From an uncultured Pelagibacteraceae bacterium (GTDB taxonomy: Bacteria > Pseudomonadota > Alphaproteobacteria > Pelagibacterales > Pelagibacteraceae), in the NCBI GenBank assembly GCA_902612345.1, contig CACMDE010000001.1, positions 1-64,000 of the forward strand: a DNA stretch of 64,000 nt. The letters are read 5' to 3'. Numbering within the stretch: the stretch's first letter is position 1; each line of letters begins with the position of its first letter. Under the pieces are notes generated by a model. It was not told where the DNA came from, ran no database searches, and worked only from the letters and a program-made list of their open reading frames with translations. A program made the translations under genes and the position numbers. This document shows, piece after piece, positions 1 to 64,000 of the stretch.

Positions 1-798
1 TTAATTACTTCAGCCTATATACAATTATTTTTATATTTTGTTTCAATTTTATTAGCAGCCTTTTATGTTTTTAGGTCTTTTTCACAAACTTTAGAAACTG
101 ATGCAAAAAATCTTTCAAATATTACAGCTTATATTATTAGATCATCTTTTTGGGCAGTTTTCATTGTTGGTTTAGCAGATTTTTTAATATCATTTATGGT
201 TGTAGAAAAACTTATTGAACCAATTTTTGGCGAAGCAGTAAAAATTAAATTAATTATTCCTAGTTTTAGAATTACATTTATTCACTTTCCATTAATATTA
301 ATTTCATTTGTAGTTGGGTATTTTACAAGGTCTGTAGGTTTTATTTGGTTAGGTGTCCTAGTTGTTGGAAGTGAATTTGCAATAGTATTATCAAGATTTA
401 TATTCGAATATGAGCAGGCTTTTCAAGGAGATTTAGTGCGTTTCTGGTATTCAGCTCTTTATCTATTTGCAAGTGCATATGCTTTAATTCATGAAGGCCA
501 TGTGAGAGTGGATGTTCTTTATACTGGCTTTAGTGAGAGAAAAAAAGCTTGGACCAATTCAATTGGATCACTTTTGTTAGGAATTCCTTTATGTTTAATT
601 ATTTTATTTTTAGGAATGGGTGGAAAAGCTAGCATAATAAACGGACCTGTAATTTCTTATGAAATTACTCAACAAGGATCAAATGGTCTATATCTACTCT
701 ATTTAATGGCAGTTTATTTAGCAGTATTTGCAATTTCAATGTTAATTCAATTCACAAGTTATTTTATGGTAAGTAGCTACAAACTTTTAAAAAACTAA
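1..798 (+). CDS. TRAP transporter small permease (DctQ-like), 5' end outside window
   Basis: Frame is open from base 1 through the track start at 196 with no stop; multi-TM protein with DctQ-like SALYLFASAYALIHEGHVRVDVLY; followed 3 bp later by a DctM gene. Confidence 0.8.
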   Translation, partial: LITSAYIQLFLYFVSILLAAFYVFRSFSQTLETDAKNLSNITAYIIRSSFWAVFIVGLADFLISFMVVEKLIEPIFGEAVKIKLIIPSFRITFIHFPLILISFVVGYFTRSVGFIWLGVLVVGSEFAIVLSRFIFEYEQAFQGDLVRFWYSALYLFASAYALIHEGHVRVDVLYTGFSERKKAWTNSIGSLLLGIPLCLIILFLGMGGKASIINGPVISYEITQQGSNGLYLLYLMAVYLAVFAISMLIQFTSYFMVSSYKLLKN

Positions 799-801
799 TC
801 T

Positions 802-3453
802 ATGGAACATTTATTCTTAACAATACTTGTACTAATCATGATTGTAGCTCTTGCTTCTGGCTTTCCAGTTGCATTTGCTTTACCTGGTTCAGCTATAATT
901 TCAATTGGTCTTGCGGCTTTTTTTGGATATTTGTTTGAAGGAGACACAAGTGCATATTTCGCTACTGATGGACCAATAGAGTGGCTAACTGCTGGTATAA
1001 CAAATTTTAGAAGTAATTATTGGGATGTAGAGACAGATACTTTAATTGCAATTCCACTATTTATATTTATGGGAATAATGTTGCAAAAATCAAAAATTGC
1101 AGAGGACCTTTTAGTAACTATGGGCCAGCTTTTTGGACCTATACCTGGTGGTCTTGGAATTTCTGTAATTTTTGTTGGGGCATTGCTTGCGGCAACAACA
1201 GGTATAGTTGGAGCGACTGTAATTGCAATGGGATTAATTTCTTTGCCTACCATGTTAAATAATAAATATGACAGAAGTCTCGCAAGCGGAATTGTATGTT
1301 CCTCAGGAACACTTGGACAAATTATTCCACCTTCAATTGTTTTAATTATCATTGCTGACCAGTTAGCTAGTGCTTCTGATGTAGCTAATACAATGAGACA
1401 AGCAGATTACAAACTAGTTACTGGAGAATTTAATATGCCCGGGGAATTTAGAGTTGGCTCTACAAGCGCTGGAGATATGTTTCTTGGAGCTTTGTTGCCA
1501 GGATTAGTTTTAGTTGGACTTTATATGTTGTATGTATTTATATACGCAAGAATTTATCCTAAAGCAGCTCCTCCAGTACCATTTAAAGGTGAGTTGGATA
1601 TCAAATTTTGGTCCAAAGTTGTAATGGTTATAATTCCACCATTAGCACTAATATTTGCAGTTCTTGGTTCTATATTAATGGGCATTGCAACTGTTAATCA
1701 AGCTGGTTCAATTGGTGCAATTGGTGCAACTATAATGGCAGGGTACCGCCTTCATAAAGGAAAAAAAGATGAATATTACCCCTTACTCTTAACTATTATC
1801 TCTTTAGTTCCAATTTTTATATTATCAAAAAATTTTAATTTAAATATCAAAGCGATTGAAACAAGAGATTTAACAGCGATTTTTATTACAGGTTTTTTCA
1901 CTGTAATGTTTTTAGTTGGTATCATTTGGAGTTTTTGGAGAACCTTCAAAGTAGACAATGTTTTAAAAGAAGTTGTTATTGAAACTTGCACTACAACTTC
2001 GATGGTTTTTATAATTTTACTTGGTGCTGCTATGCTTACATCAGGTTTTAGGGCTTTCGGTGGAGAAGAATTAGTAAGGGATTTTCTACAAGATCTGCCT
2101 GGTGGATTTTGGATACAGTTTATAGTTGTAATGACTGTAATCTTTCTCTTGGGATTTTTTTTAGATTTTATTGAAATTGCAGTTGTTGTAGTTCCTATAA
2201 TTGCACCAATATTATTAGCTGAGACTGGTGCAAATGTCAGTGCTATTTGGTTAGGGGTAATGATAGGTGTTAATTTACAAACTTCCTTTTTAACACCACC
2301 ATTTGGATTTGCCCTTTTCTATTTAAAAGGAGTTGCTCCAAAATTCATAACAACCTTAAATATTTGGAAAGGTGTTGTAGCTTTTATTGTATTACAGCTT
2401 ATAGGTTTGGCCATTGTAGGTTTTTATCCAAGTTTAGTAAATTACCTGCCAGCAAGAACTTATTTAACATCTCATGTAGCTCCCCCCCCAATGAATCCAA
2501 AACTTCAAGATTGTTTGCAAGAATATAAATTTGCAATCTATAGTGAAAATGAACAGGAATTAAGAGCGGCAATTACTGATTTTGAAAAATCTATACCTTC
2601 AAACCTCCCAGTTGATAAATTAGATATTTTTGAAGAGCATGTGGAGTCTGCTCTAGGTACTTTTGCTTTAGTTGAAAAACTTCAAAAGACAGAGAAAGAA
2701 TATAATTTATTTGCTCAAGATTATAGAGATTTACACTTTAGCGTTAGGAAGAAAGAGAAAAAAATAAGAAAAATTGAACAAAGAATTGAAAAATTAAAAG
2801 CGGAAATAAGAAATTTAGATGACGATAAATTAGACACCAAAAACAAAATAGAGCTTAAAATAGAAAATTATGAATTAGAAATCGAGGAAATAATTAAAGA
2901 CATTCCCAAGAATTGGACAGCTAAAAATAAAGAGTTTAAAATAATTCATAAAGCAAAAAATACACAAACAAAGAGATATAGAAAAAATGTAGATGAAGCT
3001 TATGATTTGTTACTACAAATATCCCTGTTTATACAAGATGCAGAAAAACTAGAAAATGTGAAATCAGAATTTAATAAATTAAAAGTCAGCATAGAAAACG
3101 AAGTTTACAAGGATGCACTACTAGAAATTGATAATATATTTGAGGAAATTTCAGAAATTTCGGGTGTTGATGAAATTGCAAATAAACTTGATGATTTATA
3201 TTCAGCATTAGACGCAGAAGAATTAAATAAAGAGGAAATTAATAATTTTAGCAAAGATACTTTTAGCCTTGTAGTTCAAGAATTAGAATGGAGAAAAACT
3301 GCAGCAATAGATCTAATGCCTAAATTGAAAAAATATAACGAAATAATTAAAAACAATATAGGTTTAAGATTACAGTCTAAATTAACTAAAGAACAGGCCA
3401 AGATGGTAGCAGCTTGTAATGCTGATCATAAAGATATTTCACTAAATTTCTAA
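802..3453 (+). CDS. TRAP transporter large permease (DctM-like) with long C-terminal coiled-coil extension
   Basis: DctM hallmarks (IPLFIFMGIMLQKS, GIVCSSGTLGQIIPPSIVLIIIADQ, NLQTSFLTPPFGFALFYLKGV) then about 320 aa of charged helical sequence. Confidence 0.85.
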   Translation: MEHLFLTILVLIMIVALASGFPVAFALPGSAIISIGLAAFFGYLFEGDTSAYFATDGPIEWLTAGITNFRSNYWDVETDTLIAIPLFIFMGIMLQKSKIAEDLLVTMGQLFGPIPGGLGISVIFVGALLAATTGIVGATVIAMGLISLPTMLNNKYDRSLASGIVCSSGTLGQIIPPSIVLIIIADQLASASDVANTMRQADYKLVTGEFNMPGEFRVGSTSAGDMFLGALLPGLVLVGLYMLYVFIYARIYPKAAPPVPFKGELDIKFWSKVVMVIIPPLALIFAVLGSILMGIATVNQAGSIGAIGATIMAGYRLHKGKKDEYYPLLLTIISLVPIFILSKNFNLNIKAIETRDLTAIFITGFFTVMFLVGIIWSFWRTFKVDNVLKEVVIETCTTTSMVFIILLGAAMLTSGFRAFGGEELVRDFLQDLPGGFWIQFIVVMTVIFLLGFFLDFIEIAVVVVPIIAPILLAETGANVSAIWLGVMIGVNLQTSFLTPPFGFALFYLKGVAPKFITTLNIWKGVVAFIVLQLIGLAIVGFYPSLVNYLPARTYLTSHVAPPPMNPKLQDCLQEYKFAIYSENEQELRAAITDFEKSIPSNLPVDKLDIFEEHVESALGTFALVEKLQKTEKEYNLFAQDYRDLHFSVRKKEKKIRKIEQRIEKLKAEIRNLDDDKLDTKNKIELKIENYELEIEEIIKDIPKNWTAKNKEFKIIHKAKNTQTKRYRKNVDEAYDLLLQISLFIQDAEKLENVKSEFNKLKVSIENEVYKDALLEIDNIFEEISEISGVDEIANKLDDLYSALDAEELNKEEINNFSKDTFSLVVQELEWRKTAAIDLMPKLKKYNEIIKNNIGLRLQSKLTKEQAKMVAACNADHKDISLNF

Positions 3454-3455
3454 TT

Positions 3456-4694
3456 ATGGATAAATTTATTCTCCAAAAAAATCAGGCCATTATTGTATTT
3501 TTAGTATTTGCATATGGTTATTTTTTATCTTGTTTATTAAGAGCTATTACAGCAACTCTATCACCGGTTTTAACTTCAGAATTTAATTTATCAGCTGCAG
3601 ACCTGGGTTTACTGGCTGGAGGTTATTTTTTTGGTTTTGCTTGTATGCAAATACCACTTGGATATTTGTTAGATAAATTTGGACCTAAAAAAATTATTTC
3701 AATATTTTTATTAATCGCTTTTGTAGGAACAACTTCATTCGCATTATCTCAAACTTTTTCAGGATTGTTTATCTCAAGAATATTAATTGGAATTGGTGTC
3801 AGCGCTTGTTTAATGGCGCCCTTAACTGGTTATAGAATTTGGTTTGCTGAAAATTTGCAACAAAGAGCAAATTCATGGATGTTAATGATTGCTTCTTTAG
3901 GATTTGTGTCCTCAACATTACCGGTGCAACTTTTGTTACCTAGTTTTGGATGGAGATGGATTTTTGGTGGAATAGCGATATTAATATTAGTAAGCACTTT
4001 TTTAATGTTAATCTTCATACCAAATTGGAATCAAAAAGAAATTATTAACTCAACAAAAAATTTAGATCAATCAGGAAGTCTAGGTGATGTTTGGAAAAGT
4101 AAATTTTTTATAAGTGTTATACCAATGGGATTATTTAATTATGGAGGATTAATGGCCATCCAAACTTTGTGGGCAGGACCATGGATGATTAGAGTTGCTG
4201 GCTACACACCCATTGAAAGTGCAACAGGATTATTTTGGATAAATATTACGATGCTCTTTTCGTTTTTTGTGTGGGGATATTTCTTACCAAAAATAAACGA
4301 TCAAGGATTTAGCGCATTAAAAATATTAAAATTTGGACTACCTTTCAGTTTTATTGTTATGTTAATTATAATTATACTTGGCAGCAAGGCTGGCGCAGCA
4401 TACCTTACTTTATTTATATTAAGTTCAATTTTTTTATCTGTAACCCAACCTGCGGTAGGTTTATCATTTCCTAGTTATTTAGCTGGAAAAGCTCTTACTT
4501 CTTTTAATTTACTGATATTTTCAGGAACTTTTATAATGCAATGGTTAATTGGTTTCATAATTGATTATGTAAAGACATTGGGTTATTCACAAGTATTAGG
4601 ATTTAAGGTAGCATTTACTGCTTTCCTTTTTTTAAGCTTGGTCTCGTACATATTTTTTATAATTTTAAATAAAAATAGAAATTACAATCTGTAA
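3456..4694 (+). CDS. MFS transporter
   Basis: 12-TM-like hydrophobic profile with motif GYLLDKFGPKK. Confidence 0.8.
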   Translation: MDKFILQKNQAIIVFLVFAYGYFLSCLLRAITATLSPVLTSEFNLSAADLGLLAGGYFFGFACMQIPLGYLLDKFGPKKIISIFLLIAFVGTTSFALSQTFSGLFISRILIGIGVSACLMAPLTGYRIWFAENLQQRANSWMLMIASLGFVSSTLPVQLLLPSFGWRWIFGGIAILILVSTFLMLIFIPNWNQKEIINSTKNLDQSGSLGDVWKSKFFISVIPMGLFNYGGLMAIQTLWAGPWMIRVAGYTPIESATGLFWINITMLFSFFVWGYFLPKINDQGFSALKILKFGLPFSFIVMLIIIILGSKAGAAYLTLFILSSIFLSVTQPAVGLSFPSYLAGKALTSFNLLIFSGTFIMQWLIGFIIDYVKTLGYSQVLGFKVAFTAFLFLSLVSYIFFIILNKNRNYNL

Positions 4695-4698
4695 TTGT

Positions 4699-4768
4699 AA
4701 AAAAACTCAAAATGCAAAATTTAGCTCATGAGAATTAGAATCTTTCTAAGGACAATTTGGGTTTTTTA
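4699..4768 (+). promoter_or_regulatory. Candidate structured leader or terminator between MFS gene and dctP
   Basis: aaaaaactcaaa (from 4699) can pair with tttgggtttttt (4756-4767), enclosing the small hairpin ttagaa-tct-ttctaa. Confidence 0.35.
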
Positions 4769-4819
4769 TGCTTAACTTAGATAGTTAATTAATTAACTTC
4801 AATAAAAAGAGGAGAGAAA

Positions 4820-5977
4820 ATGGTTAAAGAAAACAAAAAGTCTTTGAAGAAAATTTCTTCTAGACGAAAGTTCTTTAAGGTAGCAGCAGCAACTGGAGCA
4901 GCAGCGACAGCAGCTGTGGCTATGCCTAACCTTGCATTAGGAAGTGGACATGTAACACTTAAAATGCAAGCTGCTTGGCCTAGTGGAGCTAACATATTTT
5001 TCGAAATGGCAGGAGACTATGCGAAAATGGTTAGTGACATGTCAGGTGGAACTTTAAAAATAGACCTTCAACCAGTTGGTGCTGTTGTTAAAACATCAGA
5101 AATTGGTGATGCTGTAAGTACAGGTGTATTGGATATGGGTCACTGGGTGACTGCATACTGGTACGGTAAAAATGCAGCAGCTTCATTATTTGGAACTGGT
5201 CCTTCATACGGAATGTCATCTCAAGAAGTAATGGGATGGATGGAATACGGTGGAGGAAGAGCTCTATACGAAGAAACTTTAGCAAAAGTTGGCTATGACT
5301 ATGTTGGATATTTCCACATGCCGATGCCAGCACAACCTTTTGGATGGTTCAAAAAGAACGTAACAAAAGTTTCTGATGTTAAAGGAATGAAGTATAGAAC
5401 AGTTGGTCTTGCAACTAACGTCCTTACTGCAATGGGAATGGTAGTTAGACAATTACCAGGTGGTGAAATTCAACCAGCAATGAAAACTGGATTGATTGAA
5501 GCAGCTGAGTTTAACAACCCAACTTCAGACTCTCAGTTTGGTATGCAGGATGTTTCTAAGCATTATCACTTAGGATCATTCCACCAATCTCAAGAGATGT
5601 TTGAAATTCCAATTAACAAGAAAAAACTAAACAGTTTATCTCCAGCTCACCAAGCAATTTTGAAAAATGCTGCATATGCTGCTAACTCTGATAACTATTT
5701 CAAAGCGTTAGTAAGATATTCAGCTGATTTATCTAAATTGATGAATGAGCACAAGGTAAATGTTTACCAAACTTCAGATGAAATCCTAGCTGAGCAATTA
5801 AAAGGTTGGGATAAAGTGATCGGTGACTTTAATAAGAAAGATCCTTTCTTTAAAAAGATCGTAGACTCACAAAAAACATATGCTAAAAGAGTTATGAAGT
5901 ACTTGCTGATGAATCAGCCTAACTACAGACTTGCATATGAAAATGAGTTTGGTTCACTAGCTAAGGTTAAAATCTAA
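4820..5977 (+). CDS. TRAP transporter substrate-binding protein, DctP family (TakP-like), Tat-type signal
   Basis: N-terminal SSRRKFFKVAAATGAAATAAVAMPNLALG; DctP motifs including EFNNPTSDSQFGMQDVSKHYHLGSFHQSQEMFEI. Confidence 0.88.
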   Translation: MVKENKKSLKKISSRRKFFKVAAATGAAATAAVAMPNLALGSGHVTLKMQAAWPSGANIFFEMAGDYAKMVSDMSGGTLKIDLQPVGAVVKTSEIGDAVSTGVLDMGHWVTAYWYGKNAAASLFGTGPSYGMSSQEVMGWMEYGGGRALYEETLAKVGYDYVGYFHMPMPAQPFGWFKKNVTKVSDVKGMKYRTVGLATNVLTAMGMVVRQLPGGEIQPAMKTGLIEAAEFNNPTSDSQFGMQDVSKHYHLGSFHQSQEMFEIPINKKKLNSLSPAHQAILKNAAYAANSDNYFKALVRYSADLSKLMNEHKVNVYQTSDEILAEQLKGWDKVIGDFNKKDPFFKKIVDSQKTYAKRVMKYLLMNQPNYRLAYENEFGSLAKVKI

Positions 5978-6003
5978 TTAAAACTTAGATTATAAATTTA
6001 TAT

Positions 6004-6031
6004 TAAAGGGGGGTATTTGCCCCCCTTTTTT
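6004..6031 (+). terminator. Rho-independent terminator after dctP
   Basis: aaagggggg-tatttg-cccccc followed by a T run. Confidence 0.85.
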
Positions 6032-6079
6032 ATTATAAATAGTTGAAATTTTTTAATTATAGTAGATATTAATTTGCTC

Positions 6080-6667
6080 ATGAGATCATTCATAAAATTT
6101 GCAGATACGCTTAGTACCTCAATGGGAAAAGCTTTCTCTTGGTGCATTGTAGTTTTAATGGGCGGAACTTGTTATGAAGTATTTATGGCTTATGCATTAA
6201 ATGCACCAACCCTTTGGAATTTTGATTTTAGTTTACAAATGTATGGTGCAATTTTTATGATGGCTGGCGCTTACACACTTAGTACCGAAGCACATGTTAG
6301 AGGAGATGTAATTTATAGACTTTTTCCAGTTAGAGTACAAGGATCTATAGATTTAGTGTTGTATTTTATTTTTTTCTTTCCCGGTGTACTTGCCTTAGCG
6401 TTTTATGGATGGGATTATGCTGCTCAAGCTTGGAAAATAAAAGAGACAAGTTGGAATAGTCCTGCACAAATTCAAATTTATATGGCAAAATCAATGATAC
6501 CGCTTGCTGGTATTTTATTAATCATACAAGGTATTAGTGAAGTGTTTAGATCAATAATTTGTATTCAAACCGGTCATTGGCCAAAAAGAGCCTCAGCAGA
6601 TGCTGAAGAAACAGAAAAAGTTTTAATGAGAACTTCACAAGATCAGGATCAAAAAGATGTTATTTGA
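6080..6667 (+). CDS. TRAP transporter small permease (DctQ)
   Basis: 4-TM profile with STEAHVRGDVIYR; ATG at 6080 preferred over the TTG at 6074; overlaps the next DctM start. Confidence 0.85.
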   Translation: MRSFIKFADTLSTSMGKAFSWCIVVLMGGTCYEVFMAYALNAPTLWNFDFSLQMYGAIFMMAGAYTLSTEAHVRGDVIYRLFPVRVQGSIDLVLYFIFFFPGVLALAFYGWDYAAQAWKIKETSWNSPAQIQIYMAKSMIPLAGILLIIQGISEVFRSIICIQTGHWPKRASADAEETEKVLMRTSQDQDQKDVI

Positions 6668-8018
6668 ACTTACAAATCCAGAAATTGCAATCATGATGAT
6701 GGGCCTTTTCCTGTTTGCAGTATTATTAGGATTTCCAATTGCTTTCACGTTAATGGCTATGGGAATAGGTTTTGGTTATTATGCATATTACGATCCAGCC
6801 TTAATGGAAAATATTTTTGATAATCGGATCTTTAGATTGTTTATTAATAATACCTATTCGGTTATGGACAATACAGTTCTGACAGCTGTACCATTATTTT
6901 TGTTTATGGGGTATTTGGTTGAAAGAGCTGGAATAGTAGCAAGATTATTTTTCGCTATAAGATTAGCTTCACACGGTTTGCCAGCTTCAATGGCGGTTGC
7001 TGCTTTAGTAACTTGTGCATTATTTTCTACAGCAACTGGAATTATTGGTGCCGTAGTTACTTTAATGGGATTATTAGCTTGGCCAGCAATGATCAAAGCT
7101 GGTTATGATAAAAAATTTGCATCAGGAATTATTTGTTCAGGTGGTTGTTTAGGAATATTAATTCCACCAAGTATTATGCTTATTGTATATGCTGTAATAG
7201 CACAGTTATCGCCTTTAAGACTTTTTGCTGCAGCTATATTTCCTGGTTTAATGTTAGCAGGACTGTATATTGGATATGCAATTTTCAGAGCATGGTTAAA
7301 TCCTTCAATTGCTCCAAAACCACCAAAAGAGGAGATCCCTCCAAGATCAGTAATATTGAGAGAAGTTTTAGTTTCTTTCTTACCTTTATTTTCACTAATC
7401 ATTCTAGTGCTTGGGACTATTTTAGCAGGAATAGCCACTCCAGCGGAGGCTGCTGCTGTGGGTGCATTCGGAGCACTTGTATTATCTTATTTTTATAAAA
7501 CACTTAAATGGAAAAATTTTAAGGAATCAGTCTTTCTAACGGCAAAAACAACTGCAATGATTATGTGGCTGTTCATCGGATCTTGGACATTCGCTGCAGT
7601 ATTTTCTTATTTAGGTGGTCATGAAGTGTTTGAACATTTCTTTAAATCTATGAATTTACAACCGTGGCAATTCTTAGTTATTACCCAAATAATAATTTTC
7701 CTACTAGGTTGGCCGTTAGAATGGACAGAAATATTAATTATTTTTGTTCCAATATTCTTACCTTTAGTAGAGTTTTTTGGAGTAAATCCATATTTTTTTG
7801 CAATGCTAATTGCTTTAAATTTACAAACTTCTTTCTTAACACCACCAATGGCAATGTCCGCCTATTATCTGAAGGGTGTCCAATCAAGAAATGTAGAACT
7901 ATTAGATATCTTCAGAGGAATTATGCCATTTTTAGCGATCGTAATTCTTGCGATGTTTCTAATGTATATGTTCCCTGGCATAGCACTTTGGTTACCAGAA
8001 ACTTTATTTGCTAATTAA
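6657..8018 (+). CDS. TRAP transporter large permease (DctM)
   Basis: VPLFLFMGYLVERAG, GIICSGGCLGILIPPSIMLIVYAVIA, LNLQTSFLTPPMAMSAYYLKGV; normal DctM length. Confidence 0.9.
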   Translation: MLFELTNPEIAIMMMGLFLFAVLLGFPIAFTLMAMGIGFGYYAYYDPALMENIFDNRIFRLFINNTYSVMDNTVLTAVPLFLFMGYLVERAGIVARLFFAIRLASHGLPASMAVAALVTCALFSTATGIIGAVVTLMGLLAWPAMIKAGYDKKFASGIICSGGCLGILIPPSIMLIVYAVIAQLSPLRLFAAAIFPGLMLAGLYIGYAIFRAWLNPSIAPKPPKEEIPPRSVILREVLVSFLPLFSLIILVLGTILAGIATPAEAAAVGAFGALVLSYFYKTLKWKNFKESVFLTAKTTAMIMWLFIGSWTFAAVFSYLGGHEVFEHFFKSMNLQPWQFLVITQIIIFLLGWPLEWTEILIIFVPIFLPLVEFFGVNPYFFAMLIALNLQTSFLTPPMAMSAYYLKGVQSRNVELLDIFRGIMPFLAIVILAMFLMYMFPGIALWLPETLFAN

Positions 8019-8020
8019 GA

Positions 8021-9355
8021 ATGGATGTTTTTAATTTAACTGTAAAACAACTAGCTACAAAAATAAAAGAAGCACAACTAACTTCTGTTGATCTTTGTAA
8101 AGCTTATATTAAGAGAATAGATGAATTTGAAAATGATATTCATGCATGGGCTCATTTTGACAAAAAAGTTTTACTAGAAAAGGCTGAAGAGTCAGATAAT
8201 CATAGGAGGTCCGGAAAACCTTTGGGTTTATTGCATGGAATTCCTGTTGCACTAAAAGATATTATAGGAACTTTCGATATGCCAACTGAGTGTGGAACAG
8301 TTTTAAGAAAAGGAAAGTCTGCTTCTCAGGATGCTGAAATAGTTGATTTGATTAAATCTGAAGGCGCAATTGTCATGGGTAAAACTGCAACTTCTGAATT
8401 AGCTTATTACAGTCCGAGCAAAACAAAAAATCCACATGACTACACAAGAACACCTGGTGGTTCCTCTAGTGGATCGGCAGCTGTGGTAGCCGCGCATATG
8501 GCACCTTTATCAATAGGTTCACAAACAGGTGGTTCAGTAATAAGACCTGCTTCTTATTGTGGCGTAGTTGGTTACAAACCATCATTTGGATTAATCTCAA
8601 GAAATGGAGTTCTTAAAACATCAGAAAATTTAGATCATGTAGGTATATTTGGAAAATCAGTACAAGATGTCGCTTTATTAGCAAAAGTGTTAATTAAAAA
8701 AGACTCCTACGACAAGTCAACAATACATTTTTCTGCAAATACAATGCTTGAAGAGACAAATAAGATCCCAAAATTTGAACCAAAATTTATTTTTTATAAA
8801 ACTGAGGGTTGGAAAAAAATTGATAAAAAATCAAGAGACGTTTTTGATTATTTCATAAAGTCATTTAAAAAAAATATCGAGGTGTTTGATACACCAAGCT
8901 ATTTTAAAGATATTAAAAAATATCACCAAATAATTCACGAAACAGACATGGCAAATAATTTTTATAATTACTTTAAAAAAAGTAAAAAAAAATTATCAAA
9001 GCAAATGCAAGATGCCATTTCAAGAGGGATTAAATATTCTGCGAAGGATTATGCGGAGGCAAGAGATTTTATGACTAGAAGCTATGATTCATATAAAGAA
9101 GTGTTTGAGGATTATCATGGAGTTATTTCTCCTTCAAGTACTGGCGTAGCAGATAAAGGATTATCAAGCACTGGTAGCCCTGAATTTTGTACCGTTTGGT
9201 CTTTTATGGGAACACCTTCAATTTCTTTACCTTTACTACAAGGAGAAAATAATTTACCATTAGGTGTTCAGTTAATTGGTAATAAATATGATGATTTAAG
9301 ATTTATGGGTATTGCTAATTGGTTAGAAACAGAAAGTAGTAAATTTAATGAGTAA
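8021..9355 (+). CDS. Amidase (amidase signature family)
   Basis: Amidase signature HGIPVALKDI and PGGSSSGSAAVVAAHMAPLSIGSQTGGSVIRPAS. Confidence 0.9.
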   Translation: MDVFNLTVKQLATKIKEAQLTSVDLCKAYIKRIDEFENDIHAWAHFDKKVLLEKAEESDNHRRSGKPLGLLHGIPVALKDIIGTFDMPTECGTVLRKGKSASQDAEIVDLIKSEGAIVMGKTATSELAYYSPSKTKNPHDYTRTPGGSSSGSAAVVAAHMAPLSIGSQTGGSVIRPASYCGVVGYKPSFGLISRNGVLKTSENLDHVGIFGKSVQDVALLAKVLIKKDSYDKSTIHFSANTMLEETNKIPKFEPKFIFYKTEGWKKIDKKSRDVFDYFIKSFKKNIEVFDTPSYFKDIKKYHQIIHETDMANNFYNYFKKSKKKLSKQMQDAISRGIKYSAKDYAEARDFMTRSYDSYKEVFEDYHGVISPSSTGVADKGLSSTGSPEFCTVWSFMGTPSISLPLLQGENNLPLGVQLIGNKYDDLRFMGIANWLETESSKFNE

Positions 9356-9524
9356 AATTACAACAATTATAGGATTAGGGTTTGCAATATTTTTTCTTGT
9401 TGGATTAGCAACAACCTTAACTAGATCAATGTTGATTACTGTTTTAGATGTTCTTCCGGTATATATTCTTATGGGAGCAGCAATCATCATGATGATCTAC
9501 GAAGCTTTTTTTGATAAAAAATAA
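9348..9524 (+). CDS. Small 2-TM membrane protein, 58 aa, overlapping amidase 3' end
   Basis: ATG at 9348 translates to MSKITTIIGLGFAIFFLVGLATTLTRSMLITVLDVLPVYILMGAAIIMMIYEAFFDKK; below the ORF track cutoff. Confidence 0.55.
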   Translation: MSKITTIIGLGFAIFFLVGLATTLTRSMLITVLDVLPVYILMGAAIIMMIYEAFFDKK

Positions 9525-9543
9525 TCAAAATTAATTTTTTAAA

Positions 9544-10440
9544 TTGAATTACTCAAAAAAAGATATTTATCCATTTTTTTTATTATTAATTCAGCCAATA
9601 TTTATGGCTAGTAACTTAATTGTTGCTCGAGGAGGTGTAGAATTTGTTCCACCTATTTCTCTTGCATTTTGGAGATGGTTATTTGTTTTCTTAATACTGA
9701 TACTATTTAATTATTCAGCTTTAAGAAAAGACTTAATAAAAATAAATAATAAAAAGGAATATTTTAAACTTTTCATTTTAGGAGCAACCGGGTGTGGAAT
9801 TTGTGGTGCATTTCCATTTATTGCAGGCCAAACAACAACAGTAGTAAATATGGGAATTATATATACTTCATCACCTATATTTATAATTCTGATTTCATGC
9901 TTATTCTTTAGGGAAAAATTTAACTTAATAAAAATTTTAGGTCTTCTTCTTTGCTTGATTGGAGTTTTCATAATTATCATTAGAGGAGATATAAATCTAT
10001 TGCTAAATCTAACATTTAATCCAGGTGATATCTGGATGTTAGGAGCTGCAATTGGTTGGGCTATTTATTCAATATATTTATATAATTGGAATTCAAATTT
10101 AAAAGTTTTTCCAAGATTTACATTGATAGCGTTATTTGGAGCTATTAGCCTTTTTCCATTTTATTTATTTGAAGAAATAAATTTTGTGTCTACTACATTT
10201 AATGCAGATTTTTTCAAATGGACTTTATTTGCAGCAATATCACCAGGAATTATAGCTTTTAGTCTATATACAATTACGCAAAAGTATCTTGGGGCAACAG
10301 TGACCGGATTTACGTTGTATTTATTCACTATTTATGGTTCTTTTTTTGGGATAATATTTTTCGGAGAAACACTTCAATATTTTCACTATTTAGGGGCGTT
10401 ACTAGTATTTATGGGAATATATTTAGTTAAAAAGAAATAA
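9544..10440 (+). CDS. DMT superfamily (EamA-type) transporter
   Basis: Two EamA-like halves, about 10 TM segments; TTG start. Confidence 0.8.
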   Translation: MNYSKKDIYPFFLLLIQPIFMASNLIVARGGVEFVPPISLAFWRWLFVFLILILFNYSALRKDLIKINNKKEYFKLFILGATGCGICGAFPFIAGQTTTVVNMGIIYTSSPIFIILISCLFFREKFNLIKILGLLLCLIGVFIIIIRGDINLLLNLTFNPGDIWMLGAAIGWAIYSIYLYNWNSNLKVFPRFTLIALFGAISLFPFYLFEEINFVSTTFNADFFKWTLFAAISPGIIAFSLYTITQKYLGATVTGFTLYLFTIYGSFFGIIFFGETLQYFHYLGALLVFMGIYLVKKK

Positions 10441-11250
10441 ATGAAATTAAACAAAATGACTTTTGGATATATCTTTTTATTTTTACTATTTGTCTATCTG
10501 GCAATACTTGTGGTAATTTATTTTTCTCAAAGATCATTGATGTATCATCCTAGTGAAAATAATTACTTAGACGAAAATCAACTAAATCATAAAGTAGAAA
10601 AAATAAAAATTGCATCTGATCATGAACTAAATTCTTGGTATTATAAAAAAAATGAAAATTTTAAAACATTGTTATTTTTTCATGGAAATGCAGGAAGTTT
10701 AGAGAATAGAATTTATAAATTAAACGACCTTTCAAAGTTAGATTTAAATTATTTGATAGTTGCATACCGAGGCTTCAGTGGTAACAAAGGAAGTCCATCT
10801 GAACAAGGATTATATAAAGATGCACGAGCTGCAAAGTATTGGTTAAACTTAAACAATATCAGTGATCAAAATATTATTGTTTATGGTGAGTCTTTGGGTA
10901 CTGCTGTTGCAATAGATCTTGCAAAAGATCATAAATTTGCAGGAGTGATTTTGGAGTCTCCCTTTACATCTATGTTAAAGCTTTCAAGAAAATATTATCC
11001 TTGGGCACCAACTGGATTATTGCTTAAAGATAAATATGAAACAGATAAGAAAATAAATAAAGTTTTTTCGCCAATATTAATTCTACATGGTAGAAAAGAC
11101 AATATTGTTCCGTTTGAAATGGGAGAGGATTTATTTAAACAGGCAAATAAGCCAAAATATAATTACTTTATTGATAATGATGATCATATGATGGATTTTA
11201 ACGAAGCTTTAGTAAATTCAATTAATCAATTTGTTAAAAGCTTAAATTAG
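10441..11250 (+). CDS. Alpha/beta hydrolase with N-terminal TM anchor
   Basis: Nucleophile elbow GESLG, oxyanion-region FHGNAGS, PILILHGRKDNIVP. Confidence 0.85.
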   Translation: MKLNKMTFGYIFLFLLFVYLAILVVIYFSQRSLMYHPSENNYLDENQLNHKVEKIKIASDHELNSWYYKKNENFKTLLFFHGNAGSLENRIYKLNDLSKLDLNYLIVAYRGFSGNKGSPSEQGLYKDARAAKYWLNLNNISDQNIIVYGESLGTAVAIDLAKDHKFAGVILESPFTSMLKLSRKYYPWAPTGLLLKDKYETDKKINKVFSPILILHGRKDNIVPFEMGEDLFKQANKPKYNYFIDNDDHMMDFNEALVNSINQFVKSLN

Positions 11251-11298
11251 ACATAATTTAAACAAATCATTTCCATTAATTAATTCATAATTAAGTTA

Positions 11299-11850
11299 AT
11301 GAAATATTTAATTATTTTTTTATTTTTTATATTTAATCCAACTTTTGCTGACACCAAAAATAATGAAGATGATTATTTTTTTGTTGGAAAAATGGATTCT
11401 TATAATAAAGATTTCACGCTCTATTTTAAAACTAGAGAAAAAGCTATTTTATCGAGGGGTGAAGATTACAATTATATAACTGATTATCCTCAGGACTTAT
11501 ATATTTATAATCATAAATTAAAAACCGATGAACCATTGATTACTTATGAGTGGTTCCCCTCATACATCAAAAGACTATCCCAAAATTATGATTATCCAGT
11601 ATTCCCTGAAGACTTTGCATATTACTTAATGGAAGATAATAATACTTTAATTTTAGTAAGCGCTAATAAAAATTTTTTTGAAAATTTAAAATTTGATATT
11701 GCCCTTAAAAAAATAAGTAAAATAAAAGAAAAGGGAAAAATCAGTTTTATTATTTCTTCCTATGCAAAAAACTGTGGTTTTAAGGACATATCAAGTACAC
11801 TTAACTGTAAAATTTATAAACCTTTAATATCCACAAATTTGATCAATTAG
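11299..11850 (+). CDS. Hypothetical secreted protein
   Basis: N-terminal signal peptide MKYLIIFLFFIFNPTFA; no recognised family. Confidence 0.6.
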   Translation: MKYLIIFLFFIFNPTFADTKNNEDDYFFVGKMDSYNKDFTLYFKTREKAILSRGEDYNYITDYPQDLYIYNHKLKTDEPLITYEWFPSYIKRLSQNYDYPVFPEDFAYYLMEDNNTLILVSANKNFFENLKFDIALKKISKIKEKGKISFIISSYAKNCGFKDISSTLNCKIYKPLISTNLIN

Positions 11851-12760
11851 TTCTTACAAAAGCACTTGCAAAACTCTCTGAGTCAAAAATTTCTAAGTCA
11901 TCTTCTTTTTCACCCAATCCTAGAGCAACAATAGGAATTTTAAATCTTTTTGCGGTTGCAATAAGAATTCCACCTTTTGCAGTGCCATCCAACTTAGTCA
12001 TGATTAAACCTGTTAAAGGAATAATTTTATTAAATTCTTCGACTTGATTAATTACATTTTGTCCAGATGTAGCATCTAAAACTAATAGAACCTCATGTGG
12101 ACCAGTATCATCAAACTTGTTAATTACTTTTGCTATTTTCTTATACTCTTCCATAAGATTTTTTTTATTCTGTAGTCTGCCAGCGGTATCAATTATAACT
12201 TGGTTATAGTTATTCTTTTTTGCTTCATCTAACGATTTAAATGCTACGGAAGCTGGGTCTGAACCAGGGTCAGATTTAACTATTTCTACATTTATTTTAT
12301 TTGCCCATTGCTCCAGTTGATCAATAGCCGCCGCTCTAAATGTATCACAGGCAGAAAATAATACTTTACTATTATTTTCTCTAAATTTTTTTCCAATTTT
12401 TCCTATCGAAGTTGTTTTACCTACTCCGTTTACTCCAGATACTAAAATTATATTTAGTGTATCTCGTGCTTTAAAAAAATCTTTTCTCTCTAAGGGCTGC
12501 ATTAAACTCAGAATATATTTTTTTAATAAATCATTAACCTCATCAATTATATCTTTTGAGGGATCAATTTTATTTTGGGATATAATATCTTTAATATCAC
12601 TCGCAGCATCTACCCCAACATCTGAAGAAATTAAAAAATCTTCTATTTTATTTAAAGTGTGATCATCTATTTCTTTTTTAATAATTATTTCTTTTAATCC
12701 TGCTGTTAAATTTGAAGCACTCTTTTTAAATCCTATTTTAAATTTTTCAAAAATACCCAT
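11843..12760 (-). CDS. ftsY: Signal recognition particle receptor FtsY
   Basis: GVNGVGKTTSIGKIGKKF, DTFRAAAIDQLEQWA, DTAGRLQ, TKLDGTAKGG. Confidence 0.95.
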   Translation of the reverse strand: MGIFEKFKIGFKKSASNLTAGLKEIIIKKEIDDHTLNKIEDFLISSDVGVDAASDIKDIISQNKIDPSKDIIDEVNDLLKKYILSLMQPLERKDFFKARDTLNIILVSGVNGVGKTTSIGKIGKKFRENNSKVLFSACDTFRAAAIDQLEQWANKINVEIVKSDPGSDPASVAFKSLDEAKKNNYNQVIIDTAGRLQNKKNLMEEYKKIAKVINKFDDTGPHEVLLVLDATSGQNVINQVEEFNKIIPLTGLIMTKLDGTAKGGILIATAKRFKIPIVALGLGEKEDDLEIFDSESFASAFVRTN

Positions 12761-13614
12761 TATAATTTTATTTTGATTTCCTCTATACTTGAAACTGGGC
12801 CTTTCATTAAAATAGAATTATCGTCCCCTATTCTTATTGATAAAATTCCTGTAGAAAATTTTATATCAACATTATTGGAAACTTTTTTTGTTATAAAACC
12901 TGCATAGGCAGTTGCGCATGCAGCTGTTCCACAAGCTTTTGTCAATCCTGCACCTCGTTCCCAAACTTTAACACTAATCAAATTTTCATTTTTAATTGTT
13001 GCTATAGTTACATTGCATTTTTCTGGAAAATATTCATGCTGTTCTATTGCAGGTCCTATATTTTCTATCTCATAGTTTTCGTTATTTTCTACAAAAAAAA
13101 TTATATGGGGATTACCGACGTTAATTGCGATACCGCCAGAAAATTTTTCTCCATTGATATCATTAATGGTTACATTCAAGTTTTTAGTGTTCATTTCTTT
13201 GATTAAAGGAATTTTATCCCACTCGATAGAAGGTATACCTATATTAGTTTCAACTAAATTTTCTTTTAGTATCAGTGAATGTAAGTTTCCAGACGATGTT
13301 TCTAAATTTATTTCTTCTTTTCCATATTCTTTCGATAAAAGTTTAGCTACACATCTTGTACCATTCCCGCATGCACCAGAAATGCTTCCATCAGAATTAT
13401 AGAAAATAAGTTTGTCTTTATTATCTTTATTTTTGTTAATATAGATTAATTGATCACAACCAATAAAGTCTCTACTACAAATTTTTACAATATTTTCTTT
13501 ACTCAAATTTATAGTCTTCACTCTTTGGTCAATGATTACGAAATCATTTCCAAGGCCATCCATTTTAAATGCATTAAATTCCATATATTTTATGTTTATC
13601 TTATTTGTTGACAT
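12760..13614 (-). CDS. dapF: Diaminopimelate epimerase
   Basis: MDGLGNDFVIID, NSDGSISGACGNGTRCVA, ERGAGLTKACGTAACA; true start could be the internal Met near 13587. Confidence 0.93.
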   Translation of the reverse strand: MSTNKINIKYMEFNAFKMDGLGNDFVIIDQRVKTINLSKENIVKICSRDFIGCDQLIYINKNKDNKDKLIFYNSDGSISGACGNGTRCVAKLLSKEYGKEEINLETSSGNLHSLILKENLVETNIGIPSIEWDKIPLIKEMNTKNLNVTINDINGEKFSGGIAINVGNPHIIFFVENNENYEIENIGPAIEQHEYFPEKCNVTIATIKNENLISVKVWERGAGLTKACGTAACATAYAGFITKKVSNNVDIKFSTGILSIRIGDDNSILMKGPVSSIEEIKIKL

Positions 13615-13627
13615 TTTGAACCTCTAT

Positions 13628-13633
13628 TATAAT
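13628..13633 (+). promoter_or_regulatory. Putative sigma70-type -10 box of ffh leader
   Basis: TATAAT with TTGTTG 17 nt upstream; implies a TSS near 13640. Confidence 0.5.
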
Positions 13634-13639
13634 TTATCG

Positions 13640-13742
13640 GAATTTCCGCAAATACAGCATTTTGCGGTGTCTTTGGAAACAAAGAGATCGACACCAGTCA
13701 GCGAGGTTTCGCCCACTGGTGCGATAGCTGCTGGGTAAAAAT
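13640..13742 (+). ncRNA. Structured 5' leader of ffh (candidate cis-regulatory RNA)
   Basis: Three consecutive hairpins: ccgcaaa/tttgcgg (13646-13667), ggtgtc..tttgGAAAcaaa..gacacc (13666-13695), caccagt..gcgaGGTTtcgc..actggtg (13692-13721); the 2nd and 3rd share cacc. Confidence 0.65.
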
Positions 13743-15101
13743 ATGTTTGAAAATTTAACTAATAAATTCGAAGAAATATTTTCTTCTTTAAAAAAAGCCC
13801 CTTCATTGAGCGAAGCTCAAGTTGATGAGGGTTTAAGAGGTATTAGACAAGCTTTATTAGAAGCGGATGTATCACTAGATGTAGCTAAAGAATTTGTAGA
13901 AAAAATAAAACCAAAAGCTCTTGGTAAAGAAATAATTAGATCAACATCCCCAGGTCAGATGGTTGTTAAAATTGTTTATGATGAATTAGTAAACTTATTA
14001 GGAGAGAAAAATATAGAATTAAATTTGAACGCAGTTCCGCCTGTTACATTTATGATGGTAGGCTTGCAAGGTTCTGGAAAAACTACTTCTACAGCTAAGC
14101 TTGCAACTTATTTAGAAAAGAGTAAGAAAAAAAAGGTTATGATGGTCAGTTTAGACATTTACCGACCAGCAGCCCAAGAACAATTAAGACTTCTTGGTGA
14201 ACAAAATAATATTAATACCCTTCCAGTAATTGAAGGACAACTACCAATAGACATTTGTCAACGTGCGATTAATGCAGCCAAGCTTAATGGAAGTGATGTA
14301 ATTTTGTTTGATACAGCGGGAAGAACGCAAATAGATTTACAAATGATGAGCGAGATAAAGCAGATAGAGAGTATAATTAATCCTACAGAAGTAATGTTGG
14401 TTGCAGACTCCCTCACTGGACAGGTTGCAGCAAATGTAGCTAAAGAATTTAATACTACAGTTAATTTAACAGGAATCATTTTAACTAGATCTGATGGTGA
14501 TGGAAGAGGTGGAGCAGCTTTAAGTATGAAATATGTTGCAGAAGTACCAATCAAATTTTTAGGTATTGGAGAAAAAATTGAAAATCTTGAAGTTTTTCAT
14601 CCAGATAGAATAGCAAATAGAATCTTAGGTATGGGAGATATCGTATCTCTTGTAGAAAAAGCTTCAGAAGATCTTGACCAAGAAAATATTAAAAAAGCAG
14701 AGGAAAATTTAAAAAAAGGACAATTTACCCTCGAAGATTATTTATCTCAACTCAGACAAATGAAAAAAATGGGAGGAATAGAAGGTATCATGTCTTTCTT
14801 GCCAGGTGTCTCAAAAATGAAATCACAAATGGATCAAGCTGGAGTTGATGAGAAAATAATTTCTAAGAATGAGGCTGTAATTTTGTCTATGACAAAAAAA
14901 GAGAGAGTAAATCCAAAAATTATTGACGGCTCAAGAAAAAAAAGAATTGCTAATGGTTCTGGAACTGACATAGCCACTATCAATAAATTGTTAAAACAAT
15001 TTAAAATGATGTCTGAAATGATGAAAAAAATGTCTAAAGGAGACATGAAAGGAATGGCAGATAAAGGAATACCGCCAGAACTTTTTAATCAAATAAAATA
15101 A
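13743..15101 (+). CDS. ffh: Signal recognition particle protein Ffh
   Basis: GLQGSGKTTSTAKLA, DIYRPAAQEQL, DTAGRTQ; C-terminal M domain rich in Met. Confidence 0.95.
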   Translation: MFENLTNKFEEIFSSLKKAPSLSEAQVDEGLRGIRQALLEADVSLDVAKEFVEKIKPKALGKEIIRSTSPGQMVVKIVYDELVNLLGEKNIELNLNAVPPVTFMMVGLQGSGKTTSTAKLATYLEKSKKKKVMMVSLDIYRPAAQEQLRLLGEQNNINTLPVIEGQLPIDICQRAINAAKLNGSDVILFDTAGRTQIDLQMMSEIKQIESIINPTEVMLVADSLTGQVAANVAKEFNTTVNLTGIILTRSDGDGRGGAALSMKYVAEVPIKFLGIGEKIENLEVFHPDRIANRILGMGDIVSLVEKASEDLDQENIKKAEENLKKGQFTLEDYLSQLRQMKKMGGIEGIMSFLPGVSKMKSQMDQAGVDEKIISKNEAVILSMTKKERVNPKIIDGSRKKRIANGSGTDIATINKLLKQFKMMSEMMKKMSKGDMKGMADKGIPPELFNQIK

Positions 15102-15118
15102 AAAAAGGAGAACAAGAT

Positions 15119-15502
15119 ATGTTAAAACTTAGATTATCAAGGGGAGGAACAAAAAAAAGACCTGTATATAAAATAGTTGTTGCAGAGAGTAAGTTTGCAA
15201 GAGATGGGAGATTCATAGAAAAATTAGGTTTTTTCAACCCTTTATTACCAAAAGAGAAAAAAGAACGAATAGGATTAGAGAGCGAAAGAATAAAATATTG
15301 GTTAAGCAAAGGTGCGCAACCAACAACTAGAGTTGCCAGAATTTTAGGTGAAAATAATTTTATTCCAATGCCTGCTGCAGGTAATAATCCTAAAAAGGCT
15401 ATACCAAAAAAAGAGAGAAAAAAAGAAGCCACAACAGAAGCACCAAAAGCTGAAGCTAAAAAAGAAGAAGCTAAACCAGCAGCAGAAACTAAAAAAGAAT
15501 AG
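15119..15502 (+). CDS. rpsP: 30S ribosomal protein S16 with K/E/A-rich C-terminal tail
   Basis: MLKLRLSRGGTKKRPVYKIVVAESKFARDGRFIEKLGFFNP. Confidence 0.95.
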   Translation: MLKLRLSRGGTKKRPVYKIVVAESKFARDGRFIEKLGFFNPLLPKEKKERIGLESERIKYWLSKGAQPTTRVARILGENNFIPMPAAGNNPKKAIPKKERKKEATTEAPKAEAKKEEAKPAAETKKE

Positions 15503-15507
15503 ATCAA

Positions 15508-16197
15508 ATGTATAAAGTAAAAATATTTACATTATATCCAGAATTTTTTCCTGGCCCTTTTGATAAAGGAATCTATGGAAATGCACTTAAGAAAAAAATT
15601 TGGGATATAAAAATTGTAAATATAAGAGATTTTGCACAAGATAAACATAAAACTGTAGACGATACGCCTTATGGCGGTGGTTCTGGAATGGTGATGAGAC
15701 CTGACGTAATTGCAAATTCTTTAGATAATAATTTAAATTCAAATGAAAAAATATATTTCCTGAGCCCAAGAGGAAAATTACTTAATCAAGAATTAGCTAA
15801 AAAAATTTCGAAGGAAAAATCTTTAAATATTTTGTGTGGTCATTTTGAAGGTGTAGATCAAAGAGTTCTCGATAAAAGAAATATTGAGGAAATTAGTATA
15901 GGGGACTATGTTATTTCTGGAGGAGAGACTGCTTCATATATTATCCTAGACAGTGTTTTAAGATTGATACCTGGAATCTTAGGAAATGAGGACTCCACTA
16001 TTGACGAGAGCTTTGAAAATGGACTACTAGAATATCCCCAATATACGAAACCTCAAATATGGCAGGAAAATAAGGTCCCTGAAGTCTTATTATCAGGAGA
16101 TCATGCTAAAATTAAACACTGGCGTTTATCTCAATCAGAGGCTATAACACGCGACCGAAGGCCAGATTTGTGGCAGAAACACAACAAAAAAAATTAG
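15508..16197 (+). CDS. trmD: tRNA (guanine-N1)-methyltransferase
   Basis: [43 protein letters not shown]. Confidence 0.95.
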
Positions 16198-16201
16198 TAC
16201 A

Positions 16202-16801
16202 ATGAAAAATAAAAATATAGAAGAAATAAATAAATTAAAAGTAAATGAAATTATAGCTCAAAAGAAACATCCAGAGTTTTTCCCTGGAGATATTGTAAAA
16301 GTTGGAGTGAAAATAACCGAAGGTAAGAGAGACAGGATTCAATATTTTGAGGGTGTTTGTATAGCAAAAAAAAATAGAGATATTAATTCTTCTTTTACGG
16401 TAAGAAAAATTTCTTTTGGCGAAGGTGTGGAAAGAACTTTTGCACTTTACAGTCCTGCAGTTAATACAATCAAAATAATAAGATCTGGAAAAGTAAGAAG
16501 AGCAAAGCTTTATTACTTAAGAGACAGAACAGGTAAGTCTGCAAGAATCTCTGAAAAAATTAAAAAGAAAATTGGTATTGATCTTGAAACTAAAGTTCAG
16601 GAGGTCACAGAAGAAAACTTAGCTTCTCCAGTGAATGAAAATTCAGATAATGATTCAAAAACAACTGAACCTAAAAATACTGAAGTTTCAAAAATAGAGG
16701 CTAAACCTAAAACCGAAGCTCCAAAAGTAGAAGCAACGAAAAAAGTAGCTAAAACTCAAGATAAAACTGAGCTTAAAAAAAAAGAAGAGCCAAAAAAATA
16801 A
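16202..16801 (+). CDS. rplS: 50S ribosomal protein L19 with long K/E-rich C-terminal tail
   Basis: [70 protein letters not shown]. Confidence 0.95.
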
Positions 16802-16823
16802 GAAAAGATATAATTTTTTCTAA

Positions 16824-18227
16824 ATGCCCAAAACTCTTTATGATAAAATCTGGAATGAGCACCTCGTTCATAAGCAAGAGGATGGAACTTCATTGTTGTT
16901 TGTTGATAGACATCTAATTCATGAGGTTACAAGTCCACAAGCATTTGAAGGATTAAGAAATTCAAAAAGAAAAGTAAGACAACCAGGTCTGACTTTGGCT
17001 GTTGCAGATCACAATGTTCCTACAACAGACAGGTCAAAAGGGATTTCTGATGAGGAGTCAAAAATTCAAGTTGATACGTTAGACGCTAACTGTAGTGAAT
17101 TTGGTATTCAAATTTTTGGAATGAATGACCGAAGACAAGGGATAGTTCATATAATTGGCCCTGAACAAGGATTTACACAGCCAGGTACAATAATTGTATG
17201 TGGTGATAGTCATACTGCAACACATGGAGCGTTTGGAGCATTGGCTTTTGGTATTGGAACATCTGAGGTTGAGCATGTTCTGGCAACACAAACTTTGGTT
17301 CAAAAAAAATCCAAAAATTTTAGAATAAATGTTAATGGTAGTTTACCTATTGGTGTAACATCTAAAGACGTAATTTTACAAATTATTGGAAAAATAGGCA
17401 CAGCTGGAGGAACTGGTTATGTCATAGAATATAGTGGAAATTTGATTTCATCTTTAAGTGTTGAAAACAGAATGACTATTTGCAACATGACTATTGAAGG
17501 CGGGGCTAGAGCTGGATTAATTGAACCAGATCAAAAAGTTTTTGATTACTTGAAAGGTAAACCAATGTCTCCAAAAAAAGAAAATTGGGATAAAGCACTT
17601 GAATATTGGAATACTCTTAAATCAGACAAAGATGCTGAATTTGATAAAGAAATAATCCTTGATGGAAAAGATATAAAACCAATGGTAACTTGGGGCACCT
17701 CTCCACAAGATGTATTGACTATAGATGAAAAAGTTCCAAATCCAGAAAGTGAAACAGATTTAGACAAAAAAAACTCTATTGAAAGATCTTTGAAATATAT
17801 GGGTTTAAAGCCAGACACAAATATTAAAGATATTAAAATTGATAAGGTTTTTATTGGGAGTTGTACAAATGGTAGGATTGAAGATTTAAGAGAGGCTGCA
17901 AAAATTTTAAAAAATAAAAAAATTGCCGAACATGTAAATGCAATGGTAGTGCCTGGTTCAGGTTTAGTAAAACAACAAGCAGAACAAGAGGGACTAGATA
18001 AAATATTTATAAATTCAGGTTTTGAATGGAGGGAGCCAGGATGTTCAATGTGTTTAGCAATGAATGCTGATAAACTTAAGCCTGAAGAGAGATGTGCATC
18101 AACTTCAAATAGAAATTTTGAGGGTAGACAAGGAAGAGGCGGAAGAACACATCTTGTGAGTCCTGGTATGGCTGCAGCGGCGGCAATTTCTGGAAATTTA
18201 GATGATGTTAGAAAGTTTCAAAACTAA
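16824..18227 (+). CDS. leuC: 3-isopropylmalate dehydratase large subunit
   Basis: [43 protein letters not shown], Fe-S ligands [11 protein letters not shown] and GCSMCLAMN. Confidence 0.96.
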
Positions 18228-18832
18228 TGAAAAAATTTGATAAATTAAAAAGTATCCCAGCTTATTTACCAATTGTAAATATTGATACAGATATGATAAT
18301 TCCAAAGCAATTCCTTAAGACAATCAAAAGAACTGGTCTTGGTAAAAATTTATTTTTTGAAATGAGATATGATGACAAAGGAAGTGTAATTAAAGAATTT
18401 ATTTTAAATCAAGATCCATTTACTAAATCAAAAATTTTAATAGCCGGTAAAAACTTTGGATGTGGCTCTTCACGAGAACACGCACCTTGGGCGCTATTAG
18501 ACTTTGGAATTACATGTGTTATTAGTTCAAGTTATGCAGATATCTTTTATAATAATTGTTTTAAAAATGGAATTTTGCCAATTATATTGGATGAAGAAAA
18601 AATTAAACAAATTTCAGAATATTCAAATAGAAGAGAAGAAATAGAAGTAGACTTAAAAAACCAAAAAATCATATTTGGGAATAATGAAACTATTTTTGAC
18701 ATAGATTCTTTTAAGAAAAAATGTCTTTTAGAAGGTTTAGATGATATTGCCCTATCTTTAGAAAAAACAGACAAAATAATATCCTTTGAAAAAAAATTAA
18801 AAAACTCAAAGCCTTGGATATTTAATGATTAA
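18227..18832 (+). CDS. leuD: 3-isopropylmalate dehydratase small subunit
   Basis: [31 protein letters not shown]. Confidence 0.95.
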
Positions 18833-19931
18833 AATAAAAAAAAGAAAATTTTTGTTATTACCTGGTGATGGAATTGGCCCAGAAGTTGTTGGAGAAGTTA
18901 AAAAAATAATTCAATGGTTTAATAAAAATAAGTCTTTAGATTTTGAGATAGACGAAGATTTAGCAGGAGGTGTTTCTTATGATAAACACGGAACTCCGAT
19001 CACAGATGAAGTATTCTATAAAGCTCTTGAGTCAGAGGCGGTTATATTAGGTGCAGTAGGTGGTCCTAAGTGGGACAATGTTGAGTTTTCAAAAAAACCA
19101 GAAAGAGCATTATTGAAATTAAGAAAAGAATTAAAGCTTTTTGCAAACCTAAGACCTGCAATTTGTTTTGAGCAATTAGTTGAAGCGTCAACACTTAAAC
19201 CAGAAATAGTTTCGGGATTAGATATTATGATTGTCAGAGAGCTAACAGGAGGAATTTATTTTGGAGAGCCAAGAGGAATTAAACCGATTGATAATGGGGA
19301 AAGAAAAGGAATTAATACTCATACCTACACATCAAATGAAATACAAAGAGTTGCAAGAGTAGCTTTCGATTTAGCAAAAAAAAGACAAAATAAAGTAACT
19401 TCTTGTGAAAAATCAAATGTAATGGAAGCAGGATTACTTTGGAGAGAAGAAGTTCAAGATTTACACGATAAAGAATTTAAAGACGTAAAACTTGAGCATA
19501 TGTTAGCTGACAATTGTGCAATGCAACTTTTGAGAAATCCTAAACAGTTTGATGTAATAGTAACAGACAATTTATTTGGCGATATGCTGTCTGATCAAGC
19601 ATCTATGTTAACAGGATCTTTAGGACTTTTACCATCAGCTTCTTTAGGTGCTAAAAATAAAGATGGGCAGATGAGAGCCATGTATGAACCAATTCATGGG
19701 TCTGCACCTGATATAGCAGGAAAAGGTATCGCAAACCCTATAGCAACTATTTTAAGTTTTGCTATGGCTTTGAGATATTCTCTTGATTTAGATAAAGAGG
19801 CAAATGCACTTGAGAAAGCGGTTCAAGATGTATTGAATAATGATTTAAGAACAAAAGATATAATTTCTAAAGGAAAAAAAGAAGTTTCCACATCTCAAAT
19901 GGGTGATGCGATAATTTCAAAATTGCAATAA
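18825..19931 (+). CDS. leuB: 3-isopropylmalate dehydrogenase
   Basis: [57 protein letters not shown]. Confidence 0.96.
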
Positions 19932-19957
19932 TTATTCATTTATTTTAAGGTCCTAAA

Positions 19958-21721
19958 ATGCCAAATTATAATGCACCGGTGGAAGACATGATGTTTCTTT
20001 TTGACAAGTTAAGAAACAACAAAAATTATAATGAAATAGAAAAATATAAAGAAGTCAATTCAGAACTTGTCAAAAATATATTAGATGAAGCGGCAAAAAT
20101 AAATCAAAATATAATTTTACCACTTGCTAAAATAGGCGATGAAAATCCAACAGTCTTAGAAAATGGTATTGTCAGGACACCACCTGGATATAAGGAGGCT
20201 TATTCAAAATTTATTGAAGATGGATGGACCTCTTTATCTTGCGATCCTAAGTATGGTGGTCAGGGAATGCCAAAGACAGTAAGTGCATTTTTTGATGAAA
20301 TGTTATCATCTGCAAGCTTATCATTTAAATTGTATAGTGAATTAAGTATTGGCGCTTATAATTGTATTAATCACCATGCTTCAGAAGAAATAAAAAATAA
20401 ATATTTACCTAAAATGGTTGAGGGCAAATGGAGTGGAACTATGTGTTTGACAGAACCAGTTTGTGGCACAGACTTAGGTTTACTCAAAACAAAAGCTGAA
20501 GAACAGAGTGATGGAACTTACAAATTAAATGGTCAAAAAATTTTTATTACATCCGGTGATCATGATTTGACTGAAAATATTATTCATCTAGTTATTGCAA
20601 GAGCAAATGACTCACCAAAAGGAACTAAAGGTATAAGTTTATTTTTGGTGCCAAAATTCAGAGTAAATAGCGATGGTTCATTGGGACAAAGAAATGGAAT
20701 TTCAACTGGATCCATCGAAAGCAAAATGGGTATAAAAGGATCAGCAACATGTGTTTTAAATTTTGATGATGCTGTTGGATATATGATTGGTCCAAAAAAT
20801 AAAGGTTTAAACTCGATGTTTACTATGATGAATTTAGAGAGGATTGTTGTTGGTATACAAGGACTAGGAATTTCAGAAATAGCTTATCAAAATTCATTAA
20901 GTTATGCCAAAGAAAGAAAGCAAGGCAAAACAAATAATAGCAAGTCAACAAATGGTGCAGATTTAATAATTGAACATGCTGACATTAGAAGATCGCTTCT
21001 TAATATGAAATCCATAATAGAGGGTGAAAGAGCACTATGTTTTTGGTTATCACAACAAACTGAGGTAAGTCTTTATCATAGTAATGAAGCTATTAAAAAG
21101 GAAGCATCTGATTACGTTTCTTTAATGACACCAGTAGTTAAAACAATGTTTACTGATTTGGGAATGGAAATAACAAGCGATGCAATGCAGGTTTTTGGTG
21201 GATATGGATATACTAAAGATCAAGGTATTGAGCAACTTTATAGAGATAATAGAATTACACCAATTTATGAGGGAACAAATTCTGTCCAGGCACTTGATTT
21301 AGTTTTTAGAAAATTAGTTAACAAAAATGGTGACGTAATCGATAAATATTTAAATATGATTAAGAATGATTTCAAAAAACCAGACGAAAAAATAAAACCA
21401 TTTATAGATGACTTTAATAATAGTTTAGAAATACTTAGCAATTTTACAATATGGATAAAAGATAAACTTAATAACTCAAAAGATGATGCGAGTGCTGCTT
21501 GTAATGATTATTTAAAAGCACTTGGTTTTGTTTCTATTGCTCATTCTTGGATAAAGGTTCTAGAAATTTGTTTTGATGACTTTGATAACAATAAATCGTT
21601 TTACGAAGACAAAATCCAAACTGCTAAATTTTATTTCAAAAGAGTGTTACCTAGAGCAGAAAATCACTTTAAAACAGCCACAACTGGAAGTGATTATATA
21701 ATGAACTTTAAATTTAATTAA
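19958..21721 (+). CDS. dmdC: Acyl-CoA dehydrogenase, 3-methylmercaptopropionyl-CoA dehydrogenase type
   Basis: Acyl-CoA dehydrogenase motifs (MCLTEPVCGTDLGLLKTKA, MQVFGGYGYTKDQGIEQLYRD) in an operon with dmdB and dmdA. Confidence 0.88.
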   Translation: MPNYNAPVEDMMFLFDKLRNNKNYNEIEKYKEVNSELVKNILDEAAKINQNIILPLAKIGDENPTVLENGIVRTPPGYKEAYSKFIEDGWTSLSCDPKYGGQGMPKTVSAFFDEMLSSASLSFKLYSELSIGAYNCINHHASEEIKNKYLPKMVEGKWSGTMCLTEPVCGTDLGLLKTKAEEQSDGTYKLNGQKIFITSGDHDLTENIIHLVIARANDSPKGTKGISLFLVPKFRVNSDGSLGQRNGISTGSIESKMGIKGSATCVLNFDDAVGYMIGPKNKGLNSMFTMMNLERIVVGIQGLGISEIAYQNSLSYAKERKQGKTNNSKSTNGADLIIEHADIRRSLLNMKSIIEGERALCFWLSQQTEVSLYHSNEAIKKEASDYVSLMTPVVKTMFTDLGMEITSDAMQVFGGYGYTKDQGIEQLYRDNRITPIYEGTNSVQALDLVFRKLVNKNGDVIDKYLNMIKNDFKKPDEKIKPFIDDFNNSLEILSNFTIWIKDKLNNSKDDASAACNDYLKALGFVSIAHSWIKVLEICFDDFDNNKSFYEDKIQTAKFYFKRVLPRAENHFKTATTGSDYIMNFKFN

Positions 21722-21722
21722 A

Positions 21723-23351
21723 ATGAATAACTACGAAACAAACCTAGAAAAAAATAATGCAAATTTTATTCCCTTGACTCCTTTAAGTTTTTTAGAGAGA
21801 GCAAAAGATATATATCCAAATTACGAAGCTCTTATTTATGAAACAAGAAGCTATACTTGGACAGAGGTTTACAAAAGATGTATTAAGTTTGCAAGCGCAC
21901 TAGAAAAAATTGGAGTAGGAAAAGGAGATACTGTTTCAGTAATGGCTTTTAATACTCCTGAAATTTTTGAAGCACATTATTCTGTGCCTATGACTGGGGC
22001 CGTTCTAAACACGATAAATGTAAGATTAGATGCAAAAACAGTCTCTTATATTCTTAACCATAGTGAGGCCAAAGTATTTATCGTTGATAGACAGTTGCAT
22101 TCAATTATTGAGAAAGCACTCACAGCAGTAGATAAAAAACCAATTATTATTGATATTCAAGATGATTTTGCAGATCAAACATTATTAAAAAAAATAGGCG
22201 AACATGAATATGAAAGTTTTTTAAAATCTGGAGATGAAAATTATGTTTGGAAAAGACCAAAAGATGAATGGGATGCAATTTCGTTGAATTATACATCTGG
22301 TACCACTGGCAATCCCAAGGGAGTGGTGTATCACCATAGAGGATCATATCTTATGTCTACTGGAAGTGCCGTTGCGTGGAATATGCCAAATAGATTAAAT
22401 TTCTTGACAGTTGTTCCAATGTTTCATTGTAATGGATGGGGCTATCCATGGACAATACCCATGCTAAATGGAAAGACCGTTTGTTTGAGAGCTATAGATA
22501 TAAAAAAAATATTTGAATTAATTGAAAAACACAAAATTACTCATTTTGGCGGAGCTCCAATAGTATTAAATATGATTACTGGAGCTTCTCAATCTGATCA
22601 AAAAAAATTAAATCATAAAGTTCATGTACTTACAGCCGGAGCTCCGCCTCCAAGCATAATATTTAAAAAAATGAAATCATTGGGTTTTGAAGTTATGCAT
22701 GTTTATGGATTAACAGAAACGTATGGTCATATTACTCAATGTGCTTGGAATGATGATTGGAGTTCATTTGATGAAGATAAGCAAAACGAAATTAAGGCAA
22801 GACAAGGAGTAAGATATCCAAACACTGAAGATGCAATGGTTTTAGACCCAGAGACTATGAAACCTGTTCCTAAAGATGGAAAATCAATGGGAGAAATTAT
22901 GATTAGAGGGAATATTGTTATGAAAGGTTATTTCAAAGATAAAGAGGCTACAGAAAAAGCAATGGCAAATGGATGGTTTCACTCTGGAGATTTAGCTGTA
23001 ATGCACCCTGATGGCTATATAAAGATACAAGATAGGTCAAAAGATATAATTATTTCAGGAGGTGAAAATATTTCCTCAATTGAGATTGAGAATACTTTAG
23101 CTAAGCATCCTGCGGTTTCTATAGCTGCGGTAGTCGCAAAATCTGATGAAAAATGGGGAGAAGTGCCTTGTGCTTTTATTGAAAAAGTAAAAGATAAAGA
23201 TGTTTCAGAAAAAGAATTAATAAATTTTTGTAAAGAGACCTTAGCTGGTTTTAAAGTTCCAAAAAAAATTGACTTTCGAGAATTGCCAAAAACATCTACA
23301 GGTAAAATCCAAAAATTTGAATTAAGAAAGATTGCTAAGGATTTAAACTAG
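21723..23351 (+). CDS. dmdB: Acyl-CoA synthetase, 3-methylmercaptopropionate-CoA ligase type
   Basis: AMP-binding motif NYTSGTTGNPKGVVYHHRG, GWFHSGDLAVMHPDGYIKIQDRSKDIIISGGENISS; directly before dmdA. Confidence 0.88.
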   Translation: MNNYETNLEKNNANFIPLTPLSFLERAKDIYPNYEALIYETRSYTWTEVYKRCIKFASALEKIGVGKGDTVSVMAFNTPEIFEAHYSVPMTGAVLNTINVRLDAKTVSYILNHSEAKVFIVDRQLHSIIEKALTAVDKKPIIIDIQDDFADQTLLKKIGEHEYESFLKSGDENYVWKRPKDEWDAISLNYTSGTTGNPKGVVYHHRGSYLMSTGSAVAWNMPNRLNFLTVVPMFHCNGWGYPWTIPMLNGKTVCLRAIDIKKIFELIEKHKITHFGGAPIVLNMITGASQSDQKKLNHKVHVLTAGAPPPSIIFKKMKSLGFEVMHVYGLTETYGHITQCAWNDDWSSFDEDKQNEIKARQGVRYPNTEDAMVLDPETMKPVPKDGKSMGEIMIRGNIVMKGYFKDKEATEKAMANGWFHSGDLAVMHPDGYIKIQDRSKDIIISGGENISSIEIENTLAKHPAVSIAAVVAKSDEKWGEVPCAFIEKVKDKDVSEKELINFCKETLAGFKVPKKIDFRELPKTSTGKIQKFELRKIAKDLN

Positions 23352-24461
23352 ATGAAAACATTTTCTATTGCTAAATCAAGACGGTTAAGAAGTACTCCTT
23401 ATACATCTCGAATTGAAAAACAAGGTGTTACAGCCTACACTTCTTATAACCATATGCTATTACCAGCAGCCTTTGGATCTCTAGTAGATTCATATCACCA
23501 TTTAAAAAAAAATGTTCAGATATGGGATGTTGCTGGTGAAAGGCAAGTGGAGGTGAGCGGAAAAGACTCAGCCAAACTAGTTCAAATGATGACATGTCGA
23601 GATTTATCAAAATCAAAAGATGGAAGATGCTATTATTGCCCTATCATAGACGATAATGCTGGAATAATTAATGACCCTGTTGTGTTAAGGTTAAGTAAGG
23701 ATCGATGGTGGATTTCAATTGCAGACTCTGATGTAATTTTATTTGCGAAGGGTTTAGCAATAGGAAATAAATTTGATGTAAAAATATTTGAACCGAATGT
23801 AGATATTATGGCTATACAAGGTCCCAAGTCATTTGAATTAATGGAAAAAATTTTTGGAGAAAAAATAACTAAATTAAAATTTTTTGGTTTCGATTATTTT
23901 TTATTTAAAGGAATAAAACATTTAATTGCAAGATCAGGATGGTCTAAGCAGGGTGGTTATGAAATTTACGTAGAGAATACGAAATCTGGATTAGAACTTT
24001 ATGATCATTTTTTTGAAATCGGAAAGGAATTTGATATAAAGCCAGGATGCCCAAATCTCATTGAGAGAATAGAAAGTGGACTTTTATCATATGGTAATGA
24101 TATAGATCTTTACGATAATCCTTTTGAATGTGGATTTGATAAATATGTAAATTTGGACTCCAATGTTAGTTTTCTAGGTAAAGATAAGTTAAAAAAGATT
24201 AAGTCTAATGGAATCAAAAGAAAGTTAATGGGTCTAATTATCGATGCAAATGAAATTAGTATGACAAAATCTTTGGAAGTTAAAAATGAAAAAAATAACA
24301 TAATTGGAGAATTAAGATCGGCATGTTTCTCTCCACATTTTAATAAAGTCATTGGTATTGCTATGATTAATAAGCCATTCTTTGAACCATCTCAAACTGT
24401 GAAAGTTGATATAAATGGCAATATATGCAATGGAAAAGTTTGTGATTTACCTTTCATCTAG
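23352..24461 (+). CDS. dmdA: Dimethylsulfoniopropionate demethylase (GcvT-like fold)
   Basis: Recognisable SAR11-type DmdA sequence: [70 protein letters not shown] and [14 protein letters not shown]. Confidence 0.93.
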
Positions 24462-24481
24462 TATAACATCACAGAATTATC

Positions 24482-25480
24482 ATGAATATTTGTATTGTAG
24501 GAGCAACTGGAAACGTAGGTAGAAAAATTTTAGATGTTCTAGAAAAAAAAAATTTTTCTTTTGATCAACTTTATTTAGTCGCTTCAGAAAAAAGTGCTGG
24601 AAAAAAAATTCTTTTTAAAAAAAAAGAATATTTAATATCTAATTTAGAAGAGTTTGATTTTTCTAAATGTGATATTACTTTTTTTTCAGCAGGCGGAAAA
24701 ATAGCAGAAAAGTTTGCAGAAAAAGCAGCTAAACACTCAATTGTAATTGATAATTCAAGTTTTTTTAGAATGGATCCAGATGTTCCATTAATCGTACCAC
24801 AAGTGAACTATAATGAACTTAAAAATATAAAAAAAAATATAATTGCAAATGCGAATTGTTCAACCATTCAGATGGTAATTGCATTAAAACCATTACACGA
24901 AGTATTTAAAATAAAAAGAATAGTTGTTTCAACTTATCAATCAGTTTCTGGGGCTGGCAAAGATCCAATGGATGAACTTATAGATCAAACTAAACTTGCT
25001 TTAGAAAATAAAAAAATTGATTCTAAAAATTTTACTAAGCAAATTGCTTTTAATGCAATTCCGCATATTGATAGTTTCTCCAATGAGGGTTACACAAAAG
25101 AAGAAATGAAAATGATTAATGAAACACAAAAAATATTAGATAAAAATATTAATGTAACAGCTACCTGCGTTAGAGTTCCAGTAATGGTCTCACATGCAGA
25201 ATCAGTAAATGTAGAGTTCGAAAAAGAATTTACTTTGGAGAAAGTAATTAACTTATTGATTAATGCAGAGGGTTGTAAAGTTATAAATGAGCAAGTAGAC
25301 GGGGGATATGCAACTCAGATTGAAGCAGAAGGTAAAGATGAAACATTTATTTCTAGAATAAGACAAGATAATACCAATGATAAAGCTATAAATCTTTGGA
25401 TAGTCTCAGATAATTTACTTAGAGGTGCGGCTCTTAACGCTGTAGAAATAGCAGAGGCATATATTAAAACAAAGCAATGA
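24482..25480 (+). CDS. asd: Aspartate-semialdehyde dehydrogenase
   Basis: VGATGNVGRKIL, NANCSTIQMVIALKPLH, STYQSVSGAGKD. Confidence 0.95.
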   Translation: MNICIVGATGNVGRKILDVLEKKNFSFDQLYLVASEKSAGKKILFKKKEYLISNLEEFDFSKCDITFFSAGGKIAEKFAEKAAKHSIVIDNSSFFRMDPDVPLIVPQVNYNELKNIKKNIIANANCSTIQMVIALKPLHEVFKIKRIVVSTYQSVSGAGKDPMDELIDQTKLALENKKIDSKNFTKQIAFNAIPHIDSFSNEGYTKEEMKMINETQKILDKNINVTATCVRVPVMVSHAESVNVEFEKEFTLEKVINLLINAEGCKVINEQVDGGYATQIEAEGKDETFISRIRQDNTNDKAINLWIVSDNLLRGAALNAVEIAEAYIKTKQ

Positions 25481-25857
25481 ATAACAATCCACTTTCACCT
25501 CATATACAAATATATAATTGGCATATCTCGTCATTAGTTTCTATTTCCCATAGGATAACAGGTGTAATTAATACTTTAGCATTATCCTTAATTTGCTTTT
25601 GGGTATGGATATTACTTTTTGGAAATGAAAGTTATGAAATTGTATTTAATTTCTTTAATTCGTTTGTTGGTAAATTTTTTATTATTGGTTTTATTTGGTC
25701 TTACTCTTTTCAAATACTTAGTGAAATTAGACACTGGTTTTGGGATTTGGGATATGGTTTTGAGTTAAAAACTTCTAAAATTACTGGAGTTTTAGTAATT
25801 TTGGGATCTATAGTTATTACAGTAGTTTTATATTCAACAAGAGGAGTTTTATTTTAA
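25477..25857 (+). CDS. sdhC: Succinate dehydrogenase cytochrome b556 subunit
   Basis: PLSPHIQIYNWHISSLVSISHRITGV. Confidence 0.92.
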   Translation: MNNNPLSPHIQIYNWHISSLVSISHRITGVINTLALSLICFWVWILLFGNESYEIVFNFFNSFVGKFFIIGFIWSYSFQILSEIRHWFWDLGYGFELKTSKITGVLVILGSIVITVVLYSTRGVLF

Positions 25858-26180
25858 TGTTACGCGCAACAAAAAAATGGCTATTATTAAAAATAAGCTC
25901 GGTAATTATGGTTCCTTTTATGATATGGTTTTTACTTAAGTTTGTGTCTATTTATGATAACAATTATCAAATTATCATAGAATTTTTTTTAGACCCTCTA
26001 AGCGCAGTAATATTTTCAATATTTATTGTCATTACTTTCTTTCATTCGGCTTTGACCATCAGCGAAATATTTGAAGATTATATTAATAGCGAAAAAACCA
26101 GAAAATTTGCAAATATGATGGTTTATTTGTCATCTTTTATTATTCCTGCAATTACAATAATTACCCTTTACAAGTTATAA
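25857..26180 (+). CDS. sdhD: Succinate dehydrogenase membrane anchor subunit
   Basis: 3-TM protein between sdhC and sdh[14 protein letters not shown]. Confidence 0.88.
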
Positions 26181-26182
26181 AA

Positions 26183-27958
26183 ATGAAATCTTATAAAATT
26201 ATAGATCACAATTATGATGTTGTTGTTTTAGGCGCTGGAGGTTCAGGCCTTAGAGCAGCTGTTGGACTTAGCGAAGCTGGTTTAAAGACCGCCTGCATAT
26301 CAAAAGTTTTTCCAACTAGAAGTCATACCTCAGCTGCACAAGGAGGGATTTCCGCAGCTTTAGGAAATATGGGTGAAGATGACTGGCGTTGGCACATGTA
26401 TGACACAGTTAAAGGATCCGACTGGCTAGGAGATCAAGATTCAATAGAATATTTATGCAAAGAAGCGCCGAGAGCAGTACTTGAATTAGAACAATACGGA
26501 GTACCATTTAGTAGAACAGAAGATGGAAAAATTTATCAAAGACCTTTTGGAGGTATGACAAAAAATTACGGTAATGGAACTGTACAGAGAACCTGTGCAG
26601 CTGCTGACAGAACTGGACATGCAATTCTACACACACTTTACGGACAGGCATTAAAACATAATACAGAGTTTTTTATTGAGTATTTTGCTTTAGATCTTTT
26701 GATGAAAGATGGTCAATGTAAAGGTTTAATTGCATGGAATTTAAACGATGGAACTTTACATCGTTTTAGATCGCATATTACAATTATTGCTACAGGTGGA
26801 TACGGAAAAGTTTACTATTCTGCTACTTCTGCACATACTTGTACTGGAGATGGAAATGCAATGGTGTTGAGGGCAGGTCTTCCTTTGCAAGATATGGAGT
26901 TTGTTCAATTTCATCCTACTGGAATTTACGGTCATGGAACTTTAATTTCAGAAGGAGTGAGAGGTGAAGGTGGATATCTTTTAAATTCCAAGGGCGAAAG
27001 GTTTATGGAAAAATATGCGCCTAAAGCAAAAGATTTAGCTTCCAGAGATGTTGTTAGTAGATCAATAGCAATTGAAATTAATGAAGGAAGAGGAGTTGGT
27101 AAAGATAAAGATCATGTACATCTTCACTTAAATCACTTAGACCCAAAAGTTATTGATGAAAGATTACCTGGAATTGCAGAGTCGTCAAGATTGTTTGCAA
27201 ATGTTGACGTAACTAAAGAGCCAATCCCGGTAGTTCCAACTGTTCATTATAATATGGGTGGTATACCTACAAATTATAAGGCAGAAGTATTAACCGTAAA
27301 CGGTTCAGAGAAAACAGTCCCAGGACTAATGGCAATTGGAGAAGCTGCATGTGTTTCTGTTCATGGGGCAAATAGACTGGGTTCAAACTCGTTAATTGAT
27401 TTGGTTGTTTTTGGTAGAGCTGCCGCAAAAAGAGCTGCAGAGTTAGTTAAACCAGGAATGCCTCACGAGGATATTCCAATTTCAGAAACTGAAAAGTGTT
27501 TAGAAAGATTTGATAGTTTAAGAAATGGTAGTGGTGATAACAGAACAGCAGATTTAAGATTATCTATGCAAAAAACTATGCAATCAAAATGTGCTGTTTT
27601 TAGAACTGACAAAACATTAAAAGAAGGAGTTGAAGAAATCAGAAAACCATATGAAGGAATGGATAATATAAATGTAAAAGATAAATCGCTTATATTTAAC
27701 ACTGATTTAGTAGAAACATTAGAGTTTGATAATTTAATCAGACAGGCAATAACAACAATGGATTCAGCGTATAGTAGAAAAGAAAGTAGAGGGGCGCACG
27801 CAAGAGAGGATTATCCAACCAGAGATGACAACAATTATATGAAGCATACTCTATCTTGGTGCGAAGGTAGTAACTCTAAAATTGCTTATAGAGAAGTTCA
27901 TAAATCTACTTTATCAAATGAAGTTCAATATTTTCCACCACAAGAAAGAGTTTATTAA
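26183..27958 (+). CDS. sdhA: Succinate dehydrogenase flavoprotein subunit
   Basis: [61 protein letters not shown]. Confidence 0.97.
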
Positions 27959-28731
27959 TGGTCCAAATTAATCTTCCAAAAAAATCGGAAATTAAAAAAG
28001 GTCATTATTATAAAGATAAAACAGGTTCTAAAAATATAAGGAAAGTTAATATTTATAGATGGGATCCAGCAACAGGAGGAAATCCTAGAATCGATACCTA
28101 TGAAGTTGATATGGATAATTGTCCTTCAAAAGTTCTAGATTTGTTAAATAAGATTAAGAATGAAATCGATCCTTCTATTGCATACAGAAGGTCCTGTGCG
28201 CATGGCGTATGTGGCTCTTGCGCGATGAACATGGATGGAAAAAATGGTCTAGCTTGTACTAAACCTCATTCAGAAATAAGGGGAGATATAAATATTTATC
28301 CACTACCTCATTTGAAGGTTTTAAAAGATCTTATTGGAGATTTAAGCACTCTTTACAAGCAATATGAGTCAGTTCAGCCATGGTTAAAAACTACGAAAAA
28401 AATTAGTGATACTGAACATCTTCAATCTAAAAATGATAGATCTAAATTAGATGGTTTATATGAATGTATAATGTGTGCATGTTGTTCTACGTCATGCCCA
28501 AGTTACTGGTGGAATGGTGATAAATATTTAGGACCTGCAGTTTTGTTACAAGCTTATAGATGGATAATTGATAGCAGAGATGAAGATAGAAAAGAAAGAT
28601 TAAAAAAAGTTGCTGATGAATTGAAGCTTTATAGATGCCATACAATTATGAACTGTACTAATGCTTGTCCAAAAGGATTAAATCCAGCAAAAGCTATTGC
28701 ATCAATTAAAAAAATGCTTGCAACTAGCTGA
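27958..28731 (+). CDS. sdhB: Succinate dehydrogenase iron-sulfur subunit
   Basis: [50 protein letters not shown]. Confidence 0.97.
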
Positions 28732-28753
28732 TTATATATTTAAATAATTTCCA

Positions 28754-30247
28754 ATGAATTTAATACAACATTACATTAATGGTAAAGTTGTTCCAGGAGA
28801 CTCCAAAAGAAAAGGTAAAGTATTTAATCCTGCAACTGGAAATCAAGATTCAGAAGTTTTACTAGGAGCAAAATCTGATTTAGATAAAGCTGTCGAATAT
28901 GCAAAAAATGCTTTTTTAAGTTGGTCATCAAAACCACCGATTCAAAGAGCAAGAATAATTTTTAAATATAAAGAATTAATTGAAAAACATTCTGACGAAT
29001 TAACAAAGCTTATTGTTTCTGAGCATGGTAAAGTTTATGGTGATGCAAAAGGTTCGCTCACTAGAGGTTTAGAAGTTGTTGAGTTTGCCTGTGGAATACC
29101 TCAAATGCTAAAAGGTGAATTCACTGAAAATGTTGGAACTGAGATTGACAGTTGGTCAATTAGACAACCTTTGGGAGTTTGTGCTGGCATAACTCCTTTT
29201 AATTTTCCAGCCATGGTACCAATGTGGATGTTTCCAATGGCAATAGCGTGTGGAAATACATTTATATTAAAACCTTCAGAAAAAGATCCATCCTGCTCAC
29301 TTAGATTAGCAGAATTATTTACAGAAGCTGGTTTACCAGAAGGTGTTTTAAATGTCATAAATGGAGATAAAGAAGTTGTAGATGCAATATTGGCCAATAA
29401 AGATATTCAAGCCGTTAGTTTTGTGGGATCTACTCCTATCGCAAAATATATTTATGAAACAGCTGCAAAAAATGAAAAAAGGGTTCAAGCATTAGGCGGA
29501 GCTAAAAACCATTGTGTTGTAATGCCAGACTGTGATTTGGATCAAGCTGTGAATGGTTTAATGGGGGCAGCTTATGGATCTGCAGGTGAGAGGTGTATGG
29601 CACAATCAGTTGCTGTAGCAGTTGGTAATATTGGAGATAAACTTGTTAACGAATTAGCAAAAAAAGTAGAATTATTAAAGGTAGGTCCAGGTATGGATAA
29701 AAACTCAGAAATGGGTCCTTTAGTTACAAAAGAACATCTGGAAAAAGTTAAAGGGTATGTCGATTTAGGAGTGAAAGAAGGAGCTAATTTAGTTGTTGAT
29801 GGTAGAAATATTAAACTTCAGGGTTATGAAAATGGATTTTATATAGGTGGTTGTTTGTTTGATAATGTAAAAAAAGACATGAGAATTTATAAAGAGGAAA
29901 TATTCGGGCCAGTTCTATCAGTTGTAAGAGCGAAAGATTTTGATGAGGCTACAAAATTAATAAATGAACACGAATTTGGAAATGGTACAAGTATTTATAC
30001 TAGAGATGGGGATGTGGGCAGAACTTTTGCAAGTAAAATTAAAGTTGGTATGGTGGGAATTAATATTCCAATTCCTGTACCAGTTGCCTTTCATAGTTTC
30101 GGTGGATGGAAAAGATCTTTATTTGGGGACCAGCATATGCATGGTCCAGAAGGTGTAAGGTTTTATACAAAATTAAAAACAATTACTTCAAGATGGCCTT
30201 CTGGTGTTAGATCGAACCCAGAGTTTGTTATGCCCACAATGAAATAA
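28754..30247 (+). CDS. mmsA: Methylmalonate-semialdehyde dehydrogenase (CoA acylating)
   Basis: GVCAGITPFNFPAMVPMWMFPMAIACGNTFILKPSEKDPS, GSAGERCMAQSVAV. Confidence 0.93.
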   Translation: MNLIQHYINGKVVPGDSKRKGKVFNPATGNQDSEVLLGAKSDLDKAVEYAKNAFLSWSSKPPIQRARIIFKYKELIEKHSDELTKLIVSEHGKVYGDAKGSLTRGLEVVEFACGIPQMLKGEFTENVGTEIDSWSIRQPLGVCAGITPFNFPAMVPMWMFPMAIACGNTFILKPSEKDPSCSLRLAELFTEAGLPEGVLNVINGDKEVVDAILANKDIQAVSFVGSTPIAKYIYETAAKNEKRVQALGGAKNHCVVMPDCDLDQAVNGLMGAAYGSAGERCMAQSVAVAVGNIGDKLVNELAKKVELLKVGPGMDKNSEMGPLVTKEHLEKVKGYVDLGVKEGANLVVDGRNIKLQGYENGFYIGGCLFDNVKKDMRIYKEEIFGPVLSVVRAKDFDEATKLINEHEFGNGTSIYTRDGDVGRTFASKIKVGMVGINIPIPVPVAFHSFGGWKRSLFGDQHMHGPEGVRFYTKLKTITSRWPSGVRSNPEFVMPTMK

Positions 30248-31225
<978 letters not shown>

Positions 31226-32386
31226 ATGAACATTCACGAGCATCAGGCTAAACAGATTTTAAAAAAATATGGTGCTACGGTGCCAAATGGTGTTTTTGGG
31301 TTCTCATCTGATGAAATTGTTGAAAAAGCTAAAAAACTAAATACAAAAAAATATGTTTTGAAAGCTCAAATTCATGCTGGTGGAAGAGGAAAAGCTGGAG
31401 GGGTTAAAATACTAGATAATATTCAAGATTTAACCTCAGCTTCAAAGGAAATGTTGGGGAAAGTTTTGATTACACATCAAACTGGGCCTGCTGGTAAGGA
31501 AGTAAAAAGACTATACGTTGAAGAATCTTCAAATATAAAAAAAGAGTTTTATCTTTCTTGTTTAGTTGATCGTGCGAGTTCAAAAATAGCATTCATATCA
31601 AGTGATCAAGGAGGAATGGATATTGAAGAAGTTGCAAAATCAAATCCAGAAAAAATTATAACTACAAAAGTAGATTTACTTGATGATATAAAAGAGGAAG
31701 ATTGTAGAAAAATAATTAAAATTTTTAATTTAGACGATAACGTATCTATACAAGGAATTAAATTAATAAAATCTATATATAAAATGTTTATTTCTACAGA
31801 TGCAAACTTAGTTGAGATTAATCCATTAATTTTAACAGAAGAAAATGATTTACTTTGTCTAGATGCTAAAATGAATTTTGATGACAATTCGATATTTAGA
31901 CATCCAGAAATTTTTGAATTAAGAGATTTAAATGAAGAAGATCCAGCAGAGATAGAAGCAAGTAAACATGATTTAGCTTACATAAAATTAGATGGAAGCA
32001 TAGGATGTATGGTGAACGGAGCTGGTTTAGCTATGGCAACAATGGATATTATTAAGCTATATGGAGAAGAGCCTGCAAATTTTTTAGACGTTGGTGGTGG
32101 AGCATCGAAAGAAAAAGTTTCTGCTGCATTTAAAATTATTCTTTCAGATAAAAATGTTAAAGGAATCTTAATTAATATATTTGGAGGTATCATGAGATGT
32201 GATGTTCTTGCTCAAGGAGTTGTTGATGCTGCGAAAGAAATTAAAATTAATGTGCCATTAGTTGTAAGACTAGCTGGAACAAATTTTTTAGAAGGAAAAA
32301 AAATTTTGGATGGTTCTGGTTTGGAAATAATTTCAGCTTCAGATTTATCAGATGCCGCTCAAAAAATTGTTAAGGAAATTAAGTAA
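31226..32386 (+). CDS. sucC: Succinyl-CoA ligase beta subunit
   Basis: [49 protein letters not shown]. Confidence 0.96.
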
Positions 32387-33261
32387 TGTCAATTCTAGTC
32401 AATAAAGATACAAATGTAATATGCCAAGGATTTACAGGTTCACATGGCACCTTTCATTCTGAGCAATCTATTAAATATGGAACTAATCTTGTAGGCGGCG
32501 TTACTCCAAACAAAGGGGGACAAATACATTTAGAAAGACCAGTCTTTAATACAGTACAAGAAGCAAAGAATGAAACTGGAGCAAACGCAACTATGATTTA
32601 TGTTCCTGCAAAATTTGCATCAGCCGCTATCATAGAGGCAATAGATGCTTCTATGGAGTTAATTGTTTGTATAACTGAAGGAATACCAATTTTAGACATG
32701 CTTAAGGTTAAGCAGAAATTATCAGGATCTAACTCCAGGTTAATAGGCCCAAACTGTCCTGGAATTATAACTCCAGATGAATGTAAAATTGGAATAATGC
32801 CTGGAAATATACATAAAAAAGGATCAGTAGGAATAGTCTCAAGATCTGGAACTTTAACTTATGAAGCTGTAGCTCAAACAACAGCAAACGGTTTAGGCCA
32901 ATCAACATGCGTAGGTATTGGTGGAGACCCTATTAATGGAACAAATTTTATTGATTGTTTAGATTTATTTTTGAATGATCCTAAAACCGAGTCTATTTTA
33001 ATGATAGGTGAAATTGGTGGAACAGCAGAAGAAGAGGCCTCTGATTTTATTAAAAATCACAAAATTAAAAAACCAATGGTTGGATTTATTGCAGGAGTTA
33101 CTGCTCCACCAGGTCGTAGAATGGGCCATGCAGGTGCCATAATAGCAGGAGGAAAAGGTGGTGCTTCAGAAAAAATAAAAACCATGGAAGATGCAGGTAT
33201 TACAATTGCAAAATCACCAGCAGATATAGGAAAAACTCTTTTAAACAAATTGTCTAATTGA
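32386..33261 (+). CDS. sucD: Succinyl-CoA ligase alpha subunit
   Basis: [52 protein letters not shown]. Confidence 0.96.
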
Positions 33262-33294
33262 AATACTTAGATATCATCAATATAATATTAAAAA

Positions 33295-36192
33295 ATGAGC
33301 ATTTCCAGTAATCGTAAATTCGAGGAGACTTCCTTTCTAAGTAAGTCAAATAGTGCTTTTATAGAAGAGATGTACCTTAAGTATCTTAATAAAGATGCGG
33401 ATCTGTCAGTTGAATGGAAGACTTATTTTGAAAAATTAAATGAGGAAACCTCCGTTGCCATCAAAGAGCTAGAGGGACCATCTTGGGGTAAAAAAATAAA
33501 ATTTAAATCTGTGCAACTGGAAAATATAGTTTCAAAAAATAAAGACAATGGCTTTAGTAAAAATGAAAATTATAATTCCGCAGAATTGAAAGAAGCAAGC
33601 AATGAATCTATAAAAGCAGTTGCATTAATAAGAGCTTACAGAATAAGGGGTCATCTTCTAGCTAAATTAGATCCATTGGGTCTATCTACTACAGAATATT
33701 TAGACGAGTTGCATCCAGATTTTTATGGTTTTAAAAAAGGAAATTACGATAAGCCAATTTTTTTAAATGGTACAATAAATAAAAAATATTCTTCAATTAA
33801 AGAAATATTATCATTTTTGAGAAAAACTTACTGTGGATCGGTTGGATATGAATTTATGCACCTTTCTGATCCTTTAGAAAGAAAATGGTTCAGAGATAGA
33901 ATTGAATTAGATGAAAAAGGAATTTCATTTACAAAAAATGGTAAAATGGCAATCCTTAATAAGTTAATTCAAGCAGAGGGTTTTGAGAAATATCTAGCAA
34001 AAAAATATGTGGGAACTAAAAGATTTGGTTTAGATGGTGGTGAGTCTTTAATTCCAGCGTTAGAGCAAATTATAAAGGTTGGTGGTCAGAATGCAGTAAA
34101 AGAATTGAAAATAGGGATGCCGCATCGAGGCAGATTAAATGTCTTAGCAAATCTTTTACAAAAATCTTACAAAAGAATTTTTAACGAATTCGCTGGCGAA
34201 TATGGAAATATGTCTAAAGACAGTACAGGAGACGTAAAATACCATTTAGGAGCATCTTCAGACAGGGAATTTGACGGGAATTCAGTACATATAAGTTTGA
34301 CTGATAATCCATCCCATTTAGAGGCGGTAAATCCTGTTGTGTTAGGACAGACAAGGGCAAAACAATATTTTCACAAAGATCTTAAGAGGAAAAAAGTTAT
34401 TCCAATTTTATTACATGGAGATGCTGCATTTGCAGGTCAGGGTATTGTTGCGGAATGTTTTGCAATGTCAGGTCTTCCAGGCCATAATACAGGAGGCACT
34501 ATTCATATTATTGTAAATAATCAAATAGGATTTACCACAAGCCCACGTTTTGCAAGATCATCACCTTACCCATCCGATGTTGCAAAAATGGTTGAGGCTC
34601 CAATATTACATGTGAATGCAGATGACCCAGAAGCAGTAGTATATTGTGCGAGAATAGCTACAGAATTTAGAATTCAATTTAATAGGGATGTCGTAATAGA
34701 TTTAATTTGTTACAGAAGATTTGGACACAATGAAGGTGATGAACCTTCTTTTACACAGCCACTGATGTATAAAAAAATTAAAAGTCATAAAACGAGTTTA
34801 AGTTTATATGGAGAAAAATTAGTAAAAGAAAATACAATTACAGCTGATGAATTTGAAAAACAAAAATCTGATTTCAAAAATTTGTTAGATCAACAATTTC
34901 AAACAGCAAAAAATTATAAGCCAAAAATAGAGTGGTTTGAGGGAACTTGGTCAAGGTACAAACCTCAAAAAGGTAAAGATATAAGGGGCGTTAGTGGTTT
35001 TGATACGAAAGAGTTAGTTAAAATTTCAGAAAAAATACATAAAATTGATGAAAAACTAAACATCCACAAGACAATAACAAAAATATTTAATAATAGACAT
35101 AAATCTGTTTCAGATGGAAAAAACATAGATTGGTCAACTTCTGAAGCACTAGCCTTTGGTTCTCTACTTGTTAAAGGCAATCCAATAAGACTGGTTGGAC
35201 AAGATACTGGCAGAGGTACATTCAGTCAAAGACATTCAGTTTTAAGAAATCAAATTGATAACAGCAGATATATCCCTCTAAATAATATTTCAAAAACACA
35301 AAAACAATTTGAAATAGTTGATAGTTTATTATCAGAATTTGCAGTTTTAGGTTTTGAGTACGGTTATAGTTTAGTAGAACCAGAAACATTAGTATTATGG
35401 GAAGCACAATTTGGAGATTTTGCGAACGGTGCACAAGTAATTATCGATCAATTCATAGCTTCAGGAGAAAGAAAATGGGCAAGAGCATCCGGATTGGTTT
35501 TATTATTACCACATGGATATGAAGGCCAAGGCCCCGAACATTCATCCGCAAGATTAGAAAGATTTTTGCAATTATGTGCAAAAGATAACTTACAAGTCAT
35601 GAATGTGACCACACCCGCAAATTACTTTCATGCTTTAAGAAGACAAATAACACGAGATTTTAGAAAGCCGCTGGTGATAATGACTCCTAAATCTCTTTTG
35701 AGACATAAGCATTGTGTTTCTAATTTGGAAGATTTCAGCAAAAAAAATTCTTTTCATAGAATTTTATGGGACCATGCTCGCGATAAAAAATATGGTTTTA
35801 TAAAACTTAAAAGCGCCAAAGAAATAAATAAAGTAATTATATGTTCAGGAAAAGTTTATTTCGATTTACTTGAAGAAAGAGAAAAAAATAAAAGAAATGA
35901 TGTTTTATTGCTAAGAGTAGAGCAGTTATATCCATTTCCCGCAAGATCATTAGCTAAAGAGTTAAAACCCTATATTAAAAATGCGAAGTTTTATTGGTGT
36001 CAGGAAGAACCTAAAAATATGGGCGCATGGTCTTTTGTAAGAGATTATATTGATTGGACTTTAGAATATATAAAAGCTAAAAATAATAAAATTTCTTATA
36101 TTGGTAGAGAATTTGCTTCAACACCAGCAACAGGTTATGCTAAAAGACATTTAGCTCAACAAAAAGAAATTATAGACGAGGTGTTTAGATAA
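33295..36192 (+). CDS. sucA: 2-oxoglutarate dehydrogenase E1
   Basis: [75 protein letters not shown]. Confidence 0.97.
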
Positions 36193-36193
36193 A

Positions 36194-37498
36194 ATGAGTG
36201 AAGAAATTCTTGTTCCGGTTTTAGGTGAAAGTATTACAGAGGCCACTGTTTCAAAATGGTTGGTGAAATCAGGACAAAATGTAAAAGCTGATGAGCCGAT
36301 TGTAGAACTTGAGACTGATAAGGTTAACCTTGAAGTTCCATCACCAGTAAGTGGAGTTTTGTCAAATATAAAAACAAAGGAGGGAGAAACAGTAAAAGTT
36401 GGAGCACTATTAGGAATAGTTACTGAGAGAGAGAATAAAGAATCTCAAGAGATAAAAAAAATTAAACCCACAGAAAAAGTCGAAAAAGAAAATAAAAAAA
36501 CTGAAAAAGAAAATTCAAATATTGTTCATTTTGAAAAAACTAAATCTGCAGAGCCTCAAATTTTTGACGACAAAAAACCTGAGGAGCCACTTATTTTGAC
36601 AAATGAAGTAAAAAAATCAGACACACACAAATCAAATGTAAATTCGAATTTATCACCTGCAGTTAGAAAAATTATTGAAGATAGGAAAATCGACATCTCT
36701 AAAGTTCATGGTTCGGGAAAAGAAGGTAGAATTTTAAAGGGTGACTTAATAAATTTAATGTCTTCAAAACCTTCACCTAATCAAAGAAAATTAGAACAAG
36801 GTCAAGAAGAGCGTGTGAAAATGACAAGGCTTAGACAAACCATTGCTACAAGATTAAAAGAAGCTCAAAATTCTGCTGCTATGCTCACAACTTTTAATGA
36901 AGTTGATATGAGTGCCATAATACAAATGAGAAACGATAATCAGGAGGATTTTCAAAATTCATTTGGAGTAAAATTGGGTTTTATGTCTTTCTTTGTAAAA
37001 GCATGTGTACTAGGATTAAAACTATACCCAAGTATAAACGCAGAAGTAGACAATGATCATATTATATATAAAAATTACTATAATATAAGCTTTGCTGTTG
37101 GCACCGATAGAGGTTTAGTAGTGCCTGTTCTGAGAAATGCAGATGAGTTATCTTTTGCAGAAATTGAGAAAAATATTAAAACAATTTCAGAAAAGGCTAG
37201 AGATGGAAATTTAACTATTGAAGATCTTCAAGGTGGAACATTTACTATCAGCAACGGTGGTGTTTATGGATCCATGTTATCAACACCAATTTTAAATCCA
37301 CCCCAATCAGGTGTTCTAGGTATGCATAATATTATTGAAAGGCCAACAGTTGTTAATGGTCAAATAGAAATTAGGCCAGTAATGTACCTTGCTCTATCTT
37401 ATGATCATAGAATTGTTGATGGAAAAGACTCAGTTTCATTTTTAAAAACAGTTAAAGAAAATTTGGAAGATCCAAGGAGATTATTTTTAAATATATAA
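36194..37498 (+). CDS. sucB: Dihydrolipoamide succinyltransferase E2
   Basis: Lipoyl motif [44 protein letters not shown]. Confidence 0.96.
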
Positions 37499-37500
37499 TT

Positions 37501-38901
37501 ATGTCAGAAAAATTTGATGCAGTTGTAATAGGTGGTGGTCCAGGAGGTTATGTTTGTGCAATTAGACTGTCTCAACTTGGAAAAAAAACAGCTTGCATAG
37601 AGTCCAGGGGATCATTAGGTGGCACGTGTTTAAATGTAGGATGCATTCCATCAAAAAGTTTATTAAATTTATCTGAAAATTATCATAAAGCTAAAAATTT
37701 CGAAAAAATTGGAATAGAAGTAGGTTCTTTAAAGCTTAATCTTCCTAAAATGATGAAAAACAAAGAAAAAGCAGTAACAGTTTTAACCAAAGGCATCGAG
37801 TTTTTATTTAAAAAAAATAAAGTTACCTATTTCAAAGGAACGGGTTCGATTATTGGAAATAATCAAGTATCTGTGAAGTCTACTGATAATAAAGAAGAGA
37901 AAATAGAGACAAAAAATATTATTATAGCAACAGGTTCTGATCCAATTTCACTGCCTGGTATTAAGTTTGATGAAGAAAAAATAGTTTCATCTACGGGGGC
38001 ACTTTCTTTAAAAGAAGTTCCTAAAAAATTGGTTGTAGTTGGCGGTGGATATATTGGTCTTGAAATGGGATCTGTTTGGTCAAGACTTGGATCTGAAGTT
38101 CAAGTTGTAGAATTTCTTGATCACATAACACCTGGCATGGATAAAGAAATATCTAATGAATTTCAAAAATTATTAAAAAAACAAGGAATTAAGTTTAATT
38201 TAAAAACAAAAGTAGAAACAATTTCCTTAAATAATAATGAAGTTGATATAAATACTACTGATGAACAAGGCAACAAAAAACAATTTAATTGTGATGTAGC
38301 TTTAATTTCTGTTGGCAGAAAACCAAATACGAATAATTTAAACTTAGACAAAATTGGAGTTGAAAAAGATAAAAAAGGAAGAATTAAAATAAATAATAAA
38401 TTTCAAACAAATATAAAAAATATATTTGCGATTGGCGATGTTATTGAGGGCCCAATGTTAGCTCATAAAGCTGAAGAAGAAGGTATAGCAGTTGCAGAAA
38501 TTATTGCAGGACAATCAGGTCATGTAAATTATGATATAATTCCTGGAGTAATTTATACTTCACCAGAGGTAGCATCTATTGGCAAAACTGAAGAACAGCT
38601 TAAAGAAAAAAAAGTAGATTACAAAGTTGGAAAATTTCCTTTCATGGCAAACTCAAGAGCCAAAGCGATTGATGAACCAGAAGGTTTTGTAAAAATTTTA
38701 GCCGACTCTAAAACAGATAGAGTTTTAGGTGTACACATGATTGGTCCTCATGCTGGTGAATTAATTGCTGAAATGGCAGTTGCTATGGAATTTGGGGCAA
38801 GCTCAGAAGATATTGCAAGAACTTGCCATGCACACCCTACTTTCTCGGAAGCTGTAAAAGAAGCAGCATTATCAGTTGATAAACGACAGATCCATTCCTA
38901 G
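37501..38901 (+). CDS. lpdA: Dihydrolipoamide dehydrogenase
   Basis: VIGGGPGGYVCAIRLSQLG, GGTCLNVGCIPSKSLLN, C-terminal HAHPTFSEA. Confidence 0.96.
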   Translation: MSEKFDAVVIGGGPGGYVCAIRLSQLGKKTACIESRGSLGGTCLNVGCIPSKSLLNLSENYHKAKNFEKIGIEVGSLKLNLPKMMKNKEKAVTVLTKGIEFLFKKNKVTYFKGTGSIIGNNQVSVKSTDNKEEKIETKNIIIATGSDPISLPGIKFDEEKIVSSTGALSLKEVPKKLVVVGGGYIGLEMGSVWSRLGSEVQVVEFLDHITPGMDKEISNEFQKLLKKQGIKFNLKTKVETISLNNNEVDINTTDEQGNKKQFNCDVALISVGRKPNTNNLNLDKIGVEKDKKGRIKINNKFQTNIKNIFAIGDVIEGPMLAHKAEEEGIAVAEIIAGQSGHVNYDIIPGVIYTSPEVASIGKTEEQLKEKKVDYKVGKFPFMANSRAKAIDEPEGFVKILADSKTDRVLGVHMIGPHAGELIAEMAVAMEFGASSEDIARTCHAHPTFSEAVKEAALSVDKRQIHS

Positions 38902-38953
38902 TCTTCTTAATTAATTGCATTTATTATAATTTAAAATGATATAAACTTAAATA

Positions 38954-39274
38954 ATGGCTAGAATTAAAAAATCAAAAGATAATTTCTTTGTAAGATTTTG
39001 GAATGGACAACTTTCTCTTCCAATGTCTTATTGGGGTGTTGGAGTAGGTATAGGTACGATTTATACAGTTCTAGTATTAATTATCATACTAGCTCTTGGG
39101 ATGAGTGAGGATGCTATGTGGGGTTTTGTAATTCCATTTCAAATTTATACTGTTGTTGGAATTTGGAGATCATCTGACAAATATAAAGGACCTAAATTTT
39201 GGGCAATACTTGCAAAAATAGCTGTAGTACTTGGAATAATTTCTAATTTTGCATCAATGTTAACAGGTTATTAA
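38954..39274 (+). CDS. Conserved-looking small membrane protein of unknown function
   Basis: Several TM helices; no recognised family. Confidence 0.65.
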   Translation: MARIKKSKDNFFVRFWNGQLSLPMSYWGVGVGIGTIYTVLVLIIILALGMSEDAMWGFVIPFQIYTVVGIWRSSDKYKGPKFWAILAKIAVVLGIISNFASMLTGY

Positions 39275-39281
39275 TTTTTAA

Positions 39282-39590
39282 TTATAAACCTTTACTCTTA
39301 ACAATTTTAGATAATAAAGTATTTTTACAAGTCCATTCGGATATACAAGTTTGTTTGAAAATACCCTTAATCCTTACTTTTGTATAATGTGTATCACACT
39401 TAAACATTATTTTTACCGGTCTGTAGCTAGCAATCTGTTGAATACTAGGATCATTTACTCCATGAAACTTTCCACAACCACACTCGAACCCTAAATTTCC
39501 ATAACCAGTAGTATCCATTACTGATGGTGGCATTGGTGAGTCCTGCATCATCATTTCAGTCAATTCTTTTTCAGTTTTTATTTCTTTCAT
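39282..39590 (-). CDS. Cysteine-rich small protein, possible zinc-binding
   Basis: CGCGKFHG, CDTHY, CISEWTC motifs. Confidence 0.55.
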   Translation of the reverse strand: MKEIKTEKELTEMMMQDSPMPPSVMDTTGYGNLGFECGCGKFHGVNDPSIQQIASYRPVKIMFKCDTHYTKVRIKGIFKQTCISEWTCKNTLLSKIVKSKGL

Positions 39591-39619
39591 AATTCTCCAA
39601 AAATATATTATTTTTTTTG

Positions 39620-39645
39620 TTAGCCCCTCAATGGTGAGGGGCTAA
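39620..39645. repeat. Perfect 11-bp inverted repeat (bidirectional hairpin)
   Basis: TTAGCCCCTCA-atgg-TGAGGGGCTAA in a spacer between two minus-strand genes. Confidence 0.8.
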
Positions 39646-39651
39646 TTTATT

Positions 39652-39945
39652 TTAGTCAAAATAGCCAAGTCTTATTCCACTATCACTAAAGATATTGCCA
39701 TTACTTGTGTACCCTAAGCTATTTCCATAGTTGTCGTAGATACCATTATTTCTATTGAAATTAAGACTACTATTATCCCAATTTAAAGGACTATTATCCC
39801 AGTTTAGAGAACTATTATCCCAGTTTAGAGAACTATTATCCCAGTTTAATGGACTACAATCCCAACCTAAACAACTAGCTGATGCATATGATATTGCTGT
39901 TAAATTTAATAAAACAGCAATAAATGCAATTTTTAATTTATTCAT
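39652..39945 (-). CDS. Small secreted repeat protein with LNWDNSS heptads
   Basis: Signal peptide MNKLKIAFIAVLLNLTAISYASA then GWDCSPLNWDNSSLNWDNSSLNWDNSPLNWDNSSLNF. Confidence 0.65.
   Translation of the reverse strand: MNKLKIAFIAVLLNLTAISYASASCLGWDCSPLNWDNSSLNWDNSSLNWDNSPLNWDNSSLNFNRNNGIYDNYGNSLGYTSNGNIFSDSGIRLGYFD
39769..39873. repeat. 21-bp tandem repeat, about 5 units
   Basis: Units of actattatcccagtttagaga at 39769, 39790, 39811, 39832, 39853; the units at 39790 and 39811 are identical. Confidence 0.9.
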
Positions 39946-40014
39946 TTTCCTCCTTTGTTGAGATTAAGATAATTATGCTTAAAAATTTTTGTATGTGAAA
40001 AGTGATCGTTAATA

Positions 40015-40058
40015 TTGGACAAATCCATAATTATATAGATTTTATTTGTCTAATTTTT
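40015..40058 (+). promoter_or_regulatory. Inverted repeat followed by T run upstream of CII-like gene (operator or attenuator candidate)
   Basis: ttggacaaat (40015-40024) pairs with atttgtctaa (40044-40053), followed by ttttt. Confidence 0.4.
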
Positions 40059-40081
40059 AAGTTAGAATCTCACTAATAAAA

Positions 40082-40543
40082 ATGGCAAAGCTAAGAGAAA
40101 TTTCATCTATAGAACACGGCTTAACAGAAGCCATAAAAAATCTTAAATCAAAAGTAATTGAAGAAGTAACAGGAAAAAGTGAGTCTTATTTAAGAAAATG
40201 TAGTGATCCTGATTTAGATCAACAACTAGACCACAAAGATGCTGTTAAAATTGATAAAGCGTGTGTCCAAAAAGGATTAACACCATACCTTTTAAGAGCA
40301 CATGAATATATTATTCAAAAAGAGCTTAAAAACGTTGTAACTGACCGAAAAGACTTAAATGAGCTTTTGACAAAATTTACTATTTTACATGGTCAATTAC
40401 TATCAGTTATTAATTCTGCAAAAAGTATCAGTGGTCATAAAGGAGAACAAATTTCATCAGTTGAAAAAAAGGACATTTTTGAAGCTTTTGAAGCGCTAGA
40501 AAATAAAATCCACAAAATTAAAACAACAATTGAAAGCAGCTAA
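40082..40543 (+). CDS. Phage CII-like DNA-binding regulator (predicted)
   Basis: VIEEVTGKSESYLRKCSDPDLDQQLDHKDAVKIDKACVQKGLTPYLLRAH resembles the alphaproteobacterial CII/CP76-type HTH family. Confidence 0.55.
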   Translation: MAKLREISSIEHGLTEAIKNLKSKVIEEVTGKSESYLRKCSDPDLDQQLDHKDAVKIDKACVQKGLTPYLLRAHEYIIQKELKNVVTDRKDLNELLTKFTILHGQLLSVINSAKSISGHKGEQISSVEKKDIFEAFEALENKIHKIKTTIESS

Positions 40544-41226
40544 TGCAACTTCTTTTAGTAACAATACTTCCGTCAATTTTAATTGTTTTATTCTTTGTAA
40601 AATCAGATAGATTTAAAGAACCAACTAAACAGATAGTAAAAGTTTTTTTTCTAGGAATTCTAATTACTATTCCAGCTTATTTTTTAAACACGTATCTAAG
40701 TGAAATTTGGTATGCTACAAATGCCAGCGAAGGACTTATTTCATCATTTCTTACAGCAGCACCAGTAGAAGAAGGTTTAAAATTATCAGTTTTGTATTTC
40801 TTTGTTTATAAAATGAAAGATTTCAATGAGCCTATAGATGGTATTGTTTATGGGGTAACCGTATCACTTGGTTTTGCAACTTTGGAAAATATTTATTATG
40901 TATATCTTCTTGCGGATTATTTTGAAACAACCTCTATGACATTAGCAATATTAAGATCATTTTCTGCAATTCCGGCCCATGCTGTCTTTGGTATATTTAT
41001 GGGTTATTTTTTCATGAAATATGTATTTATAAAAAAAGGTGACAACTTAATTTTTGCATTTCTAGTACCATTTGTTTTACATGGTTGTTATAATTTATTT
41101 ACGTCCTCTAATTTCTTATTTTCACTAATATTGATATTAATTGCATGGATTTTAGCTATACGAATGTTTTCAAGACTTAAAAAAACTCAAAAGACAAAAC
41201 GAAGAGAATATGAAAAAAAGTTATAA
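40543..41226 (+). CDS. PrsW-like intramembrane metalloprotease (CPBP/Abi-related)
   Basis: Multi-TM protein with PVEEGLK (EExxK), TLENIYY, FSAIPAHAVFG and a distal VLHGCYN. Confidence 0.75.
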   Translation: MQLLLVTILPSILIVLFFVKSDRFKEPTKQIVKVFFLGILITIPAYFLNTYLSEIWYATNASEGLISSFLTAAPVEEGLKLSVLYFFVYKMKDFNEPIDGIVYGVTVSLGFATLENIYYVYLLADYFETTSMTLAILRSFSAIPAHAVFGIFMGYFFMKYVFIKKGDNLIFAFLVPFVLHGCYNLFTSSNFLFSLILILIAWILAIRMFSRLKKTQKTKRREYEKKL

Positions 41227-41821
41227 ACTAATAATCTTAATAATAATAAGTTTATTTTTAACTAATTACTCTATTGCCAAGGAGATTAGAACTCGTTTTG
41301 GTTTCTTTATTAATCTACCAAACGAATTTATTGCAATTCAAGATCAAAACCTAGGTGAACTCATGCAAGAATATGAAGGATCAGATATGGATAAAGAATT
41401 TTTCAATGAATTTATGGCAGGGTCTTCAAAAAGTGAAATGAATATTGAATATTATTTCCCTCAAAAAATTGATCCTGAAAGAAACTCAATAAATATAAAT
41501 TATCAAAGAGATACAAGTTTAGATGAAATTATCAAACAAGTTGATTTAGCAACGGAAGTATGTCCTTATTATCTACAAGTTTATAAAGATTTATTTAAAA
41601 AAAATATTAAACAATATTATTGTAAATTTAATAACAATTTAAAATTTAAATATAAGAATATAATTCAAATTAAGCACGATGGACCTTTTAAAGATACGTA
41701 TATGATACAATACCAATTTGATGTTAATAGAAAGATGGTAACATTAACGGTTGGGTGCCAAATTAAACACTGCAAATATATGGAAAATGTTGGAACAAAT
41801 ATAATAAAATCTATAAATTAG
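41210..41821 (+). CDS. Hypothetical secreted protein in channel operon
   Basis: Signal peptide MKKSYKLIILIIISLFLTNYSIA; overlaps PrsW gene by 17 bp and abuts the first channel gene. Confidence 0.65.
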   Translation: MKKSYKLIILIIISLFLTNYSIAKEIRTRFGFFINLPNEFIAIQDQNLGELMQEYEGSDMDKEFFNEFMAGSSKSEMNIEYYFPQKIDPERNSININYQRDTSLDEIIKQVDLATEVCPYYLQVYKDLFKKNIKQYYCKFNNNLKFKYKNIIQIKHDGPFKDTYMIQYQFDVNRKMVTLTVGCQIKHCKYMENVGTNIIKSIN

Positions 41822-43387
41822 ATGAGCTTTAATCCAAAAAATTATTTAAAGAAATTATTTTTAGTTTTACTTTTGATTTCATTTCAAAATATTACTTTTT
41901 CTGAGGAAGGTTTTTATCATGAAGATAAATCTATAGCCTGTTCTAATTTTTATAACGCAATTAAAAATAGTGACAATCCCAGAGTTAAAAACTTATTTCC
42001 AAGATTTATATACAAAGATTATGGTTTTTACATTAAATCTACTACTAATTCTAAAGGTGAATGGATCGCTGTCAAAAACGAAAATGGATACTTATTAGTT
42101 GGCGAAGTATATTCCTATAAAACTCTAGGCAAAATAAATCCTGAAGATATTATAGTTAATATAGAGGGTGAAAGAATAACCTCCCTTGATCAATTTAACT
42201 CAATTATTTTTTCAGATAATATAGAAGAAATTACGATCGATTTAATCAAACCTAATGGTGAAAATTATAGCGCTACAATTAATAATCATTGGAATTCATA
42301 TGCACAAATTGAATATAGCTTAGAGGATATTTATGTCTCAAATATAGATATAAAAACTGGAACTGCTACTTTTGCTGTAAGAGAAGCGTTTCAATACAAT
42401 TATGACAAAGAAAATAATGAAGACGATTATTTACATCCAATATTTTTAATAGCAAAAAAATTTCTTGTTGAACCTGTAGAAGAAGGAGAAGAACCTTTTG
42501 TCCATATTTGTAACCCAACATCTGAGCAATTTAAAAATTCTGGTTTATTAAATCCCTTGAACTCTGATACTCGAAAATTAGTAAAATCAGATAAAGATTT
42601 AATTAAAATAAATCATAAAATAACCACCTATGTTGCACCTTTTCAGAATTATAATAATGTGAGAGTAGAAACTGAAAGAACAAGTATTCAAACAGTTAGA
42701 AATCAATTTAATTTAAGATCTTTTCCATTTGATAAGCAAATTATAAAATACCAATTTGCTGATAGTTCTTTTGAAATTGATAAAAGAATTTTATTTTCTC
42801 AATCATTTACAGATCTTACTTTAGATAATTTTATGAAAGTTGATGATATTTCAGGATGGGATAAAAAAAAATATACTATTAAAAGAATCAAACATAGGGA
42901 CACAGTTAATGTAGAAGGTCAATATAGAGATGGAATAAGCATTGAAATAGAGTTAGAGAGGAAACATGGATATTATATTTTTAAAGTAATTTTACCGATT
43001 ATTTTAATTTTATCAGTATGTTGGTCTGTAGTTTGGGTAGATCCAAGAGAGCTAGAGGCAAGATTAACCATAACTATTGTTTGTTTGCTTTCATTAATTG
43101 CATACAATTTTGTGATTGATGCTGAATTGCCAAAACTGGAATATCTCACAGTTTTAGATTGGATAGTTTTAATTTCTTATTTCTATGCAACTGTACCTAA
43201 TTTTTTGAGTATAATTTCATTTAGACTACAAAAAACCGATTTGAAAATGAGTAATCAACTCGAGATAATTAGCAAAAGGTATGGTCTTTCCTCTTATGTT
43301 TTAAGTATTTTTATAATTGTTTGGATAAATGCTTTTTCAAATCCAGACAACTCAAGTAGCCTTATAAATTGGATGGTTCCTTATTGA
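41822..43387 (+). CDS. Pentameric ligand-gated ion channel subunit (Cys-loop receptor family) with N-terminal PDZ-like domain
   Basis: Signal peptide; PDZ-like LGKINPEDIIVNIEGERITSL; Pro-loop motif RSFPFDKQ; 4 TM with LTITIVCLLSLIAYNFVIDAELPKLEYLTVLDW matching bacterial pLGIC M2-M3. Confidence 0.85.
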   Translation: MSFNPKNYLKKLFLVLLLISFQNITFSEEGFYHEDKSIACSNFYNAIKNSDNPRVKNLFPRFIYKDYGFYIKSTTNSKGEWIAVKNENGYLLVGEVYSYKTLGKINPEDIIVNIEGERITSLDQFNSIIFSDNIEEITIDLIKPNGENYSATINNHWNSYAQIEYSLEDIYVSNIDIKTGTATFAVREAFQYNYDKENNEDDYLHPIFLIAKKFLVEPVEEGEEPFVHICNPTSEQFKNSGLLNPLNSDTRKLVKSDKDLIKINHKITTYVAPFQNYNNVRVETERTSIQTVRNQFNLRSFPFDKQIIKYQFADSSFEIDKRILFSQSFTDLTLDNFMKVDDISGWDKKKYTIKRIKHRDTVNVEGQYRDGISIEIELERKHGYYIFKVILPIILILSVCWSVVWVDPRELEARLTITIVCLLSLIAYNFVIDAELPKLEYLTVLDWIVLISYFYATVPNFLSIISFRLQKTDLKMSNQLEIISKRYGLSSYVLSIFIIVWINAFSNPDNSSSLINWMVPY

Positions 43388-43397
43388 TGAAAATATT

Positions 43398-44939
43398 ATG
43401 AGTAAAAAAAAAAATATAATTTATTTATTATTTTTATATTTAATATTTATTCCTTTTAATGCTGAGTCATCAATGTCTCCAAAATGTTTTGAATTATTTG
43501 ACAAAATAAAAAACTCTAAAGACCCCTTAATTTCCAATTATCAAAATTATGAAAACTCTACATATGGTTTTGATTTAGATATGTTTTTAGCCTTTGATGA
43601 TGAAGGCACACGCGAATGGTTGTTTAAAAGAGATGAAAATAATTATCCTTTAGTAGGAAGGTATACTTCTGAAAGTTTGATAAATAAAATAAAATTTGGA
43701 GATAAAATAATTAGTATTAATGGCCAAGAATTAAATTTATTAAATGACGATGAATTATCAGATTTATTTCTTGTTACAGAAAATAACGAAAATATTGTTT
43801 CAAATATTGTATTTGAAAGAAATAAAGAAAAATTCGATTTTGATCTTAAAATAATACTTGAGTATCAACAAGATGATCTAATTCAATTTTATATATCAAA
43901 TATAAGTGAGATCTCACAAATAAAATCTACTTTTAAAGCTGACATTTATTTAGAAACGTCGGTAGATTATGATTATGAAACAGATTCACTTCCACTTGGA
44001 AAATTAATTTTTGATACTTTGGTCTATAAAAACGAAAAAGATGAATGGGACTGGCAACAATGCGATTGGATTCCTGAGGAAAAAATAATTGAATATAATA
44101 TTCCCGATCCTTCGCATGAATTAGCTTTTTTTAATGCTGTTAATATTAATAAAAATACCCAAATCAAAAATATAAGCATATATCCTTGGTCAGAAAAAAT
44201 CGGAGATGATGTAGATTATGATTATTCAACAGTTGATTCTTATACAAGGGGAACATTTGAATTTAAAAATGACTTTGATTTAAAAACATTTCCGTTTGAT
44301 AAACAAAAACTAATTTTTCAAATTGCATACGAAAATGATTTAGATGAGTATTTGATAGATTACGAAAAAGATACAGTTAAAGGTTTAGAATTTGCTGCAC
44401 AAAATATAAATATAAGTGGATGGAATATTGTAAAGCATGATATTAAAAATATTGTTTATAAAGGTCCAACAGGGGATAATTTCAGTGGAATCGAAGTTTC
44501 TTTAGAAATTGAGAGAAAAACTGGATATTATATTTATAAAGTAATTATACCGATATTACTAATATTGCTTGTTTGTTGGTCGGTAGTATGGATTGATGCT
44601 GAAGAATTAGAGTCAAAACTTACAATTACAATTGTATGTTTACTATCACTTATAGCCTATAACTTTGTTATTGATAAAGAGCTTCCAAAATTAGAATATC
44701 TCACAGTCCTTGATTGGATAATATTGGTATCTTATGTTTACGCTACAATACCAAACTTTTTAAGTATAATAACCTTTAAATTATATAAAAAGAAAAATAA
44801 GATAAAGATTAATAAAATAAATTATTTAAGCAAAGTTTTTGGTCCTACATCATATTTAGTAATAATATTTTCAATAATAATCATAAATGTAAATAAATAT
44901 CCTGATACATCAGGTAAATTAATTGCTTGGATGTCATAA
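43398..44939 (+). CDS. Pentameric ligand-gated ion channel subunit with N-terminal PDZ-like domain, paralog of preceding gene
   Basis: PDZ-like INKIKFGDKIISINGQELNLL; KTFPFDKQ; LTITIVCLLSLIAYNFVIDKELPKLEYLTVLDW; 4 TM. Confidence 0.85.
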   Translation: MSKKKNIIYLLFLYLIFIPFNAESSMSPKCFELFDKIKNSKDPLISNYQNYENSTYGFDLDMFLAFDDEGTREWLFKRDENNYPLVGRYTSESLINKIKFGDKIISINGQELNLLNDDELSDLFLVTENNENIVSNIVFERNKEKFDFDLKIILEYQQDDLIQFYISNISEISQIKSTFKADIYLETSVDYDYETDSLPLGKLIFDTLVYKNEKDEWDWQQCDWIPEEKIIEYNIPDPSHELAFFNAVNINKNTQIKNISIYPWSEKIGDDVDYDYSTVDSYTRGTFEFKNDFDLKTFPFDKQKLIFQIAYENDLDEYLIDYEKDTVKGLEFAAQNINISGWNIVKHDIKNIVYKGPTGDNFSGIEVSLEIERKTGYYIYKVIIPILLILLVCWSVVWIDAEELESKLTITIVCLLSLIAYNFVIDKELPKLEYLTVLDWIILVSYVYATIPNFLSIITFKLYKKKNKIKINKINYLSKVFGPTSYLVIIFSIIIINVNKYPDTSGKLIAWMS

Positions 44940-45008
44940 AATATAATTGTCCAAAGTAAATCATTCTATTTCACAGGAAATTTTACAATCTAATTCATAT
45001 ATTAATTC

Positions 45009-45031
45009 TGTAAGGCAAAAAGCTTTACAGA
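45009..45031 (+). promoter_or_regulatory. 9-bp hairpin just upstream of 47-aa ORF
   Basis: ctgtaaggc-aaaaa-gctttacag with one G.U pair. Confidence 0.5.
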
Positions 45032-45042
45032 AAGGATAAAAG

Positions 45043-45186
45043 ATGACTTTGAAGCAATATTTAATAGCTGGTGTAATAGAGCAAGCTATAGTTCTAGGAG
45101 TGATTTTACCAGCTACAGGATGGTGGTTTAGCTTTTTTGCTCTAACTGCTGTTTGGAACTTAGTTGCTGGTGGATTTGGCAAGTAA
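45043..45186 (+). CDS. 47-aa hydrophobic small protein
   Basis: MTLKQYLIAGVIEQAIVLGVILPATGWWFSFFALTAVWNLVAGGFGK; aaaggataaaag purine-rich RBS-like stretch upstream; below the ORF track cutoff. Confidence 0.5.
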   Translation: MTLKQYLIAGVIEQAIVLGVILPATGWWFSFFALTAVWNLVAGGFGK

Positions 45187-45207
45187 CTATGTGTGGTTTA
45201 AAAAGAT

Positions 45208-45237
45208 AGATCTGGGAGAAATACAGCTCCCAGGTCT
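45208..45237 (+). terminator. Stem-loop terminator after 47-aa ORF
   Basis: agatctgggag-aaatacag-ctcccaggtct (11 bp with one G.U pair). Confidence 0.65.
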
Positions 45238-45302
45238 AAAATATTAATTTATAACTCTTTGTTTTTATATATTCTTGACAATTAAAGAATCGCCTAAAAT
45301 TA

Positions 45303-47261
45303 ATGAAAATACCTGTTTTATTACCTAATATATTCGATCATCCTTTTACGTATAAGTCAGATAAAAAAGTTGAAGTTGGAAGATACGTTTTAGTTCCATT
45401 TGGTAAGAGCGATGCAGTAGGTGTTGTATGGGACCAATTTGAAAAAGAAAAAAATAACAAAAAGTTTAAAATAAAAAAAATAAAAAATATATTTAATGTC
45501 AATAAACTCAATGAAAATTCTATAAAATTTTTAAACTGGTTTTCAGAATATAATATTGTGCCAAAGGGTATGGCCTTGAAGCTTCATTTATTAAGCAGTG
45601 AAGCAATAGAAGATTTAAAAGAAAAGGAATATCTAAAATTTAATGAAAAACTACAATCTAATAAATATGAATTAAGCAATCAACAACATGAAGCATATAT
45701 GGACTTAATTAAAAAAGATGAAAAATTTAGAACACATGTACTTCAAGGAACAACGGGATCAGGTAAAACAATTGTATACTTTAATGCAATTAAGAAAAAA
45801 ATTGAAGAAGGATATCAGGCATTAATTTTACTACCAGAAATAGGTTTAACAAATGATTTTGAGAAAAAATTTATAGATTTTTTTGGTTTTAGACCTGCTA
45901 TTTGGCACTCATCAGTAACAAAAAAAAATAAAAAAATTATCTGGAGTGGACTAGCCTCTAATAAAATTAAAGTTGTTATTGGTGCTAGATCAGCTTTGTT
46001 TTTACCATTTAAAAATTTAGGTTTAATAACGGTCGATGAAGAGCACGATCAATCGTACAAACAAGATGAAGGAGTTATTTATAATGCTCGTGATATGGCA
46101 ATTTCAAGAGCAAAATTTGAGAATTTACCTATCAATCTGATAAGTGCAGTTCCTTCTGTAGAAACCTACAATAATATTAAACTAAAAAAATACGAATACT
46201 CAAGAATATTGAATAGATATAAAGATGCTAATTTACCAGATCATGAGATCATTGATTTAAAAAAATATAGTTTGGAAAAACAAAAATGGATTTCTCCAAA
46301 GACAATTGAAAAAGTAAAATCCCATCTAGATAAAGGAGATCAGATTTTGTTTTTTTTAAATAGAAGAGGTTTTTCTCCTTTTGTATTATGCAAAAAGTGT
46401 ATCAATGTTTTTTCCTGTCCTAATTGTTCAATAAATCTTGTCTATCACAAAAAAAATAATCAACTTCTCTGTCATTATTGTGGATATAAAACAGGAATGG
46501 ATAGAAATTGTGTTAATGGAAAAAAATGTGATTTAGCTTTTTCTGGCCCAGGTGTTGAAAAAATATCAGAGGAAGTAAAATCTATTTTTTCAGAATATAA
46601 ATCAGTAATTTTTTCTAGTGATACAATGAATAAAAAATCATCAGTAAAAATTTTAGATGATATTATAGAAAATAAAATCAATATTTTAATTGGAACCCAA
46701 ATGGTTTCTAAAGGATTTCATTTTCCTAATTTAAATTGCATTGTTGTTTTAGATATTGATTTAACATCGCAAGGACATGATTTACGTGCAGCTGAAAAAA
46801 ACTTACAATTATATCACCAACTTTCTGGTAGAGCAGGTAGGGCTGGTATGCCTGCTAAAGTTTATTTTCAAACGTATAATATGAACTCAGATGTAATTTC
46901 TCAAATTACTGATGAAGATCCTTTCTTATTTTTAGATAAAGAATTAATCTTAAGAAAAAACTACTCACTGCCACCATTTGAAAGATTTATAGGTATAATA
47001 ATTACATCACCAGACGAGGATAAATTAAAAAAGGAATCATTTATATTACAAGAAAAATTAAACAAAAATTTAAATTGTAAAGTTCTTGGACCTGTAGAGG
47101 CTCCAATATTTAAAATTAAAAAGAATTATAGAAACAGAATTTTAATTAGAGCAAAAAAAGATATGAATATTCAAAAAAAATTATCTGAAATTCTAAAGAT
47201 CCATAAGTCTACAAGTGGAATAAAACTAATAGTTGATGTTGACCCAATTAGCTTCAATTAG
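45303..47261 (+). CDS. priA: Primosomal protein N' (replication restart helicase)
   Basis: LQGTTGSGKTIVYF, DEEHDQSYKQDEG, zinc motifs CKKCINVFSCPNCSINLVYH and LCHYCGYK. Confidence 0.95.
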   Translation: MKIPVLLPNIFDHPFTYKSDKKVEVGRYVLVPFGKSDAVGVVWDQFEKEKNNKKFKIKKIKNIFNVNKLNENSIKFLNWFSEYNIVPKGMALKLHLLSSEAIEDLKEKEYLKFNEKLQSNKYELSNQQHEAYMDLIKKDEKFRTHVLQGTTGSGKTIVYFNAIKKKIEEGYQALILLPEIGLTNDFEKKFIDFFGFRPAIWHSSVTKKNKKIIWSGLASNKIKVVIGARSALFLPFKNLGLITVDEEHDQSYKQDEGVIYNARDMAISRAKFENLPINLISAVPSVETYNNIKLKKYEYSRILNRYKDANLPDHEIIDLKKYSLEKQKWISPKTIEKVKSHLDKGDQILFFLNRRGFSPFVLCKKCINVFSCPNCSINLVYHKKNNQLLCHYCGYKTGMDRNCVNGKKCDLAFSGPGVEKISEEVKSIFSEYKSVIFSSDTMNKKSSVKILDDIIENKINILIGTQMVSKGFHFPNLNCIVVLDIDLTSQGHDLRAAEKNLQLYHQLSGRAGRAGMPAKVYFQTYNMNSDVISQITDEDPFLFLDKELILRKNYSLPPFERFIGIIITSPDEDKLKKESFILQEKLNKNLNCKVLGPVEAPIFKIKKNYRNRILIRAKKDMNIQKKLSEILKIHKSTSGIKLIVDVDPISFN

Positions 47262-47315
47262 CCCTATAAATTAAGCCTTTTTTTAGATTCTGTAACTTGA
47301 ACAGAATAATTTCGT

Positions 47316-47921
47316 ATGGTATTTAATCGAAATTTTAAAATAATTCTTAAGAAAATAAGGAACACATTGACTGACCAAAAAGTAACTTTTGCAAGTACAA
47401 ATAGTTATTCGCAAGCATTATATGAGCTTGGAAATGAAGCTGGCTCATTAAGTGAGATTGAGGACCAGGCTTTAGCTATCCTTAAATTAGTTTCAGAAAA
47501 TCATGAAATTAAAAACTTTATAAAAAATCCGATTAACAAAATTGAACAACAAGCAGCTGCCTTTGATTTAATTTCAGATAAATTAAATTTAAATAAACTA
47601 TTAAAAAAATTTTTAAACTTTGTAATTACTAAAAGACGACTCTTTTATGTAGAGAAGATTATTGAGGACTTTATCGATACTTGTTCGAAGAATAGAGGTG
47701 AAATAAAAGCAGATCTTTCATCATCTAAAGAGTTAAATGAAGCAGAAATATTAAAAATAAAAGATGAATTAGCTTCTAATTTTGGAGCAAATATAAAATT
47801 AAACTATAAATATGATCCAAGTTTAATAGGTGGTTTAGTCATAAAAGTTGAAAGTACTATGATTGATACATCTATAAAAAGTAAATTAAAACAATTAGAA
47901 ACAAAAATGGTAGAGGCATAA
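47316..47921 (+). CDS. atpH: ATP synthase F1 delta subunit
   Basis: SYSQALYELGNEAG, DPSLIGGLVIKVESTMIDTSIKSKLKQL; start may lie downstream of 47316. Confidence 0.92.
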   Translation: MVFNRNFKIILKKIRNTLTDQKVTFASTNSYSQALYELGNEAGSLSEIEDQALAILKLVSENHEIKNFIKNPINKIEQQAAAFDLISDKLNLNKLLKKFLNFVITKRRLFYVEKIIEDFIDTCSKNRGEIKADLSSSKELNEAEILKIKDELASNFGANIKLNYKYDPSLIGGLVIKVESTMIDTSIKSKLKQLETKMVEA

Positions 47922-49454
47922 ATGGAAATAAATCCTTCAGAAGTTACAAAGATTTTAAAAGAGCAGATAAAAAACTTTGGAGACAAAGCAGAAGTATCAG
48001 AAGTAGGTCAAGTACTATCAGTAGGCGATGGTATTGCAAGAATATATGGATTGAACAATGTTCAAGCTGGAGAGATGGTAGAATTTTCTGATGGATCTAA
48101 AGGAATGGCACTAAACTTGGAAAGTGACAACGTTGGTGTTGTAATATTTGGAGATGATAGAGCCGTAAAAGAGGGAGATACAGTAAAAAGAACAGGTGCA
48201 ATTGTCGATACACCAGTAGGAAAAGAATTGTTAGGAAGAGTAGTTGATGGTTTAGGGAATCCTATAGACGGAAAAGAAGCTTTAGATAAAAGAATAAAAA
48301 GAAGCAGAGTAGAAATTAAAGCACCAGGAATTATCCCAAGAAAATCAGTAAGTGAACCAATGCAAACCGGATTGAAATCAATTGATAGTCTAGTTCCTAT
48401 TGGAAGAGGACAAAGAGAATTAATTATAGGAGATAGACAAACTGGAAAAACAGCAGTTGCAATTGATGCAATAATTAACCAAAAAAAAATAAACGAGTCT
48501 GGTGATGAAAAACAAAAATTGTATTGTGTATATGTTGCAATAGGTCAGAAAAGATCAACAGTAAGACAAATAGAAAAAACATTACAAGAAGCTGGAGCGA
48601 TGGAATATACAACTATTGTTGCTGCTACTGCATCAGATGCTGCACCTCTTCAGTTCTTAGCACCATATACAGGTTGTACTATGGGTGAGTATTTTAGAGA
48701 TAATGGAATGCACGCACTTATAATCTATGATGACCTTTCAAAACAAGCTGTTGCATATAGACAAATGTCCTTATTGCTTAGAAGACCGCCGGGAAGAGAA
48801 GCATATCCTGGAGATGTATTTTATCTTCACAGTAGACTACTTGAAAGAGCTGCAAAGTTAAGTGATGAGCACGGCGGTGGATCACTTACAGCCCTTCCAA
48901 TAATAGAAACTCAAGGAGGGGACGTTTCAGCATTTATTCCAACAAACGTAATTTCAATTACCGACGGTCAAATATTCTTAGAAACTGAACTTTTTAACCA
49001 AGGAATAAGACCCGCGATTAATGTTGGTTTATCAGTATCAAGAGTTGGATCTTCAGCGCAAACTAAAGCAATGAAAAAAGTTTCAGGTTCAATGAAGCTT
49101 GAGTTAGCCCAATATAGAGAGATGGCGGCATTTGCTCAATTCGGTTCAGATTTAGATGCATCTACACAAAAACTTTTAAATAGGGGTTCAAAATTAACTG
49201 AACTTCTTAAACAAAGACAATATTCACCAATGACAGTTGCTGAACAGGTAATCTCAGTTTTCTGTGGTGTAAGAGGTTATCTAGATGATATAGAACAAAA
49301 AGATATAGCGAATTTTGAGGCTAAAATTATAGAAAAATGTAAATCAGAAAAACCAGAAATAATTAGTTCAATAAATGCCTCTGGAAAATTAGAGGAAGAT
49401 AGTGAAAAAGCTTTAACTGAATTGATTGTTGAGCTTAAAAAAAATTTTAATTAA
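47922..49454 (+). CDS. atpA: ATP synthase F1 alpha subunit
   Basis: [36 protein letters not shown]. Confidence 0.97.
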
Positions 49455-49460
49455 TAAAAT

Positions 49461-51756
<2,296 letters not shown>

Positions 51757-51757
<1 letters not shown>

Positions 51758-52149
51758 TGAGTGAACAATTTAATTTAGAAATTGTTAGTCCTGAAAAGTC
51801 TTTTTTAAAAAAAGACAATGTTACAGAAGTGGTTATTCCAGCTTTTGAAGGAGAAATGGGAATATTAAAAGACCATATTTCTTTAATTTCTTTCTTAAAG
51901 CCTGGAATTATTAAAATTAATTCAGGAAATGAAGAGAATAGCTTCTATGTTGATGACGGAATAGTTGAATTTAAAGATAACAATCTTTCAATACTCACTA
52001 GCAATATTTTCGATATTAGTAACACTGATAAAGTAAAAATACAGGAAATGATTAAAGAAGCAGAGAGCGATCTTGCAAGTGAAAATTTAGATGACCAAAG
52101 AAGATTTATAATTTCACAAAAAGTTGAAGTACTTAGTTCTTTAAATTAA
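51757..52149 (+). CDS. atpC: ATP synthase F1 epsilon subunit
   Basis: FNLEIVSPEKSF, PAFEGEMGILKDH; last gene of the F1 operon. Confidence 0.94.
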
Positions 52150-52178
52150 AATTAGAGATAATATCTTTAATTATATCA

Positions 52179-52652
52179 TCAATACATATTCATTAATTCT
52201 ATCTTAATTTTCTCATAAACATGTAGTTTAAAATCTACAACTTTATCAGTTATCTTTTCTATATTTATCCATTTCCATTCTAAAAATTCAGGATGTTTGG
52301 TCTTCAGATTAATCTCATTATCATTACCAAAAAATTTCATTATAAACCATTTTTGTGATTGACCTTTATATTTACCCTTCCAAATTATACCTAAGAGATT
52401 ATCTGGCAAATGATAAGTAATTTCATTATTAACTTCTCGAATTAATTTTACACTTTTAATACTTGTTTCTTCTTTTAGTTCTCTAAATGCAGCCTCTAAA
52501 GGTTCTTCACCAACATCTATCCCACCCTGAGGCATCTGCCAAAAATTGTATGGGTTATCAATTCTTTTTGCTACGAAGATTTGGTTATTATTATTAAGAA
52601 GCGCAATACCCACACCTTTTCTGAGAGGTAAATTACTAAATCTTTTATCCAT
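52179..52652 (-). CDS. rppH: RNA pyrophosphohydrolase (Nudix)
   Basis: LPLRKGVGIALLN, WQMPQGGIDVGEEPLEAAFRELKEETS Nudix box. Confidence 0.93.
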   Translation of the reverse strand: MDKRFSNLPLRKGVGIALLNNNNQIFVAKRIDNPYNFWQMPQGGIDVGEEPLEAAFRELKEETSIKSVKLIREVNNEITYHLPDNLLGIIWKGKYKGQSQKWFIMKFFGNDNEINLKTKHPEFLEWKWINIEKITDKVVDFKLHVYEKIKIELMNMY

Positions 52653-53784
52653 TAAGTAACTTTAATGCAAATTCTAATTGATTATCTGTATCAGTATCAA
52701 TTCTGAACTCTTCTGAACCTTCGGAAACGAAGATATCAGGATTTACACCAACTTCAGAAATAGAATCTCCTGAAGGAAGATAGTATTTTGAAACAGTCAG
52801 TCTTATAGCTCCATTATTTCTAAGTGGTATAATTGACTGAACTGATCCTTTACCATATGAGCTTTCACCAACTATTATTGCTCGCTTGTGATCCTTTAAT
52901 GCTCCTGCAACTATCTCAGATGCTGATGCAGACCCATAATTTATTAGAACTAATAATGTATCACCTTTAATTAAATCACCTTTTTTTGCAAACCATTTTC
53001 TATTATCTAATTTCTTTTTACTTTTTGTAGAAACAATTTCACCATTATCTAAAAAAAAATCTGTAATCTTAATTGCTTGATTTAATAAACCTCCAGGATT
53101 ATTTCTTAAATCTAAAATATATTTATTTATATTTTTATTGTTTTTAAAATCTTTAATTATCTCCTTTAGTTGATCAGAGCTGTTATCATTAAAAGAGGTT
53201 AATCTTACGTACCCTACTTCATCTTTTAAAACTTTAGATTTAACCGATTTAATTTCAATAATATCTCGAATAATATTGAATGTTATAGCTTTTCTTAAAC
53301 CTATTCTTCTTACAGTTATTTCAATTTCACTTCCAACTGGTCCTCTCATTAAATCTACGGCTTCTGATAATGTTTTTCCTTGAACTTGTGTGCCATTAAT
53401 CTTTACTATGTAGTCTCCAGCTTTTACGCCAACTTCTTCCGCAGGAGAACCATCAATTGGAGATATAACTTTTACTACTCCTGCTTCCATGCCCACCTCT
53501 ATTCCTAATCCACCAAATTCGCCTTTTGTTTCTGTTTGCATCTCTTCAAGCATTTCAGGGGACATATACGAGGAATATGGATCTAATGATTGCAAAACAC
53601 CATTTATTGCAGCGTCTATTGCTTCACCTTGATTTACATCTTCTACATATTCATTATTTATTTTCTCGAGTACTTCACTGAATAAATCAATTTTTTTATA
53701 AATGTCAGTCTCATTTGCTAATAAAATATTAAAATTAAATGAATATAATATTAAAAAAAAAATCGTTGTTGATATTTTTTTCAT
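52645..53784 (-). CDS. ctpA: C-terminal processing peptidase (S41, PDZ)
   Basis: GFNDNSS-type S41 fold; PDZ VKAGDYIVKINGTQV; NYGSASASEIVAGALKDHKRAIIVGESSYGKGSVQ. Confidence 0.93.
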   Translation of the reverse strand: MKKISTTIFFLILYSFNFNILLANETDIYKKIDLFSEVLEKINNEYVEDVNQGEAIDAAINGVLQSLDPYSSYMSPEMLEEMQTETKGEFGGLGIEVGMEAGVVKVISPIDGSPAEEVGVKAGDYIVKINGTQVQGKTLSEAVDLMRGPVGSEIEITVRRIGLRKAITFNIIRDIIEIKSVKSKVLKDEVGYVRLTSFNDNSSDQLKEIIKDFKNNKNINKYILDLRNNPGGLLNQAIKITDFFLDNGEIVSTKSKKKLDNRKWFAKKGDLIKGDTLLVLINYGSASASEIVAGALKDHKRAIIVGESSYGKGSVQSIIPLRNNGAIRLTVSKYYLPSGDSISEVGVNPDIFVSEGSEEFRIDTDTDNQLEFALKLLNG

Positions 53785-54131
53785 ATTATTACTCTTTCTT
53801 TTGGTATCAATTCAGCCCACATTTTTTCTAACTCGTAAAATTTTCTTTTTTCAGGATTGAAGATATGTACTATTAGATCTATACCATCAACAAGTTTCCA
53901 ATCATTTGAATCTTTTCCCTCAATTTTACAATTAGAAATTCCGTTACTTTTCAATTCTTCATAAACCTGTTCCGAAAGTGCTTGTATATGTCTTGATGAT
54001 GTACCGCTTGCAATAATCATATAGTCAGCAATAGAAGATTTACCTTCAAGATCTATAGCAATAATATCAAGAGCTTTGTTGGAATCTAACTTTTTAACTA
54101 TTTTATTTTTTAAATTTAAAGATTTGCCCAT
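53781..54131 (-). CDS. rsfS: Ribosomal silencing factor RsfS
   Basis: DYMIIASGTSSRHIQALSEQV, DWKLVDGIDLIVHIF. Confidence 0.92.
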   Translation of the reverse strand: MGKSLNLKNKIVKKLDSNKALDIIAIDLEGKSSIADYMIIASGTSSRHIQALSEQVYEELKSNGISNCKIEGKDSNDWKLVDGIDLIVHIFNPEKRKFYELEKMWAELIPKERVII

Positions 54132-54148
54132 TAATTATAAATACAGTA

Positions 54149-54673
54149 TCAAATTTTCCTTAATTGAGAAGATGAAATATTTACTTTTTTAAAATTAACA
54201 AATTTTAACTTTTTATTATCTATTTGTTTAAAAGCTATTGATTTCAAAGCTTTAGATTTATAAGGGTATCTATCAAAAACAAGTATATTACAATTTTGTG
54301 AAATATTTCTCCATTTTTTCCATTTATGAAAATAAATTAAATTATCTGCTCCAATAATTAAATACAATTCTGAATTAATAAATTTTCTTTTAAAATAATT
54401 TATAAGATTATAAGTTCTATTTGATTTTATAAGTGTTTCAAAACAATCAACTTCAATATATTTATATTTTTTAGTCAATATTTTAGAAGCTTTAATTCTA
54501 TCTTCCAATTTCATATCACTTTTTCTTTTGTAAGGGTTTTTTTTTGTTACTGCCCAAACTATTTTTGTTAGTTTAAATTTTATTTTTGCTATTTGTGAAA
54601 TTTTTAAATGTCCAAAATGACATGGATCAAAAGTTCCACCCAGAATTCCAATTCTTTTAATGTTATTTATCAA
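54149..54673 (-). CDS. nadD: Nicotinate-nucleotide adenylyltransferase
   Basis: IGILGGTFDPCHFGHLKI, ISSSQLRKI. Confidence 0.93.
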   Translation of the reverse strand: MINNIKRIGILGGTFDPCHFGHLKISQIAKIKFKLTKIVWAVTKKNPYKRKSDMKLEDRIKASKILTKKYKYIEVDCFETLIKSNRTYNLINYFKRKFINSELYLIIGADNLIYFHKWKKWRNISQNCNILVFDRYPYKSKALKSIAFKQIDNKKLKFVNFKKVNISSSQLRKI

Positions 54674-54674
54674 T

Positions 54675-55925
54675 TTAATTTCTTATTTGACCTTTACCAT
54701 AAACTTCATATTTATAACTAACAAGTTGACCTAAGCCTACAGGACCCCTAGGTGGTAAATTATTCGTTGATATACCAACTTCAGCACCAAAACCAAACTC
54801 GCCACCATCAGCAAATTGAGTTGAAGAATTATGAATTCCTATTGAGCTTTTAATATTTTTTAAAAAATAATTTGCTCTATTTTTATCTGCTGTAATAATT
54901 GCATCAGTGTGCATAGTTCCAAAATGATTAATATGTCTAATAGCTTCGTCCAAATTTTTGACAACTTTTGCAGAAATATTTTTCGATAAGTATTCTTTAG
55001 ACCAACTTTTATTATTTGCCAAAGTAGATTTTCCATTAAATAATTTCTTAACGATTTTGTCCCCATAAATATTACATCCTTTATTTTGTAAATTCTTTAA
55101 AACTGGATTAATAAATTTTTTAGCAATTGCTCTATGAAATAGTACAGTCTCAGTTGCTCCACAAATGCTTGTATTTCTCAATTTTGCATTTTCTAAAACT
55201 TTTATTGCCATATCGAGTTTAGCATTTTTATCAATAAATGTATGACATAGACCTTCTAGATGACCAATGTATGGAATTTTAGATAATGTATCCACTTTTT
55301 TAACTAATGATTTTCCACCCCTTGGAATTATTAAATCAATATATCCCTTCATATCAGATAGTAATTTATCTACTACTTTTCTATCTTTTGAATCAATGAA
55401 CTGAACATAATTTTTATCTACTCCACATTTTTTTAAAGACATTCTAAATAAATCAGAAATAATTTTGTTAGTATTGAAAGCTTCTGATCCACCTTTCAAA
55501 ATTACTGCATTTCCTGATTTAAAACATAAGCTAGCAACATCGGAGGTTACATTTGGTCTACTTTCATAAATTACAGCTATAACACCAATTGGTACAGTAA
55601 CTTTTTGAATAATAAGACCATTAGGTCTCTTCCATCTTTCTAATATTTTATTTGTAGGATCTTTAATTCTAATAATTTCTTTTATTGATTTAATAATACT
55701 ATTAAATTTTTCCTCATTCATTTCTAGTCTTTTAATTAAATTATTATTAATTTTTTTCTTCCTAGCAAATTTTATATCTTTTTTATTTTCCTCCAAAATT
55801 TTATGTTTATTTCTTATCAATAATTTTGAAAAATTTTCTAAAACTCTCTTTTTTTTAATTGAGTCAATTTTACTTTCAAAAGCTATTTTTGAATTTTTTG
55901 AGATTTTTGCAAGATTCAATTTCAT
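54675..55925 (-). CDS. proA: Gamma-glutamyl phosphate reductase
   Basis: PIGVIAVIYESRPNVTSDVASLCFKSGNAVILKGGSEA, GEFGFGAEVGISTNNLPPRGPVGL. Confidence 0.96.
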   Translation of the reverse strand: MKLNLAKISKNSKIAFESKIDSIKKKRVLENFSKLLIRNKHKILEENKKDIKFARKKKINNNLIKRLEMNEEKFNSIIKSIKEIIRIKDPTNKILERWKRPNGLIIQKVTVPIGVIAVIYESRPNVTSDVASLCFKSGNAVILKGGSEAFNTNKIISDLFRMSLKKCGVDKNYVQFIDSKDRKVVDKLLSDMKGYIDLIIPRGGKSLVKKVDTLSKIPYIGHLEGLCHTFIDKNAKLDMAIKVLENAKLRNTSICGATETVLFHRAIAKKFINPVLKNLQNKGCNIYGDKIVKKLFNGKSTLANNKSWSKEYLSKNISAKVVKNLDEAIRHINHFGTMHTDAIITADKNRANYFLKNIKSSIGIHNSSTQFADGGEFGFGAEVGISTNNLPPRGPVGLGQLVSYKYEVYGKGQIRN

Positions 55926-55926
55926 A

Positions 55927-57033
55927 TTATATTTCTACCATATCATCTTTATGTACAACTTCAGATTTGGATACATAACCCAAAATTTCATTTATTTTGC
56001 TTGAGTGTTGACCTTTTATTCTAAATATTTCATCGGAATTAAAAGAACTTAATCCTCTAGCATGTTCTCTCATATTTTTATCCACAATTTTAATATGATC
56101 TCCTTTATTAAACTTGCCATTTACATTTCTAATTCCAGCCGCGAGTAAACTTTTACCCATTTTTAAGGCTTGCACAGCACCTTCATCAATTATCAATTCA
56201 CCTTTTGGGGCTATAGAGCTAATTATCCATTTTTTTCTAGCATCTAATTTTGAAACCTTTGGTAAAAACCAAGTACAATTATTGTTGTTAATTATACTTT
56301 TAATAGGTCTATTTATTAAACCATTTGCGATAGCCATATAACACCCAGAAATCTGACAGATTTTTGCTGCTTCAATCTTTGTTTTCATGCCACCGGTTCC
56401 ATGTTCACTAATATTTTTAGATATATATTTTTCAATGCTATTATTTATCTCCTTTACATTGCTAATTAATTTTGCGTTTTTATTTACTTTTGGGTTTTTA
56501 TCAAATAGTCCATCGACATCAGATAGTAATATTAAACAGTCTGATCCAGATATCTGAGCAACCCTTGAGGCTAATCTATCATTATCACCATATTTTATTT
56601 CTGAAGTAGCAATACTATCATTTTCATTTACCAAAGGAATAAATCCAAGATGAAAAAGATTATCAAATGTCCGTTTTGCATTTATAGCCCTTCTTCTGAT
56701 TTCAGTATCTTCAAGTGTTAGAAGAATTTGAGAGAGATTAAGTTTTCGTTTTTTAAATATTTCGTTAAAAAGATTCATTAATTCAATTTGTCCTATGGAA
56801 GCTACCGCTTGACTTTTATCTATCTTCAAATTTTTCTTATTTATATTGAGTTTTTTACAACCCAAAGCTATTGCACCAGAACTTACTATTATTACTTTCT
56901 TATTATTTTTTATAAGTTCTTCTATATCTTTTGAAAAATCTAATAACCACTTTCTTCTTATTTTTTTCTTATCGTCAATTAGAAGAGATGAACCAATTTT
57001 TATAACTACTTGTTTAGAATTATTTAAATACAT
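55927..57033 (-). CDS. proB: Glutamate 5-kinase
   Basis: VVIKIGSSLLID, VSSGAIALG, NENDSIAT, GTGGMKTKIEAA, C-terminal PUA domain. Confidence 0.95.
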   Translation of the reverse strand: MYLNNSKQVVIKIGSSLLIDDKKKIRRKWLLDFSKDIEELIKNNKKVIIVSSGAIALGCKKLNINKKNLKIDKSQAVASIGQIELMNLFNEIFKKRKLNLSQILLTLEDTEIRRRAINAKRTFDNLFHLGFIPLVNENDSIATSEIKYGDNDRLASRVAQISGSDCLILLSDVDGLFDKNPKVNKNAKLISNVKEINNSIEKYISKNISEHGTGGMKTKIEAAKICQISGCYMAIANGLINRPIKSIINNNNCTWFLPKVSKLDARKKWIISSIAPKGELIIDEGAVQALKMGKSLLAAGIRNVNGKFNKGDHIKIVDKNMREHARGLSSFNSDEIFRIKGQHSSKINEILGYVSKSEVVHKDDMVEI

Positions 57034-58006
57034 ATCCCAATAAACCTAATTTTAGTTTTGAAATGAGCTTTTTATCTGTGTTTGATAAAATATTCACTTT
57101 TTTTTTTATTTTTCCTTCAAAAAATTTGATTTTTTCTTTTAATACTTTTTGTTCTATAAGATCAATCTTATTAAATACTATTATTTCCTTCTTTTTAATA
57201 AGATCTTTACTGTACTTTTTTAATTCATTTTTAATTTGTTTATAAGATAATACCAAGTTTTCTTCAGTTACATCAATCATGTGTAATAAAATTTTACATC
57301 TTTCAATATGTTTTAAAAATTTTGTACCTAAACCAACTCCATCGTGTGCCCCTTCAATCAAACCTGGAATATCTGCTAATGTGATTTCTTTATCATCATA
57401 AATTGCAACACCTAGATTTGGATTTAATGTTGTAAATTTGTAATTTGCAATTTTTGGGTTAGCGCTAGTAATTACTGATAGAAGAGTTGATTTGCCAGCA
57501 TTTGGTAAGCCAATTATTCCTATGTCTGCAATAGTCTTTAGTTGTAACCAAATCCAAAAAAATTCTCCTTTAGCGCCTTTTGTAAATTTTCTGGGAGCTC
57601 TATTCGTCGATGACTTAAATCTACTGTTTCCTAAGCCACCTTTTCCACCAATTGCAGCAACATATTCTTCATGTTCATTTTTAAAATCAAAAACTAGAGT
57701 TTTATTATCTTCTTCAAAAACCTGGGTACCTATTGGAACTTTTAATACTAAATCCTCTCCACCCCGACCAGTTCTGTTTTGACCTTTTCCGTCCTCTCCT
57801 CTTTTGGCTTTGAAGTGTTGTTGGTACCTATAATCAATAAGAGTATTTAAGTTTCTTTCAGATCTAAATATTACTGAACCACCCTTGCCTCCATCTCCTC
57901 CATCAGGACCTCCGAACTCGATAAATTTTTCTCTTCTGAAGCTTGGAGAACCAGAGCCACCATCACCTGCTTTAATAAATATTTTTACCTGATCTAGGAA
58001 TTTCAT
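57020..58006 (-). CDS. obgE: GTPase ObgE/CgtA
   Basis: MKFLDQVKIFIKAGDGGSGSPSFRREKFIEFGGPDGGDGGKGG, GLPNAGKSTLLS. Confidence 0.96.
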   Translation of the reverse strand: MKFLDQVKIFIKAGDGGSGSPSFRREKFIEFGGPDGGDGGKGGSVIFRSERNLNTLIDYRYQQHFKAKRGEDGKGQNRTGRGGEDLVLKVPIGTQVFEEDNKTLVFDFKNEHEEYVAAIGGKGGLGNSRFKSSTNRAPRKFTKGAKGEFFWIWLQLKTIADIGIIGLPNAGKSTLLSVITSANPKIANYKFTTLNPNLGVAIYDDKEITLADIPGLIEGAHDGVGLGTKFLKHIERCKILLHMIDVTEENLVLSYKQIKNELKKYSKDLIKKKEIIVFNKIDLIEQKVLKEKIKFFEGKIKKKVNILSNTDKKLISKLKLGLLGYVFK

Positions 58007-58042
58007 AATACAACCTTTAATTTGAATTTAGTTGTAAGTAAA

Positions 58043-58297
58043 TTAATTGGGTTTGACAGATACGAAAGTTCTGTCTGATTTAGATTTTTTAAACTCAACT
58101 TTTCCTTTAATTAAAGAGAAAATGGAATGGTCCTTTCCCATACCAACATGTTCTCCAGGAAAAATCTTAGTTCCTCTTTGTCTTACAATAATATTACCAG
58201 GATTTACAAACTGACCGCCATATTTTTTTACACCAAGTCTTCTTCCAGCACTATCTCTACCATTTCGCGACGATCCACCTGCTTTTTTTGTTGCCAT
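58043..58297 (-). CDS. rpmA: 50S ribosomal protein L27
   Basis: [31 protein letters not shown]. Confidence 0.97.
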
Positions 58298-58300
58298 AAT

Positions 58301-58663
58301 TTATTTCTCTTTTATTTTTTCTTTAGCTGCTTCAGCAAAGATTCCACCATCTTTATTAAAAATTTTGTTAATTTTAATTAATGAATATTGTTGTCTATGA
58401 CCATTTTTTCTTCTTGAGTTTTGTCTTCTTCTTTTCTTAAAAATTAACACTGTTCTATTTTTAGCATTTTTAATAAGTTGAGCCTCTACTTTGGCACCTT
58501 TTATAAAAGGAGCACCAACTTCAAGATTCTTGTCATCGCCATAAGCAAGCACATCATTGAACTCTATTTTATCCTTGGTTTCTTTTAATCTTTCTATTTT
58601 AAGGATATCACTAGCTTTGACTTTGTACTGTTTTCCACCTGTTTGTATTACTGCAAATGTCAT
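58301..58663 (-). CDS. rplU: 50S ribosomal protein L21
   Basis: TFAVIQTGGKQYKVKASDILKIERL; RRRQNSRRKNGHRQQYSLIKI. Confidence 0.96.
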   Translation of the reverse strand: MTFAVIQTGGKQYKVKASDILKIERLKETKDKIEFNDVLAYGDDKNLEVGAPFIKGAKVEAQLIKNAKNRTVLIFKKRRRQNSRRKNGHRQQYSLIKINKIFNKDGGIFAEAAKEKIKEK

Positions 58664-58718
58664 AATTAAATTTTTTCAGCAATATAGATCTACAAGTTAT
58701 ATAGTCAAGTTATATAAG

Positions 58719-59480
58719 TTAAAAATTATCCTTTAATTCTCTCAATTTTGTAAAGGTTTCAATTGGATCAGTTGAATTTATACCTAGTTGTTTTTGAATC
58801 TCTAAATTATCAGCTCTTAAAAAAATATTACATTCTAGCTCATCTTCTAAAGTTGAAGGAATTGTAGGTTTATCTAGTTTGATATTATTTTTAATTTTAT
58901 TAATTTTGTTTTTTAGTTTTGAGTTTTTAGTATCTATACTTAAACAAAATTCCGAATTCTTTTGGGTATATTCATGTCCACAATATATTTTTGTTTTTTT
59001 TGGGAATTTTTTCATTTTATTTAACGAATTAAACATTTCAGCATAGGTTCCCTCAAATATTCTTCCACAACCTAACGAAAATAAAGTATCTCCTGTAAAT
59101 AAAGCATTTATTTCCTTTATATAAATACATATGTGTCCAGATGTATGTCCGGGTATATGTAATATTTCGCACTCAAATAATTCATTTTCCCATTTCTGAT
59201 TATCTTTCAAGCTAATATCAATCTCAGGAATTCTATCTTTATCATCTTCATAACCAACAACTTCACATTTATATTTTTCTTTAAGTTTTAAATTTCCACC
59301 GACATGATCATAATGATGGTGGGTATTTAAAATATATTTCAATTTTAAATTATTTCTTTTAATTTCATTTATTACAGGTTCGGCTTCACTTGGGTCTATT
59401 ACGGCTGCTAATAAATTTTCTTCATTATAAATAATGTAAGAATAATTATCTTTTAAACATTTGACTATTAAAATTTTCAT
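58719..59480 (-). CDS. gloB: Hydroxyacylglutathione hydrolase (glyoxalase II)
   Basis: NTHHHYDHVGGN, PGHTSGHICIY, FTGDTLFSLGCGRIFEGT. Confidence 0.94.
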   Translation of the reverse strand: MKILIVKCLKDNYSYIIYNEENLLAAVIDPSEAEPVINEIKRNNLKLKYILNTHHHYDHVGGNLKLKEKYKCEVVGYEDDKDRIPEIDISLKDNQKWENELFECEILHIPGHTSGHICIYIKEINALFTGDTLFSLGCGRIFEGTYAEMFNSLNKMKKFPKKTKIYCGHEYTQKNSEFCLSIDTKNSKLKNKINKIKNNIKLDKPTIPSTLEDELECNIFLRADNLEIQKQLGINSTDPIETFTKLRELKDNF

Positions 59481-60077
59481 TTAGTTTTCAATTAAAAAAA
59501 TCCCTAAATCAGAAAAAAAATTTCTGGTATCTAAATTATTTTTTGAGATATTTAAAACTCTTTCTTTGTTTAAAGCTAACGACTTAATGAATTTTATTCC
59601 TTTATTATCACAAAAATTATAGAAATCTTTAATTGTACACATATGTAAATTTGGAGTGTTATACCACTTATGTGGCAAAGTTTTTGTTATTGGCATTGTT
59701 CCTTTAAAAAGAAGATTTAATCTAACTTTCCAATGTCCAAAATTAGGTATTGTTACAATTGCTTTTTTACCAACTCTTAGTAATTCATCTAGAACTTTTT
59801 CTGGGTTGAGGAAAGCCTGTAAAGTTTGACTAAGCACTACAAAGTCAAAAGATGAGTCTGGAAATTGAAACAAATCTTTTTCAGCGTCACCCTCAATGAC
59901 AGTTAAACCTTTTGATATACATTTTTGAACATTAGACTTTGATATTTCTATTCCTCTTACATCTTCACTAATATTATTTAATATAAAACTCATTAACTCA
60001 CCATCTCCAGATCCAACGTCTAGAACTCTAGATTTTTTTTCAATTAAATCTGCAATTATTTTAAATTCTTTTTTCAT
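59481..60077 (-). CDS. metW: MetW, methionine biosynthesis methyltransferase-like protein
   Basis: VLDVGSGDGELMSFI; VVLSQTLQAFLNPEKVLDELLRVGKKAIVTIPNFGHW; overlaps metX. Confidence 0.94.
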   Translation of the reverse strand: MKKEFKIIADLIEKKSRVLDVGSGDGELMSFILNNISEDVRGIEISKSNVQKCISKGLTVIEGDAEKDLFQFPDSSFDFVVLSQTLQAFLNPEKVLDELLRVGKKAIVTIPNFGHWKVRLNLLFKGTMPITKTLPHKWYNTPNLHMCTIKDFYNFCDNKGIKFIKSLALNKERVLNISKNNLDTRNFFSDLGIFLIEN

Positions 60078-61194
60078 TTAATCTTTCATATGATTTATTT
60101 AAAAAATTTCCTAGTGCTTGTAGAAAATCTGGAACATTTAATAAAAATGAGTCATGACCTTTATCAGATTCAATCTCAACATAACCAACATCTGCACCAA
60201 TCGAATTTAATGCTATAACTATTTCTTTATTTTCAGATGATGGATAAAGCCAATCTGAAGTAAATGAAATTATAAAAAATTTTGTTTTACTTGTTTCAAA
60301 AGCTTTCGATAAATTTCCGTCAAATTTTTTGTTTAAATCAAAATAATCCATTGCCCTAGTTATATAAAGATAGCTATTTGCATCAAATCTATCTACAAAA
60401 ACTGATCCTTGATGTCTTAAATAACTTTCAATTTGAAAATCAGCATCAAAGCTGAATTTTAAATCATCTCTCTCCTGTAATTTTCTACCAAATTTCTCTT
60501 GAAGAGCTTTTTTGGATAAATAGGTAATATGTGCAGCCATTCTTGCAACCGACAAACCTTTGTTTGGCGATGAGTTTGTTTCTTCATACTTTCCATTTTT
60601 CCAATTAACATCTGCCATGATCGCCTGTCTCCCAAGTTCATTTAATCCAATATTTTGTGCAGAGTGATTAGAGGTACATGCAATTGGTATAGCTGTTTGA
60701 GAAGCATTTGGATAGTTTGCAACAAATTGTAAAACTTGCATTCCACCCATTGATCCACCGGTTACACAAAATAATTTTTCTATTTCAAAATATTTAAGCA
60801 AAAAATATTGGGCATTAACCATGTCGTTAATTGTAATTACTGGAAAATCATTTCCATAAGGTTTTCTTGTTTCAGAGTTTATGCTGCTGGGTCCAAATGA
60901 TCCCATGCAACCCCCTAAAACATTTGCACATATTACAAAATATTTATCTGTATCAATTGCTTTACCTTTTCCTAAGGCATAATTCCACCAACCGTCTTTT
61001 TTTGTCACCGGATTTAAACCTGTTGCAAATTGGTCACCGGTCAGAGCATGAAAAACTAAGATGGCATTATCTCTTTTTGGATTTAATTTTCCATAAGTCT
61101 CATAAGCAATTGGAAAATCAGATATAGTTTTACCACAATCAAGCTTAAGTTGATCTTTAACAATTAGTTTTTTTATATTATCAAATTTATTCAT
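60061..61194 (-). CDS. metX: Homoserine O-acyltransferase MetX
   Basis: HALTGDQFATG, CVTGGSMGGMQVLQFVANYPN, DKGHDSFLL. Confidence 0.95.
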   Translation of the reverse strand: MNKFDNIKKLIVKDQLKLDCGKTISDFPIAYETYGKLNPKRDNAILVFHALTGDQFATGLNPVTKKDGWWNYALGKGKAIDTDKYFVICANVLGGCMGSFGPSSINSETRKPYGNDFPVITINDMVNAQYFLLKYFEIEKLFCVTGGSMGGMQVLQFVANYPNASQTAIPIACTSNHSAQNIGLNELGRQAIMADVNWKNGKYEETNSSPNKGLSVARMAAHITYLSKKALQEKFGRKLQERDDLKFSFDADFQIESYLRHQGSVFVDRFDANSYLYITRAMDYFDLNKKFDGNLSKAFETSKTKFFIISFTSDWLYPSSENKEIVIALNSIGADVGYVEIESDKGHDSFLLNVPDFLQALGNFLNKSYERLNEKRI

Positions 61195-61224
61195 TTTTTT
61201 TTTGATTTATGAATTGTGAGAAAA

Positions 61225-61282
61225 AAAACTATTTTAGCGGTTTTTTTATTGCGCTCGCAATTCAGATAAATCAGCGCCAAGA
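61225..61282 (-). promoter_or_regulatory. SAM-II-like riboswitch in metX leader
   Basis: Minus strand ggcgctgatttatctgaattgcgagcgcaataaaaaaaccgctaaaatag follows the SAM-II pattern GCGCUGAUUUA..UUGC.AGCGC..AUAAA..GCUAAAA; upstream TTGACA/TAGTAA with 17-nt spacer. Confidence 0.87.
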
Positions 61283-61365
61283 ATTACTACTAAATACAAA
61301 TTTACATGTCAAACATTAAAATATATTCCTGTTAAATAATTATTATTTGAATATAAACTTTAAAA

Positions 61366-62451
61366 ATGAGTGTTCCAAAATTTAGAAATATAAAAATAAA
61401 AGCTTATAAACCTGGAAAATCAGGAATTAATAAGAACAAAAAATATATCAAATTATCAGCAAACGAGTCTTCATTAGGGGTAAGCACTAATGTTAAAAAA
61501 ATTTTTAAAAATAAAAACTTATTCTTGCATAGATACCCAGATAGTAAATCAAAAGATTTAAGGAGTGCAATTTCTAAAGAGTTAAAATGTGATTATAATA
61601 AAATTATTTGCGGTGCTGGGTCTGATGAAATTATTCAATTGATTTGCCAATTATATTTAAATCGTAATGATGAAGTTATCTTGCCAGAGTACAGTTTTCT
61701 GATGTACAGAATTTACTCAAAAATTATTGGAGCGAAGGTTTTATTTTCTAAAGAAGTAGACTTTAAAATATCAGTTAAAAATATTCTTAAAAAGGTTACC
61801 AAAAAAACAAAAATAGTTTTTATCGCAAACCCAAATAATCCAACTGGCACTTATTTAAATAAGAAAGAATTAATTAGCCTTAGAAAAAAATTAAATAAAA
61901 AAATACTTTTAGTAATTGATGATGCTTATCATGAGTATAACTTAAAAAAAGATTTTATTTCAGGTTTAAAATTATTTAAGAGATCTAAAAATGTGTTTAT
62001 ACTCAGAACATTTTCTAAGCTTTATGGATTAGCCTCTTTAAGAATTGGATGGGGATACGGTGATAAAAAAATTATAAACGCTCTTTATCAAATTAAACCT
62101 CCTTTCAATGTAAATATGTTTGCTGAACGCTGCGCAGTTGAAGCTATTTCAGACAAAGGATTTGTTAAAAAATCTGTAAGATATAATACTTTTTGGGGCA
62201 ACAAAATTAAAAATTCTTTTTTAAAGTATAATATATCCTCAAATGAGATAGTTTGTAATTTTTTATTATTAAATTTTAAAAAATGCAAAATTTCATCTAA
62301 ATTATTTATGAAAAAACTTTTTAATAATAAAATCATAGTAAGAAACCTGGAAGAGTATAAAATTAAAAATTGCCTCAGATTAAGTATTGGAAATTCTATA
62401 GAAAATAAGTATTTACTTAAAGTAGTAAAAAAAATTTTTAAAAATGTTTAA
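61366..62451 (+). CDS. hisC: Histidinol-phosphate / aromatic aminotransferase
   Basis: SANESSLGVS, ANPNNPTGTYL, DDAYHEY, LRTFSKLYGLASLRIGWGYG. Confidence 0.9.
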   Translation: MSVPKFRNIKIKAYKPGKSGINKNKKYIKLSANESSLGVSTNVKKIFKNKNLFLHRYPDSKSKDLRSAISKELKCDYNKIICGAGSDEIIQLICQLYLNRNDEVILPEYSFLMYRIYSKIIGAKVLFSKEVDFKISVKNILKKVTKKTKIVFIANPNNPTGTYLNKKELISLRKKLNKKILLVIDDAYHEYNLKKDFISGLKLFKRSKNVFILRTFSKLYGLASLRIGWGYGDKKIINALYQIKPPFNVNMFAERCAVEAISDKGFVKKSVRYNTFWGNKIKNSFLKYNISSNEIVCNFLLLNFKKCKISSKLFMKKLFNNKIIVRNLEEYKIKNCLRLSIGNSIENKYLLKVVKKIFKNV

Positions 62452-63343
62452 AAATATTCTTATAATCGGATGTGGTATGATTGGATCTTCTATTTTAAGA
62501 GGAGCTATTAGCCAAAAATTATGTAAGAATATTTATGTCTTAGAAAAAAATATAAAATATCAAAATCAAATAAAAAAAATAAATAAAAAAATTATATTAA
62601 TAAATAAACTAGATAAAAAATTAAAGAATATAGATTTAGTAGTTATTTCAACTCCAATGAGTGAATACCAAAAAATAATTATTAAACTTAATAAAAATTT
62701 AAGTAATAATAGTCTAATTACAGATGTAGGATCAACTAGAGAAAATGTTGCAAAATTAATTAAAAACCACTTATCAAAAAAATTAAAATGGATAATGTGT
62801 CACCCTATTTCTGGTTCTGAAGCTAGTGGGCCAAAATATGGTAGTAAAAATTTATTCAAAAATAAATGGTGCATTATAATTAAAAAAAGGAAAAACTATT
62901 TAATAGAGAAAAAATTATCTAAATTTTGGGAAAAATTAGGATCTAAAGTTTTATTTATGAATGAACAAGAGCATGATAAAATTTTCTCTGTCACGAGCCA
63001 TCTACCACACTTAATTGCATACAATTTAATAAAAACCGCACAGGATTTTCAAAAAACCCATAAAAAAAGTATAGTCAAATACAGCGCAGGAGGCCTAAGA
63101 GATTTTTCTAGAATAGCAGCTTCTAATGAAATTATGTGGAGGGACATATTCTTCAGCAATAAAAAAAATATGTCTGTAATAATAGATTTATTTATTAAAA
63201 ACTTAAAAAGTTTCAAAATAGATATAAATAAAAAAAGAAATTCTAACTTACTTGAAAAGCTTAAAAAATCAAAAAAGGTAAGACAACAAATTTTATTATT
63301 AAAACAAGATATAAGTAAACCAGATTTTGGAAGAGAAAATTAA
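62444..63343 (+). CDS. Prephenate/arogenate dehydrogenase
   Basis: IIGCGMIGSSILRGAI, STPMSEY, DVGSTRENVAKLI, CHPISGSEASGP. Confidence 0.9.
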   Translation: MFKNILIIGCGMIGSSILRGAISQKLCKNIYVLEKNIKYQNQIKKINKKIILINKLDKKLKNIDLVVISTPMSEYQKIIIKLNKNLSNNSLITDVGSTRENVAKLIKNHLSKKLKWIMCHPISGSEASGPKYGSKNLFKNKWCIIIKKRKNYLIEKKLSKFWEKLGSKVLFMNEQEHDKIFSVTSHLPHLIAYNLIKTAQDFQKTHKKSIVKYSAGGLRDFSRIAASNEIMWRDIFFSNKKNMSVIIDLFIKNLKSFKIDINKKRNSNLLEKLKKSKKVRQQILLLKQDISKPDFGREN

Positions 63344-64000
63344 ATTCTAAATATTCTTTTTACTTTTAATTTTGCTGTTCTTTCAATCCTTTTAATTGTT
63401 TTTTGTATTGGCATTATGATTACTTTTTTCTCTGGACCGTAAGCATGAATTAGATTTTGGGAATTAATACATATAGCAACATGTCCACTCCAAAAAATTA
63501 TATCACCCTTCTTAAATTTTTTTTTAGTTTTTAAACCTTTTTTCTGTTTCACCTGATCAATTGTATCTCTTGGAAAAAATATATTATTATATTTGTAATA
63601 ATTTTGAATTAAAGCAGAGCAATCAATTCCTTTATAAGTTTTTCCACCCCACTTATATTTACAATTTATAAATAATTTAATTATTTTTAGGAAATTTTTA
63701 TCTTTATTTGTAGTTAATGATATTTCATTATGTTTTATCCATTTATTTTTTTCAAACATTATAAATTTTTTTTCTTTTTTTATTACCTGTAAATTGCTGT
63801 TGAAAGATAAAAAATTTCTTGATGCAATTTTTTTTTGATTTTCAAAACCAATATAAATTTTTGATTTCAGAACCTTGATTTTATGTGTTGGTTTAAATTG
63901 TTTACTAACTTTAACTTTTTTAGAAATATACCCAATATAATTATCATAAAGAGTTTTAATTTTATAAAAATTTTCATTTTTGGATAAAATTTTAAACTTT
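63340..64000 (-). CDS. NlpC/P60 family cell-wall peptidase with upstream SH3-like region, 5' end outside window
   Basis: YKWGGKTYKGIDCSALIQNYY catalytic Cys motif, DIIFWSGHVAICINSQNLIHAYG; frame stays open from 63759 to the window edge (..YIGYISKKVKV..). Confidence 0.82.
   Translation of the reverse strand, partial: KFKILSKNENFYKIKTLYDNYIGYISKKVKVSKQFKPTHKIKVLKSKIYIGFENQKKIASRNFLSFNSNLQVIKKEKKFIMFEKNKWIKHNEISLTTNKDKNFLKIIKLFINCKYKWGGKTYKGIDCSALIQNYYKYNNIFFPRDTIDQVKQKKGLKTKKKFKKGDIIFWSGHVAICINSQNLIHAYGPEKKVIIMPIQKTIKRIERTAKLKVKRIFRI

Follow-up and report, generated by a model that had tools for sequence, protein, structure and literature searches.

A recurrent SAR11 locus linking PDZ-bearing ligand-gated channels with a PrsW-family protease and a CII-like regulator

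The locus described here lies in a window of 64,000 nucleotides (positions 1-64,000, forward strand, of contig CACMDE010000001.1 in assembly GCA_902612345.1) from an uncultured Pelagibacteraceae bacterium. It brings together two channels of the pentameric ligand-gated family (pLGIC) that carry a PDZ domain, an intramembrane protease of the PrsW family and a regulator whose modelled fold is matched by phage 186 CII; across relatives this linkage is conserved, as is a putative operator private to the locus, while the receptor portion of the channels varies strongly. Gene content points to a signalling role, and the locus suggests an undescribed bacterial route from outside signal to gene expression. 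The best explanation, which we put forward tentatively, is a receptor-controlled intramembrane-proteolysis switch from signal to transcription, with swappable receptors.

Every part belongs to families already known from intramembrane-proteolysis signalling or from pLGIC operons, and we know of no described system that combines the channel, PrsW and a CII-like regulator. The open-access literature, which leaves most subscription papers outside the search, yielded nothing joining pLGICs with PrsW or with SAR11 signalling. Human neurotransmitter receptors are modelled on bacterial pLGIC structures, and the natural role of bacterial pLGICs is largely unknown; the conserved locus gives them concrete partners (protease, regulator, operator and small secreted peptides) as well as candidate ligands. 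SAR11, which rank with Earth's most abundant bacteria, are known for a sparse regulatory repertoire, so a signalling locus that recurs and diversifies its receptors would be unexpected in them.

Gene content of the locus

The five open reading frames that the initial annotation placed at 40082-44939 are all present at those coordinates, with the junctions it described: one shared base at 40543 (TAATG), a 17-bp overlap at 41210-41226, abutment at 41821/41822 and a 10-bp gap before 43398. No terminator-like site was found on the coding strand between the genes. The assigned identities (CII-like, PrsW, secreted protein, two pLGICs) hold by profile, PDB sequence match and fold. The boundaries were drawn too narrowly, and we extend the locus to 39652-45186 (Table 1); the operator, the divergent secreted peptide gene, the 47-aa membrane protein gene and the N-terminal PDZ domain of the channels are all additions to that annotation.

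Table 1. Features of the locus, in window coordinates
Feature	Position	Strand	Basis or remarks
Divergent small secreted peptide gene, 97 aa	39652..39945	-	Signal peptide, WDNS repeats, weakly beta-flower-like C-terminus
Predicted promoter of secreted peptide gene, TTCACA-16-CATAAT	39972..39999	-	10/12 consensus matches
Half-site motif TTGTCCAA-N14-TTTCACA, pointing at secreted peptide gene	39994..40022	-	Motif scan
Inverted-repeat putative operator TTGGACAAA-N21-TTTGTCTAA	40015..40053	+	Exact spacing kept in relatives; unique in own genome
Weak -35 of operon, TTTTAT	40040-40045	+	Read from sequence
Probable -10 of operon, TAGAAT	40063..40068	+	Inferred from sequence and conservation
CII-like regulator (CP76/phage 186 CII fold), 153 aa	40082..40543	+	Profile, model, fold match
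PrsW-family glutamic-type intramembrane protease, 227 aa	40543..41226	+	Profiles; conserved E76, E77, E115, H146, H180
Secreted protein, accessory, 203 aa	41210..41821	+	No recognised family; also in L053, L055, L060
PDZ-pLGIC channel 1, 521 aa	41822..43387	+	Signal peptide, PDZ ~88-160, ligand-binding domain with FPFD loop, 4 TM
PDZ-pLGIC channel 2, 513 aa	43398..44939	+	39% identity to channel 1
Half-site motif TTGTCCAA-N14-TTTCACA, pointing at 47-aa membrane protein gene	44947..44975	+	Motif scan
Small membrane protein (MTLKQYLIAGVIEQ...), 47 aa	45043..45186	+	In 3/121 genomes

Channels 1 and 2 matched NF033918 with E 3e-28 and 8e-31, below that model's full-length cut-off, and their PDB sequence matches were ELIC and GLIC. 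They have a ligand-binding domain, four transmembrane helices, the invariant FP-D and pore residues, and a modelled fold (AlphaFold pLDDT 71) whose best matches are DeCLIC, sTeLIC, GLIC and GABA-A receptors; by family they are pentameric ligand-gated ion channels, predicted to conduct as pentamers. The pore glutamate E412 is nearly invariant and aligns by eye with the cation-filter glutamate of GLIC, which suggests that the pore is cation-selective. The N-terminal PDZ is carried by the long channels; its profile found the PDZ tandem of the Aquifex RseP homologue as best PDB match (E 8.6e-11), followed by DegP and PSD-95, and the Pfam PDZ model was matched weakly by 5 of 14 channels.

The prokaryotic pLGICs GLIC, ELIC, sTeLIC and DeCLIC likewise have the ligand-binding domain with FPFD loop and the four-TM pore, and DeCLIC, the best fold match, also has an additional N-terminal domain; here, however, that additional domain is a PDZ, and the channel gene has PrsW and CII-like genes as its linked partners. 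The presence of pLGICs in Pelagibacter has already been noted (PMC4795631). The partners found in earlier surveys were only PBP-I, PBP-II, Cache and MCP-N, and the gene neighbourhoods described went no further than PBP-II, Cache and one symporter (PMC549065). Two further kinds of channel neighbourhood were seen: (i) a divergent 679-aa channel homologue (L046:5382-7421, genome G021), whose large N-terminal region looks PBP-like by eye, lies near a CII-like gene; (ii) a TerB gene and two membrane/coiled-coil genes recur beside a channel or PrsW (L038, L039, L040, L047, L050, L143), the coiled-coil proteins giving weak LmuB/ZorA-like PADLOC matches.

The protease fits the PrsW family profile PF13367 (E 5e-36, 124.5 bits, cut-off 23.5), and E76, E77, E115, H146 and H180 are invariant in 13 sequences; with NF033739 it scored 140.9 bits (E 4.5e-41), under the cut-off of 225 for a Bacillus PrsW equivalog. 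In Bacillus, PrsW-RsiW-SigW carries a membrane signal to transcription. That system has the protease family in common with the window locus, from which a sigma/anti-sigma pair is absent and whose PrsW falls below the NCBIfam equivalog cut-off; nothing points specifically to the envelope stress that the initial annotation had proposed. Adjacent genes for an HTH regulator and a protease, as here, control the local operon in ImmR-ImmA and CapH-CapP, whose proteases are soluble metallopeptidases, whereas the protease here is intramembrane and tied to a channel.

With Pfam CP76 the CII-like protein scored 25.3 bits (E 1.5e-5) against a gathering cut-off of 26, and 21 of 39 CII-like homologues matched at E 0.01 or better, the best at 3.4e-7. 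All seven best PDB fold matches of its model (pLDDT 81) were phage 186 CII (E from 0.017, TM ~0.38), which gives moderate support to a predicted 186 CII fold; the CII-like profile gave no alignment with the single 186 CII sequence. A phage origin of the gene was rejected, as relatives of the CII-like protein or the channel were not found in viral contigs. CII-like genes without a PDZ-channel lie near the same small lipoprotein genes in L044, L045, L046 and L047, with PD-(D/E)XK-type genes in three of them.

Linkage among relatives

The closest relatives of the locus are in Pelagibacteraceae single-cell genomes; one of them (L053) keeps all five genes in identical order, and its channel 1 is 91% identical to that of the window. 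The five genes are nevertheless no fixed unit: the 203-aa secreted protein is found in 4 module loci in all and has one weak match elsewhere among 121 related genomes, a rarity that rules it out as a core component, and channel 2 is an additional copy. What recurs as a core is a PDZ-channel accompanied by a CII-like gene and/or PrsW, joined in operon-type loci by the operator, and the window's five genes are one local version of this core. The earlier proposal of one genetic system stands for the channel, the intramembrane protease and the DNA-binding regulator, which co-occur and re-associate in many arrangements, and is not supported for the five genes as a set.

In the set of 121 relatives, which is phylogenetically non-independent and includes many incomplete genomes, 12 carry the channel, 14 PrsW and 10 the CII-like gene. 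With kinship among genomes ignored, channel and PrsW co-occur with a Fisher p of 1.4e-6, and channel and CII-like gene with p 4e-5. The neighbourhood comparison called for earlier thus finds orthologs together elsewhere; the accompanying concern, that PrsW and CII-like genes might mostly lack channels, is not borne out, a channel being present in 8 of the 14 PrsW carriers and 6 of the 10 CII carriers (7 if the divergent G021 channel is counted).

A scan of genome contigs seeded with the channel alignment alone gave 76 loci, in which partners were sought within 4 kb by profile searches on called ORFs. A CII-like gene was found near 54, PrsW near 48, either near 70 and both near 32; of the six loci with neither, two lie on short contigs. 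By contrast, ordinary pLGIC control loci from the class and the phylum had CII or PrsW neighbours in 0/35, and on a comparable short-flank measure the figures are 65/76 for channel loci and 0/35 for controls. Approximately eight arrangements were distinguished: (i) CII>PrsW>channel; (ii) CII divergent from the channel; (iii) PrsW>channel; (iv) channel converging on PrsW; (v) channel>PrsW; (vi) CII>channel>PrsW; (vii) PrsW>,<CII,channel>; and (viii) CII>channel. When partner labels are placed on a tree built from the channel membrane regions, supported branches show no fewer than 10 switches. Operons of the CII>channel type extend to two genomes that do not belong to the window's order (L144, L145), and the PrsW>channel arrangement was seen in a contig of SAR86 and in two uncultured Alphaproteobacteria (L110, L090, L099).

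Could the genes be functionally unrelated and merely share a genomic hotspot? Several operon-type relatives do occupy the same lpd-priA interval, so one insertion site accounts for part of the linkage. Yet the same partners are also found together elsewhere in the genome, as well as in a second SAR11 family, in other Alphaproteobacteria and in SAR86, and the many arrangements, the repeated changes on the channel tree and the common private operator likewise speak against a hotspot. With the 35 control loci and the repeated re-arrangements we reject chance or hotspot linkage, and consider this reading very improbable and already largely refuted.

At many loci the channel is found with CII and no PrsW, or with PrsW and no full-score CII in the contig stretch examined, so the whole relay is not carried by every locus; neither partner is near four long-channel loci, which counts against our best explanation. 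PrsW beside channels where no full-score CII-like gene was seen would also suit a role for the protease in quality control, with the channel or the small exported proteins, and not the regulator, as what it processes or degrades. We think this improbable, given the tandem arrangement of CII and PrsW, which is conserved and, judging from the 1-bp overlap, translationally coupled, and given the precedent of 186 CII.

Control region, exported peptides and receptor divergence

Most operon-type loci carry an inverted repeat, TTGGACAAA-N21-TTTGTCCAA, at identical spacing and ~24-31 bp upstream of the CII start codon, and in most of them TGTGAAA lies 14 bp upstream of the repeat. The repeat occurs once in the window's own 1.07-Mb genome and, among same-genus relatives, in only the three genomes with a CII>PrsW operon; perfect copies also precede a channel (L081) and genes for small secreted or membrane proteins (L089, L116, L118). 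By inspection, a repeat centred near -41 together with a weak -35 would fit an activator. Operator matches in nine genomes of another SAR11 family proved to be one shared conserved sequence, judged unrelated and perhaps coding, and those in L111 and L128 resemble terminator hairpins.

Both perfect copies of the half-site in the own genome flank the locus, one before the divergent secreted peptide gene and one before the 47-aa membrane protein gene. At the N14 spacing there are 39 matches in ~1 Mb of related loci and 1 in reversed controls; five of the 39 (L105, L120, L123, L126, L127) are one conserved site without a small target gene, and nearly all others precede small secreted peptides or small membrane proteins. 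The first hexamer of the secreted-peptide promoter falls in an invariant ATGTGAAA block. Between operator and secreted peptide gene, a conserved ORF of ~28 aa, often ending KPYRKEDV, is seen in L061, L062, L065, L072, L080 and L088, possibly a leader peptide upstream of CII.

A divergent small secreted peptide ORF lies upstream of CII, at similar distance, in most operon-type relatives, and the peptides differ greatly in sequence between loci. No Pfam families were recognised in them, the 97-aa peptide of the window reaching E 0.0042 with PF21785, below cut-off. The three genomes with the 47-aa membrane protein are all module carriers, and its gene is always ~100 bp from a module gene. The L089 peptide has its sole relative in the 121 genomes directly 3' of PrsW, in the G084 module of another family. 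Secreted peptides with four cysteines and mature parts of ~22 residues (such as CTTSCYGNSCTTYC), a small disulfide-peptide pattern, were seen in L053-L055, L060, L067 and L074; in L067 two further half-sites (13081 and 13400) lie far from the channel, the first followed by a four-cysteine peptide gene.

The receptors diverge far more than their neighbours. In pairwise comparison of 18 operon-type loci, CII has a median identity of 73% and PrsW of 68%, against 64% in the membrane region of the channel and 23% in its ectodomain, and in some locus pairs CII is 95-96% identical and the ectodomain 23-25%. Ectodomains of pLGICs are generally more variable than pores; the discordance with neighbouring genes points to receptor exchange.

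Strongly variable peptides and ectodomains, conserved CII and PrsW and apparent receptor exchange would also be expected of a locus for competition or self-recognition, in which the peptides act on neighbouring cells, the channels are receptors or targets, PrsW and the small membrane protein provide immunity or processing, and the CII-like gene only controls expression. The presence of the small membrane protein under the same motif fits as well, and CPBP-type membrane proteases, related to PrsW, serve bacteriocin immunity. Against this, no secretion or toxin family was recognised, the peptides are without Pfam families, and SAR11 are, to our knowledge, not known for bacteriocins; PADLOC defence-system models gave no match with the five genes at E 0.1, on which ground defence-system membership was rejected. 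We regard the competition reading as unlikely.

A possible relay from channel to regulator

In the proteolytic switch that we favour, the PDZ-pLGIC would sit in the inner membrane and sense a periplasmic ligand through its fast-changing ectodomain, candidate ligands being peptide termini bound by the PDZ and possibly the locus's own small secreted peptides. The state of the channel, through ion entry or direct contact, would control the adjacent PrsW, which would clip or release the CII-like regulator, much as phage 186 CII is clipped by RseP. The regulator may then bind the TTGGACAAA/TTTGTCCAA sites and so control its own operon, the divergent secreted peptide and the 47-aa membrane protein.

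Phage 186 CII is degraded by FtsH and RseP; loss of RseP abolishes one specific degradation product, and its removal did not measurably slow the loss of full-length 186 CII (PMC7708051). A PDZ, an intramembrane protease and a 186-CII-type regulator are common to that case and the window locus, but here the PDZ is on the channel and not the protease, the protease is PrsW (glutamic type) and not a zinc site-2 protease, and the regulator is a chromosomal neighbour and not a phage protein. Since the channel PDZ is closest to an RseP homologue, the regulator has a predicted 186 CII fold and RseP degrades 186 CII, the RseP-CII elements appear to be encoded here in adjacent genes; the resemblance is a parallel, not a demonstration. 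By eye the CII-like protein has no membrane segment, so the case for a soluble PrsW substrate is the 186 CII parallel; this, and the undiminished loss of full-length 186 CII when RseP is removed, count against the relay.

A more specific form of the switch is somewhat unlikely in our judgement: a PDZ-carrying relative of nicotinic and GABA receptors, tuned to the fast-evolving peptides of its own locus, would act through an intramembrane protease on a regulator of the phage-CII type, and in SAR11 receptor and peptide would be exchanged as cassettes. If true, such peptide sensing would be a case of a receptor channel coupled to transcription in bacteria.

In 12 loci (L056, L058, L059, L060, L062, L077, L079, L082, L088, L093, L094, L100) a short channel of ~400 aa, lacking a PDZ, is directly preceded by the gene for a flavin amine oxidase (PF01593) with a twin-arginine leader; these short channels group in a single clade. 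This pairing favours small-molecule chemoreception, a reading in which the channels detect amines or other solutes, the output is ion flux and nothing else, and PrsW and CII only tune channel abundance; primary amines gate ELIC (PMC3119659), and earlier pLGIC neighbourhoods pointed to chemoreception (PMC549065). We consider it quite unlikely for the window locus, which has no amine oxidase and whose channels carry a PDZ domain, and it leaves unexplained the small secreted peptides under the same motif. For the short-channel loci themselves, ELIC-like amine gating with a ligand-removing enzyme is a testable idea.

Follow-up and report, generated by a model that had tools for sequence, protein, structure and literature searches.

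The window, as the whole stretch of 64,000 nucleotides analysed here will be called, comes from contig 1 of a genome of 1.07 Mb and 83% completeness, whose nearest named relatives are single-cell genomes of uncultured Pelagibacteraceae (SAR11). It contains a run of five genes on one strand (Table 1): a CP76/CII-like regulator, a PrsW-family protease, an exported protein and, as the last two, a pair of pentameric ligand-gated ion channels (pLGICs). The two adjacent channel genes had been recognized in a preliminary description, and their coordinates and frames are exact. Spacing within the run is tight: the stop of the CP76/CII-like gene overlaps the PrsW start by 1 nt, the PrsW and exported-protein genes overlap by 17 nt, the exported-protein gene abuts the first channel gene and 10 nt separate the two channel ORFs; therefore, the run is likely to be a single transcript.

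The first and third members of the run also have relatives elsewhere. A homologue of the CP76-like protein at locus L012 exceeds the PF06892 cut-off that the window protein narrowly misses; a PDB search with the latter returned nothing useful for its identity. Despite this CII-like neighbour, a phage origin was rejected, as no relatives were found in viral contigs or phage genomes. The exported protein of 203 aa recurs in the same run at L011, L012 and L015, and is also present at L084.

The run lies between lpd, which ends at 38901 and is followed by three small ORFs, and priA, which starts at 45303. In sister species (L125, L128, L131, L132, L133 and L145), lpd and priA are only ~20-30 nt apart, so that, relative to them, the window has extra genes at this site. 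The same five genes, with a second channel 90% identical, lie between the same flanks in an independent single-cell genome (L011); the run is thus no artefact of binning.

Table 1. Features of the five-gene run, and related loci with other channel neighbours
Feature	Position	Strand	Evidence and remarks
CP76/CII-like regulator	40082-40543	+	153 aa; PF06892 E 1.5e-5, slightly below cut-off
PrsW-family glutamic intramembrane protease	40543-41226	+	227 aa; PF13367 E 5e-36
Exported protein, signal-like N-terminus	41210-41821	+	203 aa; without Pfam match
PDZ-pLGIC subunit 1	41822-43387	+	521 aa; NCBIfam LGIC_1 E 3e-28; ELIC (PDB) E 3e-16
Subunit 1, N-terminal helix and PDZ (aa 34-160)	41921-42301	+	aligned member of PDZ profile
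PDZ-pLGIC subunit 2	43398-44939	+	513 aa; NCBIfam LGIC_1 E 8e-31; ELIC (PDB) E 8e-20
Subunit 2, N-terminal helix and PDZ (aa 24-155)	43467-43862	+	model, Foldseek, profile
Subunit 2, ligand-binding domain (aa 156-373), Pro-loop FPFDKQ aa 298-303	43863-44516	+	AlphaFold2 model
Subunit 2, transmembrane part: M1 374-398, M2 404-426, M3 437-464, M4 468-500	44517-44897	+	DSSP on model
Trypsin and CHAT or caspase beside PDZ channel	L027:7281-12885; L034:6623-12250; L039:7629-12483; L151:4803-9500; L157:3439-8040
PDZ-less channel and amine oxidase	L012:6587-9115; also L014, L017, L022, L023, L024, L026, L038, L044, L045, L046, L048

Channel subunits with an N-terminal PDZ domain

Both proteins have the signal-like hydrophobic N-terminus, FPFDKQ Pro-loop motif and pLGIC transmembrane part earlier ascribed to them. 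Their similarity to pLGIC models and to bacterial pLGICs of known structure runs from the Pro-loop into the transmembrane region; both proteins stay under the cut-offs of the Pfam pLGIC models (PF02932 gives E 2.4e-4 over M1-M3 of subunit 2), and the curated NCBIfam cut-off is likewise unreached. An AlphaFold2 model of subunit 2, made with 42 sequences (pLDDT 87.8, pTM 0.79), has four transmembrane helices, and Foldseek matches it to GlyR, GABA-A, DeCLIC and GLIC at E ~5e-20. Sequence and model together identify both ORFs as pLGIC subunits, in which a predicted ligand-binding beta domain is followed by four transmembrane helices; the family is related to the neurotransmitter-receptor channels of animals. 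P299, D301 and R373 (the Pro-loop proline and the basic residue before M1 among them) are invariant in all 42 homologues. The disulfide-forming Cys-loop cysteines of the metazoan class are absent from both proteins, as in other prokaryotic members; subunit 2 has cysteines only at 30, 222, 393 and 414, and those of subunit 1 are at 40, 230, 400 and 421.

In the pore, Glu -2', Thr 2', Val 6', Leu 9' and Ala 13' are invariant in the 42 homologues, and Phe 16' is found in 41. The cation selectivity proposed earlier is consistent with the invariant glutamate; residues such as Glu -2', Leu 9' and Phe 16' fit a pore of predicted cation selectivity. An SWM-like motif is common to the C-terminal ends of many channels of the family, and binding of such an end by the channel's own PDZ would be a candidate form of self-recognition.

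The PDZ module that the preliminary description placed ahead of the receptor domain is borne out by profile, model and fold comparison. Single-sequence Pfam searches give a weak signal, with PDZ at E 0.011 in subunit 2, under the cut-off, and no PDZ match in subunit 1; PF00595 is found at E up to 1 in 19 of 42 homologues (best 2e-6), and PDZ_2 or PDZ_6 in some. A profile built from 35 homologous N-terminal domains and searched against the PDB finds PDZ domains: those of YlbL (4e-7), DegP, HtrA1 and eukaryotic proteins, as well as the tandem of the RseP-family protein Aq_1964 (whole-sequence E 3e-13, ~7e-5 per domain). The N-terminal domain of subunit 2, modelled separately, is predicted to have a PDZ fold (pLDDT 84.9); Foldseek ranks the complex of DegS and YQF peptide first (E 3e-4, probability 1.0), ahead of other HtrA and Ctp proteases. 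The profile and the model of the domain make the call secure: the channel N-terminus is, on both predictions, a PDZ domain of the bacterial protease (HtrA/RseP) type. Its nearest relatives by profile and fold, the PDZs of DegS/HtrA and of the RseP family, are periplasmic, as that of the window would be; they, however, belong to a protease, and that of the window belongs to an ion channel. A motif resembling the carboxylate loop (GF.L) has glycine at position 57 in 41 of 42 sequences, with position 58 mostly hydrophobic. C30, in the helix before the PDZ, and C222, in the ligand-binding domain, are invariant in 42 of 42 homologues and may form a disulfide that links the PDZ arm with the receptor domain.

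Other pLGICs differ at the N-terminus. ELIC and GLIC share the fold, the Pro-loop and the M2 pore pattern, and are the best sequence matches in the PDB; but they have no domain before the ligand-binding domain, and linkage to PrsW is not described in the literature searched. DeCLIC does have an extra periplasmic N-terminal domain, and is described as the only pLGIC in which such a domain is partly characterized (PMC12664993). Its NTD1 and NTD2 lobes are calcium-binding beta domains amounting to about half of the receptor mass, whereas the window channels have a single PDZ of ~100 aa with a leading helix; a DeCLIC-type domain was rejected for them, because the subunit N-terminus is ~130 aa long and matches PDZ, not the two large DeCLIC lobes. 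The fusions of Tasneem et al. (PMC549065) also place a sensor domain N-terminal to the pLGIC, but these are small-molecule sensors, and the text has neither PDZ nor protease. Jaiteh et al. listed Pelagibacter among the carriers of pLGICs, with the termini trimmed in their analysis (PMC4795631). The open literature searched holds no characterized PDZ-pLGIC and, subscription papers and preprints aside, no relevant paper on PrsW with ligand-gated channels or on SAR11 with a ligand-gated ion channel.

A heteropentamer had also been put forward as possible, and identity in the M2-M3 blocks of the two genes counted by hand as 45 of 50. Alignment gives 43 of 50 (71% identity in DNA), and likeness in this region is family-wide: mean identity over all family pairs is 0.81, and 26% of pairs equal or exceed the two window channels. 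The strong divergence claimed for the remainder holds, the N-terminal parts being 27% and the ligand-binding parts 22% identical, near the means over family pairs (23% for the PDZ part and 25% for the ligand-binding part). In the tree, the two channels belong to separate, well-supported subclades: the first groups with L015_4424, L018 and L011_4430, and L011_5971 is the sole companion of the second. At L015, the same first gene is followed by a second one that belongs to another subclade; L018 has the first gene only; most loci have a single PDZ channel, and the pair of the window is not conserved. The L015 and L018 arrangements indicate that the pairing is exchangeable, which speaks against an obligate heteropentamer; a heteropentamer as such is weakly supported at best. 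A recent tandem duplication that yields a heteropentamer was rejected as the main explanation in view of the different subclades, the swapped second gene and the ordinary M2-M3 identity.

Proteases and other neighbours of the channels

The PrsW of the window scores 124.5 bits against PF13367 (cut-off 23.5). With the NCBIfam PrsW model it reaches 140.9 bits (E 4.5e-41), short of the equivalog cut-off of 225; it is accordingly called PrsW-family, with no claim to the function of the named PrsW. E76, E77, K80, E96 and H180 are invariant (49 of 49). Conserved glutamate and histidine residues have catalytic roles in PrsW proteases, and the protein of the window, as judged from its sequence, keeps intact residues of catalytic type. 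In Bacillus, PrsW is the site-1 protease that cuts RsiW. The window protein shares with it the PF13367 family and the conserved Glu-Glu-xx-Lys, Glu and His residues; it differs in being paired with a channel, in a run without an RsiW-like anti-sigma factor.

Channel and protease genes travel together, a context that the preliminary description lacks. Of 397 sampled genomes of the SAR11 order, 43 have pLGIC homologues, 48 have PrsW and 42 have a CP76-like gene. When strong pLGICs are set apart (E below ~1e-40, a line set after the table was seen; 30 genomes), PrsW is present in 24 of the 30 (Fisher P ~7e-20, relatedness ignored) and the CP76-like gene in 20 (P 4e-15, with relatedness again ignored); the 13 genomes with weaker, diverged channels mostly lack PrsW, and the overlap over all 43 is 26. 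Fifty named loci, collected by motifs from the family's conserved M2 region and thus not a sample of all pLGICs, have a same-strand PrsW in 44 cases; it is directly upstream of the channel in 33, and the frames overlap in 30. The CP76-like gene is a conserved neighbour as well. The cassette occupies many chromosomal sites, and its linkage is conserved across many SAR11 species.

The limits of this association can also be traced. A PrsW-pLGIC pair is found in SAR86 and other marine Proteobacteria (L053, L054, L056, L059), where the N-termini are too diverged for the PDZ profile and a similar motif is visible in some. PDZ and PrsW are not strictly coupled: some PDZ channels, such as those of L051, L052 and L060, have neither PrsW nor a trypsin or caspase in view, and PrsW also lies beside PDZ-less channels (L045, L046, L048). 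In a phylum-wide sample, where 29 genomes besides that of the window have a pLGIC, the PDZ profile matches no inspected locus except the window. Many pLGICs from other families of the phylum (L096-L117) are of ~710 aa or more, with an N-terminus that reads as periplasmic-binding-protein-like; these fusions are apparently of the kind already described by Tasneem et al.

Some relatives have other proteases. An exported DegS-like trypsin that itself has no PDZ adjoins the PDZ-pLGIC in ten loci, nine of which also have a CHAT or caspase-domain protein. At L027, L032, L034 and L039, an exported trypsin of DegS/HtrA type comes after the PDZ-pLGIC, with a CHAT-domain protein next or nearby; two of these CHAT proteins carry a PDZ of their own. 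At L151, L152, L154, L155 and L157, a caspase-domain protein and a trypsin lie upstream of the PDZ-pLGIC (PF00656 E ~1e-18 to 1e-23 in the four scanned), with a CP76-like gene in between in four of the five; at L153, the trypsin is at the contig end and no caspase is visible. Few genomes of the order have PF00656 (9 of 367), and PDZ-pLGIC trypsin loci account for three of the nine. The trypsins keep the GNSGGP motif and, if complete, TNxH. Because trypsin, CHAT and caspase-domain proteins alike have signal-like N-termini, they probably act outside the cytoplasm.

A second type of channel, ~400 aa long and without PDZ, is found at loci such as L012, L022 and L048; that of L022 passes the Pfam cut-off for the ligand-binding domain. 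In 12 loci, its neighbour is a flavin amine oxidase (PF01593 E 7e-46) whose N-terminus is of the twin-arginine type, and the nearest solved relatives of this Tat-exported enzyme are LSD2 and polyamine oxidase. The two look like a pair for sensing and degrading amines, an arrangement that does not concern the window.

What the channels may sense

One way to understand this exchangeable cassette is as a periplasmic device that turns a signal into ion flux: cation channels that sense C-termini, coupled to proteolysis in the envelope. We favour this reading tentatively, at somewhat less than an even chance. Its sensing part draws on the PDZ, with peptide-bound DegS as best fold match, on the near-invariant motif glycine and on the cation-type pore; its protease part draws on the co-occurrence and synteny of PrsW, on the invariant PrsW residues and on the trypsin, CHAT and caspase neighbours. 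That PDZ channels share a gene cluster with proteases in dozens of relatives suggests that the channels respond to pieces of protein, not to a small transmitter. The subunits would form pentamers in the inner membrane and expose their PDZ domains to the periplasm; there, by analogy with DegS, the PDZ would capture free C-termini of envelope proteins that are exposed or newly cut, and this would shift the ligand-binding domain and open the cation pore. PrsW might make or remove cut ends, or trim the channel; in some relatives, its place may be taken by an exported trypsin that is partnered by a CHAT or caspase-domain protein. Proteolysis and ion flux would then form one envelope-stress circuit, with cassette expression set by the CII-like protein. 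A narrower form of the idea, in which the PDZ reads new C-termini made by the partner proteases themselves, so that cleavage gates cation flux, is possible but on the unlikely side.

PDZ domains also act as scaffolds, and this counts against the favoured reading, as does the loose coupling of PDZ to PrsW. A second perspective supposes that the PDZ docks channel and proteases, acting as a PDZ in trans, while the ligand-binding domain senses a small molecule; ligand or ion flux would then license the protease to cut a membrane regulator, by analogy with PrsW and RsiW in Bacillus. Trypsins that are DegS-like yet lack a PDZ suit this view, as do the frame overlap of PrsW with the channel gene in 30 of 50 loci and the pairing of PrsW with PDZ-less channels; but the five-gene run has no membrane-anchored regulator or anti-sigma factor, and the CII-like protein is without an evident membrane anchor. 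We consider such an arrangement unlikely. Distinctly unlikely, in our estimate, is an ordinary chemoreceptor gated by a small molecule, in which the PDZ only aids assembly or stability and PrsW serves quality control of the channel. The pLGICs are small-molecule receptors, those of bacteria have been proposed as chemoreceptors (PMC549065), and the amine oxidase accompanies a related channel; that enzyme, however, is missing from the window, as it is from loci that have PDZ channels only. Moreover, the PDZ diverges as fast as the ligand-binding part, which is easier to reconcile with a module facing a ligand than with a structural spacer.

The neighbours and patchy distribution recall modules of cell death or phage defence, in which damage or phage proteins would trigger protease and channel, and cation flux would depolarize the cell. 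Protease-activated bacterial gasdermins offer a functional parallel. Presence in 43 of 397 genomes, at many sites and with empty sites in sister species, would agree with such a role, as would the caspase, CHAT and trypsin neighbours and the restriction-like or NERD helicases near a few loci. Little supports it directly, however: the trypsin, CHAT and caspase-domain proteins probably lie outside the cytoplasm, and a known defence system was rejected for the core genes, as regulator, PrsW, exported protein and channels have no PADLOC match at E 0.1. The absence of relatives from viral contigs and phage genomes speaks neither for nor against this role, which we regard as very unlikely.

SAR11 are the most abundant marine bacteria, with streamlined genomes and few regulators. 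Channels like these are present in about one in ten of the genomes sampled from the order, and their linkage joins proteases of caspase, CHAT and trypsin type to a bacterial ion channel, with parts that are exported, not cytoplasmic. If the narrower reading, in which cleavage by partner proteases gates the channel, is true, these would be, to judge from the literature searched, the first pLGICs that open in response to the C-terminus of a protein or peptide. That a pLGIC bears a PDZ and shares a conserved run with an intramembrane protease points towards a peptide signal, and so bears on what bacterial pLGICs naturally bind and do; direct, testable predictions follow from it.

Small features around the run

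Several small elements lie 5' of the five genes. A membrane protein of 106 aa without Pfam match (38954-39274, +) has relatives in 21 inspected loci (cluster c3), mostly immediately 5' of the CP76-PrsW-channel run, and is perhaps an additional part of the cassette. On the opposite strand (39652-39945, -), a small exported protein has repeated LNWDNS units and a weak terminal beta-flower match (PF21785 E 0.004); its relatives (cluster c32) adjoin other copies of the cassette. Between divergent small genes, a strong terminator-like hairpin of 12 pairs occupies 39619-39646 (+). Farther off, at 13677-13729 (+), the window contains an ffh sRNA (Rfam RF01793, 56.7 bits).
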